Positions 1-64,000 of a stretch of DNA of 64,000 nucleotides are shown here, in pieces. The notes beneath the pieces are model-generated. The model was given only the letters and a program-made list of their open reading frames with translations, did no database searches and was not told where the DNA came from. Positions within the stretch are counted from its first letter, which is position 1. Every line of letters starts with the position of its first letter. The stretch is from Xanthomonas cassavae CFBP 4642 (GTDB taxonomy: Bacteria > Pseudomonadota > Gammaproteobacteria > Xanthomonadales > Xanthomonadaceae), in assembly GCF_000454545.1 (NCBI RefSeq), contig NZ_CM002139.1, forward strand, positions 2,635,436 to 2,699,435, read 5' to 3'. The position numbers and the translations under genes are program-made.

Positions 1-575
1 GCAATACACCCTGTGTCTCCCGATGAGTCGCCGACTCTTGCGTCGCTTGCTCATTCGTGGTCCGACCAGCGTGTTGCTCGACAACATATTCGCTCGCCTT
101 CCCACTGGCACCTGTGACGTTGAAGCATCCCATATAAGAACTCCTACTCGAGAGTGCGGGCTGCTAACTTCTCACGAAAAGCGTAAACCTGCTTTCGCCA
201 AGCGAAAAACTCTTTGGACTGGCGAAACTGTGCCTAGTGATCGGGCGAAGCTGAAAACTATACAACGTGCCTGGACTTCGTGGGTAAATGTGCTGCCGTG
301 TGTAAACACCACGTTATTCAGTGGAATGTGGATCCGGGAGATGGGGGGAGGTCGGTGTGCGAGGCTGCTATGGGGTCGATGCCGCCGCAGGCGTCATGAT
401 CGGCGGGGCCACGTCCACGACCAGTACGGCCACGCGCTAGAGGAGGCTACCCACCGCGTCGAGTCGGTCAAATTCCAATTCAGCGCGAGGCCTGTGCAGA
501 GGGGCGGTAGAACTTCTCGAAAACCCTTTTCCGACAAAAAGTTAGCTCATTTTTGGCTGTTTTTTACACGAATCC
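1..575. other. Unassigned AT-richer DNA left of a broken receptor gene
   Basis: No protein I can recognise is encoded here on either strand. The stretch from about 120 to 345 is visibly richer in A and T than the rest of the window. The open frame that spans it reads as low-complexity Arg-rich sequence without family motifs and runs out of phase into the receptor gene. Homology to the receptor begins abruptly near 575, so this DNA is probably foreign or rearranged relative to the receptor. I could not identify terminal repeats of an insertion sequence. Confidence 0.5.
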
Positions 576-593
576 CCGCCGACCCTCAATTTC

Positions 594-2198
594 GTGCGCA
601 AGCGCCCCACCGATGCGCTGGCCGGCGCGGTGACACTCAGTGGCGGCTCCTGGTCCAGCTACCGCGTGGATGCCGATGTCTCCGGCCCGCTCAACCAGTC
701 CGGTAGCGTGCGCGGGCGTGCGGTGGGCGCCTGGCAGGAAGGCGACAGCTATCTGGACCGCTATTGGGTCGACAAGAAAGTCTTCTACGGCGTGCTGGAG
801 GCGGATCTGACCGACAGCACGCTGCTGACGGTCGGCGCCAGCTATCAGGACAATGCACCGCGGGGCGGAATGTGGGGCGCGCTGCCGCTGTATTACAGCG
901 ACGGCACCCAGGCTCGCTACGATCGCTCGACCAGCACTTCCACCGACTGGAGCCACTGGAGCAGCACCGACAAGCGCGTTTTCCTGGAAGTGCAGCAGGC
1001 GCTCGGCGGCGACTGGTCGCTGAAGGGATCGTTGAACTATCGCCGCTTCGAGACCGAGGGTGACCTGTTCTATGTGTACGGCCAACCCGACCGCCAGACC
1101 GGCCTTGGCCTGTTCGCCTACCCTTCGTACTACGACAGCAGCGAGTCGCAGAAGTTCGCCGATGTCTATGTCTCCGGTACCTTCGCGCTCGGGGGCAGAC
1201 GCCACGACCTGGTGGTTGGCGTGAACTGGGGCACGCTCGACACCGAGCAGTTGTCGCTGTACGGACGCGGCATCGGCAACGCGCTGCCGCGCCTGGAAGA
1301 CTGGACCGGCAATTATCCAAAGCCGGCGTTCGACGCAGGGGCCGACGGCGCTGCTTTCGACATGACAAGGCGCACTGCCTATGTCACTGCGCGCTGGAGT
1401 CTGGGCGATCGACTGAAGGTGATCACCGGCGTCAACCAGACCCAGGTGGAGAGCAACGGCACCAACTACGGCCTACAGCACCGCTACGACAGCAACCAGA
1501 CCCTGCCCTTCGTGGGCGCGGTCTACGCCTTCGATCCGAATTACGCGCTGTATGCCAGCTACGCGGAGATCTTCAATCCGCAGACAGAACTGGATCGCAA
1601 TCTGAACGTGCTCGATCCCATCACCGGCAACAATGCCGAACTGGGCATCAAGGGGCAATGGCTGGACGGCCGCATCAACGCGGCGTTCGCCCTGTTCCGC
1701 GCCAAGCAGGACAACACCGCAGAGAGCGATGGCAACGTAGGGGCATTGCTGGTCTATCGGGGCATCGACGCCACCTCCACCGGCTATGAAGCCGAGGTGG
1801 CCGGGCAATTGGGCGACTCCTGGCAGTTGAGCGCCAGCTACACGCAGCTGAGTCTTGAGGGCGATAACGGCGAAAACGTGCGCACTTACGTGCCGCGGCG
1901 CATGGCCAAGCTCGCGACCACCTACCGTGTTCCAGGGCTTGAACAACTCAAGCTTGGCGCTAATGTGCGCTGGCAGGAAGCCATCACGCGCGTGCAGGAC
2001 AGCGGCCCTGGCATCATCCGGCAGCCGAGCTATGCGCTGATCGGGGTGATGGCCAGCTATGAAATCACGCCGCAGTTCAATGCGACGCTCAATATCAACA
2101 ACCTCACCGATCGCACGTATATCAACAGCCTATACTGGGACCAGGGCTATGCGGGTCCGGGCCGCAATTGGTGGCTGTCGCTGAATTACCGCTTCTGA
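594..2198 (+). pseudogene. TonB-dependent siderophore receptor, N-terminally truncated
   Basis: This encodes the beta-barrel of an outer-membrane TonB-dependent receptor of the FhuE/FpvA type, which imports ferric siderophores. The first recognisable residues, PTLNFVRKRPT, match the end of the plug domain (usually GNPSATxNxVRKRPT). The barrel follows and ends in the aromatic outer-membrane signature (NYRF). The signal peptide, TonB box and most of the plug, roughly 190 residues of a normal protein of about 720, are absent. In frame, a TAG at 543-545 closes the reading frame upstream, so no full-length product is possible. The only near starts are a GTG at 594 and weaker options, with no ribosome binding site. 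I infer a 5' deletion or insertion that left a non-functional gene. A barrel without plug or signal peptide could not be exported or coupled to TonB. Confidence 0.85.
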
Positions 2199-2231
2199 CT
2201 GGCCGCGAATGCTGCCAATCCAACAATAAAA

Positions 2232-2250
2232 AGGCGCCCTACGGGCGCCT
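2232..2250. terminator. Hairpin terminator between convergent genes
   Basis: An 8-bp perfect stem (AGGCGCCC/GGGCGCCT) with a 3-nt loop lies between the end of the receptor fragment and the end of lpxK. On the minus strand it is followed directly by a run of T residues, so it is best placed as the intrinsic terminator of the lpxK operon. It could also slow transcripts arriving from the plus strand. Confidence 0.75.
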
Positions 2251-2362
2251 GCTTATTTCCTGATCGCCTTGCATTGTTGCGGTCGGAACCGCGCCCCTGC
2301 CAGGGTGCCGTATGCCGTTGCACATGGAAACAGCGCGGCCCGGCGTGACGCCAGAACACCTG

Positions 2363-3400
2363 TCAGTCGCGACCACGACTGGCCAGCCTGTCCAGGCGGT
2401 CCAGCAGACTCACCCAGAACGCGGCAGGCAGCTCGGCCTTGAGCGGCACGCTGTACAGCCACTCGTCGGCGAACGGACGGCATTTCACCGCGTCCTTCTC
2501 GGTCATCAATACCGGCAGGCGGCTACCGAAACTGAAATCCGCTGCCGTGTAGACATGATGGTCGGGGAATGCATGCGGCACGACCCCGATGCCGCGTGCG
2601 CGCAGCATGGCGAAAAAGCGTTCCGGATTGGCGATACCGGCAACCGCATGCACGCGTTGCCCGGCCACTATGCTCAATGGTTGTGCCCGCTTGCCATCCA
2701 TCGGCTGCACGCTGTCGATGCTCAGCCGCATCTGCCATTCGCCGAAACCGGCATCGGCTGGCGCCTGCGGCGCGGCAGTCGCGCTGGCCTGACCGAGATT
2801 GATCACGCGGAAGTCGCACTCCTGCGCGCGTGCAGCCGGTTCGCGCAGCGGCCCGGCAGGCAGCAGGCGGCCATTGCCATAGCGGCGCTGGCCATCGACC
2901 ACTTCGATTTCCACATCGCGGGCCAGCCGGTAGTGCTGCAGCCCGTCGTCGCAGACGATGATGTCGCACCCCGCTTCGACCAGGGCGCGTGCAGCCGCCA
3001 CACGGTTGCCGTCCACGCGGACGCGTGCACCGGTCTTCCAGGCAATCAACACAGGCTCATCGCCCCCCAGTGCCACCGGCGTGTCCGCGTCGACCCAGCG
3101 GGCGGTGCCTGCGTCGTCGCGACCATAGCCACGGCTGGCCACGCCAGGGGTCCAACCGGCTTCCTGCAGCTTGGACACCAGCGCGATGGTCAGCGGCGTC
3201 TTGCCGGTGCCGCCCGCAGTGACGTTGCCGACCACGATCACCGGCACCGGTACGCCATGCCGCTTACGCCAGCCGCGACGATACAGGCCGCGCCGTACTG
3301 CAATCGCCGCGCCGTAGATCGGTGCCAACAGGCGTGCCGGCAGCGGAATCGGAGTGCAGTCGTACCAATAGCCCGGCGTGCGGGCGCCACGCTTGCTCAT
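2363..3400 (-). CDS. lpxK: Tetraacyldisaccharide 4'-kinase
   Basis: LpxK phosphorylates the 4' position of the lipid A disaccharide at the inner membrane, the sixth step of the Raetz pathway. The 345-residue length fits the family (about 330). The N-terminus carries a hydrophobic patch, then the Walker A loop [11 protein letters not shown] near residue 60, and further on the conserved CDDGLQHY. The start codon overlaps the msbA stop as ATGA, so translation is probably coupled. MsbA flips the lipid that LpxK helps to make, which explains the pairing. In the xanthomonads I remember, lpxK is followed by a Trm112-like gene and kdsB. Here the operon ends at a terminator and the truncated receptor, so downstream genes may have been lost or moved. 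Confidence 0.96.
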
Positions 3401-5166
3401 GCCTGACGTTCGCGAAACTGCATGCCGTGCAGATGCGAATACAACCCGCCCTGCGCCAGCAATTCGGTGTGGGTGCCGCGCTCGACGATGCGGCCCTGGT
3501 CCATCACCAGGACCTGATCGGCGTGCTCGATGGTGGACAGGCGGTGTGCGATCACCAGCGTGGTGCGGTCGGGCATCAGCTTGTGCAAGGCGTCCTGCAC
3601 CAGCCGCTCCGATTCGTTGTCCAGTGCAGCGGTGGCCTCATCCAGGATCAGGATCGGCGCGTCCTTGAGCATCGCGCGTGCGATGGCCAGGCGCTGGCGC
3701 TGGCCGCCGGACAAGCGCCCACCCTTGGCGCCGACAGGCGACTGCAGGCCCTCAGGCAACTGCGCGACGAATTCCATGGCGTTGGCACCGAGGATGGCGC
3801 GCTCCAGTTGCCCGGCATCGGCATTGCGCATTTCGCCATAGGCGACATTGTCGGCAATGCTGCCGTCGAACAGCATCACCTGCTGGCCGACCAGCGCGAT
3901 CTGGCGACGCAGGTCGGCCAGCGAGTAGGCCTGCACCGGATGCCCGTCGAGCAGGATCTGCCCTGCCTCGGCCTCGTAGAACCGCGGGATCAGCTTGATC
4001 AGGCTGGATTTGCCGCTGCCGGAACGGCCAACGATCGCGGTGACCGTACCGGGCTGGGCGACGAAGCTGACATCGGCCAGGGCCGGGTTCACCTGTTCCG
4101 GATAGCGCGCGGTCACGCCGCGAAATTCGATCAGGCCCTTGGCGCGTGTCAACGGCAACGTGCCCTGGTCGGGCTCGTCCGGGCTGTCGAGCACCGAGAA
4201 CAGCCGCTCGGCCGAGGCCAGGCCGCGCTGCACCATGTTCTGCACATTGGTGAGCTGCTTGAGGCCCGGGATGATCGTCAGCATCGAGGTCATCAACACC
4301 ACGAAATCGCCTGCGGTCAGGCGCCCGGCCAGGGCTTGCGCACCGGCCACGAACAGCAGCGCCGACAGGCCGATCGCGCCGATCATCTGCACCGTGGCGG
4401 TGGAAATGCCGCGGGTGGATTCGACCTTCATCGCCAGGCGCAGGTTGCGGTCGGCCAGCGCGCCGTAACGCTCCATCTCGGTCTGCTGGGCACCGTAGAT
4501 CTTGACCTCCTGGTGGCTGGACAAGGTCTGATCGGCCGCCTGCAGCAAGTGCGCGCCGCTCTCCTGGATGCTGTGGCTGATGCGCCGATAGCGCCGCGCC
4601 ACCTTGTCCATCACCCAGGCCAGCACCGGCGCCAGCACCACGATGGTCAGCGTGACCTGCCAGCTATGCCACAGCATCAGCGCCAACGCGCCGATCACCT
4701 GCAGCGATTGCTGGATCATCACCTTGACCGCGTCCACGGCCGCCTGCGCAACTTGATCCGAATCCGAGCCCAGGCGGATCAGCATCGAGGGTACCGGCTC
4801 GGCATCGAAGCGCGAACCCGGCAGACGCAGATACTTGGACATCACCTTGACCCGCAGATCGCGCGCGATGCTGCGCGCGGACTTGCCCATCGCCATATCG
4901 GTGATGTAGCCGGCAACGCCACGCACCACGAACAGCAGGATGATCTGCACCGGCAGCCAGCGGCTGACTTCGGCATTCTTGTAGATGAAGGTCTCGTCGG
5001 TGATCGGCTTCATCAACGCCAGGAAGCCGGTGGTGCCTGCCGCCTCCACCAGTGCGGCGATCAGCGCGCCGATCAACAACAGCCGATAGGGCCTGGCGAA
5101 GGCCAACAGGCGACGGTACGTGCGCCAGGACGAAACTGGCGCCGGGCGGTCGTTGGGGGTGGTCAC
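3397..5166 (-). CDS. msbA: Lipid A export ABC transporter, fused permease and ATPase
   Basis: MsbA flips lipid A-core across the inner membrane using ATP. The 589-residue half-transporter has a six-helix membrane domain (about residues 20-320) and a C-terminal nucleotide-binding domain. The latter contains Walker [11 protein letters not shown] near 375, the signature [14 protein letters not shown] near 488 and Walker [12 protein letters not shown] just after. The length is typical (E. coli MsbA is 582). It overlaps exbD upstream and lpxK downstream by 4 bases each, so the genes form one transcription unit. A heterologous exporter role cannot be excluded from motifs alone, but the neighbouring lpxK makes lipid A the clear substrate. 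Confidence 0.95.
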
Positions 5167-5618
5167 TGGCGGGTTCCGTTCTTGCTGGTGTTGCCGCCGC
5201 TGCCGGTCTGCGGAGCGGTGGCGATGGCGATGCGCCGGAAGCCGAGCTGGCCCAGCGCGTCCTGCGCAGTGACCACGGCCTGGTACGGCGTGCGCGCATC
5301 GGCGCGCATCAGCACCGTCTGTTCGCGGTCATCGCCGGCAAGCTGGGCGATGGTCTGCTTCAGGGAATCGACATCCGAGCGCAGCACTTCCTGATCGTTG
5401 ATGAAGTAGTGCCCGTCGGCATTGACGAGCACGCTGAGCGAGCGCGGCGGCGCGCTGGTGTTCTGGTCGCTGGCGGTCGGCAACTGCAGTTGCAGCGTGG
5501 AACGTGCGTCGAAGGTCGTGGTCACCACGAAGAAGATGATGAGGACGAGAATGACGTCAATCAATGGCACCAGGTCGATATGCGGCTCGTCCTGGTTTCG
5601 GTCGCTGCCGATGCGCAT
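5163..5618 (-). CDS. exbD: Biopolymer transport protein ExbD/TolR family
   Basis: This 151-residue protein has a short cytoplasmic start, one transmembrane helix at about residues 18-37 and a periplasmic domain, the layout of ExbD/TolR. The helix contains the conserved Asp (in PLIDVILVL) that conducts protons in this family. It works with ExbB to energise an outer-membrane or envelope process by the proton motive force. The stop overlaps the msbA start (ATGA) and exbB ends three bases upstream. The link to msbA and lpxK suggests an envelope role not tied to one TonB receptor. Which periplasmic partner it drives cannot be read from the sequence. Confidence 0.92.
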   Translation of the reverse strand: MRIGSDRNQDEPHIDLVPLIDVILVLIIFFVVTTTFDARSTLQLQLPTASDQNTSAPPRSLSVLVNADGHYFINDQEVLRSDVDSLKQTIAQLAGDDREQTVLMRADARTPYQAVVTAQDALGQLGFRRIAIATAPQTGSGGNTSKNGTRQ

Positions 5619-5621
5619 CCG

Positions 5622-6278
5622 TCAGCCCTTTGCCGTGACAGGCTTGATGCCCGACGCTGCTGGCGTGGGCGCAACCACGCGCCCGTCCATGGTATCCAAC
5701 AACAGCGTTGCCTCCTGCTCCATTTCGATGATGTAGCCGGCAATGCGCCCCTTGAAGAACCGGTGCGCCATCAGCGCCGGCACCGCGATGATCATGCCCG
5801 TGGCGGTGCACACCAGCGCCTTGCCGATGCCGCCGGCCAGCTGATTCACATCGCCCACGCCGTGGTCGAGGATGCCCAGGAACATCTGGATCATGCCGAC
5901 CACGGTGCCCAACAGGCCCAGCAATGGTCCGGCCGACGCGATCGTGCCCAGCGCGTTCAGATACCGCTCCATGCGGTGCACCACATGACGCCCCGTGTCC
6001 TCGATGCGTTCGCGGACCAGATCGCGCGGACGGCCGCGTACATCCAGCGCGGCCGCCAGCAAGGCGCCCAGCGGCGAATTGCGCCGCAGCGACTCGATAT
6101 GGGTGGGGTCCAGCTTGCCGCGTGCGGCCCAGTTGCGCACTTCCTCGCCCAGACCCGGGGGCGTCACCTCGTTGCGGCGCAGGGTCCACAGACGTTCCAG
6201 GACGATCGCCAACGCGATCACACCCAACAACAGCAACGGCACCATCGGCCAACCGCCCGCCTTGACCAGCTCCAACAC
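5622..6278 (-). CDS. exbB: MotA/TolQ/ExbB proton channel protein
   Basis: This is the 218-residue channel subunit that pairs with ExbD, with three membrane helices: one at the N-terminus (PMVPLLLLGVIALAIVLE), then two in the C-terminal half flanking the conserved loop that begins SAGPLLGLLGTVVGMI. I place the start at a GTG (complement of 6276-6278) because a GGAGG sits 9 bases upstream. Further upstream the frame enters the end of comEC and loses family character. It is followed after three bases by exbD, as usual for this pair. TolQ is the alternative, but no tolA, tolB or pal gene is nearby. Confidence 0.92.
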   Translation of the reverse strand: MLELVKAGGWPMVPLLLLGVIALAIVLERLWTLRRNEVTPPGLGEEVRNWAARGKLDPTHIESLRRNSPLGALLAAALDVRGRPRDLVRERIEDTGRHVVHRMERYLNALGTIASAGPLLGLLGTVVGMIQMFLGILDHGVGDVNQLAGGIGKALVCTATGMIIAVPALMAHRFFKGRIAGYIIEMEQEATLLLDTMDGRVVAPTPAASGIKPVTAKG

Positions 6279-6306
6279 GATTCGATTCCTCCGGCAACGC
6301 GGCCGC

Positions 6307-8703
6307 CTATTCGCTGGCCGATAGGATAGCAGCCGACCGCCGCCGTTCCGCAGCGTCCCACAGCCGCGGCTGCCAACGCCGCCGCTCGCGCACCTGCAAG
6401 CCGTCCGCTTCCAGCCAGACCCTGATCGCACCGGACTGGGCAGTATCGAGCACTTCGGCGCCACTGCCCTGCCAACGCTGCACCACCTGCGCCCGCGGGT
6501 GCCCGAATCGGTTGCCGTGCCCGGACGACACCAACGCCAGCCGCGTGCCACTGGCGGCAATCAAGCCGGCATGCGAGCCATCCGCACTGCCATGGTGCGG
6601 CACGATCACCACCTCCGCCCGCAACAGCGGGGCGTGGTCGCGCAGCAGCCTCTGCTCGACCAGCGCATCGATATCGCCCGGCAGCAGCGCGCTGGCGTAA
6701 CGTGTCTCGACCCGCAGCACGCAGCTGGATTGATTGCGCAGGTACGGAAACGCCGGCCCGGGATGCAGGACCCGAAAGCGCACTCCATCCCACTCCCACT
6801 GCTGTCCGGCGTGACAGCGCGTACTGACATCCAGCGGCGCACCTGGCGGCGCGGCGGTCATCGCGACCGGCATGCCGGCACGCACAGCCGCATAGCCGCC
6901 GGCGTGATCCGCATCGGCATGGCTTAGCACGATGGCATCCAGCCGGCGCACGCCAAGTGCATGCAAGGCGGGCAGTACCACGCGCTCGCCGGCATCGAAG
7001 CCATCGCGCACCGCCGGGCCGGTATCCACCAGTAGAGCATGGTGCTGGGTACGCACCAGCACCGCCAGGCCCTGCCCCACGTCCAACACCTCGATGTCGG
7101 CCTCGCCCGCAACGGGCAAGGCACGATCCGGCCACAGCAGCGGCAACCACAGCAGACAGGCCATGGCCTTGCCAGGGGTACCTCGCGGCAGCAATAGCCA
7201 GAACGCGCCCAGCAACGCGGCGATCAGTGCGATGGCATCGGATTCGGGCACCCACCACAACGCTGCGGTGGTCTGCCCGAGCCAGACAAAACCGGGCCAG
7301 GTCAGTTCGAAACACCAGCTTGCCAGTTGCCATGCCCAGACCCCTGCGCCGGCATGCAGGGCTTCCAGCGCCGTGCCGATCAGGCACAGCGGCACGACCA
7401 CGAAGGTCCACCAGGGAATGGCCAGCAGATTGGCGAACGGCCCCACCAGGGATGCCTGCCCGAACAGGCTGATGGTGAGGGGCAGCAAGCCCACAGTGGC
7501 GACGGCCTGCGCAGAGAGAAAGCCGCGCACGATGGCGCGGTCGTCCGATGGCAGGCACCACACCAGCCAGGCGACACCGGCAAAACTGAGCCAGAAGCCG
7601 GCCACCAGCACGCTCAGCGGATCCCATAGCAGCACCGCCAGCAAGGCCAGCGCGAGCATCTGCGCGGTCGTGGCGCGTCGCCGCGTGACCCGCGCCAATG
7701 CCACGACCGCGATCATCAGCACGGTCCGGACAGTGGGCAGCGCCAGCCCCGCGAGCACGGCGTAGGCGGCCGCGCCGAACAATGCCGCCAGCGCGGCGGC
7801 ATGAACGCGTGGAATCACCAGGCCAAGGCCGGGCCGCCATCGCCACAGCGCGGCGACCGCCAGCGCGAAAAAGCCGGCGACAAGGCCGACATGGAATCCA
7901 GAGATCGCGATCAGGTGGCTGAGCCCGGTCGCGCGCAAGGTGGCCCAGGCCGCATCGTCAAGACCGCGGGTGTCGCCCAGTGCCAGCGCACGCAGATACG
8001 GCGCCGACGAGCCAGATACCTGGTCAGCGATACGTTGCGACATGCGATCGCGCCAGGCATCCACACCGCGTGGCGCGGCAAGCGGATGGGCGGCGCCGGG
8101 TTCACGCACATAGCCGGTCGCCGCGATGCGTTGCGCCAGTGCCTGGCGTTCGGCATCGAACCCTCCCGGGTTTCGCAGCCCGCGCGGCGCACGCAACTTG
8201 AGCCGCAGCTGCCACCGGGCACCGGCCCGCAATGCGGCGCGTGGCCCGACCTGCTGCGCCTCGAAGGCGTCGTACCACGCCAGTTGCAGCAGCTTGCCAC
8301 GCACTGCCGCCGGCTGCGCCTGATCGCGGTCGACACGCAACTGGAAGCGGGTGCGCCGCTGCTCGGCCACGGGCAGCCCGACCACCTGGCCACGGACCGT
8401 GAGATCGTGCGCTTCGTCATCTGGAAGCAACTGCGACTGCAATGCCCGACCCGCATGCCAACCGGTAAGCGCAAAGCCCAGCACCATGGTTGCAAGCATC
8501 AGCATCCGCACCGCCGCGCGCGGACGCCGCCACAAGATCCCGATGAGGCTCACCAGGCCTGTTCCACCAAGGGCCGCATAGGTCGCGGACGACACGAGGG
8601 CCGGCGACCACGCGCAGCCGACCACGCCCAGCAGCAAGGCCACCGCAATGGGGACGGCCGATGCAAGCGGTGCCGGTGTCGCCCTAGGTGCCGAGACATC
8701 CAT
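6307..8703 (-). CDS. comEC: DNA internalization competence protein ComEC/Rec2
   Basis: ComEC forms the inner-membrane channel for single-stranded DNA during natural transformation. The protein is about 798 residues, typical for Gram-negative ComEC. An N-terminal pair of helices is followed by a periplasmic OB-like domain (about 60-200), the multi-helix Competence domain (about 215-500) and a C-terminal metallo-beta-lactamase domain with the metal motif SHADADHAGG near residue 590. I prefer the ATG at 8703, with GGAG just upstream. A GTG at 8739 would add 12 residues. It precedes exbB by 28 bases, so it is probably the first gene of the minus-strand unit. No other competence genes are in the window. 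Confidence 0.93.
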   Translation of the reverse strand: MDVSAPRATPAPLASAVPIAVALLLGVVGCAWSPALVSSATYAALGGTGLVSLIGILWRRPRAAVRMLMLATMVLGFALTGWHAGRALQSQLLPDDEAHDLTVRGQVVGLPVAEQRRTRFQLRVDRDQAQPAAVRGKLLQLAWYDAFEAQQVGPRAALRAGARWQLRLKLRAPRGLRNPGGFDAERQALAQRIAATGYVREPGAAHPLAAPRGVDAWRDRMSQRIADQVSGSSAPYLRALALGDTRGLDDAAWATLRATGLSHLIAISGFHVGLVAGFFALAVAALWRWRPGLGLVIPRVHAAALAALFGAAAYAVLAGLALPTVRTVLMIAVVALARVTRRRATTAQMLALALLAVLLWDPLSVLVAGFWLSFAGVAWLVWCLPSDDRAIVRGFLSAQAVATVGLLPLTISLFGQASLVGPFANLLAIPWWTFVVVPLCLIGTALEALHAGAGVWAWQLASWCFELTWPGFVWLGQTTAALWWVPESDAIALIAALLGAFWLLLPRGTPGKAMACLLWLPLLWPDRALPVAGEADIEVLDVGQGLAVLVRTQHHALLVDTGPAVRDGFDAGERVVLPALHALGVRRLDAIVLSHADADHAGGYAAVRAGMPVAMTAAPPGAPLDVSTRCHAGQQWEWDGVRFRVLHPGPAFPYLRNQSSCVLRVETRYASALLPGDIDALVEQRLLRDHAPLLRAEVVIVPHHGSADGSHAGLIAASGTRLALVSSGHGNRFGHPRAQVVQRWQGSGAEVLDTAQSGAIRVWLEADGLQVRERRRWQPRLWDAAERRRSAAILSASE

Positions 8704-8739
8704 GCCACTCCGCCATCCTGATCGTCCTGAATCCACCAC

Positions 8740-9502
8740 CTCAGGCTAGACCACGCCGTCTGGCGCCCATAGCAGTGGTTTGCCCGCCACATGGTAGGAA
8801 GAAGACGGGTTGGCGGTGGCGGATCTTCATCATACCGAGCGCTCCGACCAACCGACAGAAGCAGTCATCCGGACGCGTACGTGGTGTCGTCGTCGGAATG
8901 TATGTTGAACGATATCCGCAACACGCTCGCCTCCGCCGCGATGTGCACTGCCGGCTCGCGACGCTCGACGAACTGGCGATCGATACCGCGATCGTCGCGA
9001 TCCGGATGCTGCCACCAGCATCGTAGTTGCCGGGTCCACGCCAGCTCACCGACCCGCGGTGGCGCACTCTGGGGGCACTGTGGCGGCCTTCAGCACAAAG
9101 GCCGCCCTCAGCATGGCCTGTCCGATCCGACGCCAAAGCACCCACAGGAACATCAGAGCGGCGATAACACGCGTGTCCTCACTTGAGGCGCCGAGCACCT
9201 CCGTTGACGACAGGCGTCCCGGTCGCAGCACGCAGCTACCCCGGCAACCGGTCGCAACTTTAGCCGGTCGGGCAGCAAACATCGAAGCAGCAGGGTGTCA
9301 TCCTGCCCCCCTACGTTTGGTGCTGGCGCAGACCACATGTGTGCGATCGCTCGATCAGTTGCGTGTGCGAATCCGTATAGACGGACACAGACCGGCGATG
9401 CGACACACCACATGCAGCCATCCGTTGACCGCAGAGCCGGTATTCGCCTCGATTTCATGGGACAGGCGCTCTGGTCGGGGCTGTTATCGAGGAGTTCCCC
9501 TC
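8740..9502. other. Gene-poor stretch
   Basis: No convincing gene is visible in about 760 bases. The only hint is a minus-strand frame ending near 9046 that contains one hydrophobic segment (VIAALMFLWVLW), but it has no family match or ribosome binding site. The region around 8990-9010 is rich in GATCG/CGATC words, giving overlapping small palindromes. The promoters of comEC (left) and of the reductase (right) must lie here. Confidence 0.5.
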
Positions 9503-10567
9503 ATGCGTAAGGGCATCGCATTGATTGTCGGCGTGACCGGCATTTCCGGTTACAACCTCGCCAACGTACTGGTGGCTGAGGGCTGGACCGTCTATGGCCT
9601 GGCGCGTCGGCCGCTGCCGCAGGACGGCGTCATCCCGGTCGCTGCCGATCTGCTGGACGCCGAAGGCACCCGCACTGCGTTGCAGGGCTTGCCGATCACC
9701 CACGTGTTCTTCTGCACCTGGACGCGGCGCGACACCGAGCGTGAAAACGTCGAGGCCAATGGCGCGATGATGCGCAACCTGTGCGAGGCCTTGAGCCATG
9801 CCCCGTTGCAGCATATGGCCTTGGTCACCGGCACCAAGCACTATCTGGGTGCATTCGAAAACTACGGCAGCGGCAAGGCGGAAACGCCGTTTCGCGAAAG
9901 CGAGCCGCGGCAACCGGGCGCGAATTTCTACTACACGCTCGAGGACCTGCTGTTCGCGAACGCCGAGCGCCACGGCTTTGGGTGGAGCGTGGATCGCTCG
10001 CACACCATGATCGGCATGGCCAACGGCAGCAATGCGATGAACATGGGCGTGACGCTGGCGGTCTATGCATCGCTGTGCAAGCACACTGGTCAGCCGTTCG
10101 CGTTTCCGGGCTCGCAGGCGCAATGGAACAGCCTCACCGACCTCACCGATGCCGGCCTGCTCGGCCGACAGCTGGCCTGGGCAGGACGCAGCCCCGCAGC
10201 GCGCAACCAGGCCTTCAACACCGTCAACGGCGATGTGCTTCGCTGGCGCTGGATGTGGGAGCAGATTGCGCAGTTCTTCGAACTCGATGCAGCGCCCTGC
10301 CCGGACACGCCACAGCCACTGGAAGCGCGCCTGACCGAGTCCGCGCCTGCGCGATGGGCCGAGCTTGCCGCCAAACACGGCCTGGTCGCAGCGGACGTCA
10401 ATCGGCTGGCCTCGTGGTGGCACACCGATGCGGACCTGGGCCGCGAGATCGAGTGCGTCAACGACATGACCAAGAGCCGCGAACTGGGCTTTGTGGATTT
10501 CTACGACAGCCGCGCCTCGTTCTTCGAACTGTTCACCCGGCTGCGGGCGCTGCGCATCATTCCTTGA
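9503..10567 (+). CDS. PRISE-type NAD(P)-dependent reductase (SDR superfamily)
   Basis: This 354-residue protein belongs to the progesterone-5-beta-reductase/iridoid-synthase-like (PRISE) enone reductases. It opens with a Rossmann loop GVTGISGYNL and continues with VTGTKHYLGAFENYG, which carries the family catalytic Lys. Next come NFYYTLEDLLF, with the family Tyr, and WSVDRSHTMIGMANGSNAMN. These are PRISE motifs in the expected order. The family reduces alpha,beta-unsaturated carbonyl compounds with NADPH; the bacterial substrate is unknown. The ATG at 9503 has CGAGGAG 8 bases upstream. The gene stands alone, convergent with lolD, so context gives no pathway. Bacterial annotations often call it NAD-dependent epimerase/dehydratase, which would be misleading. 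Confidence 0.85.
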   Translation: MRKGIALIVGVTGISGYNLANVLVAEGWTVYGLARRPLPQDGVIPVAADLLDAEGTRTALQGLPITHVFFCTWTRRDTERENVEANGAMMRNLCEALSHAPLQHMALVTGTKHYLGAFENYGSGKAETPFRESEPRQPGANFYYTLEDLLFANAERHGFGWSVDRSHTMIGMANGSNAMNMGVTLAVYASLCKHTGQPFAFPGSQAQWNSLTDLTDAGLLGRQLAWAGRSPAARNQAFNTVNGDVLRWRWMWEQIAQFFELDAAPCPDTPQPLEARLTESAPARWAELAAKHGLVAADVNRLASWWHTDADLGREIECVNDMTKSRELGFVDFYDSRASFFELFTRLRALRIIP

Positions 10568-10652
10568 TCGTGTTTTGAGTATCAGCGCGGGTCTTCAACG
10601 GACTGTGGTTGCTCCTTGCGCCGCCACCGGAACACCGGCGGCGGCGCAGCAC

Positions 10653-11363
10653 TCACACCGCCGAGGGCGCCAGTTCGCGCAGCTTGCCCTGGTGCAGCTC
10701 CAGCACACGATCCAGGCGGCGCGCCAGGCCGCGGTCGTGGGTCACCAGCACCAGGCTGGTGCGCTGGGCGCGATTGAGCTCCAGCATCAGCTCGAACACC
10801 GTGCCGGCGGTCTTGTCGTCGAGGTTGCCAGTGGGTTCATCGCCCAATACGCAGCCGGGGCGGTTCACCAGGGCACGCGCCACCGCACAGCGCTGACGCT
10901 CGCCACCAGACAGCTCGCTGGGCTTGTGCTCGATGCGATGGCCCAAGCCGACCGATTCCAGCAGATGCAGCGCCTGCCCGCGCGCAACCGCCACCTCCTT
11001 GCCCGACAGCAGTACCGGCATCATCACGTTTTCCAACGCGGTAAATTCCGGCAGCAGGTGATGGAATTGGTACACGAAGCCCAGCGCCTGGTTGCGCAGC
11101 TTGCCGCGCTGGCCGTCGGACAGCGCGGACATGCGCTGGCCTGCCACGTAGACCTCGCCGGAGGTCGGGATATCCAGCCCGCCCAGCAGATGCAGCAAGG
11201 TGCTCTTGCCCGCACCGGAGGCACCAACAATGGCCACCGTTTCGCCGGTCGCCACCGATAGATCCAGGCCGTCGAACACCGGCGTGCGCATCTTGCCTTC
11301 GGCGTAGGTCTTGGCCAACGCCTCGGCGCGAATCACCAGATCGGATTGGTTGGGCTGTTGCAT
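10653..11363 (-). CDS. lolD: Lipoprotein-releasing system ATPase
   Basis: LolD is the ATPase that powers release of mature lipoproteins from the inner membrane to LolA. It has Walker [10 protein letters not shown], signature [15 protein letters not shown] and Walker [14 protein letters not shown]. The [17 protein letters not shown] segment is characteristic of LolD and its close relatives. I chose the ATG at 11363 (MQQPNQSD), giving 236 residues (E. coli 233). An ATG at 11408 would overlap lolC and translate a simple-sequence GAATC tract, which is unlikely to be protein. It lies directly downstream of lolC, as expected for the complex. Confidence 0.94.
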
Positions 11364-11400
11364 TCCCGATTCCCGATTCGCGAATCCCGATTCACGGATC
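11364..11400. repeat. GAATC/GATTC simple tract between lolC and lolD
   Basis: The 37 bases between the lolC stop and the preferred lolD start are near-repeats of CCCGATT on the plus strand, with one inverted unit (CGCGAATCC). Similar tracts are scattered through xanthomonad intergenic DNA, from memory. This argues for the downstream lolD start. Confidence 0.55.
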
Positions 11401-12642
11401 TCATTCATAACGCAGCGCCTCCGCCGGTTGGGTCCGCGAGGCACGCCACGCTGGGTACAGGGTCGCCAGGAAACTCATGACCAACGCGACCACGGTGATG
11501 ATCACCACGTCCTGCGTCTGCATATCGGTCGGCAGGCCGGTGATGTAATAGACGTCCTCCGGCAGCAGTTTTACGCTGAAAACCGCTTCGATCACGCCCA
11601 GGATGCGTTCGAGGTTGAGCGTCAGCACGATGCCGCCGATCACGCCCATAATGGTGCCCATGAAGCCGATCAGCGAACCCTGCACCATGAACACCTGCAT
11701 CACTCCGCCGGGCGACAGGCCCAGCGTGCGCAGGATGGCGATGTCGGCCTGCTTGTCGGTCACCAGCATCACCTGCGAGGACACCAGGTTGAACGCCCCC
11801 ATCGCCACGATCAGCGACAGCAGGATGCCCATCACGGTCTTTTCCATCTTCAACGAGTGATAGAGGTTGGCGTTTTCCTGGGTCCAGTCGCTGACGCGAT
11901 ACGGGCCGTGCAACTTGAGCGCAAGGTCGCGCGCCACGTTCCAGGCCTGGTCCATGTCGTGCAGGCGCAGCCGCACGCCGGTCACGCCGTCCATGCGCAG
12001 CACGCGCCCCAGATCCTGCATGTTGACCACCGCCAGGCCGCGGTCGATTTCGTTGTAGCCAGCCTCGAAGATGCCGCTGACGGTGAAGCGCTTGAGCCGC
12101 GGCATCGCGCCCAACGGGGTGGCCTGGGTATCGCTGAGCAGCACGACGATGCCGTCGCCTACGTCCACCCCCAGCCACAGCGCCAGTTCCTTGCCGATGA
12201 TGATGTTGTAGGAGCCGGGCGTCAGGCTGTCGACCGACCCTTGCTGCATTTTCTTGGCCAGCACCGACACCTTGGCCTCTTCGGAAGGAATCACGCCGCG
12301 CACGATGGCCGGTTGCTTGCGCGGGCCCTGCAGCAGTGACTCGGTTTCGATGTACGGCGCGGCGCCGGCCACACGCGGGTCGGCCATGGCGACCTCGACC
12401 GCGTGCTGCCAGTCCCGCATCGGCGCACCTTCGGCACTGACTGTGGCATGTGCAGCCATCTGCAGCAGACGGTCGCGGATTTCTTTCTGGAAGCCGCTCA
12501 TCACCGCCAGCGTGGTGATCAACACGGTCACGCCCAGGGCGATGCCCAGGATCGATGCCATCGAGATGAAGGAGATGAAACCATTGCGCCGCTTGGCACG
12601 CAGGTAGCGCAAGCCGATGGCAACCGGGATAGGTTTGAACAT
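11401..12642 (-). CDS. lolC: Lipoprotein-releasing system transmembrane protein LolC/LolE
   Basis: This is the permease subunit (about 413 residues) of the LolCDE complex. It starts with the family signature [21 protein letters not shown] and a first helix ([20 protein letters not shown]). A large periplasmic domain follows, then three C-terminal helices of the FtsX/MacB type. The ATG at 12642 begins MFKPIP; a TTG nine bases upstream is possible. Only one permease gene is present beside lolD. Either it forms a homodimer, as in bacteria with a single LolF, or a second permease lies elsewhere. Sequence alone does not decide between LolC and LolE. Confidence 0.92.
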
Positions 12643-12665
12643 GCGGTTCAACCGGGAAAGGGACG

Positions 12666-14212
<1,547 letters not shown>

Positions 14213-14228
14213 AGCTGCTCTCGTTGGC

Positions 14229-14435
14229 TCAGGCGACGCGCGGTGCGAGCGAAAACCGCACCGTGCGCATGAAATTGGAAACGATGGATGCCACCATCAA
14301 TACGGTGGCGCGGCCGCCGACATGCTGCCGGCGCCGCGCCTGCGTCAGCCCTGCTGCGCACCGTGCGACCGCAACGTCCGGACGCACCAGGCGCTGGATC
14401 GATCGGGTGACTGGGGCGGTATCAGGCATCGGCAT
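14229..14435 (-). CDS. Small putative protein between sdhA and sdhB
   Basis: This 68-residue frame fills the gap between sdhA and sdhB, starting 8 bases after the sdhA stop and ending 16 bases before the sdhB start. The product is basic and Arg/Ala/Val-rich, with a possible weak helix near [11 protein letters not shown]. It has no recognised family and no clear ribosome binding site. Translation could be coupled to sdhA termination. It may equally be a spacer that happens to stay open in GC-rich DNA. Confidence 0.35.
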
Positions 14436-14442
14436 CGACGAT

Positions 14443-16233
14443 TCAGTACACGCGCGGCTTCGGCGGAACCACGTCCACTTCCTTGCTCAGCGTGTACATG
14501 TGGACCGGGCGATAGTCGAAATCGCACTTGCCCTTGTCGTCCACGGTGACCAGCGTGTGCTTCTGCCAGTTGACGTCGTCGCGATCGGGGAAGTCCTCGT
14601 GCGCATGCGCGCCGCGGCTTTCCTTGCGCTGCTCGGCCGAGTTGATCGTCGCCACCGCGTTGAGCAGCAGGTTGCTCAACTCGTAGGTTTCGATCAGGTC
14701 CGAATTCCACACCAGCGAACGGTCCGACACCTTGACGTCTTCGAAGGTGGCGAAAATCTCGGCCATCTTGTCCACGCCTTCCTTCAGGGTCTTGCTGGTA
14801 CGGAACACCGCAGCGTCCGACTGCATGGTGCGCTGCATGTTGTCGCGGATCACCGCCGTCGGCGTGGAGCCGTTGGCATGGCGCAACTTGTCCAGCAGGC
14901 CCAGTGCCTTGTCGCAGGCATCGGACGGCAGCGGCTTGTGCGGCTGGTTGGTCTTGACCGTCTCGGCGCACCGGTTGGCCACCGCACGCCCGAACACCAC
15001 CAGGTCCAGCAGCGAATTGGAGCCCAGGCGGTTGGCGCCATGCACCGACACGCAGGCCGCTTCGCCGATGGCGTACAGGCCGGGCACCACCGCATCCGGG
15101 TTGTCGCCCTGCTTGCGCACGACTTCTCCGTGGTAGTTGGTAGGAATGCCCCCCATGTTGTAGTGCACGGTCGGCAGCACCGGAATCGGCTGCTTGGCTA
15201 CGTCCACACCGGCAAAGATGTGCGCGCTCTCGGCAATACCGGGCAGCTTGTCGTTGATCACTTCCGGGCCGAGGTGGGTCAGGTCGAGCAGGATATGGTC
15301 CTTGTGCTCGCCGACGCCGCGGCCTTCGCGGATCTCGATGGTCATCGAACGCGACACCACGTCGCGCGAAGCCAGGTCCTTGTAGTGCGGTGCATAGCGC
15401 TCCATGAAGCGCTCGCCGTTGCTGTTGCGCAGGATGCCGCCTTCGCCACGCACGCCTTCGGTGATCAGGCAGCCCGCACCGTAGATGCCGGTGGGATGGA
15501 ACTGCACAAACTCCATGTCCTGCATCGGCAGGCCGGCACGCATCACCAGACCGCCGCCGTCGCCGGTGCAGGTATGGGCGGAAGTGGCGCTGAAGTAGGC
15601 ACGGCCGTAACCGCCGGTGGCCAGCACCACGCCGTGGGCGCGGAACAGGTGCAGCGAGCCTTCGGCCATGTCCAGCGCGAGCACGCCACGGCAGACACCC
15701 TCTTCGTCGAAGACCAGGTCGAGCGCGAAATACTCGATCATGAAACGCGCGTTGTGCGCCAGCGACTGCTGGTACAGCGTGTGCAGCATGGCGTGGCCGG
15801 TGCGGTCGGCCGCGGCGCAGGTGCGCTGCGCGGACGGGCCTTCACCGTACTTGGTGGTCATGCCGCCGAACGGGCGCTGGTAGATCTTGCCCTCTTCGGT
15901 GCGCGAGAACGGCACGCCGTAGTGTTCGAGTTCGATGATCGCCGGGATCGCTTCGCGGCACATGTACTCGATGGCGTCCTGGTCGCCCAACCAGTCCGAT
16001 CCCTTGATGGTGTCGTAGAAGTGGTAGCGCCAGTCGTCCTCGCCCATATTGCCGAGCGCGGCGGAAATACCGCCCTGCGCGGCCACGGTGTGCGAACGGG
16101 TCGGGAAAACCTTGGTCAGGCAGACCGTCTGCAGCCCCTTCTGGGCCAGGCCGAAGGTCGCGCGCAGGCCAGCCCCGCCGGCTCCCACCACGACCATGTC
16201 GTACTTGTGTTCAGTAATCTTGTAAGCGGACAT
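14443..16233 (-). CDS. sdhA: Succinate dehydrogenase flavoprotein subunit
   Basis: SdhA oxidises succinate to fumarate with covalently bound FAD. The 596-residue protein has the dinucleotide loop [12 protein letters not shown] near residue 15 and the FAD-attachment histidine context [10 protein letters not shown] near 47. The substrate-binding HPTGI lies near 240 and the conserved [10 protein letters not shown] near 405. Length and motifs are normal. It lies 34 bases downstream of sdhD. The flavinylation factor SdhE and an SDHAF4-type factor are encoded at opposite ends of the same cluster. Confidence 0.98.
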
Positions 16234-16267
16234 CTAATCTGGATTCCTGTTCTGTGCGCCCGATGAC

Positions 16268-16654
16268 TCAGGCACCGCCCAGCGCGATGCGCGCCACTGC
16301 GAAAATGCTGACGATCGCGCCAAGCGCGGCGATGAACTTCACCGTCGTCTGCAGCGCTAATGCCAGCAGCGAATTGTGGATGTAGTCCTCAAGCACAACC
16401 TGCAGGCCAAGCTGCGCATGCCAGAACATTGCCACCAGGAAACCCACCAGTAGGACGGCGTTCCAGGGCTTGGACACGGCCGCAACCGCAGTCGGGTAAT
16501 CAGAACCGAGCAGACTCAGCACGAACACCACGAACCAGATGGCCAGAACCACCAGCGCCGTGGCGGTCAGGCGCTGCAGCACGAAATGCTCTGTACCGGT
16601 CTTGGCGGCGCCCAGGCCGCGCACGGTCTTCAGCGGGGTACGGTAACGGCTCAT
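16268..16654 (-). CDS. sdhD: Succinate dehydrogenase membrane anchor subunit
   Basis: This 128-residue protein has three transmembrane helices (about residues 28-48, 60-82 and 100-123). It has the layout of SdhD, which with SdhC anchors complex II and binds quinone and heme b. The H-x10-D-Y element (HAQLGLQVVLEDY) typical of the D subunit is present. The start overlaps the sdhC stop as ATGA. Confidence 0.93.
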   Translation of the reverse strand: MSRYRTPLKTVRGLGAAKTGTEHFVLQRLTATALVVLAIWFVVFVLSLLGSDYPTAVAAVSKPWNAVLLVGFLVAMFWHAQLGLQVVLEDYIHNSLLALALQTTVKFIAALGAIVSIFAVARIALGGA

Positions 16655-17043
16655 GCGGCGGCTCCGGTCAAGACATAGGCCCAGATCGCGGCGGTGATGA
16701 CCAGGCTGGCGATCACCGAGGTCCAGCTGCTACGCACGAAGGCGGGGATGCTGAAGCCGTGGCCGAAGTCCTGCACGATATGGCGGATACCGTTGGACAG
16801 GTGATAGGCAAACGCCCAGGACCATGCAAACAGGAACAGCTGGCCGTACCAGGCGCCAAGATGCTGGGTGAAGCACGACCAATGGTCCTGCCCGAGCATC
16901 AACACCAGCAGGGAGACGGCAATGACCAGCGCCCCTCCGGAAAGAATGACGCCGGTGGCTCGATGAAGGATCGAGGTCGCCATCTGAATCTGCCAGCGAT
17001 ACACCTGCAGATGTGGGGAAGTGGGACGTTCGCGGATCGCCAT
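16651..17043 (-). CDS. sdhC: Succinate dehydrogenase cytochrome b556 subunit
   Basis: SdhC is the other membrane anchor of complex II. The 130-residue protein begins with RPTSPHLQVYRWQ and SILHRATGV, the SdhC signature containing the quinone-site Ser/Arg region. It continues with the heme-ligand helix HLSNGIRHIVQDFG. Three membrane helices are visible. It is preceded by 56 bases and the small SDHAF4-type gene, which is probably the first gene of the operon. Confidence 0.96.
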   Translation of the reverse strand: MAIRERPTSPHLQVYRWQIQMATSILHRATGVILSGGALVIAVSLLVLMLGQDHWSCFTQHLGAWYGQLFLFAWSWAFAYHLSNGIRHIVQDFGHGFSIPAFVRSSWTSVIASLVITAAIWAYVLTGAAA

Positions 17044-17099
17044 TCGCTGGGCTCGTTTTCTCGGCTGGGCGGCACTAGGCCGCTGTGGCTAAAAGCTGC

Positions 17100-17270
17100 T
17101 CAAAAATCGATGCAGCGTCCATTTTTTTCCCAGTCGCCATAGCGCGTTGGCTCGGGGCCGTCGCGCCCACCGATCTCTTTGGGCAGGGGCCGCTTCTCGG
17201 GAATGTGCTCCTGAGAGGAAGGCTGCGTCTCGGAATCCTGCGATGGCGTGGGGGTTGGATGGCCTATCAT
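17100..17270 (-). CDS. SDHAF4/DUF1674 succinate dehydrogenase assembly factor
   Basis: This 56-residue protein ends in GPEPTRYGDWEKNGRCIDF. That is the diagnostic C-terminus of the DUF1674/SDHAF4 family, which in eukaryotes protects flavinylated SdhA and promotes its joining to SdhB. The upstream half is Pro/Ser/Gln-rich and probably disordered, followed by KEIGGRDGPEP. The ATG at 17270 is the only sensible start. The gene is 56 bases upstream of sdhC on the same strand, so it should be the first gene of the sdh operon. It is so short that it is easily missed in annotation. The motif is near identical to the family consensus, so the call is strong even without a search. Confidence 0.9.
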   Translation of the reverse strand: MIGHPTPTPSQDSETQPSSQEHIPEKRPLPKEIGGRDGPEPTRYGDWEKNGRCIDF

Positions 17271-17309
17271 AGTGGTCTCACAACGTTGCGATTTTAGTCC
17301 TCCCCTTCC

Positions 17310-18182
17310 GTGGCTGACAACCTGAATCTTATTCCGCAGGGGTTTGGCTCCCTGCACGACATGCAATACGTCCGCTTGATCGGGACGGATGCAGTGGCGT
17401 TCGCGCATGCGCAATTTGCCAACGACGTGCAGGCGCTGGCGATCGGGCGGTGGCAATGGAATGCGTGGTTGACGGCGAAAGGGCGCGTCATCGCGATCTT
17501 CGCACTCCTGCGTGAGGACGACATGCACCTGCTGATGCTGCTGCCCGATGGCAACGCGGCCGAGATCGCCGCGCAGTTGGGGCGTTTCGTGTTCCGGCGC
17601 AAGCTGAAGCTCGCGCTTGCCACGCCCGCAGCCTACGCCGGCTTCCAGGCGCCACGGCAGGCGCAGGGCGCGCAGGCCGCCATCACCGCGCAGCACATCG
17701 AACTGGATCTCGGTAGCAGCGCCCTGCCCCGCACGCTGTTGCTGCTGGCGGGCGATGCATTGGCTGCGTCTATCGATTTACCCGGCATCGACGCCCAATG
17801 GCGATGCGCCGATCTGCAATTGGGCCTGGCGCGCCTGCCGGAGGCACAGCGTGAGCAGTGGACGCCGCAGCAACTGGCGCTCGACCGCCTGCAGGCCTTC
17901 AGCGTCAAGAAGGGCTGCTACCCAGGCCAGGAAATCGTGGCGCGCACGCATTTCCTCGGCAAGGCCAAGCGCGCAGTGCGACTGCTCGACACCGACATCG
18001 CCGTCGCGCCGGGCGATGCGATCAGCCTGGATGGCGCCGAGGTGGGCACCGTGGTCAGCGCCGCTGGCACATTGGCCCTGGCGGTGCTGCCGCTGGAACT
18101 GGCGGTCGGCGATGGCGCGGCACTGAAGGCTGGGGACGCCCCTGCCCGATTGCTGCAGATGACGCCCGGCCTGACCCGCTGA
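17310..18182 (+). CDS. ygfZ: Folate-binding protein YgfZ (iron-sulfur cluster maintenance)
   Basis: YgfZ is a GcvT-like folate-binding protein needed for certain iron-sulfur enzymes. The 290-residue protein carries the family fingerprint KKGCYPGQEIVART near residue 205. The GTG at 17310 begins MADNLNLI, and no ribosome binding site is visible before it (the bases are CCTCCCC), so initiation may be leaderless or slightly further downstream. It is divergent from the SDHAF4-type gene with only 39 bases between starts. Both genes thus share one short control region, and both relate to cofactor maturation of complex II and other iron-sulfur enzymes. Confidence 0.88.
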   Translation: MADNLNLIPQGFGSLHDMQYVRLIGTDAVAFAHAQFANDVQALAIGRWQWNAWLTAKGRVIAIFALLREDDMHLLMLLPDGNAAEIAAQLGRFVFRRKLKLALATPAAYAGFQAPRQAQGAQAAITAQHIELDLGSSALPRTLLLLAGDALAASIDLPGIDAQWRCADLQLGLARLPEAQREQWTPQQLALDRLQAFSVKKGCYPGQEIVARTHFLGKAKRAVRLLDTDIAVAPGDAISLDGAEVGTVVSAAGTLALAVLPLELAVGDGAALKAGDAPARLLQMTPGLTR

Positions 18183-18324
18183 GCTGAGCTGCTGCGACAC
18201 CTGCTGAGCCCGACCCGCTGAGCCCGGGCCACGAGTTCTCGAACGGCGGCGATGGCAATCGACACGCCCGGGCCTGCATGGCGCAGCCGTCGCTGCGCCG
18301 CGACGGTGCGAACCGGCGTCGTTC

Positions 18325-18352
18325 CGCCGCCGGCGCCGAGATGCCGGCGGCG
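18325..18352 (-). terminator. GC-rich hairpin after the sugar-ABC ATPase
   Basis: A perfect 10-bp stem (CGCCGCCGGC/GCCGGCGGCG) with an 8-nt loop begins about 10 bases after the stop of the minus-strand ATPase gene. No T-run follows, so it is either a Rho-assisted end or an mRNA 3'-protecting hairpin. Confidence 0.4.
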
Positions 18353-18362
18353 TGAGCCGTTC

Positions 18363-19457
18363 TCAGGCAGTCGCGTCTGTCAGGCGCTCGCCAGTGGCTG
18401 GGTCGAAGAAATGCAACACATCGCTGCGCAGCGCCAGGCGCAACGGCTCGCCCACCGCCGGCAAGGCCTGCGGCGCGACGCGGATCACCAGCGGCTGCCC
18501 ACCGCGATCCAGGTTGAGGAAGATCTCGTTACCCACCGGCTCGACGACCTCGACGCGCGCCTCGAAACCCAGCACCGGATCGCTGGACGGCTGCAGATGC
18601 TCCGGGCGCACGCCGACGATCACGTCCCGGCCGAACCAGCGACGATCCACCTGCGCAGCACCCAGCGGCACGCGCCAGCCATCGGCCATCACCAGATGCA
18701 GGCCGTCCTGCTCATCCAGCCGGCCCTGCAGCACGTTCATTGCCGGGCTGCCCAGGAAACCGGCCACGAACAGGTTGGCCGGGCGGTCGTACAGCGCCAT
18801 CGGGCTATCGATCTGTTGGATCACGCCATCCTTGAGCACCACGATGCGCTGGCCCAGCGTCATCGCTTCGACCTGATCGTGGGTGACGTAGATCATGGTG
18901 GTGCCGAGCTTGCGGTGCAGCTGTGCGATCTCGGTGCGCACGCTGTGGCGCAGCTTGGCGTCCAGGTTCGACAACGGCTCGTCGAGCAGGAACACCGACG
19001 ATTCGCGCACCATCGCCCGCCCCAGCGCCACGCGCTGGCGCTGGCCGCCGGACATCGCCTTGGGCAGCTTGTCCAGCATCGGGGTCAGGCCGAGCAGCTC
19101 GGCGGCGTTGTTGACCCGCTCGGCGATCACCTGCTTGGGATGGCCACGCAGCTTGAGCCCGAAGGCCAGATTCTCTGCCACCGTCATGTGCGGATACAGC
19201 GCATAGCTCTGGAACACCATGGCGATGTCGCGATCCTTCGGCGCCACGTCGTTGACCACGCGCTCGCCGATCTTCAGCGTGCCGGCGCTGATGTCTTCAA
19301 GGCCGGCGATCATGCGCAACAGGGTCGATTTGCCGCAGCCGGACGGCCCGACCAGCACCATCAACTCGCCGTCGGCGACCTCGAAGCTCGCACCCTGCAC
19401 TGCCACCTGGCCGTTTTCATAGACTTTGCGGACACCTTCCAACTGCACTTTCGCCAT
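18363..19457 (-). CDS. ugpC: Sugar ABC transporter ATP-binding protein (UgpC/MsmX/MalK type)
   Basis: This 364-residue ATPase energises carbohydrate ABC importers. It has Walker A GPSGCGKST (about 37-45), signature LSGGQ-like MSGGQRQRVALGRA and Walker B FLLDEPLSNLDAKLR. A C-terminal TOBE/OB-like regulatory domain (about 240-360) contains GVRPEHLQP. It stands alone without permease or binding-protein genes. It therefore resembles the multitask ATPases that serve several sugar importers at once. It is divergent from zwf, the first Entner-Doudoroff gene. The shared upstream region holds a candidate operator, consistent with coordinated sugar uptake and catabolism. The exact substrate cannot be assigned. 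Confidence 0.9.
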   Translation of the reverse strand: MAKVQLEGVRKVYENGQVAVQGASFEVADGELMVLVGPSGCGKSTLLRMIAGLEDISAGTLKIGERVVNDVAPKDRDIAMVFQSYALYPHMTVAENLAFGLKLRGHPKQVIAERVNNAAELLGLTPMLDKLPKAMSGGQRQRVALGRAMVRESSVFLLDEPLSNLDAKLRHSVRTEIAQLHRKLGTTMIYVTHDQVEAMTLGQRIVVLKDGVIQQIDSPMALYDRPANLFVAGFLGSPAMNVLQGRLDEQDGLHLVMADGWRVPLGAAQVDRRWFGRDVIVGVRPEHLQPSSDPVLGFEARVEVVEPVGNEIFLNLDRGGQPLVIRVAPQALPAVGEPLRLALRSDVLHFFDPATGERLTDATA

Positions 19458-19567
19458 CGTTCGGCCTCAACTGTGTATGCGCCCTGCCCTCGGCCCTCCC
19501 GATGGCAATGACGACCGACCCATCTGCACGGAATGTTCCTGCAAACGAATGCATTGGTTTATTCTGA

Positions 19568-19587
19568 CATGTAATCGTTTTCACATG
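19568..19587. promoter_or_regulatory. Candidate operator between ugpC and zwf
   Basis: The 20-mer CATGTAATCGTTTTCACATG is an imperfect inverted repeat: 7-base arms CATGTAA/TCACATG with one mismatch around a 6-base centre. It lies 111 bases from the ugpC start and 264 bases from zwf. The core resembles LacI/GalR-family sites, and the TGTAA/TTCACA ends are reminiscent of HexR-type sites. Either regulator would make sense for sugar genes, but the assignment is an inference. Confidence 0.4.
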
Positions 19588-19850
19588 GCAACATCGATCT
19601 CGGGAGGAATCATGCCGCAACCGACCCACGCTGCTGTTTCACGCAGCGTCAGCTGCCTTGCAGAGCCAATCATTCCGCCACGCGGGGGCAGCTATACCGC
19701 CGATGCGCTAACCGCTGACCGTCAGTTGCTGCAACAATCGGGGATTGGGCGTCAGCGTCCATCCCCCACTGCGCGCACGCAAGTGCGGTGCAGGAACAGA
19801 CGTACCGACCGCCGGCACACCGGCGCCTTTCCGCCAAGCCGCTGATAACG

Positions 19851-21308
19851 ATGTCCCCAGAATCCGAAACGCGATCCATGCACAACACCCTGATCCTGTT
19901 CGGCGCCACCGGCGATCTTGCCCAGCGCTATCTCTTTCCTTCCCTGCTGCGACTGTTCATCGATGGCCTGCTGCCGGAAGACTTCCGCGTGCGTGCGCTG
20001 GCGTTGTCGCCGCACGACACCGATGCGTTCCGCGAGGTGCTGCGCCCACGCCTGACCGAAGCGCTGCCGATCGCCACACCCGAGCAGATCCAGGCGCTGC
20101 TGCAGCGGATCGATTACCGCTCGGTGGACCTGCGCAATGCCGAGTCGGTGGCCGATGCGGTCCGTGAGCTGGCAAGCCGCCGCATCGTCAGCTACCTGGC
20201 GATACCGCCGGACCTGTACATCAGCACCTGCCAGGGCCTGGCCCTGGGGGGCGCCCTGGCCGCGCCGCACCGGCTGATGCTGGAAAAGCCGATCGGCCAC
20301 GACTCGGACAGCGCCCGCGAGATCCTGCAGTCGATCGGCGCCTTGATCGACGAGGACCGTGTGTTCCGCCTGGACCATTACCTGGGCAAGGCGGCGGTCC
20401 AGAACCTGGTGGCGCTGCGCTTCGGCAATACCCTGCTGGAGGCGGTCTGGAACCGCACCTATATCGAATCGGTGCAGATCCTGGTGGCCGAAAGCGAAGG
20501 CGTGGACGGGCGCGATGCCTACTACGCCCGCTCCGGCGCGCTGCGCGACATGGTGCAGAGCCATATCCTGCAGCTGCTGTGCCTGGTGGCGATGGAGCCG
20601 CCAGCCTCGCTGGAGGCCGACCGTATCCGCGACGAGAAGGTCAAGGTGTTGCGTGCACTGCGCCCGATGACCGCCGAACATGCCGCACATGACAGCGTGC
20701 GCGGCCGCTACACCGCCGGCACCATCAATGGCCAGCCCGCGCAGGCCTACCACCCGCCGGAAGGCAGCGACGTGGAAACCTTCGTCGCGGTGACCGCGCA
20801 TATCGACAACTGGCGCTGGGCCGGGGTGCCGTTCCATCTGTGCACTGGCAAGCGTCTGGCCGAGCGCTCCACCCGCATCGTGGTGACGCTCAAGCCGGTG
20901 ACGCATTGGCTGTTCGAGCGGCCCGACCGGCAGAATGCGGTGCCCAACCGCCTCACCTTCCAGCTGCAGCCGCAGGAAAACATCGAGCTGGGCCTGATGA
21001 GCAGCCTGGCCGGACCGGAATGGGGCGCGATCGAACTGCAGCCGCTGGAACTGGAGCTGTCGGTGCCCACCGGCCTGCACCGCCGCATCGCCTATGAGCG
21101 CCTGTTCGTGGATGCCTTCAACGGCAACCCGGCGCTGTTCGTGCGCGACGACGAGGTCAAGGCCGCCTGGGCCTGGATCGACAGCGTCAGCGATGCCTGG
21201 GCCGCGGCGCAACTTCCGCTGCAGCCCTACCCGGCCGGCAGCTGGGGCCCGGACACCGCTGCCCCGTTCCTGCCCCCCGCCACCGACGCACAGGGAAACA
21301 ACGCATGA
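19851..21308 (+). CDS. zwf: Glucose-6-phosphate 1-dehydrogenase
   Basis: Zwf oxidises glucose-6-phosphate to 6-phosphogluconolactone with NAD(P)+. The 485-residue protein has the nucleotide loop FGATGDLAQR and the catalytic RLDHYLGK. The active-site lysine region also includes EKPIGHD. The ATG at 19851 is used; an ATG at 19878 (MHNTLILFGA) is equally likely and gives 476 residues. Neither has a strong ribosome binding site. It begins the zwf-glk-pgl-edd-eda run, and its stop overlaps the glk start as ATGA. Confidence 0.96.
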   Translation: MSPESETRSMHNTLILFGATGDLAQRYLFPSLLRLFIDGLLPEDFRVRALALSPHDTDAFREVLRPRLTEALPIATPEQIQALLQRIDYRSVDLRNAESVADAVRELASRRIVSYLAIPPDLYISTCQGLALGGALAAPHRLMLEKPIGHDSDSAREILQSIGALIDEDRVFRLDHYLGKAAVQNLVALRFGNTLLEAVWNRTYIESVQILVAESEGVDGRDAYYARSGALRDMVQSHILQLLCLVAMEPPASLEADRIRDEKVKVLRALRPMTAEHAAHDSVRGRYTAGTINGQPAQAYHPPEGSDVETFVAVTAHIDNWRWAGVPFHLCTGKRLAERSTRIVVTLKPVTHWLFERPDRQNAVPNRLTFQLQPQENIELGLMSSLAGPEWGAIELQPLELELSVPTGLHRRIAYERLFVDAFNGNPALFVRDDEVKAAWAWIDSVSDAWAAAQLPLQPYPAGSWGPDTAAPFLPPATDAQGNNA

Positions 21309-22312
21309 CCGCTCCTTCCAAGCCGGTGCTGGTTGCCGATATCGGCGGAACCAATGCGCGCTTCGCGCTGGCCGACATCGACGCCTCGGTACCGTTGCTG
21401 GATGACACCTCGCGCGAATTTGCGGTGGTGGAGTTCGCCTCGCTCGGTGAAGCGGCCCGGTACTACCTCGACCAGATCGGCGTACAGGCCACCAAGGGCG
21501 TGTTCGCGGTGGCCGGGCGGGTGGATGGCGACGAAGCGCGCATCACCAACCATCCGTGGGTGATCTCGCGCACGCGCACCGCCAGCATGCTCGGTTTCAG
21601 CACCCTGCACCTGATCAACGACTTTGCCGCGCAGGCCATGGCGATCAGCCTGCTGCGTCCGCAGGACGTGGTGCAGGTGGGCGGGGCCAGCTGGCGGCCG
21701 GCGCCGATCGATCAGCCGCGCAACTACGGCGTGATCGGCCCGGGCACCGGGCTGGGCGTGGGCGGCCTGATCATCCGCAACGGGCGCTGTTTTCCGCTGG
21801 AAACCGAAGGCGGCCACGTCAGCTTTCCGCCGGGCACGCCGGAGGAGATCCGCGTGCTGGAAATCCTTTCCGAGCAATTCGGCCGGGTCTCCAACGAGCG
21901 GCTGATCTGCGGCCCGGGCCTGGTCAACATCCACCGTGCGCTGAGCGAGATTGCCGGGGTCGATCCGGGTCCGCTGGAGCCCAAGGACATCACCGCGCGC
22001 GCAGCCGCCGGCGACCCGCGCTCGGCACGTACCATCGACCTGTTTTGCGCCATCTTCGGTGCGATCGCCGGCGACATGGTGCTGATGCAGGGCGCGTGGG
22101 ACGGCGTCTTCCTCACTGGCGGGCTGGTGCCCAAGGTGCTGGATTCGCTGCAGCACTCCGGCTTTCGCCAGCGCTTCGAGCACAAGGGCCGGTTCTCCGC
22201 GATCATGTCGAAGGTGCCCTCGCTGGCCGTCATGCACCCGCATGCCGGTCTGCTGGGCGCCGCAGCGTATGCCGTGGATGCCGAACGGCAGCATCCGGGA
22301 GAACAGCGATGA
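21305..22312 (+). CDS. glk: Glucokinase
   Basis: This 335-residue protein belongs to the E. coli-type glucokinases (ROK-unrelated). The ATP-binding phosphate loop VADIGGTNARFALAD lies at the N-terminus. The glucose-binding LINDFAAQAMAI and the second phosphate motif GPGTGLGVGG follow. It phosphorylates glucose to feed Zwf. The gene is translationally coupled to zwf and pgl by 4-base overlaps on both sides, so stoichiometry within the Entner-Doudoroff pathway is probably fixed at translation. Confidence 0.95.
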   Translation: MTAPSKPVLVADIGGTNARFALADIDASVPLLDDTSREFAVVEFASLGEAARYYLDQIGVQATKGVFAVAGRVDGDEARITNHPWVISRTRTASMLGFSTLHLINDFAAQAMAISLLRPQDVVQVGGASWRPAPIDQPRNYGVIGPGTGLGVGGLIIRNGRCFPLETEGGHVSFPPGTPEEIRVLEILSEQFGRVSNERLICGPGLVNIHRALSEIAGVDPGPLEPKDITARAAAGDPRSARTIDLFCAIFGAIAGDMVLMQGAWDGVFLTGGLVPKVLDSLQHSGFRQRFEHKGRFSAIMSKVPSLAVMHPHAGLLGAAAYAVDAERQHPGEQR

Positions 22313-23028
22313 GCCTGCACGAGGACCCGCGCATCACCCTGGTGCGTTACGACGACCCGGCCGAATGGACCGAGGCGGTGGCCAGCGAAATGGCCGACCT
22401 GCTGGAACAGGAAATCTCGCGTCGCGGGCAGGCACGCATGCTGCTCTCCGGCGGGACCACGCCTGCCCCGGTCTACGAATCGCTGGCACATCGTCCGCTG
22501 GACTGGTCGCGGGTCGAAGTGGGCCTGGTGGATGAGCGCTGGCTTTCGCCGCAGGATCAGGACAGCAACGCCTGGCTGGTGAATCACAGCTTCCTGACCC
22601 ACGCGCCGGCGGCGACCTTCATCCCGCTGGTTCGCCCGGGCAAGCAGCTTCCCGAATGCGTGCACACCGCGAACCTGCAGGCCACCCATGCCGAGCCGGC
22701 CTGCCTGGCAGTGCTGGGCATGGGCGGCGATGGCCATACCGCCTCGCTGTTCCCCGGCTCGACCGAGCTGCCGAAAGCGCTCGCCAGCCCGCAGCCGTAC
22801 GCGTCGCTGGATGCCACCGGTTGTCCGGGCGCCAATCAATGGCCGCTGCGCATCACCCTGACCCCGGCCGGGCTGGCACCGATCCCCAGCCGCCTGTTGT
22901 TGCTGCGCGGCAAGCAGAAGCTCGACGTCCTGACGGCGGCGCTGGCCGGCGATGACATCAGCCAGTACCCGATCCGCGTGGCCTTGCAGCAGCCCGGCCC
23001 CAGACTGCGTGTGCACTGGTTTGCCTGA
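22309..23028 (+). CDS. pgl: 6-phosphogluconolactonase
   Basis: This 239-residue protein is a DevB/SOL-type lactonase that hydrolyses 6-phosphogluconolactone to 6-phosphogluconate. The sugar-phosphate-isomerase-like fold shows the family motifs LSGGTTPAPVYESLA, VDERWLSPQDQDSN and LGMGGDGHTASLFPG. The start overlaps the glk stop as ATGA. A 196-base gap separates it from edd, possibly holding a second promoter. The position between glk and edd fits the pathway order. Confidence 0.94.
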   Translation: MSLHEDPRITLVRYDDPAEWTEAVASEMADLLEQEISRRGQARMLLSGGTTPAPVYESLAHRPLDWSRVEVGLVDERWLSPQDQDSNAWLVNHSFLTHAPAATFIPLVRPGKQLPECVHTANLQATHAEPACLAVLGMGGDGHTASLFPGSTELPKALASPQPYASLDATGCPGANQWPLRITLTPAGLAPIPSRLLLLRGKQKLDVLTAALAGDDISQYPIRVALQQPGPRLRVHWFA

Positions 23029-23224
23029 TACGCGGCGCGCTTGCACGCGACGGCATGCACGCGATGGCGCGCTCCTGCAGCAGCCAGCACGCTGCAGGGC
23101 GCGCGCAGGATTGTCGATAGGCGCATGCCGCTTCGGTGACCCCATGCCCGTTCCAGCCGCCGCGCAGACATGCAGAACTCCACGCCCACGCACCACATCC
23201 CCCGTTTCTCATAGCCGGTAGCCA

Positions 23225-25141
23225 ATGAGCCTGCATCCGAACATCCAAGCTGTCACCGACCGCATCCGCAAGCGCAGCGCGCTTTCGCGCGCGGCCTATC
23301 TGGCCGGCATCGATGCCGCCCTGCGTGAGGGTCCGTTCCGTAGCCGATTGAGCTGCGGCAATCTCGCGCATGGCTTCGCGGCCTCCGAGCCCACCGACAA
23401 ATCGCGCCTGCGCGGCGCGGCCACGCCCAACCTGGGCATCATCACCGCCTACAACGACATGCTGTCGGCGCACCAGCCGTTCGAGCATTACCCGCAGCTG
23501 ATCCGCGACACCGCGCGTGCGCTCGGCGCCACCGCGCAGGTGGCCGGCGGCGTGCCGGCGATGTGCGATGGCGTGACCCAGGGCCGCGCCGGCATGGAGT
23601 TGTCGCTGTTCTCGCGCGACAACATCGCCCAGGCCGCCGCGATCGGCCTGAGCCACGACATGTTCGACAGCGTGGTGTACCTGGGCGTGTGCGACAAGAT
23701 CGTGCCGGGCCTGCTGATCGGCGCGCTGGCATTCGGGCACCTGCCGGCGATCTTCATGCCGGCCGGCCCGATGACGCCCGGCATTCCGAACAAGCAAAAA
23801 GCCGAAGTGCGCGAGCGCTACGCCGCCGGAGAAGCCACCCGCGCCGAGCTGCTGGAAGCGGAGTCTTCGTCGTACCACTCGCCCGGCACCTGCACCTTCT
23901 ACGGCACCGCCAACTCCAACCAGGTACTACTCGAAGCGATGGGCGTGCAGCTGCCCGGTGCCTCGTTCGTCAACCCGGAACTGCCGTTGCGCGCTGCGCT
24001 CACCCGCGAGGGCACCGCGCGTGCGCTGGCGATCTCGGCACTGGGCCAGGATTTCCGCCCGTTCGGCCGCCTGATCGACGAGCGCGCCATCGTCAACGCG
24101 GTGGTCGCGCTGATGGCCACCGGCGGCTCGACCAACCACACCATCCACTGGATTGCCGTGGCCCGTGCGGCCGGCATCGTGCTGACCTGGGACGACATGG
24201 ACCTGATCTCGCAGACCGTACCGCTGTTGACCCGCGTCTACCCGAACGGCGAAGCCGACGTGAACCGCTTCCAGGCCGCTGGCGGAACCGCGTTCGTGTT
24301 CCGCGAGTTGATGGATGCCGGCTACATGCACGACGACCTGCCCACCGTGGTCGAGGGCGGCATGCGCGCCTACGTCAACGAGCCGCGCCTGCAGGACGGC
24401 AAGGTCACCTACGTGCCCGGCATTGCGACCACCGCCGACGACAGCGTCGCGCGCCCGGCCAGCGATGCGTTCGAAGCGCAGGGTGGCCTGCGCCTGTTGC
24501 GCGGCAACCTGGGCCGTTCGCTGATCAAGCTGTCGGCGGTCAAGCCGAAGCACCGCAGCATCGAAGCGCCGGCGGTGGTGATCGACACCCCGCAGGTGCT
24601 CAACAAGCTGCATGCCGCCGGCGTGCTGCCGCACGATTTCGTGGTGGTGCTGCGCTACCAGGGCCCGCGGGCAAACGGCATGCCGGAACTGCATTCGATG
24701 GCGCCGTTGCTGGGCCTGCTGCAGAACCAGGGCCGGCGTGTGGCGCTGGTCACCGACGGCCGCCTGTCCGGTGCGTCGGGCAAGTTCCCGGCCGCCATCC
24801 ACCTGACCCCCGAAGCCGCGCGCGGCGGCCCGATCGGCCGTGTGCGCGAAGGCGACATCGTGCGCCTGGATGGCGAGGCCGGCACGCTGGAAGTGCTGGT
24901 ATCGGCCGAGGAATGGGCCTCGCGCGAGGTGGCGCCGAACACCGCGGTGGCCGGCAACGACCTGGGCCGCAACCTGTTCGGCATCAACCGCCAGGTCGTC
25001 GGCCCCGCCGACCAGGGCGCGATCTCCATTTCCTGCGGCCCGACCCATCCGGACGGCGCGCTGTGGAGTTACGACGCCGAATACGAACTGGGCGCCGACG
25101 CCGCTGCCGCCGCTGCGCCGCACGAGTCCAAGGACGCCTGA
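23225..25141 (+). CDS. edd: Phosphogluconate dehydratase
   Basis: Edd converts 6-phosphogluconate to 2-keto-3-deoxy-6-phosphogluconate, using a 4Fe-4S cluster. The 638-residue protein has the IlvD/Edd family cysteines in AGGVPAMCDGVTQGRAGMEL, YLGVCDKIVPG and SPGTCTFYGTANSNQ. The C-terminal TDGRLSGASGKFPAAIH is also present. All are intact. Eda follows after 51 bases. Together these give the Entner-Doudoroff pathway, the main glucose route in xanthomonads. Confidence 0.97.
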   Translation: MSLHPNIQAVTDRIRKRSALSRAAYLAGIDAALREGPFRSRLSCGNLAHGFAASEPTDKSRLRGAATPNLGIITAYNDMLSAHQPFEHYPQLIRDTARALGATAQVAGGVPAMCDGVTQGRAGMELSLFSRDNIAQAAAIGLSHDMFDSVVYLGVCDKIVPGLLIGALAFGHLPAIFMPAGPMTPGIPNKQKAEVRERYAAGEATRAELLEAESSSYHSPGTCTFYGTANSNQVLLEAMGVQLPGASFVNPELPLRAALTREGTARALAISALGQDFRPFGRLIDERAIVNAVVALMATGGSTNHTIHWIAVARAAGIVLTWDDMDLISQTVPLLTRVYPNGEADVNRFQAAGGTAFVFRELMDAGYMHDDLPTVVEGGMRAYVNEPRLQDGKVTYVPGIATTADDSVARPASDAFEAQGGLRLLRGNLGRSLIKLSAVKPKHRSIEAPAVVIDTPQVLNKLHAAGVLPHDFVVVLRYQGPRANGMPELHSMAPLLGLLQNQGRRVALVTDGRLSGASGKFPAAIHLTPEAARGGPIGRVREGDIVRLDGEAGTLEVLVSAEEWASREVAPNTAVAGNDLGRNLFGINRQVVGPADQGAISISCGPTHPDGALWSYDAEYELGADAAAAAAPHESKDA

Positions 25142-25192
25142 CCCCTTCCCTCTGCGCGGCCGCTACGGCGGCCGCCGTCCAATGGAGTTGCA

Positions 25193-25852
25193 ATGACGAT
25201 TGCCCAGACCCAGAACACCGCCGAACAGCTGCTGCGCGACGCCGGCATCCTGCCGGTGGTCACCGTCGATACGCTGGACCAGGCACGCCGCGTCGCCGAC
25301 GCGCTGCTGGAAGGCGGCCTGCCCGCCATCGAGCTGACCTTGCGCACGCCGGTGGCGATCGATGCGCTGTCCATGCTCAAGCGCGAACTGCCCAACATCG
25401 TGATCGGTGCGGGCACCGTGCTGAGCGAACTGCAGCTGCGTCAATCGGTGGACGCCGGTGCGGACTTCCTGGTGACCCCGGGCACGCCGGCCCCGCTCGC
25501 ACGCCTGCTGGCCGATGCGCCGATCCCGGCGGTGCCCGGCGCCGCCACGCCGACCGAATTGCTGACACTGATGGGTTTGGGTTTCCACGTGTGCAAGCTG
25601 TTCCCGGCCACCGCCGTGGGCGGTCTGCAGATGCTCAAGGGCCTGGCCGGTCCGTTGTCCGAGCTCAAGCTCTGCCCCACCGGCGGCATCAGCGAAGCCA
25701 ACGCCGCCGAGTTCCTGTCGCAGCCGAATGTGGTCTGCATTGGCGGGTCGTGGATGGTGCCCAAGGATTGGCTGGCCCAGGGCCAGTGGGACAAGGTCAA
25801 GGAAAGCTCGGCCAAGGCGGCGGCGATCGTGCGGCAGGTGCGGGCGGGTTGA
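25193..25852 (+). CDS. eda: 2-keto-3-deoxy-6-phosphogluconate aldolase
   Basis: Eda cleaves KDPG into pyruvate and glyceraldehyde-3-phosphate, forming a Schiff base through a lysine. The 219-residue TIM-barrel protein shows GAGTVLSELQL, DFLVTPGTPAPL, PGAATPTELL and the Lys-containing HVCKLFPA near residue 135. The phosphate-binding CPTGGISEANA and GGSWMVP follow. It is the last gene of the operon; a hairpin lies 44 bases beyond its stop. Confidence 0.96.
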   Translation: MTIAQTQNTAEQLLRDAGILPVVTVDTLDQARRVADALLEGGLPAIELTLRTPVAIDALSMLKRELPNIVIGAGTVLSELQLRQSVDAGADFLVTPGTPAPLARLLADAPIPAVPGAATPTELLTLMGLGFHVCKLFPATAVGGLQMLKGLAGPLSELKLCPTGGISEANAAEFLSQPNVVCIGGSWMVPKDWLAQGQWDKVKESSAKAAAIVRQVRAG

Positions 25853-25895
25853 TTGGCTGGGCGCCATCTCCGGCAGGTTGATCGTTGGATGGCTT

Positions 25896-25929
25896 CGAAT
25901 CAGCACGTCGATACAGATGTGCTGATTCG
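25896..25929 (+). terminator. Hairpin after the Entner-Doudoroff operon
   Basis: A perfect 11-bp inverted repeat (CGAATCAGCAC/GTGCTGATTCG) with a 12-nt loop lies just past eda. It is followed by CTAAAAAC rather than a T-run, so it is probably a Rho-type or mRNA-stabilising end for the zwf-eda transcript. Confidence 0.5.
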
Positions 25930-26039
25930 CTAAAAACGGCATTGGAGATCGGGTGATGCTGGACGACGGCGATCACTGCCGCGTTCGCTCGTAAGCCGGA
26001 GAGAAAATCTTTCCAAGCATCCTTGGGCACGCAGCTTTT

Positions 26040-26100
26040 CTGCTCGAGGCATGGCGATCGCATACCGATCTGCTCGAAGCTATGGCGACAACATACCGAG
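26040..26100. repeat. Two tandem 30-base imperfect repeats
   Basis: Units at 26040-26069 and 26070-26100 share the pattern CTGCTCGA(A/G)GC, then ATGGCGA, then CATACCGA, with a few differences. They lie in the gene-free stretch between eda and the RND operon. I see no coding potential or known element name. Confidence 0.55.
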
Positions 26101-26280
26101 GCGGTAGCGTGGCCGGGGATTGGCGGAGAGCGGCACTCAGGATGTGCCGCAACGGCAAGTCAGGCAGGATGTCTGCCGAGCCGAAGAGCCGATCCCCGGC
26201 CGCGCTGTCGCCCCTTACCGGAGCCGCTGATTGGCGGTCAGGTGCTTTGGTCGTCGTACGAGCCGAAGGAAGGAACCGTA

Positions 26281-26320
26281 CCCTCACCCCAACCCCTCTC
26301 CCGGGGGGAGAGGGGCTTAA
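26281..26320. repeat. CCCTCACCCC...GAGAGGGG intergenic hairpin element
   Basis: The arms CCCCTCTCCC (26293-26302) and GGGAGAGGGG (26306-26315) form a perfect 10-bp stem with a 3-base loop, flanked by CCCTCACCCCAA. I remember this element as dispersed in xanthomonad intergenic DNA. It lies just past the end of the minus-strand RND operon (26334), so it may also act as its terminator. The rest of the gap from 25930 to 26280 holds no gene I can support. Confidence 0.6.
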
Positions 26321-26333
26321 CGCCTTACCTCGT

Positions 26334-29300
26334 TCACGACTCCAACGCAGCGTTCGTAGGCAGTGCCTTCGGCACACCGCGCGCACGTCGCACCAGCGCT
26401 GCGGCGCCGCTGCTCATGTCATCGAGAATCGCGTAGATGGTGGGCAGGAACAGCAGGCTCACGATGGTCGAAAACGCCAACCCGCCCGCGATTGCGCGTG
26501 CCATCGGGAAGTACGGCGGGCCGTCGCTGAACATCGTGGTGCTGGTCAGCGAGATCGGCACCATTGCCAGGATTGCGGTGCCCATCGTCATCATGATCGG
26601 CCGCAAACGTTCGCGTGAGCCTTCGACCAATGCCTGCGTGCGCCCCATGCCGCGGCGGCGCAGATTGTTGATGTGCTCGATCATCACGATGCCGTTGTTC
26701 ACGACCACGCCCATCAGCACCAGGATGCCGATGAAGGACATGATGCCGAACGAGGTGCCGGTGATCCAGAACAGCCAGAACACGCCGAAGATCGAAAACA
26801 GCACGCCGCTCATGATGGCTGCCGGGAACAGTAGCGATTCGAACACTGCCGCCATCACCACGTAGATCATCACCAGCGCGATCACCAGGTTGAACACCAT
26901 CTGGCCCATCGCCTCGCCATCGTTCTGGTAGTCGCCGCCGTCGAAGGTATAGCTGTAACCCGCCGGGAAACTCATCGCCTTGAGCGGCTTCTCCATCGCC
27001 GCGCGCGCTTCGGGCATGGTGACTTTTTCGGCCAGATTGGCCTTGATGGTCAGCGTGGTCTGGCGGTTGGTGCGCCCGATCTGGGTGGCGGCCGGGCGAA
27101 TCTGCACGTCCACCAGGCTCAGCAACGGCACGCCGCGACCATCCTTGGTGCGCACGGTGAAGCCGGCCAGGTCTTCGGGCTTGCTTTGCTCGGCGCCGGC
27201 AAAACGCACCCACACCGGCACTTCATTATCGCCACGGCGGAACTCGCGCAACGGCGTACCGCGCAGCGCCAGGCCCACGAAACTGGCCACCTGCTCGGCA
27301 CTGAAACCGAACGCAGCGGCACGTTCGCGATCGACGCGGATTGCCAGTTCGCTGGTGCGGTCGCCGCTGTCCACGTGTACGTCGCGCAGTTCCTTGCGTT
27401 GCGCCAGCAGGGGAACGACCTCATCGGCCAGCGCCTTGAGCGCCTCGGTGGAGTCGCCGACCAACTGCACCTGTACGCCCTGGCTGCCGTTTCCACCATC
27501 GCCCTGATTGCCGATGCTGTAGTCGGCGCGCGCAGAGCGCGGCAGCTCCTTGCGAATTTTCTCCAGCAGCGGCGGCAGATCCTTCACCTTGCCCGCGTCG
27601 AAGGTCACCACCGTATTGCTGCCTTCCACCTCGCTGAACCACGAATAGATCTGGGTGATGTGGTACTTGGCGCGATTGGCTTCGAGGTAATTTTCCACAT
27701 GGCCGATCTCTTCGCCCAGCTGCTCGCGGGTATAGGAGCCTTTCCACTGGTACTGGATGAAGGCCTCGTTACCTCCATCGCCGCCGAACATGTCGACCTT
27801 GGTCAGCTTCATCGGCACCAGGCTGATGGCGCTGACCAGGATGATGCCGGTCACGCTCCAGCCACGGTGCGCCAACGTCCATGCCAGCACCTTGGCGTAA
27901 CGGCGCTGCAGCCGCGCGATCACACCGCGCTCGGACGTCACCATCGGCGGCGTCTTCATGCGTGCCGACAACATCGGAATCAGGCTGATCGCCACCAGCC
28001 ACGACGCCAGCAACGACACCGAAATGGTGATCGCAATCTGTGCCATGAAAATGCTGATGTTGTTGGTTTCGCCGAATAAATTCGGCACGAACACGATGCA
28101 ATGGCACAGGGTGCCGGCGCTGAGCGCGATCGCCACGCTGCGCGTGCCCAGCAAGGCCGCCAGCTGCGGCTGACCCGGCATGCGCTCGCGTTCCTGGTAG
28201 ATGCTTTCCACCACCACCACCGCGTTGTCCACCAGCATGCCGACCGCCAGCAGCAAGCCCATCATGGTCAGGATATTGAGCGTGACCCCGACGAAGTACA
28301 TGAAGCCCAAGGTGATCGCAAAGCAGATCGGGATCGCCAACGTCACCATCAACGTTGATGGCCAATGCCGCAGGAAGAAGAACAACACCGTGATCGAGAG
28401 CAACAGGCCCACCGCGCCAGCTTCGGCCAGCTCGGCCAGCGACGAGGTCACCGCCTTGCCCTGGTTGTCGATCACCTTGACCTGCACATCGCGCATCGCC
28501 GGCTGGGCGCGGATGTCTTCGACCTCTTTCAAGGCGGCCTTGGACACTTCCACCAGATTGGCGCTGCGCTCCTTGTAGACATCCAGACCGATCGCCGGGC
28601 GCCCATCCAGACGGCGCCCGTAATTCATACGCGTCGGCTTGAGCCGCACCTCGGCGATGTCGCCCAGCCGCACGCCTTTGGCATTGAGCACCAGCTCGCG
28701 TAATTCCTGCAGGTCGCGCAGTTCACCGATCGGCTGCACACGGATGCGCTGCCCGTTGTCGTCGATCTGGCCGGCAGACACCGAGAAATTGAGCTTGCTC
28801 AAGCGCTCGCTCAAGTCGTTGAGGCTGAGGTCGTGCGCGGTGAGCCGGTCGGGCGCAATCGCAATCTCGACCTCGTTCGGCGGTGCGCCGGAGATCTCCA
28901 CCTTGGCCACGCCGGGAATACGCTCGATGCGCCGCTTGAACTCGCGGTCGAGCATGTCATAGGCGCCGGTCAGATCGGTCTGACTCGCCAGGCGCACCTT
29001 GAGCACCGGCTCGTCGCTGCTGGACCATTTGAAGACATGGAAACGCTGCAGATCCTCAGGAAAGTCGTCACGCACCGCGTCCAGCCGCTCGCGTGCATCG
29101 GAGGCGGCAATGGCGATATCGCGGTCCCAGTCGGAGAACTCGATGAAGATATTCGCGCCGTCGGCGGTGGCGGTCGAGCGCATGCGCTTAATGCCGGTCA
29201 TGGTCGCCAGCGCTTCTTCGGCCGGCCGCACCAGGTTGCGTTCCACCTCGTCCGGCGTAGAGCCGGTGTACGGCAATTGCACGAACAGGAATGGCGCGGA

Positions 29301-29416
29301 AATATCCGGCAGCGCCTCCAATGGCAGCCGGAACGCCGCAATTAGGCCCACCACCACCAGCGACACGAAGCACATGACGGTGGTGACCGGGCGACGGATG
29401 CTGAAGGCGGCAACGC

Positions 29417-29420
<4 letters not shown>
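26334..29420 (-). CDS. Efflux RND transporter permease, second permease of the operon
   Basis: This 1028-residue proton-driven inner-membrane pump subunit belongs to the AcrB/HAE-1-like RND group. It has the typical plan: first helix, large periplasmic porter domain (about 35-330), six helices, second periplasmic domain (about 550-860) and six more helices. The TM4 proton relay reads GMLVDNAVVVVE, with Asp-Asn where AcrB has Asp-Asp. Its start overlaps the stop of the upstream permease gene by 4 bases. Two consecutive permeases with one adaptor suggest a mixed trimer like MdtBC. The substrate cannot be inferred, and no outer-membrane channel gene is adjacent. Confidence 0.93.
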
Positions 29421-32919
<3,499 letters not shown>

Positions 32920-32923
<4 letters not shown>

Positions 32924-34053
32924 GCGTGCGTCTCGTCATGCGCGGGTACCGAGGCCTTGGCCGCTACCGGCTTGCGATCGGGCTGGCCGATCACCTGCAC
33001 AGCGGTGCCGTCGCGCAGCGCCACCTTGCCGGCTGTCACCACCTGGTCGCCTTCCTTCAGGCCCTGGCGGACCTCCAGCCACGGTCCTTCCGCATAGCCC
33101 AGCTTCACCGGCACCCGGCTGGCCTTGCCATCGCGCACCACGAACACGGCCGGCTCGCCATCGTCCAGCAAGGCCAGGCGCGGAATCACCAGGGCATCCT
33201 TGCGCTGGTCGTAATCGATGCGGATGCGCCCGAACATGCCCGGCTGCAGCGACTCGGCGCCCTTACCGAAAGCGCACACCACCCGGAACGTGCCGCTGCC
33301 CGAATCCACCACCGGCGCAATCCGGTCCACCTTGCCCACGAACTGCTGGCCGGGCAACGCATCGGCCAGCAAGGTCACCGGCTGTCCGGATTTGAGTGTC
33401 GCCAGTTCACGCTCGGGAACGTTGAGCGTGGCCTCCAGCTGCGAGTCGTCGACGATGCGGAAGATCGGCGTGTTGATCTGCACGAAGTTGCCGGTCTTGA
33501 TCGAGCGCGAGGCGATCACGCCGGAAATCGGCGCCTGCACCGTAGAGTAGGACAGCTCCAGCGACGCCAGCCGATGCTGCGCACGGCTGTTTTCCACGTC
33601 GAACTTGAGCTGGTCGACATCGGCTGCGCTCACCAGCTGCTGCCCCACTAGTTGTGTCGCACGGCGGTAGCTGTTTTCCAGCTTGCGCAACTGCGCTTCG
33701 CTCTGCGCCACGGCCAGGTGCGCACGGTCCGGGTCCAGCCGCACCAGCGCCTGTCCGGCCGAGACCTTCTGGCCTTCTTCCACCATCACCGCCAGTGCCA
33801 CGCCGGAGGTCTTGGCCACCACTTGCGCTTCCGCACGCGGCTCCAGTGCAGCGGTACCGGTATAGCTGGCGGCCACTGCGCGGCGCGCGGCCTTGGCCGT
33901 TTCCACCGGCACGGCGTCCACGGCCTTCTTTTCTTCTGCTGCCTTGGCCTCGCCATCGCCGGCCTTGCAACCTCCCAACAACAGGCTGGTGGTGATCAAC
34001 AGCGCCGCGGCGCAGGTTCCGCTGCGGCGGGGCAAGAGGGAGAGTGGCGACAT
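32920..34053 (-). CDS. RND efflux periplasmic adaptor lipoprotein
   Basis: This 377-residue membrane-fusion protein links RND permeases to an outer-membrane channel. It has a lipoprotein signal with lipobox LLGGC at about residues 25-29. The biotinyl-lipoyl halves flank an alpha-helical hairpin (lipoyl AKTSGVALAVMVEEGQKV near 80). The beta-barrel and membrane-proximal domains follow. It is the first gene of the three-gene operon and overlaps the first permease by ATGA. Single adaptor plus two permeases is the MdtABC-like arrangement. No regulator gene is next to it. Confidence 0.92.
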
Positions 34054-34257
34054 CGTCGTGTCCTAGTGGATGCGTGAACAGGTGTTGTAGGCAAGTAAAC
34101 CACCCAGATACGCATGTCGCCAATGCGCCAAAGGTCATGGTCTGTTCAACTTCGCGTATTCACCCCGTTTGCGCCACGCCAATTCGCAGGCATACTCGGT
34201 CCGGTTCCGGCACGCCCCCACGTGCGGACGCTCAATCAGTCTTCCGGATACGAAACC

Positions 34258-34668
34258 ATGCGCCCGCAGCCGCTCGCCGCTTGTCTCGCTCTGGTCGTCT
34301 TCCTGCCGTTTGGGGGCGCATCAGCGACACCGTCAGTCACGCCGGCAACACCGGCCACGCCGACGCCTGCCACTACGGCAGCACCCGCCACTGCCGCAGC
34401 GGCGCCCGCCGCCCCGACCGGCAATCCAGCTAATGGCCGCCTGCTCGCCTATACCTGCCAGGGCTGTCACGGCGTGACCGGCTACAAGAACGCCTACCCC
34501 AGTTATCGCGTTCCCAAGATCGGGGGCCAGTCCAGCCAGTATCTGACCCAGGCGCTGACCGAATACCGCCAGGGCAAGCGCAAGCATCCGACCATGCAGG
34601 CGCAGGCGCAGAGTTTCTCCGAGCAGGACATCGCCGACATCTCCGCCTTCCTGTCCACTCTCAAATAA
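34258..34668 (+). CDS. Periplasmic c-type cytochrome, single heme
   Basis: This 136-residue protein has a signal peptide (about residues 1-23) and a Thr/Pro/Ala-rich linker (about 24-57). One cytochrome c domain follows, with heme motif CQGCH near residue 65 and distal Met in KHPTMQAQA. The linker probably tethers or spaces the heme domain in the periplasm. The ATG at 34258 is preferred because upstream extension gives no signal sequence. The related next gene follows after 8 bases, so the two probably form an electron-transfer pair. The oxidase or donor partner is not in the window. Confidence 0.9.
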   Translation: MRPQPLAACLALVVFLPFGGASATPSVTPATPATPTPATTAAPATAAAAPAAPTGNPANGRLLAYTCQGCHGVTGYKNAYPSYRVPKIGGQSSQYLTQALTEYRQGKRKHPTMQAQAQSFSEQDIADISAFLSTLK

Positions 34669-34676
34669 GCGCCCAC

Positions 34677-35138
34677 ATGCCGAACGCCCTGCACGCTCCG
34701 CGTCTAGCCATCGTCCTGGTCGCTGCCCTTACGTTGGCGGCCTGCTCCCAATCCCAGGTCGAATCTCCCGATCATTCCGCCGGCGATGCCGGTCATGCCA
34801 GCGGCGAACACGGTTCCAGCTCCTCGGCCGGGTTGCCCACCGGCCGTGCAGAGGCCGGCGACAAGCTTGCGCATGCCAAGGGCAAGGCCACCGGCCAGAG
34901 TTGCGTGGACTGCCACGGCGCAGACGGCAATGCACCGATCGACCCCAGCTATCCCAAGCTCGGTGGGCAGTACGGCGACTATCTTGCGCATGCGCTGCAG
35001 GCCTATCGCAGCGGTGATCGCCAGCACCCGTTGATGACTGCGCAGGCCACTGCGCTCAGCGATCAGGATATTGCCGATCTCGCCGCCTACTTCGGTGCGC
35101 GGCAGACGCAGCTGCGCGACCTGCATGGCGTCAAATAA
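34677..35138 (+). CDS. c-type cytochrome lipoprotein
   Basis: This 153-residue protein carries a lipoprotein signal (LVAALTLAAC, Cys near residue 22), a Ser/His/Gly-rich spacer and a class I cytochrome c domain. The domain has CVDCH near 78 and a Met ligand in QHPLMTAQA. Its heme domain resembles that of the upstream gene (both have YxLTQAL-like and DIADxxAY/FxS segments), which suggests duplication. Membrane anchoring by lipid versus a soluble partner implies a relay across the periplasm. Confidence 0.9.
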   Translation: MPNALHAPRLAIVLVAALTLAACSQSQVESPDHSAGDAGHASGEHGSSSSAGLPTGRAEAGDKLAHAKGKATGQSCVDCHGADGNAPIDPSYPKLGGQYGDYLAHALQAYRSGDRQHPLMTAQATALSDQDIADLAAYFGARQTQLRDLHGVK

Positions 35139-35191
35139 CGCGCATGCTCGATGCGGGCGCGTGCGCTGTCTCAATCGGAATGAAAAAGCGC

Positions 35192-35220
35192 TTGCGCGAA
35201 AATTAACAGGCCGCTATCAT
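35192..35220 (+). promoter_or_regulatory. Sigma-70-type promoter of the first tRNA pair
   Basis: TTGCGC (35192-35197) and TATCAT (35215-35220) are separated by exactly 17 bases and lie 17 bases upstream of the tRNA-Ala. An AT-rich spacer (GAAAATTAAC) adds support. Confidence 0.65.
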
Positions 35221-35237
35221 TTCGTTCTCAGTTTCGT

Positions 35238-35313
35238 GGGGCCATAGCTCAGCTGGGAGAGCGCCTGCATGGCATGCAGGAGGTCGGCGGTTCGATCCCG
35301 CCTGGCTCCACCA
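35238..35313 (+). tRNA. tRNA-Ala (anticodon GGC)
   Basis: The 76-base cloverleaf includes the encoded CCA. Acceptor arms GGGGCCA and TGGCTCC pair with one G-U. The anticodon stem CCTGC/GCAGG encloses loop ATGGCAT, giving anticodon GGC. The T-arm loop contains TTCGATC. An identical copy lies at 35975. Confidence 0.97.
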
Positions 35314-35360
35314 TCTCAGACATTAGGCCGTCTGAAATGACAACTCGGGTTTTGATCTGC

Positions 35361-35436
35361 GTCCCCATCGTCTAGAGGCCTAGGACACCACCCTTTCACG
35401 GTGGACACCGGGGTTCGAATCCCCGTGGGGACGCCA
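35361..35436 (+). tRNA. tRNA-Glu (anticodon TTC)
   Basis: The 76-base tRNA has acceptor arms GTCCCCA/TGGGGAC followed by G and CCA. Anticodon stem CCACC/GGTGG encloses loop CTTTCAC, giving anticodon TTC. It is 47 bases after tRNA-Ala, probably on the same transcript. The 47-base spacer carries a small inverted repeat (CAGAC/GTCTG) that is also kept in the second copy. Confidence 0.97.
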
Positions 35437-35443
35437 ATCATCC

Positions 35444-35470
35444 AAAGCCCCGGCACCGCTGGGGCTTTTT
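35444..35470 (+). terminator. Intrinsic terminator of the first tRNA pair
   Basis: AAAGCCCC pairs with GGGGCTTT, extended by inner base pairs around a 3-nt loop and followed by T residues. It starts 7 bases after the tRNA-Glu. Confidence 0.85.
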
Positions 35471-35926
35471 CATGCGTCGAAAAAGTTTCTCCCGCCCGCA
35501 AAGAAGCGCGCGCATCAATGCGTGAAGACAACCCGGCTGGCTCGCCTCATCAAGGCGCAAGATCAACGGTCGCCAGGCAGCACGTCACCGACATCACTAC
35601 CAAGCGCCCGGCGTCCGCAGCGCACCGCGCTTGCAACGACGCCATCGATCGAAGCAGCTTTGCATCGGATCTCCCCCCCCCCTGTGCTGCGAGCGAGATG
35701 GCACGCAACACCATCGCGATAGCACAGACGCAGATTGCACCGACCTGCAGCAAGGCCGACGGCGCAGCGATGACAGCCCGCCACCGATGCACAGCTGCGA
35801 TGGCCTCGCATGTGACTACCGTGACGATGCGATCGGCGCGCCGAGGCAAGGCGAGCGAAAAACGCACACTCATGAGCACCGGTTGCACCGCAGCCGCGTC
35901 CACAGCAAATTTTTTTCGAAGACCAC
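35471..35926. other. Spacer between the two tRNA pairs
   Basis: No gene is supported in this stretch. It contains a long C run around 35680-35693, which would be prone to slippage, and a T-run near 35910. Confidence 0.5.
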
Positions 35927-35955
35927 TTCCCAAAGACGATTTAGGTCGCTATGAT
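35927..35955 (+). promoter_or_regulatory. Sigma-70-type promoter of the second tRNA pair
   Basis: TTCCCA (35927-35932) and TATGAT (35950-35955) are 17 bases apart and lie 19 bases upstream of the second tRNA-Ala. The -10 context GCTATGAT parallels GCTATCAT of the first pair. Confidence 0.6.
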
Positions 35956-35974
35956 TGCCGGCTCGCAGCAACGC

Positions 35975-36050
35975 GGGGCCATAGCTCAGCTGGGAGAGCG
36001 CCTGCATGGCATGCAGGAGGTCGGCGGTTCGATCCCGCCTGGCTCCACCA
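35975..36050 (+). tRNA. tRNA-Ala (anticodon GGC), second copy
   Basis: This is identical in sequence to the copy at 35238, with encoded CCA. Its own promoter and the conserved downstream spacer indicate that the pair was duplicated as a unit. Confidence 0.97.
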
Positions 36051-36097
36051 CTTCAGACATTAGGCCGTCTGGATTGGACAACGAGGTTTTGATACGC

Positions 36098-36173
36098 GTC
36101 CCCATCGTCTAGAGGCCTAGGACACCACCCTTTCACGGTGGACACCGGGGTTCGAATCCCCGTGGGGACGCCA
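36098..36173 (+). tRNA. tRNA-Glu (anticodon TTC), second copy
   Basis: This is identical to the copy at 35361. The spacer separating it from tRNA-Ala is again 47 bases and largely conserved (TCAGACATTAGGCCGTCTG and GTTTTGAT). Confidence 0.97.
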
Positions 36174-36182
36174 ATCATCTTG

Positions 36183-36210
36183 AAGCCCCGGCACTGCCGG
36201 GGCTTTTTTA
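36183..36210 (+). terminator. Intrinsic terminator of the second tRNA pair
   Basis: A perfect 10-bp stem AAGCCCCGGC/GCCGGGGCTT with loop ACT is followed by a T-run. It begins 9 bases after the tRNA-Glu. Confidence 0.9.
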
Positions 36211-36350
36211 TCCACGCCTCTCAAGCATCCTGCTTGGGCGTTGCAGTTGTCGCGCAAAGCACATGCATCGAATGCATGGCGTGTCGGCAAGCCCGATCGC
36301 AGGCAGCTGCGGTCGGGCATGCAAGCCACCTGCGTAGACGGCCTAAGTCG

Positions 36351-36527
36351 TTACGCGTGTCCGTCATCCAGCGCCTTGCGACCTTCGTGCGTCAGGTCGA
36401 TATCGCCATCCTCGGCCTGTGCGGCATAGCCGGCGCGCACTGCCCAATTGGCCTGTTCGTCCGTTACAGGTTGAGTGTCGTGGATAGCACGCAGAATGCG
36501 CAGTTGCCGCGAAGCATCGAAGTCCAT
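36351..36527 (-). CDS. Small acidic putative protein
   Basis: The 58-residue product (MDFDASRQLRILRAI...) is acidic, and its composition looks like a real folded protein. A predicted helix RQLRILRAIHD is followed by a turn (TQPVTDEQANWA) and a second part ending DLTHEGRKALDDG, reminiscent of a winged-helix fragment. I do not recognise the family. There is no strong ribosome binding site before the ATG at 36527; a GTG three codons upstream is the alternative. It is flanked by tRNA genes and stands alone. The rest of the stretch from 36211 to 36760 holds no other supported gene. Confidence 0.5.
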   Translation of the reverse strand: MDFDASRQLRILRAIHDTQPVTDEQANWAVRAGYAAQAEDGDIDLTHEGRKALDDGHA

Positions 36528-36761
36528 GGTGAGCACCGGCTTGAAGGAAGACCATCAAGGTACGCACCGGCCGTGATGACTGCGTGCCTGCAGCGTCGTC
36601 CGACACACGCGCGACCTGGATACGCAAGCGCTGCTGCTGTGGTTGCGTCCTGATACTCAAGCAATGCGTTGGCCGCGCCTGCTGCGTCATCTGCGCATGC
36701 GCAGCCCCCCCTACGAGATCGAGCGCGTGACACGCGCCGGAGAGCAAAGCGCAATCAAAGC

Positions 36762-36794
36762 AAAAAGCCCCTCCGGTGGTGCCGGAAGGGCTTT
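36762..36794 (-). terminator. Intrinsic terminator of tRNA-Leu
   Basis: Read on the minus strand, a GC-rich hairpin (AAAGCCCTTCCGG with its partner, one mismatch) is followed by TTTTTG. It starts about 19 bases after the tRNA-Leu end. Confidence 0.8.
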
Positions 36795-36812
36795 CGCTGG
36801 TACAGCTGTCTC

Positions 36813-36899
36813 TGGTGCCGAAGGTGGGACTCGAACCCACACGCTTTTAAGGGCGGCGGATTTTGAGTCCGCTGCGTCTACCGATTCCGCCACTTCGGC
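36813..36899 (-). tRNA. tRNA-Leu (anticodon CAA)
   Basis: The 87-base class II tRNA has a long variable arm. Acceptor arms GCCGAAG/CTTCGGC are followed by A and CCA. Anticodon stem GCGGA/TCCGC encloses loop CTCAAAA, giving anticodon CAA. Confidence 0.96.
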
Positions 36900-37037
36900 G
36901 TGGCCGTGCAGTATAGCCGCTCGCGAATGAAACGAACAGTGTTGTTATGCGCCTGACGAATTCAGGTGCAAGCGGCGTCGGCAGCGCTGCGGCTGGGCGG
37001 GCTCGATATACTGGCCGACTCGGTGAAGGAGTAAGTA

Positions 37038-37418
37038 ATGTCGGTGTTGCGTGGAGTTCGGGTACTCGTGGTCGAAAACGATGACATGAATGCCATCCTG
37101 CTCGAATTGCAGCTCTCCCACATTGGTGCGGCTGTGGTCGGGCCGGTCGGGCAAGTGCAGGATGCGCTGCAGCTGATCCAGGCCGATGCGCCGGACATTG
37201 CGGTGCTGGACTATCGCCTTGGCAACGGGGAGACCAGCGAACCGGTGGCGCGCCTGCTGGCCGAGCGTGGCATCCCGTTCGTCCTGGCCACAGGTGTGGC
37301 CACTGGCAGCATCCCGGCCGGCTTCGAACGCGGCGTGATCCTGACCAAGCCGTATCTGTCCGAAGAACTGATCAACGCCTTGTCGCGCGCGCGGCAGTTG
37401 AGCGGCGCCGACAGTTGA
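37038..37418 (+). CDS. Single-domain response regulator
   Basis: This 126-residue protein is a lone receiver domain. The acidic pocket is VVENDD near residue 12, the phosphoacceptor is D58 in VLDYRL, the Thr/Ala switch is in LATGV and the conserved Lys is in LTKPYL. It has no output domain, so it must act by phosphotransfer or binding. A GAAGGAG ribosome binding site precedes the ATG. The hybrid histidine kinase begins 109 bases downstream on the same strand and is the obvious partner. Confidence 0.9.
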   Translation: MSVLRGVRVLVVENDDMNAILLELQLSHIGAAVVGPVGQVQDALQLIQADAPDIAVLDYRLGNGETSEPVARLLAERGIPFVLATGVATGSIPAGFERGVILTKPYLSEELINALSRARQLSGADS

Positions 37419-37527
37419 GCTCGCGGGCCGGGGCCCTGCTGCCGCCCTGCCGGGAAGGCCGCTGCGGTTGCCAGCGGATGCGTTGTCACTAGAATCAGGC
37501 ATCGCAAAACCACGGGCGGGTTGCTGG

Positions 37528-40500
37528 ATGGATAGTGCCGTGTCGCCGTTTGCGGGCCTGTTACCGGAGATCAGCGAAACTGCAAGCTTGCTGCTGGCGT
37601 CCACCTGTGCCAGCGATCCGCTGTTGCGCGGCAGTGCGGCGTTGCGCACCACGCTGTCGGTCTGCCTGCATGCACGCCATCCGATGTTGCTGACCTGGGG
37701 CGATCACGCGTGCTGTATCTACAACGATGCCTGCATTGCCAGCCTGGGCGCGCGCCATCCGGCTGCGTTCGGAAAGCCGCTCAGCGCGCTGACAACCAAC
37801 GACCTGCCAGGCGGTGCGCCTGGCGGTGTGCAGCGATCGACATGGTCGAGCAGCCCGGTACTGGAGGACGGCCGGCAGGTCGGCACGCTGTATGTGGCCA
37901 GCGGGTCTGTCGCCGATAGCGAACTCCCCCGCTGCACCGCTGCGGCGCCAGCAGCAGCATCGGCGCTCGACCAATCGCCGGCGTTCATGGCGGTGCTGCG
38001 TGGGCCGGACTACGTCATCGAAAGCGTCAATCAACGTTTCCACGACCTTGTCGGCGAGCGACCGTTGCTGGGCCGGGCACTACTGGATGCCATGCCGGAA
38101 ATTGCCGACCAGGGCTATCTCGGCCTGCTCGACGAGGTGCGCCGCAGCGGGCGGCCTTTCATCGGCGAGTCGATGACCGCCTATCTGCAGCGCTCACCCG
38201 GCAGCGCGCTGGATGAAACCTTCGTCGACTTCCTCTATCAACCGATGCGCGACAGCGACGGCCGGATCGATGCGATCCTGGGGAATGGCTTTGATGTCAC
38301 CGCGCAGCGGCGCAACGAGAGCCGCGACAGCTTCCTGCTGATGCTCGAAGACGCCTTGCAGAATGTCTCCGAGCCGCGCCAGATCATCGATACCAGCGTA
38401 CGTCTGTTGGGCGAGCATCTGCAGGCCAACCGGTGCGCCTTCGGGCTGGCCGCCGCCGACGGCAGCACCATGCATGTCATCAGCGACCATGTGCAGGACA
38501 TGCCCAGCCTGCAAGGCGACTTCCCGCTGGAAGCGGCGCAAGGCCTGCGCGATGCGCTGCTGGACAATCGCCCGTGGTTCACCACCGATGCAAGGGCGCC
38601 AGGCGCGCCGGATTACGTGGCCGAGCAGTACCGCCGCTCGGGCCTGCGCGCATCGCTGGCGATTCCGCTGCACAAGCACGGCCATCTGGTGGCGGCCATC
38701 GGCGTGCACCAGCGCGCACCGCGGCGCTGGCTGTCCACCGAGATCGAGCTGGTGCGGCTGGTGGCGGCTCGCTGCTGGGAGTCGATGCAACGGGCAAAGG
38801 CGCAACAGCAGTTGGCCGCCAACGAAGCGCGCCTGCGGCGCCTGGCCGATACGCTGCCGCAGATCGTCTTCATGGCCGGCGCGGATGGCCGGCCACACTA
38901 TTTCAACCGGCGCTGGTACGAATACACCGGCCTGGACCCGGCCGACAACCAGGACGCGGCCTGGCAGCGCGCCCATACCGATGCGGGATTGCAGTTGTCG
39001 GGCGAAGCCTGGGCCACGGCCTTGCTGCGTGAGCACGCTTACGAGCTGGAATGCGAGCTGCTGCGTCACGACGGGCAGGCGCGCTGGCATCTGACCCGCG
39101 CGCTGCCGGTGCGCGGCGAGGATGGCGGCATTGCCGAGTGGATCGGCACCTATACCGATATCCATGATCGCCGCATGTTCGAGCACCAACTGCGCGAGAG
39201 CGAAATCCGCTTCCGCGCGCTGTGCGAGACGGTGCCGGCGATGATCTGGATGGCCGATGCGCACGGCGCCTGCGTGTACTGGAATCCACGCTGGTACCAC
39301 TTCACCGGCCAGGGCGAGGACCAGGCGCTGGACCAGGGCTGGTGGAACGTGATGCACCCGGACGATGCCGGGCGCGTACGGCTGGCCTTCGAACAGGCGC
39401 TGGAGCGGCGTGGCGAATTCCTGGCCGAATACCGCGTGCGCCGCCACGACGGCCAGTACCGCTGGTGTATCGACACCGCCTCGCCGCATTTCGCCAGCGA
39501 TGGGCGCTTTCTCGGGCATATCGGCTCGCTCACCGACATCTCCGAACGCAAGCACATCGAAGATACCACTGCCTCCGACCGCGCGATCCTGAGCCTGATC
39601 ACCACCGGCGCACCGCTGCCGGTGGTGCTGGACGCGATTGCACTGAGCGTGGAAGCGCGCGGGGAGATTCCCCTGTACTGCTCGGTGATGGTGCTGGATG
39701 CGATTCGCCATACCCTGAGCTTCGGGTCGACGCCGCATTTTCCGCTGGAGCATCACGGCCAGTTCGAGCCGGTGCCGATCACATCGGACGGCCCACCCTG
39801 CGCACGCGCCGCGCATATCGGGCAGCAAATCATCTGCACCGACATCCAGGCCGAGCCGAGCTTCAGTCGTCATCATGCGGTATCGGCGGCACTGGGCATC
39901 GTGGCGTGCTGCGTGACGCCGATCCTGGCCAGCACTGGCCAGGTGCTGGGCACGCTCAACATCTATTACGACCGCATCCACCTGCCCTCGCTGCGCGAAC
40001 AGGCGATGGCCCGCTCCGCATCGCATCTGGCCGGGATCGTGATCGAGCGGACCCGCGTCGATGCCAAGCTCAAGCTATCGCTGCAGGCGGAAACCGCCGC
40101 GCGCAACCAGGCCGAGCATGCCAGCCGGGTCAAGGATGAATTCCTGGCCACGCTCAGCCACGAATTGCGTACGCCACTCAATGCCATCCTGGGTTGGTCG
40201 CGGCTGATGCAGTCGCCGACCTTCGAGCCGGACACGCTGGGCAAGGGCCTGGTGATCATCGAGCGTAGCGCGCGTGCGCAGACGCAGATCATCGACGACC
40301 TGCTGGACATGAGCGCCATCCTGTCCGGCAAGATCCGCCTGCAGGCCGACCACTTCGACATCGCCGGCCTGGCCCGCAGCGCGGTGGACTTGATGCAGCC
40401 GGCTGCGCTGGCCCGCACCATCGCGCTGGAACTGGATGCGCCCATCGGCAGCGAGCTCTGGTTCTTCGGCGATGCCGGACGCCTGCAGCAGGTGCTGACC

Positions 40501-41286
40501 AATCTGCTCAGCAACGCACTCAAGTTCACTGCCCCGGGCGGCGCTGTGCGGGTGGGTCTGGATGTGGAAGATGGACGCCTGCGGCTCTGCGTGCAGGACA
40601 CCGGCATCGGTATCGCAGCGGAGTTCCTGCCGCATGTGTTCGACCGGTTCCGGCAGGCCGATGCCGGCACGACGCGCCGCGTTGGCGGCCTGGGGCTGGG
40701 CCTGTCGATCTCGCGCCAGCTGGTGGACCTGCACGGCGGCAGCCTGGGCGCGTCCAGCGCTGGCGAGGGCCGCGGATCGCTGTTCACCATCGTGCTGCCG
40801 TTTCAGCATGGCGTCAGCGGCCTGCGCCCGCCATCGGCCGACCCGGATCGGGTGGGCCCGCTCCCGGCCGACTGCCGCGGGCGCCTGGACCATGTGCGCG
40901 TGCTGCTGGTCGACGACGATCAGGATTCGCGCGAGGCGGTGATGCAGTTCCTGATGCTGGCCGGTGCGCAGGTACAGGCCGCCGGCTCGGTGGATGCGGC
41001 CGAGCAGTGCCTGGCCGAGGCTCCCTTCGACGTGCTGGTCAGCGACATCGCGATGCCGGTGCGCGATGGCTACGACCTGATCCGCACCGTGCGTGCCGGT
41101 GGCGGCGAGCTGCCGCGGCATATCCCGGCGATCGCGCTGACGGCCTACGTGCGCGAGGAAGACCGCGATCGCGCGGTGGTGGCCGGCTTCGATGCGCACA
41201 TGGGCAAACCGGTGGAGCCGCCCGGCCTGGTCGACCTGATCGAACGCCTGGTGGTACCGACGCGCGCGGTGCAGGGAGCGGCGTGA
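37528..41286 (+). CDS. Hybrid sensor histidine kinase (PAS-GAF-PAS-PAS-GAF-HisKA-HATPase-REC)
   Basis: The 1252-residue protein has no membrane helix and should be a cytoplasmic sensor. Domains, by approximate residues: an N-terminal region, PAS (145-255), GAF (265-420), two PAS/PAC units (435-548, 552-675) and a second GAF (680-838). Then come HisKA with phosphoacceptor H878 in LSHELRTPL, HATPase (978-1092; N, G1 and G2 boxes present) and a C-terminal receiver with D1173 (VLVSDIAMPV). GAF domains of this type may bind chromophores or small ligands; I cannot assign one. I use the ATG at 37528, since the 20 codons upstream lack family character. Close relatives are bacteriophytochrome-like or stress kinases. 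Confidence 0.92.
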   Translation: MDSAVSPFAGLLPEISETASLLLASTCASDPLLRGSAALRTTLSVCLHARHPMLLTWGDHACCIYNDACIASLGARHPAAFGKPLSALTTNDLPGGAPGGVQRSTWSSSPVLEDGRQVGTLYVASGSVADSELPRCTAAAPAAASALDQSPAFMAVLRGPDYVIESVNQRFHDLVGERPLLGRALLDAMPEIADQGYLGLLDEVRRSGRPFIGESMTAYLQRSPGSALDETFVDFLYQPMRDSDGRIDAILGNGFDVTAQRRNESRDSFLLMLEDALQNVSEPRQIIDTSVRLLGEHLQANRCAFGLAAADGSTMHVISDHVQDMPSLQGDFPLEAAQGLRDALLDNRPWFTTDARAPGAPDYVAEQYRRSGLRASLAIPLHKHGHLVAAIGVHQRAPRRWLSTEIELVRLVAARCWESMQRAKAQQQLAANEARLRRLADTLPQIVFMAGADGRPHYFNRRWYEYTGLDPADNQDAAWQRAHTDAGLQLSGEAWATALLREHAYELECELLRHDGQARWHLTRALPVRGEDGGIAEWIGTYTDIHDRRMFEHQLRESEIRFRALCETVPAMIWMADAHGACVYWNPRWYHFTGQGEDQALDQGWWNVMHPDDAGRVRLAFEQALERRGEFLAEYRVRRHDGQYRWCIDTASPHFASDGRFLGHIGSLTDISERKHIEDTTASDRAILSLITTGAPLPVVLDAIALSVEARGEIPLYCSVMVLDAIRHTLSFGSTPHFPLEHHGQFEPVPITSDGPPCARAAHIGQQIICTDIQAEPSFSRHHAVSAALGIVACCVTPILASTGQVLGTLNIYYDRIHLPSLREQAMARSASHLAGIVIERTRVDAKLKLSLQAETAARNQAEHASRVKDEFLATLSHELRTPLNAILGWSRLMQSPTFEPDTLGKGLVIIERSARAQTQIIDDLLDMSAILSGKIRLQADHFDIAGLARSAVDLMQPAALARTIALELDAPIGSELWFFGDAGRLQQVLTNLLSNALKFTAPGGAVRVGLDVEDGRLRLCVQDTGIGIAAEFLPHVFDRFRQADAGTTRRVGGLGLGLSISRQLVDLHGGSLGASSAGEGRGSLFTIVLPFQHGVSGLRPPSADPDRVGPLPADCRGRLDHVRVLLVDDDQDSREAVMQFLMLAGAQVQAAGSVDAAEQCLAEAPFDVLVSDIAMPVRDGYDLIRTVRAGGGELPRHIPAIALTAYVREEDRDRAVVAGFDAHMGKPVEPPGLVDLIERLVVPTRAVQGAA

Positions 41287-41532
41287 GACCGCCCGACAGC
41301 GGCTGCTAAAAAAAGGAGCAGGAGGAATGCCAACGACCCGCTCGCACATGCAGAATTTCTTGCAGAAGCGCACGGTCCGATATTCCGGCACGCGTCAAAT
41401 GCCGCCCGACTGCATTCCAGGCTGCATCTGCACAACGCGGTTTGAGTCGCAGCGTCGCCTGCTGGATGCAGTCAAACGCTCAGGTGGTCGAGGGCGCGGC
41501 GCCCTCATCGCTTGCGGGATACGCTGTGAATC

Positions 41533-41570
41533 CCTCCATGGAGGCTCCGTGGCGGCATCCATGCCGCCAC
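41533..41570. repeat. Double inverted repeat, dispersed intergenic type
   Basis: A 12-base palindrome CCTCCATGGAGG (41533-41544) is followed by GTGGCGGCAT/ATGCCGCCAC (41549-41558 and 41561-41570), two adjacent hairpins. Such paired palindromes occur between xanthomonad genes, from memory. The surrounding stretch 41287-41853 contains no supported gene. Confidence 0.55.
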
Positions 41571-41770
41571 AGGGTCCCGCAAGCGACGAGGACACCGCAC
41601 CAGCGAGTTGGCTGGTTGCGTTATTGAAAGCCATGCGCAGTGAATATCTCGACTGGTCATTGCCCGCCCACCGCGCGAGACCCTGAACGGTATGGATCCC
41701 GCATAAGCGCCTACAAGGACGTCCTTGCGGCGCGTGCCGCAATGGTGGGGGGCAAGGGCTCTGCGGTCAC

Positions 41771-41805
41771 GTTGCAGATCAGCTGCTCTACACCTGATCT
41801 GCAAC
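41771..41805 (-). terminator. Hairpin past the end of tex
   Basis: Perfect 12-bp arms GTTGCAGATCAG and CTGATCTGCAAC with an 11-nt loop lie 49 bases beyond the tex stop. No T-run follows. A second, smaller hairpin (TTGCGGC/GCCGCAA) lies at 41725-41742. Together they may end tex transcription. Confidence 0.45.
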
Positions 41806-41853
41806 ATTGCTGCCCAATCACTTCAGGCCAGTCGCCACGCAAGGCAGCATGAC

Positions 41854-44220
<2,367 letters not shown>

Positions 44221-44324
44221 GACGGGGCGGCGTGAACCGCTTCACTGAAAAAAAAGCATTTTCGCAGCGCGCGCCCACAACGCAAACCCGTTGACAGCGC
44301 TGCGGTAAACCAGTGCCGCCGCGC

Positions 44325-44552
44325 TCAGCTGGCGCGGTGGGCGTAATGGCTGGCGGCGCGTTCGACCAGGATGCTCTCGTGCAGCGATTCCAGCGCCATC
44401 ACCCGCACCTTGCCCATGTCCTTCAGGGGCACCATGCGCTCCACATACACTTCCGGGCCAGCATCGGTCATCGCACGCGACTTGCTGAACCCGTAAGGCA
44501 CAACGCCTTTGTCGCCATCTTTGCTGCCACCGACGTACAGGACAATCGACAT
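44325..44552 (-). CDS. Small conserved-looking hypothetical protein
   Basis: The 75-residue product begins MSIVLYVGGSKDGDKG and continues with VPYGFSKSRAMTDAGPEVYVERMVPL. It looks like a compact beta-alpha protein and ends in a helix-prone segment. The ATG at 44552 has AGAAGGTG just upstream. I do not recognise the family. It lies 104 bases upstream of tex on the same strand, so it could share tex's transcript, but it has no obvious functional link. Confidence 0.7.
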   Translation of the reverse strand: MSIVLYVGGSKDGDKGVVPYGFSKSRAMTDAGPEVYVERMVPLKDMGKVRVMALESLHESILVERAASHYAHRAS

Positions 44553-44787
44553 ACCACACCTTCTTTGTTGCAGTTGCTGCATTAGGGACGCGAGCATACC
44601 CAGCGCGTCGTGAGGAGCTTTTCCACGCACGTTAACGCCGGCTGTTTGCGGTTTGGTGACGGCGCCAACGTCGGCCTCGCCTCACCGCCGCTTCACCATG
44701 CGTGGCCGTCCGGGTCCCTCACCCCTGTTCCCATCGCCCCGCCCGATAGGCAGCTACCGCCGGAATGGCTGAACCGCTGTAGGCGGC

Positions 44788-45249
44788 TCAACACCGCACG
44801 CAAGGCCACCACGGCCACCAGCCGTAGCCGTGCAACGCGTAGGCATCGGCTGCCCGCTCCAGCGGGTTGCGCACGTGGATGCCGCCACACAGCAGATACA
44901 CCGGCAAAAACAGCGGACCAAGCAGCATGTACTGATAGACGTGGGCGCGCTCGTGATCACCCAGGCGTACCGGCGGATGCGTGCAGCGGCCGGCCGCATG
45001 TGCGTAGGTAGCGCATCGCAGGTCCAGCGACTGGCCCTTGATCAGGATCACGTTGCCGAATGTCATCGCCCCACCCGGCCCCCACGGCCAGGCATCGAAG
45101 ACGACGGCCAGCTCCTGCCGGGACCAGCGCGGGCGTGCGCCAACGCAGCTTCCAAGCGCACCGATCGCCAGGCCCAGCGCGGTATTGGGCAGCGTCCACA
45201 GCGCGCCCAGGGCCAGCAGCGCAGCCGACCCATGCCGCAACCGGGTCAA
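44788..45249 (-). CDS. Putative membrane protein with HExxH metalloprotease-like motif
   Basis: The 153-residue protein starts with a TTG that overlaps the pspC stop as TTGA, so it is translationally coupled to pspC. It has a hydrophobic N-terminal segment (ALLALGALWTLPNTALGLAIGALG). A soluble stretch contains FDAWPWGPGGAMTFGNVIL, and then GDHERAHVYQYMLLGP. The last segment carries HERAH, a perfect HExxH zinc motif. A hydrophobic segment (LFLPVYLLCGG) and NPLERAADAYA, with a possible third ligand Glu, come after it. This HExxH...ExxAD pattern recalls M48-type peptidases and the eCIS-core metallopeptidase-like domain. No family was confirmed. Coupling to pspC hints at an envelope-stress role. 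Confidence 0.75.
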   Translation of the reverse strand: MTRLRHGSAALLALGALWTLPNTALGLAIGALGSCVGARPRWSRQELAVVFDAWPWGPGGAMTFGNVILIKGQSLDLRCATYAHAAGRCTHPPVRLGDHERAHVYQYMLLGPLFLPVYLLCGGIHVRNPLERAADAYALHGYGWWPWWPCVRC

Positions 45250-45443
45250 TCCGCCTGGTTGGGAATCAGCAGCCACAGGATCAGGTAGACCAGGATGCCG
45301 GGAAACGCGGCCGAGGCGATCGACACGATCACGAACAACACGCGCAGCAGCGTGGAGCTCCAACCGAAGCGACGTGCGATACCGCCGACCACGCCGGCGA
45401 TCATGCGATCGTTGAGGGAACGGGAGAGTGCGGTGGTGGCCAT
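45246..45443 (-). CDS. pspC: PspC-domain envelope stress protein
   Basis: This 65-residue protein is a minimal PspC domain. The basic N-terminus (RSLNDRMIAGVVGGIARRFGW) is followed by one long hydrophobic helix (LRVLFVIVSIASAAFPGILVYLILWLLIP). PspC proteins sense or transmit inner-membrane stress. No pspA, pspB or pspF lies nearby. It forms an overlapping pair with the HExxH protein downstream. Confidence 0.92.
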   Translation of the reverse strand: MATTALSRSLNDRMIAGVVGGIARRFGWSSTLLRVLFVIVSIASAAFPGILVYLILWLLIPNQAD

Positions 45444-45546
45444 GGGCAGGCTCCTCGAAACGTGACGGCCAGTCTAGAAAGCCGGACGACAGCACACCGT
45501 GACGGGCGCCGGCACACTGCAATGCCGGGCATTGCCTTCCCAGATA

Positions 45547-46623
45547 TCAGGCGGTTCCGTCTCGGTCCTGCAGCCAGCGATGGATCGCCACCGGTACCTC
45601 GCGCTGCGCACGTCCGGAGACGTAGATCCCGATATGGCCGCCGCGAAAACTCAGCTCGCTGTAATCGGCACTGCCCACCAAGCCGCGCAGGGCACGCGAG
45701 GCATCCGGCGGAACGAGGTGGTCGTGTTCGGCGTAGATATTCAGCACCGGCATGTCGACATCCTGCAGGTCGACCGCCTGCCCGCCGATGCGCACCTGCC
45801 CGGTGACCAACCCGTTGCGCTGGTAGAACAGGGTGACGAATTCGCGGAATGCCTCGCCTGCCAGATCGGGCGAATCGAAGATCCACTTTTCCATGCGCAG
45901 GAAATCTTCCAACGCCTGCTTGTCGTCGAGGATGTCGAGCAGGCCGACATACTTCTGCAGGTTGAGACGAAACGGCTTGAGCATCAGGTAGCTGGCGTTC
46001 ATCAGGTCCGCCGGCACGTTGCCCATGGTGTCCACGAACAGATCCACATCGACCATGCGCGCCCAGTTGGACAGCATGTTGTCGGGGGTGTGGAAATCCA
46101 CCGGCGTGACCATGGTGATCAGGTTGCGCACCTTGTGCCGCTGCAGCGCGGCGTAGCACAGCGAGAAAGTGCCGCCCTGGCAGATGCCGAGCACGTCCAC
46201 CGCGTCCACCCCGGCGTGCTCGCGCAAATGATCCACCGCGCCGTCGATGTAGCGCAGCAGATAGTCTTCCAGGGTCAGATAGCGCTCGGAGCGGTCCGGG
46301 TAGCCCCAGTCCAGCACGTAAACATCCTGGCCATGGCTCAACAAGCCCTTGACCAGCGAGCGATCGGCCTGCAGGTCGACCATGTACGGGCGATTGACTA
46401 GCGCGTACACGATCAGCAGCGGTGTCCGGGCAACCGGCGCCTGGTCGCCGACGAAGCGATACAGCACCACCTTGCCATCGCGCCAGATTTCCTCGCGCTC
46501 GGTGACGCCGTAATCGACATCCTCCACGCCGGGCAGCAGCTTGAGGCCTTCGCGCAACTTGCGCTGCAGCGATAGCGTCTCCTGCATCAGGTCTTCGGCA
46601 CTGAATCCCAGCGGCCCTTTCAT
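45547..46623 (-). CDS. phaC: Class III polyhydroxyalkanoate synthase, PhaC subunit
   Basis: PhaC polymerises 3-hydroxyacyl-CoA into storage polyester. The 358-residue size identifies the short class III form that needs PhaE. The alpha/beta-hydrolase fold has the lipase-like box GICQGG near residue 146 (catalytic Cys), the Asp in YAEHDHLVPP near 300 and the His in GGHIG near 329. The start overlaps the phaE stop as ATGA, giving a coupled pair. No phaA, phaB or phasin gene is in the window, but a 3-hydroxybutyrate dehydrogenase-like gene lies about 2 kb away. Confidence 0.94.
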   Translation of the reverse strand: MKGPLGFSAEDLMQETLSLQRKLREGLKLLPGVEDVDYGVTEREEIWRDGKVVLYRFVGDQAPVARTPLLIVYALVNRPYMVDLQADRSLVKGLLSHGQDVYVLDWGYPDRSERYLTLEDYLLRYIDGAVDHLREHAGVDAVDVLGICQGGTFSLCYAALQRHKVRNLITMVTPVDFHTPDNMLSNWARMVDVDLFVDTMGNVPADLMNASYLMLKPFRLNLQKYVGLLDILDDKQALEDFLRMEKWIFDSPDLAGEAFREFVTLFYQRNGLVTGQVRIGGQAVDLQDVDMPVLNIYAEHDHLVPPDASRALRGLVGSADYSELSFRGGHIGIYVSGRAQREVPVAIHRWLQDRDGTA

Positions 46624-47750
46624 GAGGTGGCTCCACGCGGTTTACCGGCGGCGGGTTTGCCTGTGGTCTTGCCGGCGTCACCCCTGGAGCCCGGCTTGCC
46701 CGCTGCAGTTTTTTTGACCGGCTTCGCGGCGGCGGCCGGCTTGCGCGCCGTCCCTGCGACAGCTGCCGCCTTGCGCCGCGGCGATGCCGCCACCGGATCG
46801 GCTTCGGGCGCCTCGGGCGTCCCCGCCTTGCCCGATGCGGTGGTCGCGCTGCGCAGCATCCGCCGTACCGCCCGCTCCAGTTCGGCGATGCGGCGATGTG
46901 CGGCATCCATTTCCGAACGTGTGGGCATGCCGAAGCGTTCGCTGAGCTGCTCCACCTCTTCCTGCAGTGCGGCGCGCAGACGCATATGCGCATTGGCAAA
47001 ACCGCCGTAGACCTCGCGGAACTGGTCCGACAGCGCGATGTCGGCGTAGGACTCTTCGGCCGCCTCGATCCACAGATCGAACAGGGCGCGTGCGCTGGTC
47101 AACTGGCTGCCGCTGCTTTCGTGTTCGCCGAGCTTGCTGGTAAAGCGACCGAAGGCCTGTTCGATTGCCGCCTTCAGCTGTTCGCCATAGGCATGCGACT
47201 GGGCCTGGAACTCCTGTTGCGCACGCGCCAGCTTCTGCAGGTGTGCCTGGTGATTGCGGTTCAGCCCGAATGCGGGCATGTCCAGCCAGGGCGCATTTTC
47301 CTCGCGCCACTTGCCCAGCGTCTGCGCCGCTTCCTGCAGCCAGGGGTCGGAACCGCCCGGGCTGCCGCCGCGCAGCGAGCCCAGCGTCCATTGCATCAGT
47401 TGCTCGCCCTGCCCTTGCACGGCACGCCGCCAGGCATCGGAGACTTCATTGGCCGAAGTGTCGCGTCCGGCGAACTGGGCGGCCACCTGCTGCATGGTGC
47501 CGAACCAGTCGCCGGCCTGGGTACGGAAGCGATCGATGGCGTCCTGCGCCTGCGGTGCGGCCTGGGTGGGCAACAGCTGCGACCACCAGTCCACCGCCTT
47601 ACGCCAGTCCTGCGGGGCATCGCCGCCTGCCGGCGGCGGTTGGGCAGCGGCGCCGGCCTGGCCGTGACGCATGGCATCTCCCCAAGCCGCCCAGTACTGG
47701 CGCGCCTTGTCCTGAAAGTTGCCATTGTCCGAACCGCTGCTCGCCATCAT
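46620..47750 (-). CDS. phaE: Class III PHA synthase accessory subunit PhaE, with basic tail
   Basis: PhaE is the non-catalytic partner of class III PhaC. The 376-residue protein starts with a Trp-rich region (QYWAAWGDAM, KAVDWWSQLLP) and continues with long amphipathic helices (about 160-290), as in PhaE proteins. From about residue 300 onward the sequence becomes a Lys/Ala/Pro-rich tail (KPAAAAKPVKKTAAGKPG and similar). This resembles the DNA- or granule-binding tails of PhaF/PhaM or histone-H1-like proteins. That tail is not part of the core family as I know it. An ATG one codon later at 47747 is equally possible. Confidence 0.9.
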   Translation of the reverse strand: MMASSGSDNGNFQDKARQYWAAWGDAMRHGQAGAAAQPPPAGGDAPQDWRKAVDWWSQLLPTQAAPQAQDAIDRFRTQAGDWFGTMQQVAAQFAGRDTSANEVSDAWRRAVQGQGEQLMQWTLGSLRGGSPGGSDPWLQEAAQTLGKWREENAPWLDMPAFGLNRNHQAHLQKLARAQQEFQAQSHAYGEQLKAAIEQAFGRFTSKLGEHESSGSQLTSARALFDLWIEAAEESYADIALSDQFREVYGGFANAHMRLRAALQEEVEQLSERFGMPTRSEMDAAHRRIAELERAVRRMLRSATTASGKAGTPEAPEADPVAASPRRKAAAVAGTARKPAAAAKPVKKTAAGKPGSRGDAGKTTGKPAAGKPRGATS

Positions 47751-47805
47751 CCCCTCGCATATGTGTCCACCCGGCCATCCTACCGCGTGTACCGGGCGTT
47801 GCCGC

Positions 47806-48420
47806 TCAGGGTTTGGGGATCCGCAGCGTCTTGCTGATCATCAGCGAGCCGGAGACCGCAAACAGCAGCACCAACGGATGGAACTGCCAGGGGCCCAGCT
47901 GCCACTGCCCCCACCACAGAGCCTCGCCGACGCGGCCGGTGCTGGCGGCCACCGCCAGCAGGATCACCAGCACCAGGCTGGTGGGAATCGGCGTGCCTTC
48001 GAAATACGGCACCTTGTCGGCCTCGCCAGCGATTTCTTCGGCGGTCACGTTGTAGCGCGCCAGCCGGCTCACCCCGCAGCAGACGAAATAGCTGAGCACC
48101 AGCCAGTCCCAGCCACCGCGCATGCCGCAGGCATAACCGAGCGCAGCCGGCGCGACGCCGAACGAGATCACGTCTGCCAGCGAGTCCAGCTCGCGCCCCA
48201 GCGTGGACGAGGCCTTGCGCCAGCGTGCCACGTGCCCGTCCAGCGCATCGAACACGAAGGCCAGCGGAATCAACGCCATGCCCAGCAGCAGGTCGCCGCG
48301 GTGACCTTCCTGCAGGAAGCGCATCGCCGCGAAGACCGCCCCGGTGCCGCAGAAGGCGTTGGCCAGGGTGAACCAGTCTGCGAGTTGGAAATCGCGCAGC
48401 ATCGAAAAATGGCGTTTCAT
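47806..48420 (-). CDS. pssA: CDP-diacylglycerol-serine O-phosphatidyltransferase
   Basis: PssA makes phosphatidylserine, the precursor of phosphatidylethanolamine. The 204-residue integral membrane protein carries the CDP-alcohol phosphotransferase motif DG-x2-AR-x8-G-x3-D-x3-D as DALDGHVARWRKASSTLG followed by RELDSLAD. About six hydrophobic helices are present. This is the membrane-embedded PssA type rather than the PLD-like enzyme of E. coli. The ATG at 48420 begins MKRHFSM; upstream extension is not supported. Confidence 0.93.
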   Translation of the reverse strand: MKRHFSMLRDFQLADWFTLANAFCGTGAVFAAMRFLQEGHRGDLLLGMALIPLAFVFDALDGHVARWRKASSTLGRELDSLADVISFGVAPAALGYACGMRGGWDWLVLSYFVCCGVSRLARYNVTAEEIAGEADKVPYFEGTPIPTSLVLVILLAVAASTGRVGEALWWGQWQLGPWQFHPLVLLFAVSGSLMISKTLRIPKP

Positions 48421-48559
48421 GCGGAGCCTGAAGAAAGCGAGGCGCAAAGGGTAACGCGCGCGCGTCATGCAGGCGACCGTTGCGCCGTACTCCGCTAGGC
48501 TGGCGATCAGCGTGGCCGCTTGCGGCCGCGCACGCTCTCCCGACTTCCGAGGACACCCG

Positions 48560-49318
48560 ATGCGCAGCATCCTGATCACTGGCGCCGGCAGCGGCATCGG
48601 CGCCGGCATCGCCGCCCACCTTGCCCGCGACGGCCACCATCTGCTGATCAGCGATCTGGACCTGGCCGCCGCCGAACAGATCGCGCAGCAGCTGCGCCAG
48701 GCGGGCGGCTCGGCCGAGGCACTGACGCTGGACGTGAGCGATGAAGACAGCATTGCCGATGCACTGGCCACCGCATCGCGCTCCCCGCAGGTGCTGGTGA
48801 ACAACGCCGGCCTGCAACAGGTGGCTGCGCTGGAAGAGTTTCCGATGCAGCGCTGGGCAGTGCTGGTGGATGTGATGCTCACCGGCGCCGCACGCCTGAG
48901 CCGCGCGGTGTTGCCTGGCATGCGCGCGGCCGGCTACGGGCGCATCGTCAATATCGGCAGCATCCACTCGCTCGTCGCCAGCCCCTACAAGAGCGCCTAT
49001 GTCGCTGCCAAGCATGGCCTGGTCGGCCTGGCCAAGGCGATCGCACTGGAAACCGCCGACTGCGACATCACCGTCAACACCCTATGCCCCAGCTATGTGC
49101 GCACGCCGCTGGTGGAGCGCCAGATCGCCGACCAGGCCCGCACACGTGGCATCGCCGAAGCGGCGGTGATCGGCGATGTGATGCTCAGGCCGATGCCCAA
49201 GGGCGCCTTCATCGAGTACGACGAGCTGGCTGGCACGGTAGCTTTTTTGATGACGCCTGCAGCGCGCAACATCACCGGGCAATCCATTGCCATCGATGGC
49301 GGCTGGACTGCGCAATAA
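48560..49318 (+). CDS. Short-chain dehydrogenase, probable D-3-hydroxybutyrate dehydrogenase
   Basis: This 252-residue classical SDR has the cofactor loop TGAGSGIGAGIA, an Asp at the end of beta-2 (ISDLDL, NAD preference), NNAG, and the active site S-x12-Y-x3-K (SIHSLVASPYKSAYVAAKHG). The loop VDVMLTGAARLSRAVLPGM, the C-terminal NTLCPSYVRTPLVERQI and AIDGGWTAQ all resemble BdhA. BdhA oxidises 3-hydroxybutyrate from PHB turnover. The start has GAGGA at 6 bases. Proximity to the PHA synthase genes supports the role; other SDR substrates remain possible. Confidence 0.85.
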   Translation: MRSILITGAGSGIGAGIAAHLARDGHHLLISDLDLAAAEQIAQQLRQAGGSAEALTLDVSDEDSIADALATASRSPQVLVNNAGLQQVAALEEFPMQRWAVLVDVMLTGAARLSRAVLPGMRAAGYGRIVNIGSIHSLVASPYKSAYVAAKHGLVGLAKAIALETADCDITVNTLCPSYVRTPLVERQIADQARTRGIAEAAVIGDVMLRPMPKGAFIEYDELAGTVAFLMTPAARNITGQSIAIDGGWTAQ

Positions 49319-49348
49319 TCGCACTGGTGAAATTTTCACCAGTGCGAT
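49318..49348. repeat. 31-base perfect palindrome
   Basis: Arms ATCGCACTGGTGAAA (49318-49332) and TTTCACCAGTGCGAT (49334-49348) are exact reverse complements around a single T. The left arm starts at the last base of the bdhA-like stop codon. There is no T-run, so it is not a typical terminator. It could be a protein-binding site, or a cruciform or hairpin ending the transcript. Confidence 0.85.
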
Positions 49349-49380
49349 CGACGGCGTTGCAGCGCAAGGGCTGTCATGGG

Positions 49381-49426
49381 TTGTCCACAGACTTGCGCAG
49401 CGTCCATCCACAGGCGATGTGGAAAA
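49381..49426. promoter_or_regulatory. Cluster of DnaA-box-like words
   Basis: TTGTCCACA (49381-49389), CCATCCACA (49404-49412) and TGTGGAAAA (49418-49426, reverse of TTTTCCACA) lie within 46 bases. The third matches TTWTNCACA exactly and the others miss by one or two. They may titrate or bind DnaA; this is not near dnaA or an origin that I can see. Confidence 0.3.
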
Positions 49427-49499
49427 CTGTGCGACGCGTCCCAGGCGACTCCCAGCCGCTGGCCGGCACGTTGGCGGTGACGATGCGACACGGCATCAG

Positions 49500-49531
49500 G
49501 TTCGCCGCTCGCGCGCAGCGCGCTGGCGAAC
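49500..49531 (-). terminator. Hairpin past the Nudix gene
   Basis: GTTCGCC (49500-49506) pairs with GGCGAAC (49525-49531), with further GC pairing inside. It begins 10 bases beyond the Nudix stop on the minus strand, without a T-run. Confidence 0.4.
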
Positions 49532-49541
49532 ACATTCCCAC

Positions 49542-50030
49542 TCAGACGCGCGAATAACTCCAAGACTGCATGCGCCCGTCGCGATACGGCATCACGCCAT
49601 GGAACGGCCGCGGGTCGCCGTCGAATACCAGCGGCAGGAAGTTGCGGTCGCCCTCCCACATCGGCACCTGGTCCATCTGCGCGATGGAAATCCACTCCAG
49701 CGTGCCTTCCCGATTGGACGCCTGCGGGATGCCGTCGAAACTGCGGATCAGGAACACGAATCCCAGCCAGTCCTCGCCCTGCTTGCCGAACCCGGGCCAG
49801 CTGATGGTGCCGCGCAATTGCATGTCGCCGCACTCCACACCGGCTTCTTCGCGGATCTCGCGGCGCATGCAGGCCAGCACGTCCTCCTCCGGCTCCACCT
49901 TGCCCCCAAGCCCGTTGTACTTGCCCAGGTGCTGATCGCCCGGACGCGCATTGCGGTGGATCATCAGCACCTGCGTGCCGTCCGGCGACAGCAGGTAGCC
50001 CAGGGTGGCGACAATCGGGGTATAGGGCAT
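49542..50030 (-). CDS. Nudix hydrolase (MutT-like)
   Basis: This 162-residue protein contains a complete Nudix box, GGKVEPEEDVLACMRREIREEAGV in pattern form G-x5-E-x7-R-E-x2-E-E-x-G (residues about 43-66). Such enzymes remove pyrophosphate from nucleoside diphosphate derivatives. The opening TLGYLLSPDGTQVLMIHRN is like 8-oxo-dGTP diphosphatases, and the C-terminal half has FDGDPRPFHG. Substrate cannot be assigned. It lies 211 bases downstream of the DUF1249 gene on the same strand. Confidence 0.9.
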   Translation of the reverse strand: MPYTPIVATLGYLLSPDGTQVLMIHRNARPGDQHLGKYNGLGGKVEPEEDVLACMRREIREEAGVECGDMQLRGTISWPGFGKQGEDWLGFVFLIRSFDGIPQASNREGTLEWISIAQMDQVPMWEGDRNFLPLVFDGDPRPFHGVMPYRDGRMQSWSYSRV

Positions 50031-50241
50031 GGCACAGGATCTGACACGAAGCGCATCAGTATGACCGATGCCATGGCCTGAACGCAGCAGAGGTCACTAC
50101 GCGCAACTCGCCTTGATCGGACGGCATCCTGGGCAGCGGTCGGACGCCATCCTGCCTTGTATCTCCCAGATCAGTGTCGCGACAAGCCGGCCGCAATTGT
50201 TGCGCCCGCTACATCATCCAGACGCAATCCAGCGATCGACC

Positions 50242-50751
50242 TTAGCCGGCAGCGGCCTGCGCGCCCGGCCTTGGCGGCGCGACGTACTCGGAATCCAGCC
50301 GCAAGGTGGCCACCCCATGGCCGCGCTCGGCCAGGTAGTCCAGCCACTTGCCCAGGAAGGTGTTCATGCGCATACGATGGCTGATCAGCTCGGCCGGTGG
50401 CGGGAACATGCCCATCACGTCCTGCCAGCGACGGCCCACATAGCAATGCGTGGTCTCCGCCTGCCGGGCATCACGGTACAGGCGCACATACGCCGAGGGA
50501 TCCGGCTCGCCGGTGACCGGGTCGCACAGGTCGTAGGTCAGCCGCAGCTCGACGGTGTAGCGGTGGCATTCGATGACGTCCAGGCGCAGGTCCAGGCCAT
50601 CGCCGATCGACGAGACATACGATCCCGGTGCCAGATCGCCCGGGGCGAACAGGCGGGTCAGATGCTGGAAGTTCTCTGCATACAGGCCCATCAGCCAGCC
50701 GAACCGGCTCAGGCGGGGAATGATGTCGAGTTTGCTCAATGTCTGGGCCAT
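50242..50751 (-). CDS. DUF1249 (YqiB-like) protein
   Basis: The 169-residue product matches DUF1249. It begins with LSRFGWLMGLYAENFQHL and contains a Y-rich core (DVIECHRYTVELRLTY, YVRLYRDARQAE). It ends with EKR-like conserved segments (RMNTFLGKWLDYLAERGH). In enterobacteria the relative yqiB sits next to the Nudix gene nudF, and here it is also upstream of a Nudix gene, which supports a shared context. The molecular function is unknown. The ATG at 50751 begins MAQTLSKLDIIPRLS. Confidence 0.85.
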   Translation of the reverse strand: MAQTLSKLDIIPRLSRFGWLMGLYAENFQHLTRLFAPGDLAPGSYVSSIGDGLDLRLDVIECHRYTVELRLTYDLCDPVTGEPDPSAYVRLYRDARQAETTHCYVGRRWQDVMGMFPPPAELISHRMRMNTFLGKWLDYLAERGHGVATLRLDSEYVAPPRPGAQAAAG

Positions 50752-50952
50752 GCACCGATCCTACACGCTGCGCTGCCGCGCGGGCAGCATTGACGAGGGC
50801 CCGACGACAGGCCTACCTTGGCGGGAGCATTGCCCCGCCCGCTTGACTCACCCGGGTTGCCGGCAAGCCGTCCGATCAATCGCGGCAGCATCCGGAGTGC
50901 GAACGCGCCGATCGCCTGCCCAATCCCGCATCCCGTCCCACCAATCCCGGCC

Positions 50953-51774
50953 TCAAAACATCTCGCGCTGCAGCCCCAGCGTAGAGAGCACCTTGCTGGA
51001 GATTTCCTCGATCGAGGTGTTGGTGGTACTGAGCGAGGGGATGCGCTCCATCTGGAACATGCGCTCGGCGAGCGCCACCTCACGCCGGCAGGTCTCGGCC
51101 GCGCTGTAACGCGAATTGGCGCGACGCTCCTGACGGATCTGCTGCAGACGTTCCGGGTCGATGGTCAGGCCGAACAGCTTGCTGCGGTAATTGCGCAGGC
51201 GCGGCGGCAGCTGTTCGTTCTCCAGGTCTTCATCGGTCAGCGGATAGTTGGCGGCGCGGATGCCGTAATGCAAGGCCAGATAGATGCAGGTCGGCGTCTT
51301 GCCGGCGCGCGACACCGCCACCAGAATCACGTCGGCCTCGTCGTAATTGAGCGCGATCCCATCGTCGTGGCTCAGCGCGAAGTTCATCGCGTTGATGCGC
51401 CGGTGATAGGTTTCGAAATCCACCATGCCGTGCGCGCGCCCCACGCGCGAATGCCGTGGCGCATTGAGCTCGCGCTCCAGCGGCTCGATGAAGGGCGCGA
51501 ACACGTCCAGCATCAGCGCACCGCTTTCGGCCAGGATCATGCTCAATTGTGGATCCACGCACGAATTGACGACCACCGGGCGCACCTGATAGCGCTCGCC
51601 GGCGGCGCGCACCCGCATCGCGGCATGGCGCGCTTTTTCTGCATCGTCAATGAACGACATACGGTCGGTGACGAAGTTGAATCCGCTGAACTGGGTGAGC
51701 AGGCTATGCCCAATCGTTTCAGCGGTGATACCGGTTCCATCGGAGACGTAGAACACCGGCCGGATTGTTGACAT
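50953..51774 (-). CDS. ppsR: Phosphoenolpyruvate synthase regulatory protein
   Basis: PpsR (DUF299) is a bifunctional kinase/phosphorylase that inactivates and reactivates PEP synthase by ADP-dependent phosphorylation. The 273-residue protein begins [16 protein letters not shown]. It has the P-loop [16 protein letters not shown] near residue 148 and the basic [16 protein letters not shown]. The ATG at 51774 has AGAGGTGG upstream. It is divergent from its target ppsA with about 140 bases between starts, so the two genes share a control region. Confidence 0.95.
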
Positions 51775-51916
51775 CAAGACCACCTCTTTGAACTGGTGTT
51801 CAAAAGTTACGGGTTCATGCTTGTGCAGATTCCGCTGTGCACTGCATCATAGAGGCTTCTTCCTACGGACGCGGCCATCCAGCCCGCTCGGGCGATGGCC
51901 ATACGGAGCATCGCGC

Positions 51917-54309
<2,393 letters not shown>

Positions 54310-54310
<1 letters not shown>

Positions 54311-55275
54311 TGGGAGTGTTGGGTGTAGTGATGGCGGCCGCTGCGGGAGCAGCGGCTGCAAAGCCTGCAGCGCGGGCAACGGTAGACCCGGCGTTCAACT
54401 GGGCCACCATTCCGTGGGCCCAATACGCGTTGAACTGGGGCGTCGCGTTGCTGATTGTCGTGGTCGGCATGTGGCTGGCTAAGCAGCTTAGTCAGTGGTT
54501 GCATCGTGCGCTGACGCGGGCACGCGTCGAAACCACACTGACCAATTTCCTGCGCAACGTGGTGTATGCATTGTTGCTGGTACTGGTCTTCGTCAGCGCA
54601 TTGAGCCAGATCGGCGTGCCCCCCACCTCGTTGATCGCGGTCTTGGGTGCGGCCGGCCTGGCGGTCGGCCTGGCGTTGAAGGACTCGCTATCCAACATCG
54701 CCGCCGGGGTCATGCTGATCGTGTTGCGGCCGATGCGCGATGGCGACCATGTGGTCATCGCCGGGCAGGAAGGCGTTGTGGACGAGATCCGGATCTTCCA
54801 GACCCGGCTGCGTGCCTTCGACGAACGCATGATCACCCTGCCCAACAGCACCATCACCACCGCCCCCATCATCAACTACAGCACCTTGCCCAACCGCCGG
54901 CTGGAAGTCACGGTGGGCGTGGGCTATGACGATGACCTGAAGAAGGCTCAGCAGTTGTTGCTGCAGATCGCCAAGGACAACCCCAATATCCTGGAATCGC
55001 CCGCACCGTTCGTGCAGGTCACCAACCTGGGCGAGAGCACGGTCGATCTGATGTTGTTTGCCTATGCCACCAACGGCAACTTCGGCGCGGCCAAGAGCAG
55101 CACGCTGGAGCAGATCCGCAATCAGTTGCTGGAGAACGGGCTCAATATTCCGTATCCGCAGCGCGATCTGCACGTGTATCACCACGACGCCGACGGCAAG
55201 CCGATCTCCGATCTGCTGCTCAAGGGCATCGCCGACGATGGCGATGTCAGCAAGGGGCCACCGCTGGCGCGCTAA
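54310..55275 (+). CDS. mscS: Mechanosensitive ion channel MscS-like
   Basis: This 321-residue small-conductance channel has an Ala-rich start and three membrane helices (about 37-57, 78-99 and 103-135). The pore helix TM3 reads LGAAGLAVGLALKDSLSNIAAG, whose Gly/Ala pattern is diagnostic. The C-terminal beta and alpha/beta domains contain GVVDEIRIFQTRLRAFD and TLPNSTI. The channel releases osmolytes on hypo-osmotic shock. It is coupled to ppsA by TGATG, an unexpected pairing of metabolism with osmotic release. Confidence 0.95.
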
Positions 55276-55296
55276 GCTGGACTCGCTGAAAAAATA

Positions 55297-55324
55297 AAAG
55301 GCCGCATCGAAGGATGCGGCCTTT
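55297..55324. terminator. Strong bidirectional terminator
   Basis: A perfect 12-bp stem (AAAGGCCGCATC/GATGCGGCCTTT) with a 4-nt loop (GAAG) has T's after it on the plus strand and A's before it. It serves mscS and, in reverse, orn, whose stop lies about 125 bases beyond. Confidence 0.9.
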
Positions 55325-55450
55325 TTCATCGCCAACCGTGCTTCCGTCGCAAATATCAGGTCGGCGCCCTGCCGGGAGGTTTGCGGAGGACTGCGCGCGG
55401 CACTCGCCCGCCAGGGATCACACCCAGTGGTCGTCCGCCACTTTCAACAC

Positions 55451-56035
55451 TCAGCCTTCCACACCGGCGGCGGTATCGCCGCCCAGCGCACCCATGAACT
55501 GCCGGTAGTGGCGCAGTTCGGCAATGGAGTCGCGCACATCGCTCAGCGCGGTGTGCGCCGAACTCTTGGCGAACGTATTGGCCACGGTCGGCGCCCAACG
55601 CCGCGCCAATTCTTTGATGGTGGACACATCCAGGTTGCGATAATGGAAGTAACGCTCCAGGCGCGACATCTGGCGGTGCAGGAAGCGGCGATCCTGGCAG
55701 ATCGAGTTGCCGCACATCGGCGAGGCGCCGGCACGGATCCATTCGCTCAAGAACGCCACCGTCTGCGCCTCGGCCTGTGCGTGGGTGACCTGACTGTCCA
55801 GCACGCGCTGCCACAGGCCCGAACGGCGATGCTGGTTGCGGTTCCACTCGTCCATTGCTTCCAGCGTTTCCGGCGGATGGGCGATGGCCAGTTCCGGCCC
55901 TTCGGCAAGCACATTCAACTGCGCATCGGTCACGATGGTGGCGATCTCGATGATCGAATCCTGGTCGGTGTCCAGGCCGGTCATTTCCAGATCGATCCAG
56001 ATCAGTCGGTCGTTGCCTGCGAGGGTGTCTGCCAT
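55451..56035 (-). CDS. orn: Oligoribonuclease
   Basis: Orn degrades 2-5-nt RNA and pGpG. The 194-residue protein has the DEDDh exonuclease ligands: [10 protein letters not shown] near residue 15, a middle segment with [14 protein letters not shown] and the [11 protein letters not shown] near 164. Length matches E. coli (181). In a c-di-GMP-rich genus such as Xanthomonas, it would link c-di-GMP turnover to RNA decay. The gene is followed by the terminator at 55297. Confidence 0.97.
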
Positions 56036-56107
56036 ATCGCCGTCCTGTGGATGGCCGTCGCCGGCCGGGTGCTGGAAAGGGCGCGCATCATACCGCGCCC
56101 ATGTGGC

Positions 56108-56626
56108 TCACGGCAGCAGCGGCGGCTTGCCGCGCTTTGCCCGAAAGTAATTGGTCAGCCGCAGGCTCGCCTCGGCCGCAAGAACTCCGCCGGCCACCTG
56201 CACGCGGTGGTTGTGGCGCGGGTCGGCCAGCAGGTCGAACACGCTGCCGCAGGCACCGGTCTTCGGGTCGCTGGCGGCAAACACCACCCGCGCGATACGC
56301 GCATGGATCATCGCCATGGCGCACATCGCGCACGGCTCCAGGGTGACGTACAGCGTGCAGCCGAGCAGGCGGTGATTGGCTAGCCGGCGTCCGGCTTGGC
56401 GCATCGCCACGATCTCGGCATGCGCGCTGGGGTCGTGGCTGGCGATGTTGAAGTTCCAGCCCTCGCCCAGCACTTGGCCCTGCGCATCGATCAGTACCGC
56501 ACCGACCGGGATCTCGTCGTAGTCGCGCTCGGCGCGTGCAGCCAGCTGCAGAGCGTGCTGCATCCACTGCCGGTCCAGCAGCAGCTGCGGCGCGTCGTCG
56601 ATGCTGCACCCGGGCGACACGCTCAC
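56108..56626 (-). CDS. tadA: tRNA-specific adenosine deaminase
   Basis: TadA converts adenosine to inosine at the wobble position of tRNA-Arg(ACG). The 172-residue protein has the zinc motif HAE ([12 protein letters not shown]) and PCAMC ([16 protein letters not shown]), and the C-terminal [13 protein letters not shown] and [11 protein letters not shown]. Its start overlaps mntR's stop by 4 bases, so they are coupled. Confidence 0.95.
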
Positions 56627-57090
56627 GCCGCACTGCCGCCCTGGCGATCCAGGAACGCGGCGAAGGCAGCCACCGTGGCCTCGCTGACATGGTGCTCGAT
56701 GCCTTCGGCATCGCGACGCGCGGTGGCCTCGTCGATGCCCAGGGCAAGCAGGAAGCGCTCGACGATCTGATGGCGCTGCCGGCTGGAGGCAGCCAGCGCT
56801 TCGCCGGCCGGGGTCAGGAACACGCCGCGATACGGGCGCTGCACCACCCAGCCATCACGCACCAGCCGCTTGAGCATCTTGGCCACCGTGGGCTGAGCCA
56901 CCCCCAGACGCGCGGCGATATCGACCTGGCGTGCCTCGCCGCCGTCGACCAGCAGATCGGAGATCAGCTCCACATAGTCCTCGACCAGCTCGGCGCGGCG
57001 CGCTTCGCGCACCTGGCGGAAGCTTTCCATATGCACCTGCGCATCGATCAGGGACGGCGTGGCCGCCTCCAGCTTTTCGCTCTTGCCCAC
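56623..57090 (-). CDS. mntR: Manganese-responsive regulator of DtxR family
   Basis: The 155-residue protein is MntR-like: an N-terminal helix-turn-helix ([25 protein letters not shown], recognition helix near residue 72). A dimerisation domain ([32 protein letters not shown]) holds metal ligands in the IVERFL and EGIEHHVSE motifs. It lies divergent from mntH and across from a matching operator, which makes it the likely repressor of manganese uptake. The length, longer than Bacillus MntR, matches proteobacterial MntR. Confidence 0.93.
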
Positions 57091-57186
57091 CCTTGCCCTC
57101 GTGATTGCGTCCGGAATTGGTGCCGGGATGCGTAGTGTGAGGCACGCGACCGATCAATAGGATTGAATTTGCCAATGCTCAACAGC

Positions 57187-57200
57187 ATAGCAAGTGCTAT
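57187..57200. promoter_or_regulatory. MntR operator in the mntR-mntH intergenic region
   Basis: ATAGCAAGTGCTAT is a palindrome (ATAGCA/TGCTAT with AG between) preceded by C. It matches the ATAGC...GCTAT core of the enterobacterial MntR box. It sits 34 bases upstream of the mntH start and overlaps plausible -10 sequences (TATATC/TATCAT), so MntR would block mntH transcription when manganese is high. Confidence 0.85.
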
Positions 57201-57233
57201 ATCATACGACCAACCCACCGTCTCCGTTCCCGC

Positions 57234-58568
57234 ATGTCCGCCGACAAGCTCGCTGCTGCTCCTTCGCCTGCCCCTTTGACCGGCGGCCTTGGCGATCACC
57301 ACGCCAGCATCGCCGTGCCTGGCAAGGGCCACTGGTGGTTCCGCCTGCTGGCGTTTCTGGGTCCGGGCTACATGGTGTCGGTGGGCTACATGGATCCGGG
57401 CAACTGGGCCACCGACCTGGCTGGAGGTTCGCAGTTCGGCTACCTGCTGCTATCGGTGATCCTGCTCTCCAACCTCATGGCGATCGTGCTGCAGAGCCTG
57501 TCGGCACGGCTGGGCATCGCCACCGGGCTGGACCTGGCGCAGGCCTGCCGGACGTGCTACCCGCGTGCGGTAAACCTGGCGCTGTGGGGGTTGTGCGAGC
57601 TGGCGATCATCGCCTGCGACCTGGCCGAGGTGATCGGCACCGCAATCGCGCTGAAACTGTTGTTCGGCATTCCGCTGACGCTGGGCGCGATCATCACCGC
57701 GGTGGATGTGGTGCTGGTGTTGTTGCTGATGAACCGTGGCTTCCGCGCCCTGGAAGCATTCGTGATGGCCTTGCTGCTGATCATCTTCGTGTGCTTCGGC
57801 ATCCAGATCGCGCTGGCCGCGCCGCCGATTGCGGCAGTGCTGGGCGGTTTCATTCCGCGTGCGCAAGTCGTTACCGACCCGCAGGCGCTGTATCTGGCGA
57901 TCGGCATCATCGGCGCGACGGTGATGCCGCATAACCTGTATCTGCACTCCTCGATCGTGCAGACGCGTGCCTACCCGCGCACCGACACGGGGCGCTGCTC
58001 GGCCTTGCGCTGGGCGGTCACCGACAGCACGGTGGCGCTGATGTTCGCGTTGTTCATCAACGCCTCCATCCTGATCCTGGCAGCGGCGGTGTTCCATGCG
58101 CAGGGGCGCACCGACGTGCAGGAGATTGAGCAGGCGCATGCCCTGCTCGCGCCGATGCTGGGCGTGGGCCTGGCCTCGACCTTGTTCGCGGTCGCCCTGC
58201 TCGCCTCCGGCGTCAATTCCACCGTGACCGCGACGCTGGCCGGGCAGATCGTGATGGAAGGCTTCCTGCAATTGCGGTTGGCGCCGTGGCTGCGCCGCCT
58301 GTTCACCCGCGGCATCGCCATCGTGCCGGTGGTGGCGGTCACCTGGCTGTATGGCGAAGCCGGTACGGCGCGGCTCTTGGTGCTGAGCCAGGTGGTGTTG
58401 TCGATGCAATTGCCGTTTGCGGTGATCCCGCTGGTGCGCTTCGTGTCCGACCGCCAACTGATGGGTGCGCTGGTGGCGCCGGCCTGGTTGGTACGCACCG
58501 CCTGGGGGATTGCGTTGGTGATCGTGGCGTTGAACCTCAAGCTGCTATGGGACACCGCGCTGCACTAG
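57234..58568 (+). CDS. mntH: Manganese/divalent metal transporter, NRAMP family
   Basis: This 444-residue NRAMP carrier imports Mn2+ by proton coupling. It has the TM1 motif [17 protein letters not shown] near residue 62 and TM6 [17 protein letters not shown] near 236, holding the metal-binding residues. There are eleven predicted helices. The N-terminal 30 residues are cytosolic. An operator for MntR lies just upstream, so regulation by manganese is supported by the sequence. Confidence 0.96.
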
Positions 58569-58978
58569 GAGCGACTGACAGAACGTAGCGAGCAGTCCTC
58601 AGGCGGGTGCGGACGGCGCGGAGAAACCGGAGTGTACGAGTGGTACATGCCGCATCGAGCACCGGCCGCGCCCCGCCTGGCGGTGAGCGCAGTAGTTTTG
58701 TTAGCCGCTCCAAGCGTTGCTGGCAGTGGTGAGATGCTTTACGCCGCAAGATGCAGAGGCCGGCGATCGATGGCATCCAGCCCGCCGTTGCCCTCGGCCT
58801 GCGCCCGGTGTCTGCACATGACTGCGGCCGATCGATCAAGCCATGGCGGCTTTGGCAATCGACCTGATCCACACCACGGCGGTTAAACGGCGCAGAGCGC
58901 ACGCAGATGCAATCTGCATCGCCACTGCAAGCGCTCTGCTGCCGGCATGCACCGGCGTGTCCCTGGCCTGCGTCGCTA
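58569..58978. other. Repeat-like stretch and junction upstream of a broken hydrolase
   Basis: No gene is supported. The beginning (TGACAGAACGTAGCGAG and CGGAGTGTACGAGTGGTACATG) resembles dispersed intergenic repeats that I remember from xanthomonads. The stretch ends where hydrolase homology begins at about 58979, so it may mark a rearrangement scar. Confidence 0.5.
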
Positions 58979-59572
58979 CTGGCGGCAGTGATCGACGCGC
59001 TGGACCTCAAGGACGCGATCCTGGTCGGCCATTCCACCGGCGGCGGCGAGGTGGCGCATTACGTGGGCCGTCACGGCAGCAAGCGCGTGGCCAAGGTAGT
59101 GCTGGTGGGCGCGGTGCCGCCGCAGATGGTCAAGAGCCCGACCAATCCGGGCGGCCTGCCGATGAGCGTGTTCGACGGCATCCGCGAGGGCGTGGCCAAG
59201 GACCGGTCGCAGTTCTACCAGGACCTGACCACACCCTTCTTCGGCGCCAACCGTGATGGCCACAAGGTCACCCAGGGCATGCGCGATGCGTTCTGGCTGC
59301 AGGGCATGCTGGGCGGCCACAAGGGACAGTACGACTGCATCAAGGAATTCTCCGAAGTCGATTACACCCCCGACCTGAAGAAGATCGATGTGCCGGCGCT
59401 GGTGGTGCATGGCGACGACGACCAGATCGTGCCGATCGGTGCGTCGGCCAAGCTGTCGTCCAAGATCGTCAAGAATGCCGAACTGAAGATCTATGCCGGC
59501 GCGCCGCATGGGCTGACCATCACGCACGCCGATCAGTTCAACAAGGATCTGCTGGCCTTTGCTAAGGCCTGA
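58979..59572 (+). pseudogene. Alpha/beta hydrolase (non-heme chloroperoxidase-like), N-terminally truncated
   Basis: The fragment begins [27 protein letters not shown], in pieces of which GHSTGGGE carries the nucleophile Ser. It ends [20 protein letters not shown]. The Asp (HGDDDQIVP) and His (GAPHGLT) of the triad are present. What is missing is the first roughly 85 residues, including HG-GW-PLS, which hold the oxyanion-hole loop. A frame entering from upstream (58907) has unrelated sequence. The fold cannot form without those strands, so the gene is presumably dead. Full-length relatives are about 275 residues. Confidence 0.85.
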
Positions 59573-59596
59573 TTGTTGCAACAAGGCAACACGCCG

Positions 59597-59625
59597 GGCC
59601 GGCTCGCGAGAGCCGGCCTGTGTTT
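59597..59625 (+). terminator. Intrinsic terminator after the hydrolase fragment
   Basis: The stem GGCCGGCTC/GAGCCGGCC (9 bp, loop GCGA) is followed by TGTGTTTTT. It lies 25 bases past the stop. The strong terminator suggests the gene was once expressed. Confidence 0.8.
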
Positions 59626-59629
59626 TTGG

Positions 59630-60090
59630 TCGGTGGAGTCCGCCAAAGGCCAGACCAGGCGTTCGACTCACGTGCGACAGATGCCGCGTGCATGCCCTGC
59701 GCCGCGAATGGGCGTGCGCGACCGTACCCACGCGGTGACCCGTCGCACTGCGCCGCGGGATCCTGTCGCTGGAGACCTGAGCGGCCGGCGCACGCGCCGG
59801 GCGACTGCTGGAAGCAATCGACCTTGTCTCGGTGCAGCGCATGCCCTGACCGGAGCGCAGCGTGGTTAGTCCAGGGCAATGCGGCAGTACGTCGACGCAC
59901 AGGTGCATCCACCCCATCGCCCGCCTCTGCTACCTCCCGGGTCGTACACGCGTGGCGCGCGCGCACCGGGCCGGCAACTTTGCAACGCGGTCGACCATTC
60001 TTGAACGCAAGGCGCGCGGCGCGATCGACCTGCACTCTCAAATGGATCGGCTTGAGCTATCGTATGCACCGCCAGCGGCATGGGGGCCGC
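59630..60090. other. Gene-free stretch
   Basis: I see no gene with family features or codon-like structure on either strand. It precedes the sigma-28-like promoter of the Cache-HAMP gene. Confidence 0.5.
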
Positions 60091-60117
60091 TTCAGCATCC
60101 TTGATGACAGCCGATAA
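60091..60117 (+). promoter_or_regulatory. Sigma-28 (FliA)-like promoter
   Basis: GCCGATAA at 60110-60117 is an exact match to the classic sigma-28 -10 element, with TTCA 15 bases upstream as an acceptable -35 (consensus TAAA). It lies 75 bases before the Cache-HAMP start, which suggests flagellar/chemotaxis regulon expression. Confidence 0.6.
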
Positions 60118-60192
60118 GGGCTACGTCCAACCGCTGCACAGGGCTGCGGCGGCAATCGATTCAATCATTTAAACGCGTTCAGGGGAATTGCG

Positions 60193-61320
60193 ATGCTTCG
60201 TCACTCTTTGCGGGTGCGCCTGCTGTTGCCGGTGCTGGCCTTGGTGCTGGTCGTGGTGGTGGCACTGACGGTCATTCTGGCCATTACCGAAGCGAACCGG
60301 GTCAAGGTCGAAACCGGCGACTCGATCGAGCGCCAGTCGGTGTCGTTGCAGACCTTGTTCGCAGTCACCCGCTCGATGATGCTGGACCGCGTCAATTCCT
60401 CCATGCGCCAACTGCGCAAGGAGGCCAACGCGCAGGGCGCGCCTAGCCTGGGCAACGAGATCCGGGTGGCCGACCGCAACGCCAACGACCTGCTGCTGGG
60501 CCAGCGCGGGCAGGCCAACGTCTTCACCATGCTCGACGACGTGACCGCCATCCACGAAGGCACCGCCACGCTGTTCTCGCGTACCGGCGAGGACTTCGTG
60601 CGCATCTCCACCAACGTCAAGAAAGAAGACGGCAGCCGCGCCATCGGTACCCTGCTCGATCCCAACGGCCAGGCTGCAGCCAAGCTGCGTAACGGCGAAA
60701 GCTTCTACGGCGTGGTCGACATCCTGGGCAACCCGTACGTCACCGGCTACGAGCCGATCTTCGCCGGCAGCGACAAGCGCGTGATCGGCGCATGGTATGT
60801 GGGCTACAAGGCCGACACCCAGGCGCTGGAAAACGTGGTCAGCAGCCGTCGCGTGCTCGAATCCGGCTTCATTGCCGTGTTCGACAGCAAGAACAAGCTG
60901 CGCTTCCAGTCCACCACCGGCGCCACCACCGACACCGCCACCATCGAGCGGATCGTCAAGGACAGCCCGGACGACTGGGTGGTGACCAAGCAGGAAGTGC
61001 CTGATTGGGGCTTCACGCTGGTGTCCGCGTACCCCAAGAGCGACGTCAACGGCGTGATCGTGCGGCAGTCGCTGTGGATCGCCGGCATCGGCCTGCTGGT
61101 GTGCGCGCTGCTGCTCGGCCTGCAGTGGGCGCTGATCTGGAGCCGCGTGTTGCGCCCGATCCAGCATCTGACCACCGTGGCCGAAGAACTCAGCCTGGGC
61201 AAGTGGAACCACACGATCGAAGAGGTCAACCTCAAGGATGAAATTGGTACGCTGGCGCGCGCCATCTCCCGCCTGTCCAACAGCGTCCGGTTGGCCATGG
61301 AGCGTCTCAGCAAACGCTGA
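60193..61320 (+). CDS. Cache-type sensor with HAMP domain, no output domain
   Basis: The 375-residue membrane protein has an N-terminal helix (LRVRLLLPVLALVLVVVVALTVILA). A periplasmic Cache-like sensing region spans about 35-275 (NVFTMLDDVTAIHEGTATLF; GNPYVTGYEPIF). A second helix (WIAGIGLLVCALLLGLQWALIW) and a C-terminal HAMP (about 320-368) follow. It ends just after HAMP; a chemoreceptor would continue with a signalling hairpin of some 250 residues. The ribosome binding site AGGGGA precedes the ATG. A second gene follows after 44 bases and may supply the output. The truncation seems natural because the stop codon closes a clean HAMP end. Confidence 0.85.
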   Translation: MLRHSLRVRLLLPVLALVLVVVVALTVILAITEANRVKVETGDSIERQSVSLQTLFAVTRSMMLDRVNSSMRQLRKEANAQGAPSLGNEIRVADRNANDLLLGQRGQANVFTMLDDVTAIHEGTATLFSRTGEDFVRISTNVKKEDGSRAIGTLLDPNGQAAAKLRNGESFYGVVDILGNPYVTGYEPIFAGSDKRVIGAWYVGYKADTQALENVVSSRRVLESGFIAVFDSKNKLRFQSTTGATTDTATIERIVKDSPDDWVVTKQEVPDWGFTLVSAYPKSDVNGVIVRQSLWIAGIGLLVCALLLGLQWALIWSRVLRPIQHLTTVAEELSLGKWNHTIEEVNLKDEIGTLARAISRLSNSVRLAMERLSKR

Positions 61321-61364
61321 GCCGTTCCATTCGATTTCGCACCAAATGATGCAAGGAAGACGCC

Positions 61365-61988
61365 ATGTCCAATGAATTTCGTCCGCTGATCGAGGTCCTG
61401 CGCGAGCTCAGGGCGCTGGCATTGAAGAAGGCGTCCGGCTTTCTGTTTGTCGTCACCGAAGAAAACCACTCCTGCATCGTCCGCCTCAATGCCGGGCAGA
61501 TCGAAGAAGTGGTGTTCCGCATGCTGCGCAATGATGAGGCGGTGCAACGCCTCACCATGGTCGGCGCCGCGAAGGCCCGCTTCCAGGTCGACCCTGGCGC
61601 CGGCCTGGGCAAGCCCTCGCTGTTGAGCGACGACTCGCGTCAGTGGTTGATGGGCGGCTTCGAACAGGACCTGGGCGGCGCGCCGTCCCCGGTCCGCGCG
61701 CCGGTTGCGCCCGCACCTGTTCCGGCGCCGGTGCCGGCGGCATCACCTGCACCTGCACCGTCAGCCAATGGCGGAAGCGGCGCGCCGGACGAGCGCGTTC
61801 GCGACGCCCTGGAAAAGGTCGCGCTGAACTATCTCGGCCCCATCGCCGGCATGCTCTGCGACGAAGCCTGGGAAGCCTCCAGCGACATCGAGCAGGTCAT
61901 CGGCCAACTGAGCGCCAACCTGGCCACGCCGCAGGAAGGGCAGCGCTTCACGACTGATGCGCGCGCCGCGCTGGCCAAACTGCGCTGA
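61365..61988 (+). CDS. Hypothetical protein, likely partner of the Cache-HAMP sensor
   Basis: The 207-residue soluble protein has an N-terminal part (about 1-100) like a PatA/DUF4388-type ligand-free sensor fold: a helix LIEVLRELRALALKKASG followed by beta strands FLFVVTEENHS and IVRLNAGQIEEVVF. A Pro/Ala-rich linker (about 105-145) comes next, then a C-terminal helical domain with LNYLGPIAGMLCDEAWEASS. The GPIAxxL motif and length recall the DUF8082-like tail found in some bacterial signalling proteins. This is an analogy made by eye. It probably shares a transcript with the Cache-HAMP gene. Confidence 0.6.
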   Translation: MSNEFRPLIEVLRELRALALKKASGFLFVVTEENHSCIVRLNAGQIEEVVFRMLRNDEAVQRLTMVGAAKARFQVDPGAGLGKPSLLSDDSRQWLMGGFEQDLGGAPSPVRAPVAPAPVPAPVPAASPAPAPSANGGSGAPDERVRDALEKVALNYLGPIAGMLCDEAWEASSDIEQVIGQLSANLATPQEGQRFTTDARAALAKLR

Positions 61989-62130
61989 CGCAGCGATGCC
62001 TCACGGCAGGATGCACAACCACACAGCGCGGCAGGGCTGACCAGACATCGCAGCCGACGCCTCGACCAGTCTGCTCACTCAGGCTGGGCGTCGCCGCGCT
62101 TCGATGCTCGCCGCGGCGACGTGGATCCGA
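61989..62130. other. Short gene-free stretch
   Basis: This separates the signalling pair from the end of the broken minus-strand gene. No features are supported. Confidence 0.4.
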
Positions 62131-62534
62131 TCAGGGCGCGGCCGCACACGGAAAGGCTTGCGCCAAGGCGTCGACTACACGCGTTGCTGCGCCTTGGTGC
62201 AGGCGCTCGGCCGGCAGATCGCGTTGAGTAGGTGTAGACCCGATCGACCAGCTCGTGCGCAAGCACCCGCCCGGCCCCGCACCAACGCACACCGCTGGCG
62301 ATATCGGCACCCCCTTCGGTGTAGGCGCGCGCGCATGCTCGAAAGCTGCCGCCGTGCCTGCTCTGGGTGCGCCGGATCGCCCTGCCAGCCCTCCATCGCC
62401 TGCACCAACTCCGCCACGCTGAGGATCCAGGTGCGTCCTAGATCGGGCGGAACCGCCCATGCACCCGGCATTACAGCACACGACAACAACGCGGCCAGCG
62501 TTCGGCAATGAAGTCAGGCGGCAATCGAACGCAT
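62131..62534 (-). pseudogene. Secreted Rap1a/Tai-like protein, broken by a stop and two frameshifts
   Basis: A coherent protein is visible only by joining three frames. From an ATG at 62534, codon 7 is TGA (62514-62516). Beyond it is a signal peptide ending VMPGAWA, followed by VPPDLGRTWILSVAELVQAM and RRQLSSMRA. A slip near 62325-62335, in a GCGCGCGCGC run, shifts to AYTEGGADIASGVRWCGAGR and VLAHELVDRVYTY. A second slip near 62215-62225 leads to LPAERLHQGAATRVVDALAQ and AFPCAAAP, ending at 62131. The order G-x(5-6)-G-x-x-W-C, a long helix, and terminal A-L-x-x-x-FPC is the Rap1a/Tai pattern, a family that includes type VI effector immunity proteins. Independent lesions in a GC repeat argue for decay, though a sequencing error cannot be excluded. 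Confidence 0.7.
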
Positions 62535-62716
62535 ACGCAGTCTCTCAGACGATCGGTGTAGCGCACAGATGCGCAGCCTACCGCGCCAGCATTCGCCCCC
62601 ATCCTAGTGCGGTCGGTCCAGCCGCGATGGCGCGCGGACCGGGATTTCAGTAGTTGGGGCTACGAGCCGGGCACGTTTGGCGCTAGTCTTGCAGTCCATA
62701 TCGCCCAGCCTGTGAG

Positions 62717-64000
62717 ATGACCCTCCCAGCAGCCATCCAAGCCGATCTGTTTCGCCACGTCAGTGCGGAAAAGGCGGCGCTGTACCGTTGCATCATGGGG
62801 TGCTTCGCTGCTGCCAAGCGGCAGTTCCGGCTGCATCTTCGCCCCGATGAGGTTTTGGAGGATGCAGACTGGTCAAAACTGCCCAGCCAAGCCATGCCTC
62901 GGATGGAAGAAGTCCAGACGGCGCTGGCGCAACTGGCGGACTGGGGCAACCTCGAATCCCAGCCAGACACCGCCCGCGTCGCCAGCATCAACGACTTCTA
63001 CCGCGCGCGTTTCGTCTATCGACTCTCGCTGGGCGGCGAGGCAGTGGAGGCCGCGCTGGCAACCTTCAGCCGCACGCTACGCCGACGTGCCGAGCTGCAG
63101 AGCGTCGCGCTCGAGGACATCGCGCTGCGTTTGAAGGCATTGCTGACCCTGGCCGATGCTGCCGAACCAGATGCCGTCAAGGTGCACGAGACCCTGCGCG
63201 ACCTAGTGCGCGTGTTCGAGAGCCTGGCCGACAACGCGCAGGCCTTCATGGCAGGCGTCGGCCGTGGAATCGAACTGCAACACGCCGATGCCGCAGCGAT
63301 ACTCGCCTACAAGAAGCGGCTGATCGACTACCTGGAACGCTTCATCGGCGATCTGGTCGCCCGCTCCGGCGGCATTGCCCAGCACATCCTCATGCTGCAG
63401 TCGTGCATCGACACGCTGCTATGGCTGGCCGCTCAGCGCCAGGCCCGCGACAGCGCGCCGGGCGACGAAACGGAACAACGCGATGCGGTCACGCGCGGCT
63501 GGCACGCCTGGCGCGAACGCTGGACGGGGCTGCGCCGCTGGTTCCTGGCCACTGGCCACGCACCCGCGCAGTCCGAGTTGCTGCGCGCCAAGGCACGTGC
63601 GGCCATCCCGCAGTTGCTGTCGGCCGTGGCCACGATCAACGAGCGCCGCAGCGGACGCAGTGACCGCTCTGCGGATTTTCGAATGCTTGCCGGTTGGTTC
63701 GCCGCCTGCGAGGACGATGACCAGGCCCACCGACTGGCACGCGCAGCGTTCGCGCTCAACCCGGCCCGACACTTCGCGCTGACCCCTGAGCTGGCGTCCG
63801 GCGCGCAGGACCTGCCCGCCAGCACGCCCTGGGCCGAGGCGCCGCCGCTGCGCGTCCACCCGCGCCTGCGCCAATACGGCCAGGCATCGCCACGCGGCGC
63901 ATTGCCACGCGTGCAGACGCGCGAGGCCGAGCGGCAATTGCTGGCCGCCCGGCTGCACGAGGAACATGCGCAAATCGAAGCCGCTCGCCAGCGCCTGGCC
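62717..64000 (+). CDS. jetA: DUF2397 (TIGR02677) protein, Wadjet type II JetA-like, partial at the window edge
   Basis: An uninterrupted frame of 428 codons starts at ATG 62717 and is still open at the last base. It begins MTLPAAIQADLFRHVSAEKA and has YRCIMGCFAAAKRQFRLHLR near residue 22. A long helical middle follows (SINDFYRARFVYRLSLGGEA near 95; QAFMAGVGRGIELQHADAAA near 177). The stretch near 320 reads RSADFRMLAGWFAACEDDDQ and then AHRLARAAFALNPARHF. This order and the D-F-R-x-L-A-x-W-F motif match DUF2397/TIGR02677. In type II Wadjet systems this kleisin-like subunit (JetA) works with JetB (DUF2398), JetC (TIGR02680 SMC-like) and JetD (DUF2399/TIGR02679) to find and cut plasmid DNA. The operon would continue to the right, outside the window. 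The upstream ribosome binding site is weak (TGTGAG). Confidence 0.8.
   Translation, partial: MTLPAAIQADLFRHVSAEKAALYRCIMGCFAAAKRQFRLHLRPDEVLEDADWSKLPSQAMPRMEEVQTALAQLADWGNLESQPDTARVASINDFYRARFVYRLSLGGEAVEAALATFSRTLRRRAELQSVALEDIALRLKALLTLADAAEPDAVKVHETLRDLVRVFESLADNAQAFMAGVGRGIELQHADAAAILAYKKRLIDYLERFIGDLVARSGGIAQHILMLQSCIDTLLWLAAQRQARDSAPGDETEQRDAVTRGWHAWRERWTGLRRWFLATGHAPAQSELLRAKARAAIPQLLSAVATINERRSGRSDRSADFRMLAGWFAACEDDDQAHRLARAAFALNPARHFALTPELASGAQDLPASTPWAEAPPLRVHPRLRQYGQASPRGALPRVQTREAERQLLAARLHEEHAQIEAARQRLA

What the first reader, a model, noticed from the sequence alone, without database searches (positions are those of the whole stretch)
62717..64000. Start of a Wadjet type II-like defence operon (DUF2397/JetA) at the right edge
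A frame open to the window end encodes a DUF2397 protein. In the Wadjet type II gene set, DUF2397 is the JetA subunit of a plasmid-cleaving SMC complex. The N-terminus is intact and the gene sits in an accessory-looking pocket beside broken genes. The family is known, but this copy and its neighbours should be examined as a whole: the system may be complete, decayed or carry extra genes.
Basis: partly seen in the sequence, partly recalled or inferred. Interest (0 to 1): 0.78.

Follow-up and report, generated by a model that had tools for sequence, protein, structure and literature searches.

The report
Complete Wadjet type II anti-plasmid operon
The window ends inside the first gene of a complete four-gene Wadjet type II operon, a known bacterial system thought to find and cut small circular plasmids; the operon is ordinary, but its closest relatives carry an extra helicase-nuclease gene in front of it, of which only a stub is left here.

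Summary
The frame at window 62717-64000 is a DUF2397/TIGR02677 protein (JetA2), 514 aa when followed past the edge. The chromosome beyond the edge holds jetB, jetC and jetD in order, all full length. All four exceed the NCBIfam cut-offs widely. Motor and nuclease motifs are kept, and dN/dS against two or three relatives per gene is 0.11-0.29. A model of the X. massiliensis JetD matches solved JetD-type nucleases best. So this is a complete, coding-intact, known system; activity is untested.

(1) The operon lies between a conserved gene and the 3' end of guaA; in 11 of 19 Xanthomonas stretches these are within 4 kb. A 67-kb integrase element seems to have inserted later between jetD and guaA. 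(2) In the three nearest relatives a 2,210-2,224-aa helicase-nuclease gene (PDC-S37-like) ends one base before jetA; here about 95 bp of it remain, so expression is uncertain. (3) The same helicase (94%) precedes a Wadjet type III operon in another Xanthomonas next to the same conserved gene, and a DUF6119 gene in a third genome at another site.

The parts
62717..64000 (+). jetA (DUF2397/TIGR02677, kleisin-like subunit), the part inside the window; the gene runs on to 64261 (514 aa). The rest of the operon lies beyond the window edge: jetB 64258-65520, jetC 65517-69644, jetD 69670-70971, all + (see the Full report section).
   Evidence: PDB relative 9qe0_E 'JetA' E 1.1e-30
62622..62716 (+). 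stub of the 3' end of a DUF4011-helicase-MTES_1575 nuclease-DUF3320 gene (whole in L010, L011, L012), no longer an open frame
   Evidence: DNA homology to L010-L012 starts at L002 3058-3059; alignment and translation; identity of the whole gene
61365..61988 (+). conserved left-flank gene (207 aa, function unknown), left border of the variable site whose right border is the guaA 3' end
   Evidence: matched in 32 of 35 genomes of the genus, in pieces in one; followed by the guaA 3' end within 4 kb in 11 of 19 stretches read

Best explanation
A complete Wadjet type II operon (jetA-jetB-jetC-jetD) in a Xanthomonas chromosome. JetC dimers joined by the kleisin JetA and the KITE protein JetB would load on DNA and extrude loops with ATP. 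On a small circle the motors run out of DNA and stall, which presents a bent segment to JetD, whose Toprim nuclease cuts it; a chromosome-sized molecule is too long to trigger this. The gene content and the presence of the motifs are shown here. The mechanism is inferred from published work, mostly on type I systems. That the operon is expressed and active in this strain is inferred and less certain, because the gene that heads the operon in its nearest relatives is missing.
For: All four families are matched far above their curated cut-offs, in the standard order. The order is the same in the relatives where it could be measured, among the 80 best loci kept of 131 found: median distance between tblastn match ends 59 bp (A-B, n=79), 38 bp (B-C, n=76), 48 bp (C-D, n=70). 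At columns where one residue reaches 97% in alignments of full-length frames (79 JetA, 76 JetB, 69 JetC, 66 JetD, this copy included; dropped as not full: 2 of 80, 4 of 79, 8 of 76, 5 of 70) this copy departs at one position, JetA S454 for G. dN/dS: JetA 0.11-0.12, JetB 0.16-0.17, JetC 0.16-0.17, JetD 0.23-0.29 (three relatives, two for JetC). The AlphaFold model of the L010 JetD (75% identical) has mean pLDDT 88.8 and finds 8b7f ('Nuclease from C. glutamicum', E 2.4e-6; MksG by recall) and P. aeruginosa JetD 7til (E 8.7e-6) first, then Spo11 and topoisomerase VI. Mechanism: passages of PMC10586767 and PMC12287153.
Against: No expression or activity data. The promoter scan of window 62400-62900 finds no sigma-70-like site (0.1 expected by chance, and weak as a test). 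The operon's head gene is missing here. JetD is the fastest-changing subunit. TM-scores of the JetD model against the PDB hits are low (0.30-0.35 by query length, rmsd above 10), so the domains' relative placing is not supported. The host also holds a 59-kb plasmid-like scaffold with gaps; that size is within the reported 50-100 kb limit and decides nothing.
Confidence: 0.93

Rival explanations
1. The operon is an orphaned, silent remnant: when its head gene and promoter were lost, jetABCD stopped being expressed and has not yet decayed.
For: In L010, L011 and L012 the helicase gene ends one base before jetA, so the native promoter is probably upstream of the helicase; about 95 bp of that gene remain here; no sigma-70-like promoter found in window 62400-62900.
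Against: All four frames are open; one near-invariant residue is changed; dN/dS is well below 1, although this averages over the whole history and cannot show recent silence. The other 77 loci have no close copy of the helicase at jetA, so jetA can be expressed without it.
Confidence: 0.2
2. The helicase-nuclease (PDC-S37/Hhe-like) is a working fifth part of the system, and the window copy is an incomplete five-gene system.
For: The stop of the helicase is one base from the jetA start in three of three nearest relatives. A 94% identical helicase stands directly before jetA3 of the only Wadjet type III found in 35 genomes of the genus.
Against: Of the other 77 loci only L033 has a relative of the helicase (35-42% identical), about 2.7 kb upstream of jetA; several loci hold little upstream sequence. 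In the genus, two of the four DUF2397 matches (G013, G029) lie too near contig ends to show what precedes jetA. A close copy in G020 stands before a DUF6119 gene at another site. Ten more genomes of the genus have only distant relatives (37-44%) whose neighbours were not read. On plasmids, four of four records read have no gene annotated as Jet after it, and none of the four is among the 19 records with a JetA2 relative; JetA3 was not searched there.
Confidence: 0.12
3. The operon is another SMC system (Wadjet type I or III, MksBEFG, Lamassu) or a chromosome-organising complex.
For: All share SMC-like ATPase and accessory parts (recalled).
Against: Type II profiles win by hundreds of bits: JetC2 1476 against JetC1 22 bits; JetA, JetB and JetD match only type II profiles at E <= 0.001. 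A JetD nuclease gene is present, unlike in MksBEF.
Confidence: 0.01

Closest known systems
Wadjet type II (JetABCD; TIGR02677/TIGR02678/TIGR02680/TIGR02679)
   Same: All four subunits, order and motifs.
   Different: Nothing in gene content. Its site next to guaA and the missing helicase head gene are features of this locus.
Wadjet copies of Xanthomonas massiliensis (L010), X. arboricola pv. juglandis (L012) and Endobacter medicaginis (L011)
   Same: JetA 91-92%, JetB 89%, JetC 85-86%, JetD 75-78% identical; one clade in a quick JetA tree, support 0.999.
   Different: They carry the 2,210-2,224-aa helicase-nuclease in front of jetA. In L011 the jetC frame ends after 268 codons although the similarity runs on to the end.
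PADLOC PDC-S37 / Hhe (DUF4011-helicase-nuclease-DUF3320 defence candidates)
   Same: The stub before jetA is the end of such a gene.
   Different: Not intact here.
guaA-flanked defence island #13 of Stenotrophomonas maltophilia (PMC11680222, passages read)
   Same: Same gene as island border; described there as the most diverse in systems.
   Different: Its other border is pgrR; the passages read name no Wadjet type II (they speak of Wadjet I).

Membership tests
Wadjet type II | JetA of the DUF2397/TIGR02677 family | tested here: met
   583.8 bits, cut-off 165.85
Wadjet type II | JetB of the DUF2398/TIGR02678 family | tested here: met
   425.2 bits, cut-off 124.65
Wadjet type II | JetC of the TIGR02680 family with Walker A, signature and Walker B | tested here: met
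   1603.2 bits, cut-off 462.85; motifs at residues 46-53, 1258-1262, 1291-1294 (sequence, conservation; motif names recalled)
Wadjet type II | JetD of the DUF2399/TIGR02679 family with Toprim acidic residues | tested here: met
   415.9 bits, cut-off 196; E299, D348, D350, E416, E417 near-invariant and present; fold match of the L010 orthologue to JetD-type nucleases. No residue-by-residue overlay on 7til was made.
Wadjet type II | Gene order jetA-jetB-jetC-jetD in one operon | tested here: met
   Order and overlaps; that it is one transcript is inferred
Wadjet type II | Restricts small circular plasmids by cleavage | not testable with these tools
   Needs an experiment
Wadjet type I / type III | Subunits match type I or III profiles best | tested here: not met
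   JetC1 22 bits against JetC2 1476; no type I or III hit at E <= 0.001 for JetA, JetB, JetD
PDC-S37 / Hhe helicase system | Full-length DUF4011-helicase-nuclease-DUF3320 protein | tested here: not met
   About 95 bp left here; no match at E <= 1e-50 in the host genome

The most novel reading that the evidence does not exclude
The DUF4011-helicase-MTES_1575 nuclease-DUF3320 protein is an exchangeable helper that works with SMC plasmid cutters of more than one type. In two Xanthomonas records and one Endobacter record it ends one base before jetA of type II, and in another Xanthomonas the same gene (94%) directly precedes jetA of type III, beside the same conserved flanking gene. It might unwind or trim the linear plasmid left by JetD, or widen the system to phage DNA. 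The window copy would then be a Wadjet that has lost its helper.
Probability: 0.13. Interest if true: 0.6.

Novelty: new member of a known kind. Interest (0 to 1): 0.3.

Why it matters
Wadjet bears on why some bacteria hold no small plasmids and resist transformation. Type II systems are less studied than type I (PMC10586767, passage). A complete copy in a Xanthomonas is useful to anyone working on plasmid uptake there. The wider point is the neighbourhood: type II Wadjet lies at the guaA 3' end or in a guaA-bordered island in two Xanthomonas and in four of 80 other loci, and one helicase-nuclease gene precedes both type II and type III Wadjets, which makes a testable case for a shared helper.

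Tried and rejected
Fifth gene inside the operon: none; jetA/jetB and jetB/jetC overlap by 4 bp and 25 bp separate jetC and jetD. Decay: no stop or frameshift in the four frames; the one odd near-invariant residue is JetA S454. PDB search with JetD alone, with a 30-sequence JetD profile and with JetB found nothing by sequence; the fold search of a JetD orthologue filled the gap for JetD only. Wadjet on plasmids: a near-DNA search of the locus found none. A tRNA as integration site: none in L002, L003, L092, L093; the site is the guaA 3' end. guaA as a general rule for this clade: not shown, since no guaA was found in the stretches held of L010, L011 and of G013's Wadjet (L146). Small-plasmid test of activity in the host: undecided. 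Contig C7 (59,352 bases, with gaps of N, no terminal repeat found) has plasmid genes and two relaxase regions and may be more than one molecule; contig C1 (10,432 bases) holds mainly one 2,585-aa frame plus masked bases and was not studied further; C2-C5 read as N throughout. An E. coli copy of the helicase-jetA junction: none. Wadjet type III in 328 genomes of the order: none at E <= 1e-20, without a positive control in that draw. A looser att search in G001 gave a 4-mismatch site of no weight.

Full report
Observation. The frame at 62717-64000 (+) is open to the edge and its 428 residues match JetA2 at 559.5 bits. The host genome is held as G000; the window is C6:2635436-2699435 of a 5.27-Mb assembly. 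I read on to the right. In window coordinates continued past the edge: jetA 62717-64261, jetB 64258-65520 (420 aa), jetC 65517-69644 (1375 aa), jetD 69670-70971 (433 aa), all + (starts chosen by me). The products score 583.8, 425.2, 1603.2 and 415.9 bits on TIGR02677, TIGR02678, TIGR02680 and TIGR02679, with cut-offs 165.85, 124.65, 462.85 and 196 (jetB, jetC and jetD were scanned from earlier in-frame starts). PADLOC calls them JetA2, JetB2, JetC2 and JetD2. This is a complete Wadjet type II operon.

Host. The genus is Xanthomonas by inference: a genome of the same genus (G001) has a contig of the same length, 1,301,316 bases, as X. arboricola pv. juglandis CFBP 2528, and its helicase is 100% identical to that of this record. 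The species was not identified.

Integrity. One search found 131 relatives of JetA in species genomes and kept the best 80. Where two neighbouring genes could both be measured (79, 76 and 70 loci for A-B, B-C and C-D) the order is constant and the gaps are mostly short. On alignments of full-length open frames (79 JetA, 76 JetB, 69 JetC, 66 JetD including this copy; dropped as cut or not full: 2 of 80, 4 of 79, 8 of 76 and 5 of 70) this copy keeps every residue that at least 97% share, except JetA S454, where the others have G. The motor motifs of JetC and the acidic residues of JetD are in place; motif names are recalled. Against the nearest relatives dN/dS is 0.11-0.12 (JetA), 0.16-0.17 (JetB, JetC) and 0.23-0.29 (JetD).

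JetD as a nuclease. No solved structure is found by sequence. The model of the L010 orthologue (mean pLDDT 88.8, pTM 0.60) finds 8b7f ('Nuclease from C. glutamicum'; MksG by recall) and P. aeruginosa JetD 7til at E 2.4e-6 and 8.7e-6, then Spo11 and topoisomerase VI with weaker E-values. TM-scores are low (0.30-0.35 by query length) with rmsd above 10, so the relative placing of the domains is not supported. JetA and JetC have solved relatives named JetA and JetC in 9qe0/9qe1; JetB gave none with phmmer.

Mechanism. From passages of two papers (PMC10586767; PMC12287153): JetABC senses circular DNA of less than about 50-100 kb, by a loop-extrusion model, and JetD cuts it; most of this work is on type I. 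I apply it to this copy by homology.

Distribution. In the genus 4 of 35 genomes match DUF2397, one of them as a 182-aa frame near a contig start. Of 299 genomes drawn from the order 4 pass the cut-off, and of 398 drawn from the phylum 2 do, this genome being one in each draw. The pattern is patchy, as for a mobile defence system. In PLSDB 19 of 72,556 records hold a relative of JetA at E <= 1e-5; the smallest is 148,985 bases. One 11.85-Mb entry among them is surely not a plasmid. That fits a system that cannot live on a small circle, but I did not correct for which hosts are in PLSDB.

Site. The gene left of the operon (61365-61988) matches in 32 of 35 genomes of the genus, in pieces in one of them. 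I took up to 20 kb to its right in 19 of these genomes (the twentieth stretch was G013's Wadjet). In 11 of 19 the 3' end of guaA follows within 4 kb, in two more at about 10 and 18 kb, and in six it was not reached within the stretch; two of those six end early at a contig end. One of the six, G001, reached guaA at about 25 kb when read further; another, G004, did not within 30 kb. In the host guaA lies 76.5 kb away. A copy of the guaA 3' end (attL-like, window coordinate 71513 if continued past the edge) lies about 540 bp after jetD; it is the only further site with at most 3 mismatches in 85 kb, against 0.08 expected per simple shuffle. Next to guaA is a tyrosine integrase gene, and the 67 kb between the two sites include a TraG_N gene. 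I read this as a younger element that inserted between the Wadjet operon and guaA; the operon itself is outside the present att-to-att unit. The right end of the element is scaffolded over gaps. In G001 (X. arboricola) the order is left gene, helicase, jetABCD, an integrase 57% identical, guaA. Among the 80 loci guaA is also found near the operon, with its 3' end facing jetD, in L017, L019 and L040 (within about 0.75 kb) and L022 (3.2 kb): 4 of 80, many loci being cut short. It was not found in the stretches held of L010, L011 and L146. A guaA-bordered defence island is known in Stenotrophomonas (PMC11680222, passages). A search for papers with both 'guaA' and 'Wadjet' gave two: that one and PMC13231603, of which I saw the listing only.

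The missing head gene. DNA similarity to L010, L011 and L012 starts 94-95 bp before jetA. In those three a 2,210-2,224-aa frame ends one base before the jetA start. In L010 and L012 it carries DUF4011, AAA_11/AAA_12 helicase, MTES_1575 nuclease and DUF3320 domains; L012 scores 1280 bits on PDC-S37 and 601 on Hhe. Here the last codons of that gene are still recognisable over about 24 residues, and the rest is not an open frame. Whether a deletion or an exchange of modules made this junction is open: similarity of G004 and G020 to L012 ends at nearly the same place (L012 9877 and 9918; this copy starts at about 9905).

The same helicase elsewhere. Of 35 genomes of the genus 13 match at E <= 1e-50, but only three at 94-100% (G001, G004, G020); the other ten are 37-44% identical and their neighbours were not read. 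In G004, 3.4 kb from the same left-flank gene, it is followed after 24 bp by the longest jetA3 frame (the profile match starts at residue 41, so the true start may lie about 100 bp further on), then by JetC3 (2192 bits) and JetD3 (375 bits): a Wadjet type III. I did not identify a JetB3 there. An integrase 56% identical and a guaA-end-like site follow. That is the only JetA3 relative among 35 genomes at E <= 1e-20. In G020 the helicase is at another site and a DUF6119 gene follows. On four plasmid records read, of 333 with a match, genes annotated as hypothetical, AAA family ATPase or IS5 transposase come next. Four of 369 genomes of the class had matches at E <= 1e-200; I fetched them but did not analyse what follows. 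So the helicase is best seen as a front gene that several modules share; that it helps Wadjet is possible, not shown. In the library no paper holds 'Wadjet' together with 'DUF3320', 'Hhe system' or 'helicase-endonuclease fusion'; one holds 'Wadjet' and 'DUF4011', the latter as a border gene of a P. aeruginosa hotspot (passages). Most subscription papers are not held.

Verdict. Ordinary in kind, well preserved, with an interesting neighbourhood. New member of a known kind.

Noticed in passing
L045:4700-9150, L046:9100-13320, L053:12700-17150 (L049 looks alike by eye): One clade of type II Wadjet loci (support 1.0 in a quick JetA tree) carries a TrlF-family ATPase gene (560-577 bits, cut-off 350) and a second gene (Schlafen AlbA_2 + HATPase_c_4 domains in L046, the one scanned with Pfam) between jetB and jetC. 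No paper in the library holds both 'Wadjet' and 'TrlF'.
   Followed up: partly
L034:4400-9400; L032:12747-13537; L021:11488-12325: Other inserts at operon joints: a helicase C-terminal piece and a HATPase_c_4 gene (L034, jetB-jetC), an HI0074 gene with an MntA-like gene just below its cut-off (L032, jetB-jetC), and an 836-bp gap between jetA and jetB (L021). Five of 76 measured jetB-jetC gaps exceed 400 bp, one of 79 jetA-jetB and none of 70 jetC-jetD.
   Followed up: partly
L002:13101-14555 (window coordinates 72665-74119, beyond the edge): A phosphoribosyltransferase-like gene (weak PsyrT match, E 2.3e-7) followed 3 bp later by a protein with a C-terminal HTH_37; its N-terminus looks SLOG/DprA-like to the eye (recalled, not tested). 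Possibly a PsyrTA/ShosTA-like pair.
   Followed up: partly
L002:15713-18349 (window 75277-77913, beyond the edge): An 878-aa AAA_13 ATPase matching the PADLOC candidate PDC-S06 at 734 bits.
   Followed up: no
L002:18415 to L003:884 (window 77979-80448, beyond the edge): An Mrr_cat-nSTAND3 type gene (PDC-S73-like) present as two separate pieces, one with an undetermined base.
   Followed up: partly
G000:C7 (L009, L090, L091): A 59-kb plasmid-like scaffold with gaps in a host with an intact Wadjet. Its first 16.2 kb match best seven Xanthomonas plasmids of 19-30 kb (of 2,323 records with a match); a TrwC-type relaxase gene lies elsewhere on it, so it may be more than one molecule.
   Followed up: partly
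L011:12801-16925: The Endobacter medicaginis jetC is 86% identical over its whole length, but its frame ends after 268 codons, so this copy looks broken (or has a sequence error); a 91% identical JetA there also suggests recent transfer or a misassigned contig.
   Followed up: no
L017:18273-19000, L019:18250-18850: Between jetD and guaA lies DNA that reads like a small sigma-factor-like gene and looks shared by both loci (read by eye).
   Followed up: no
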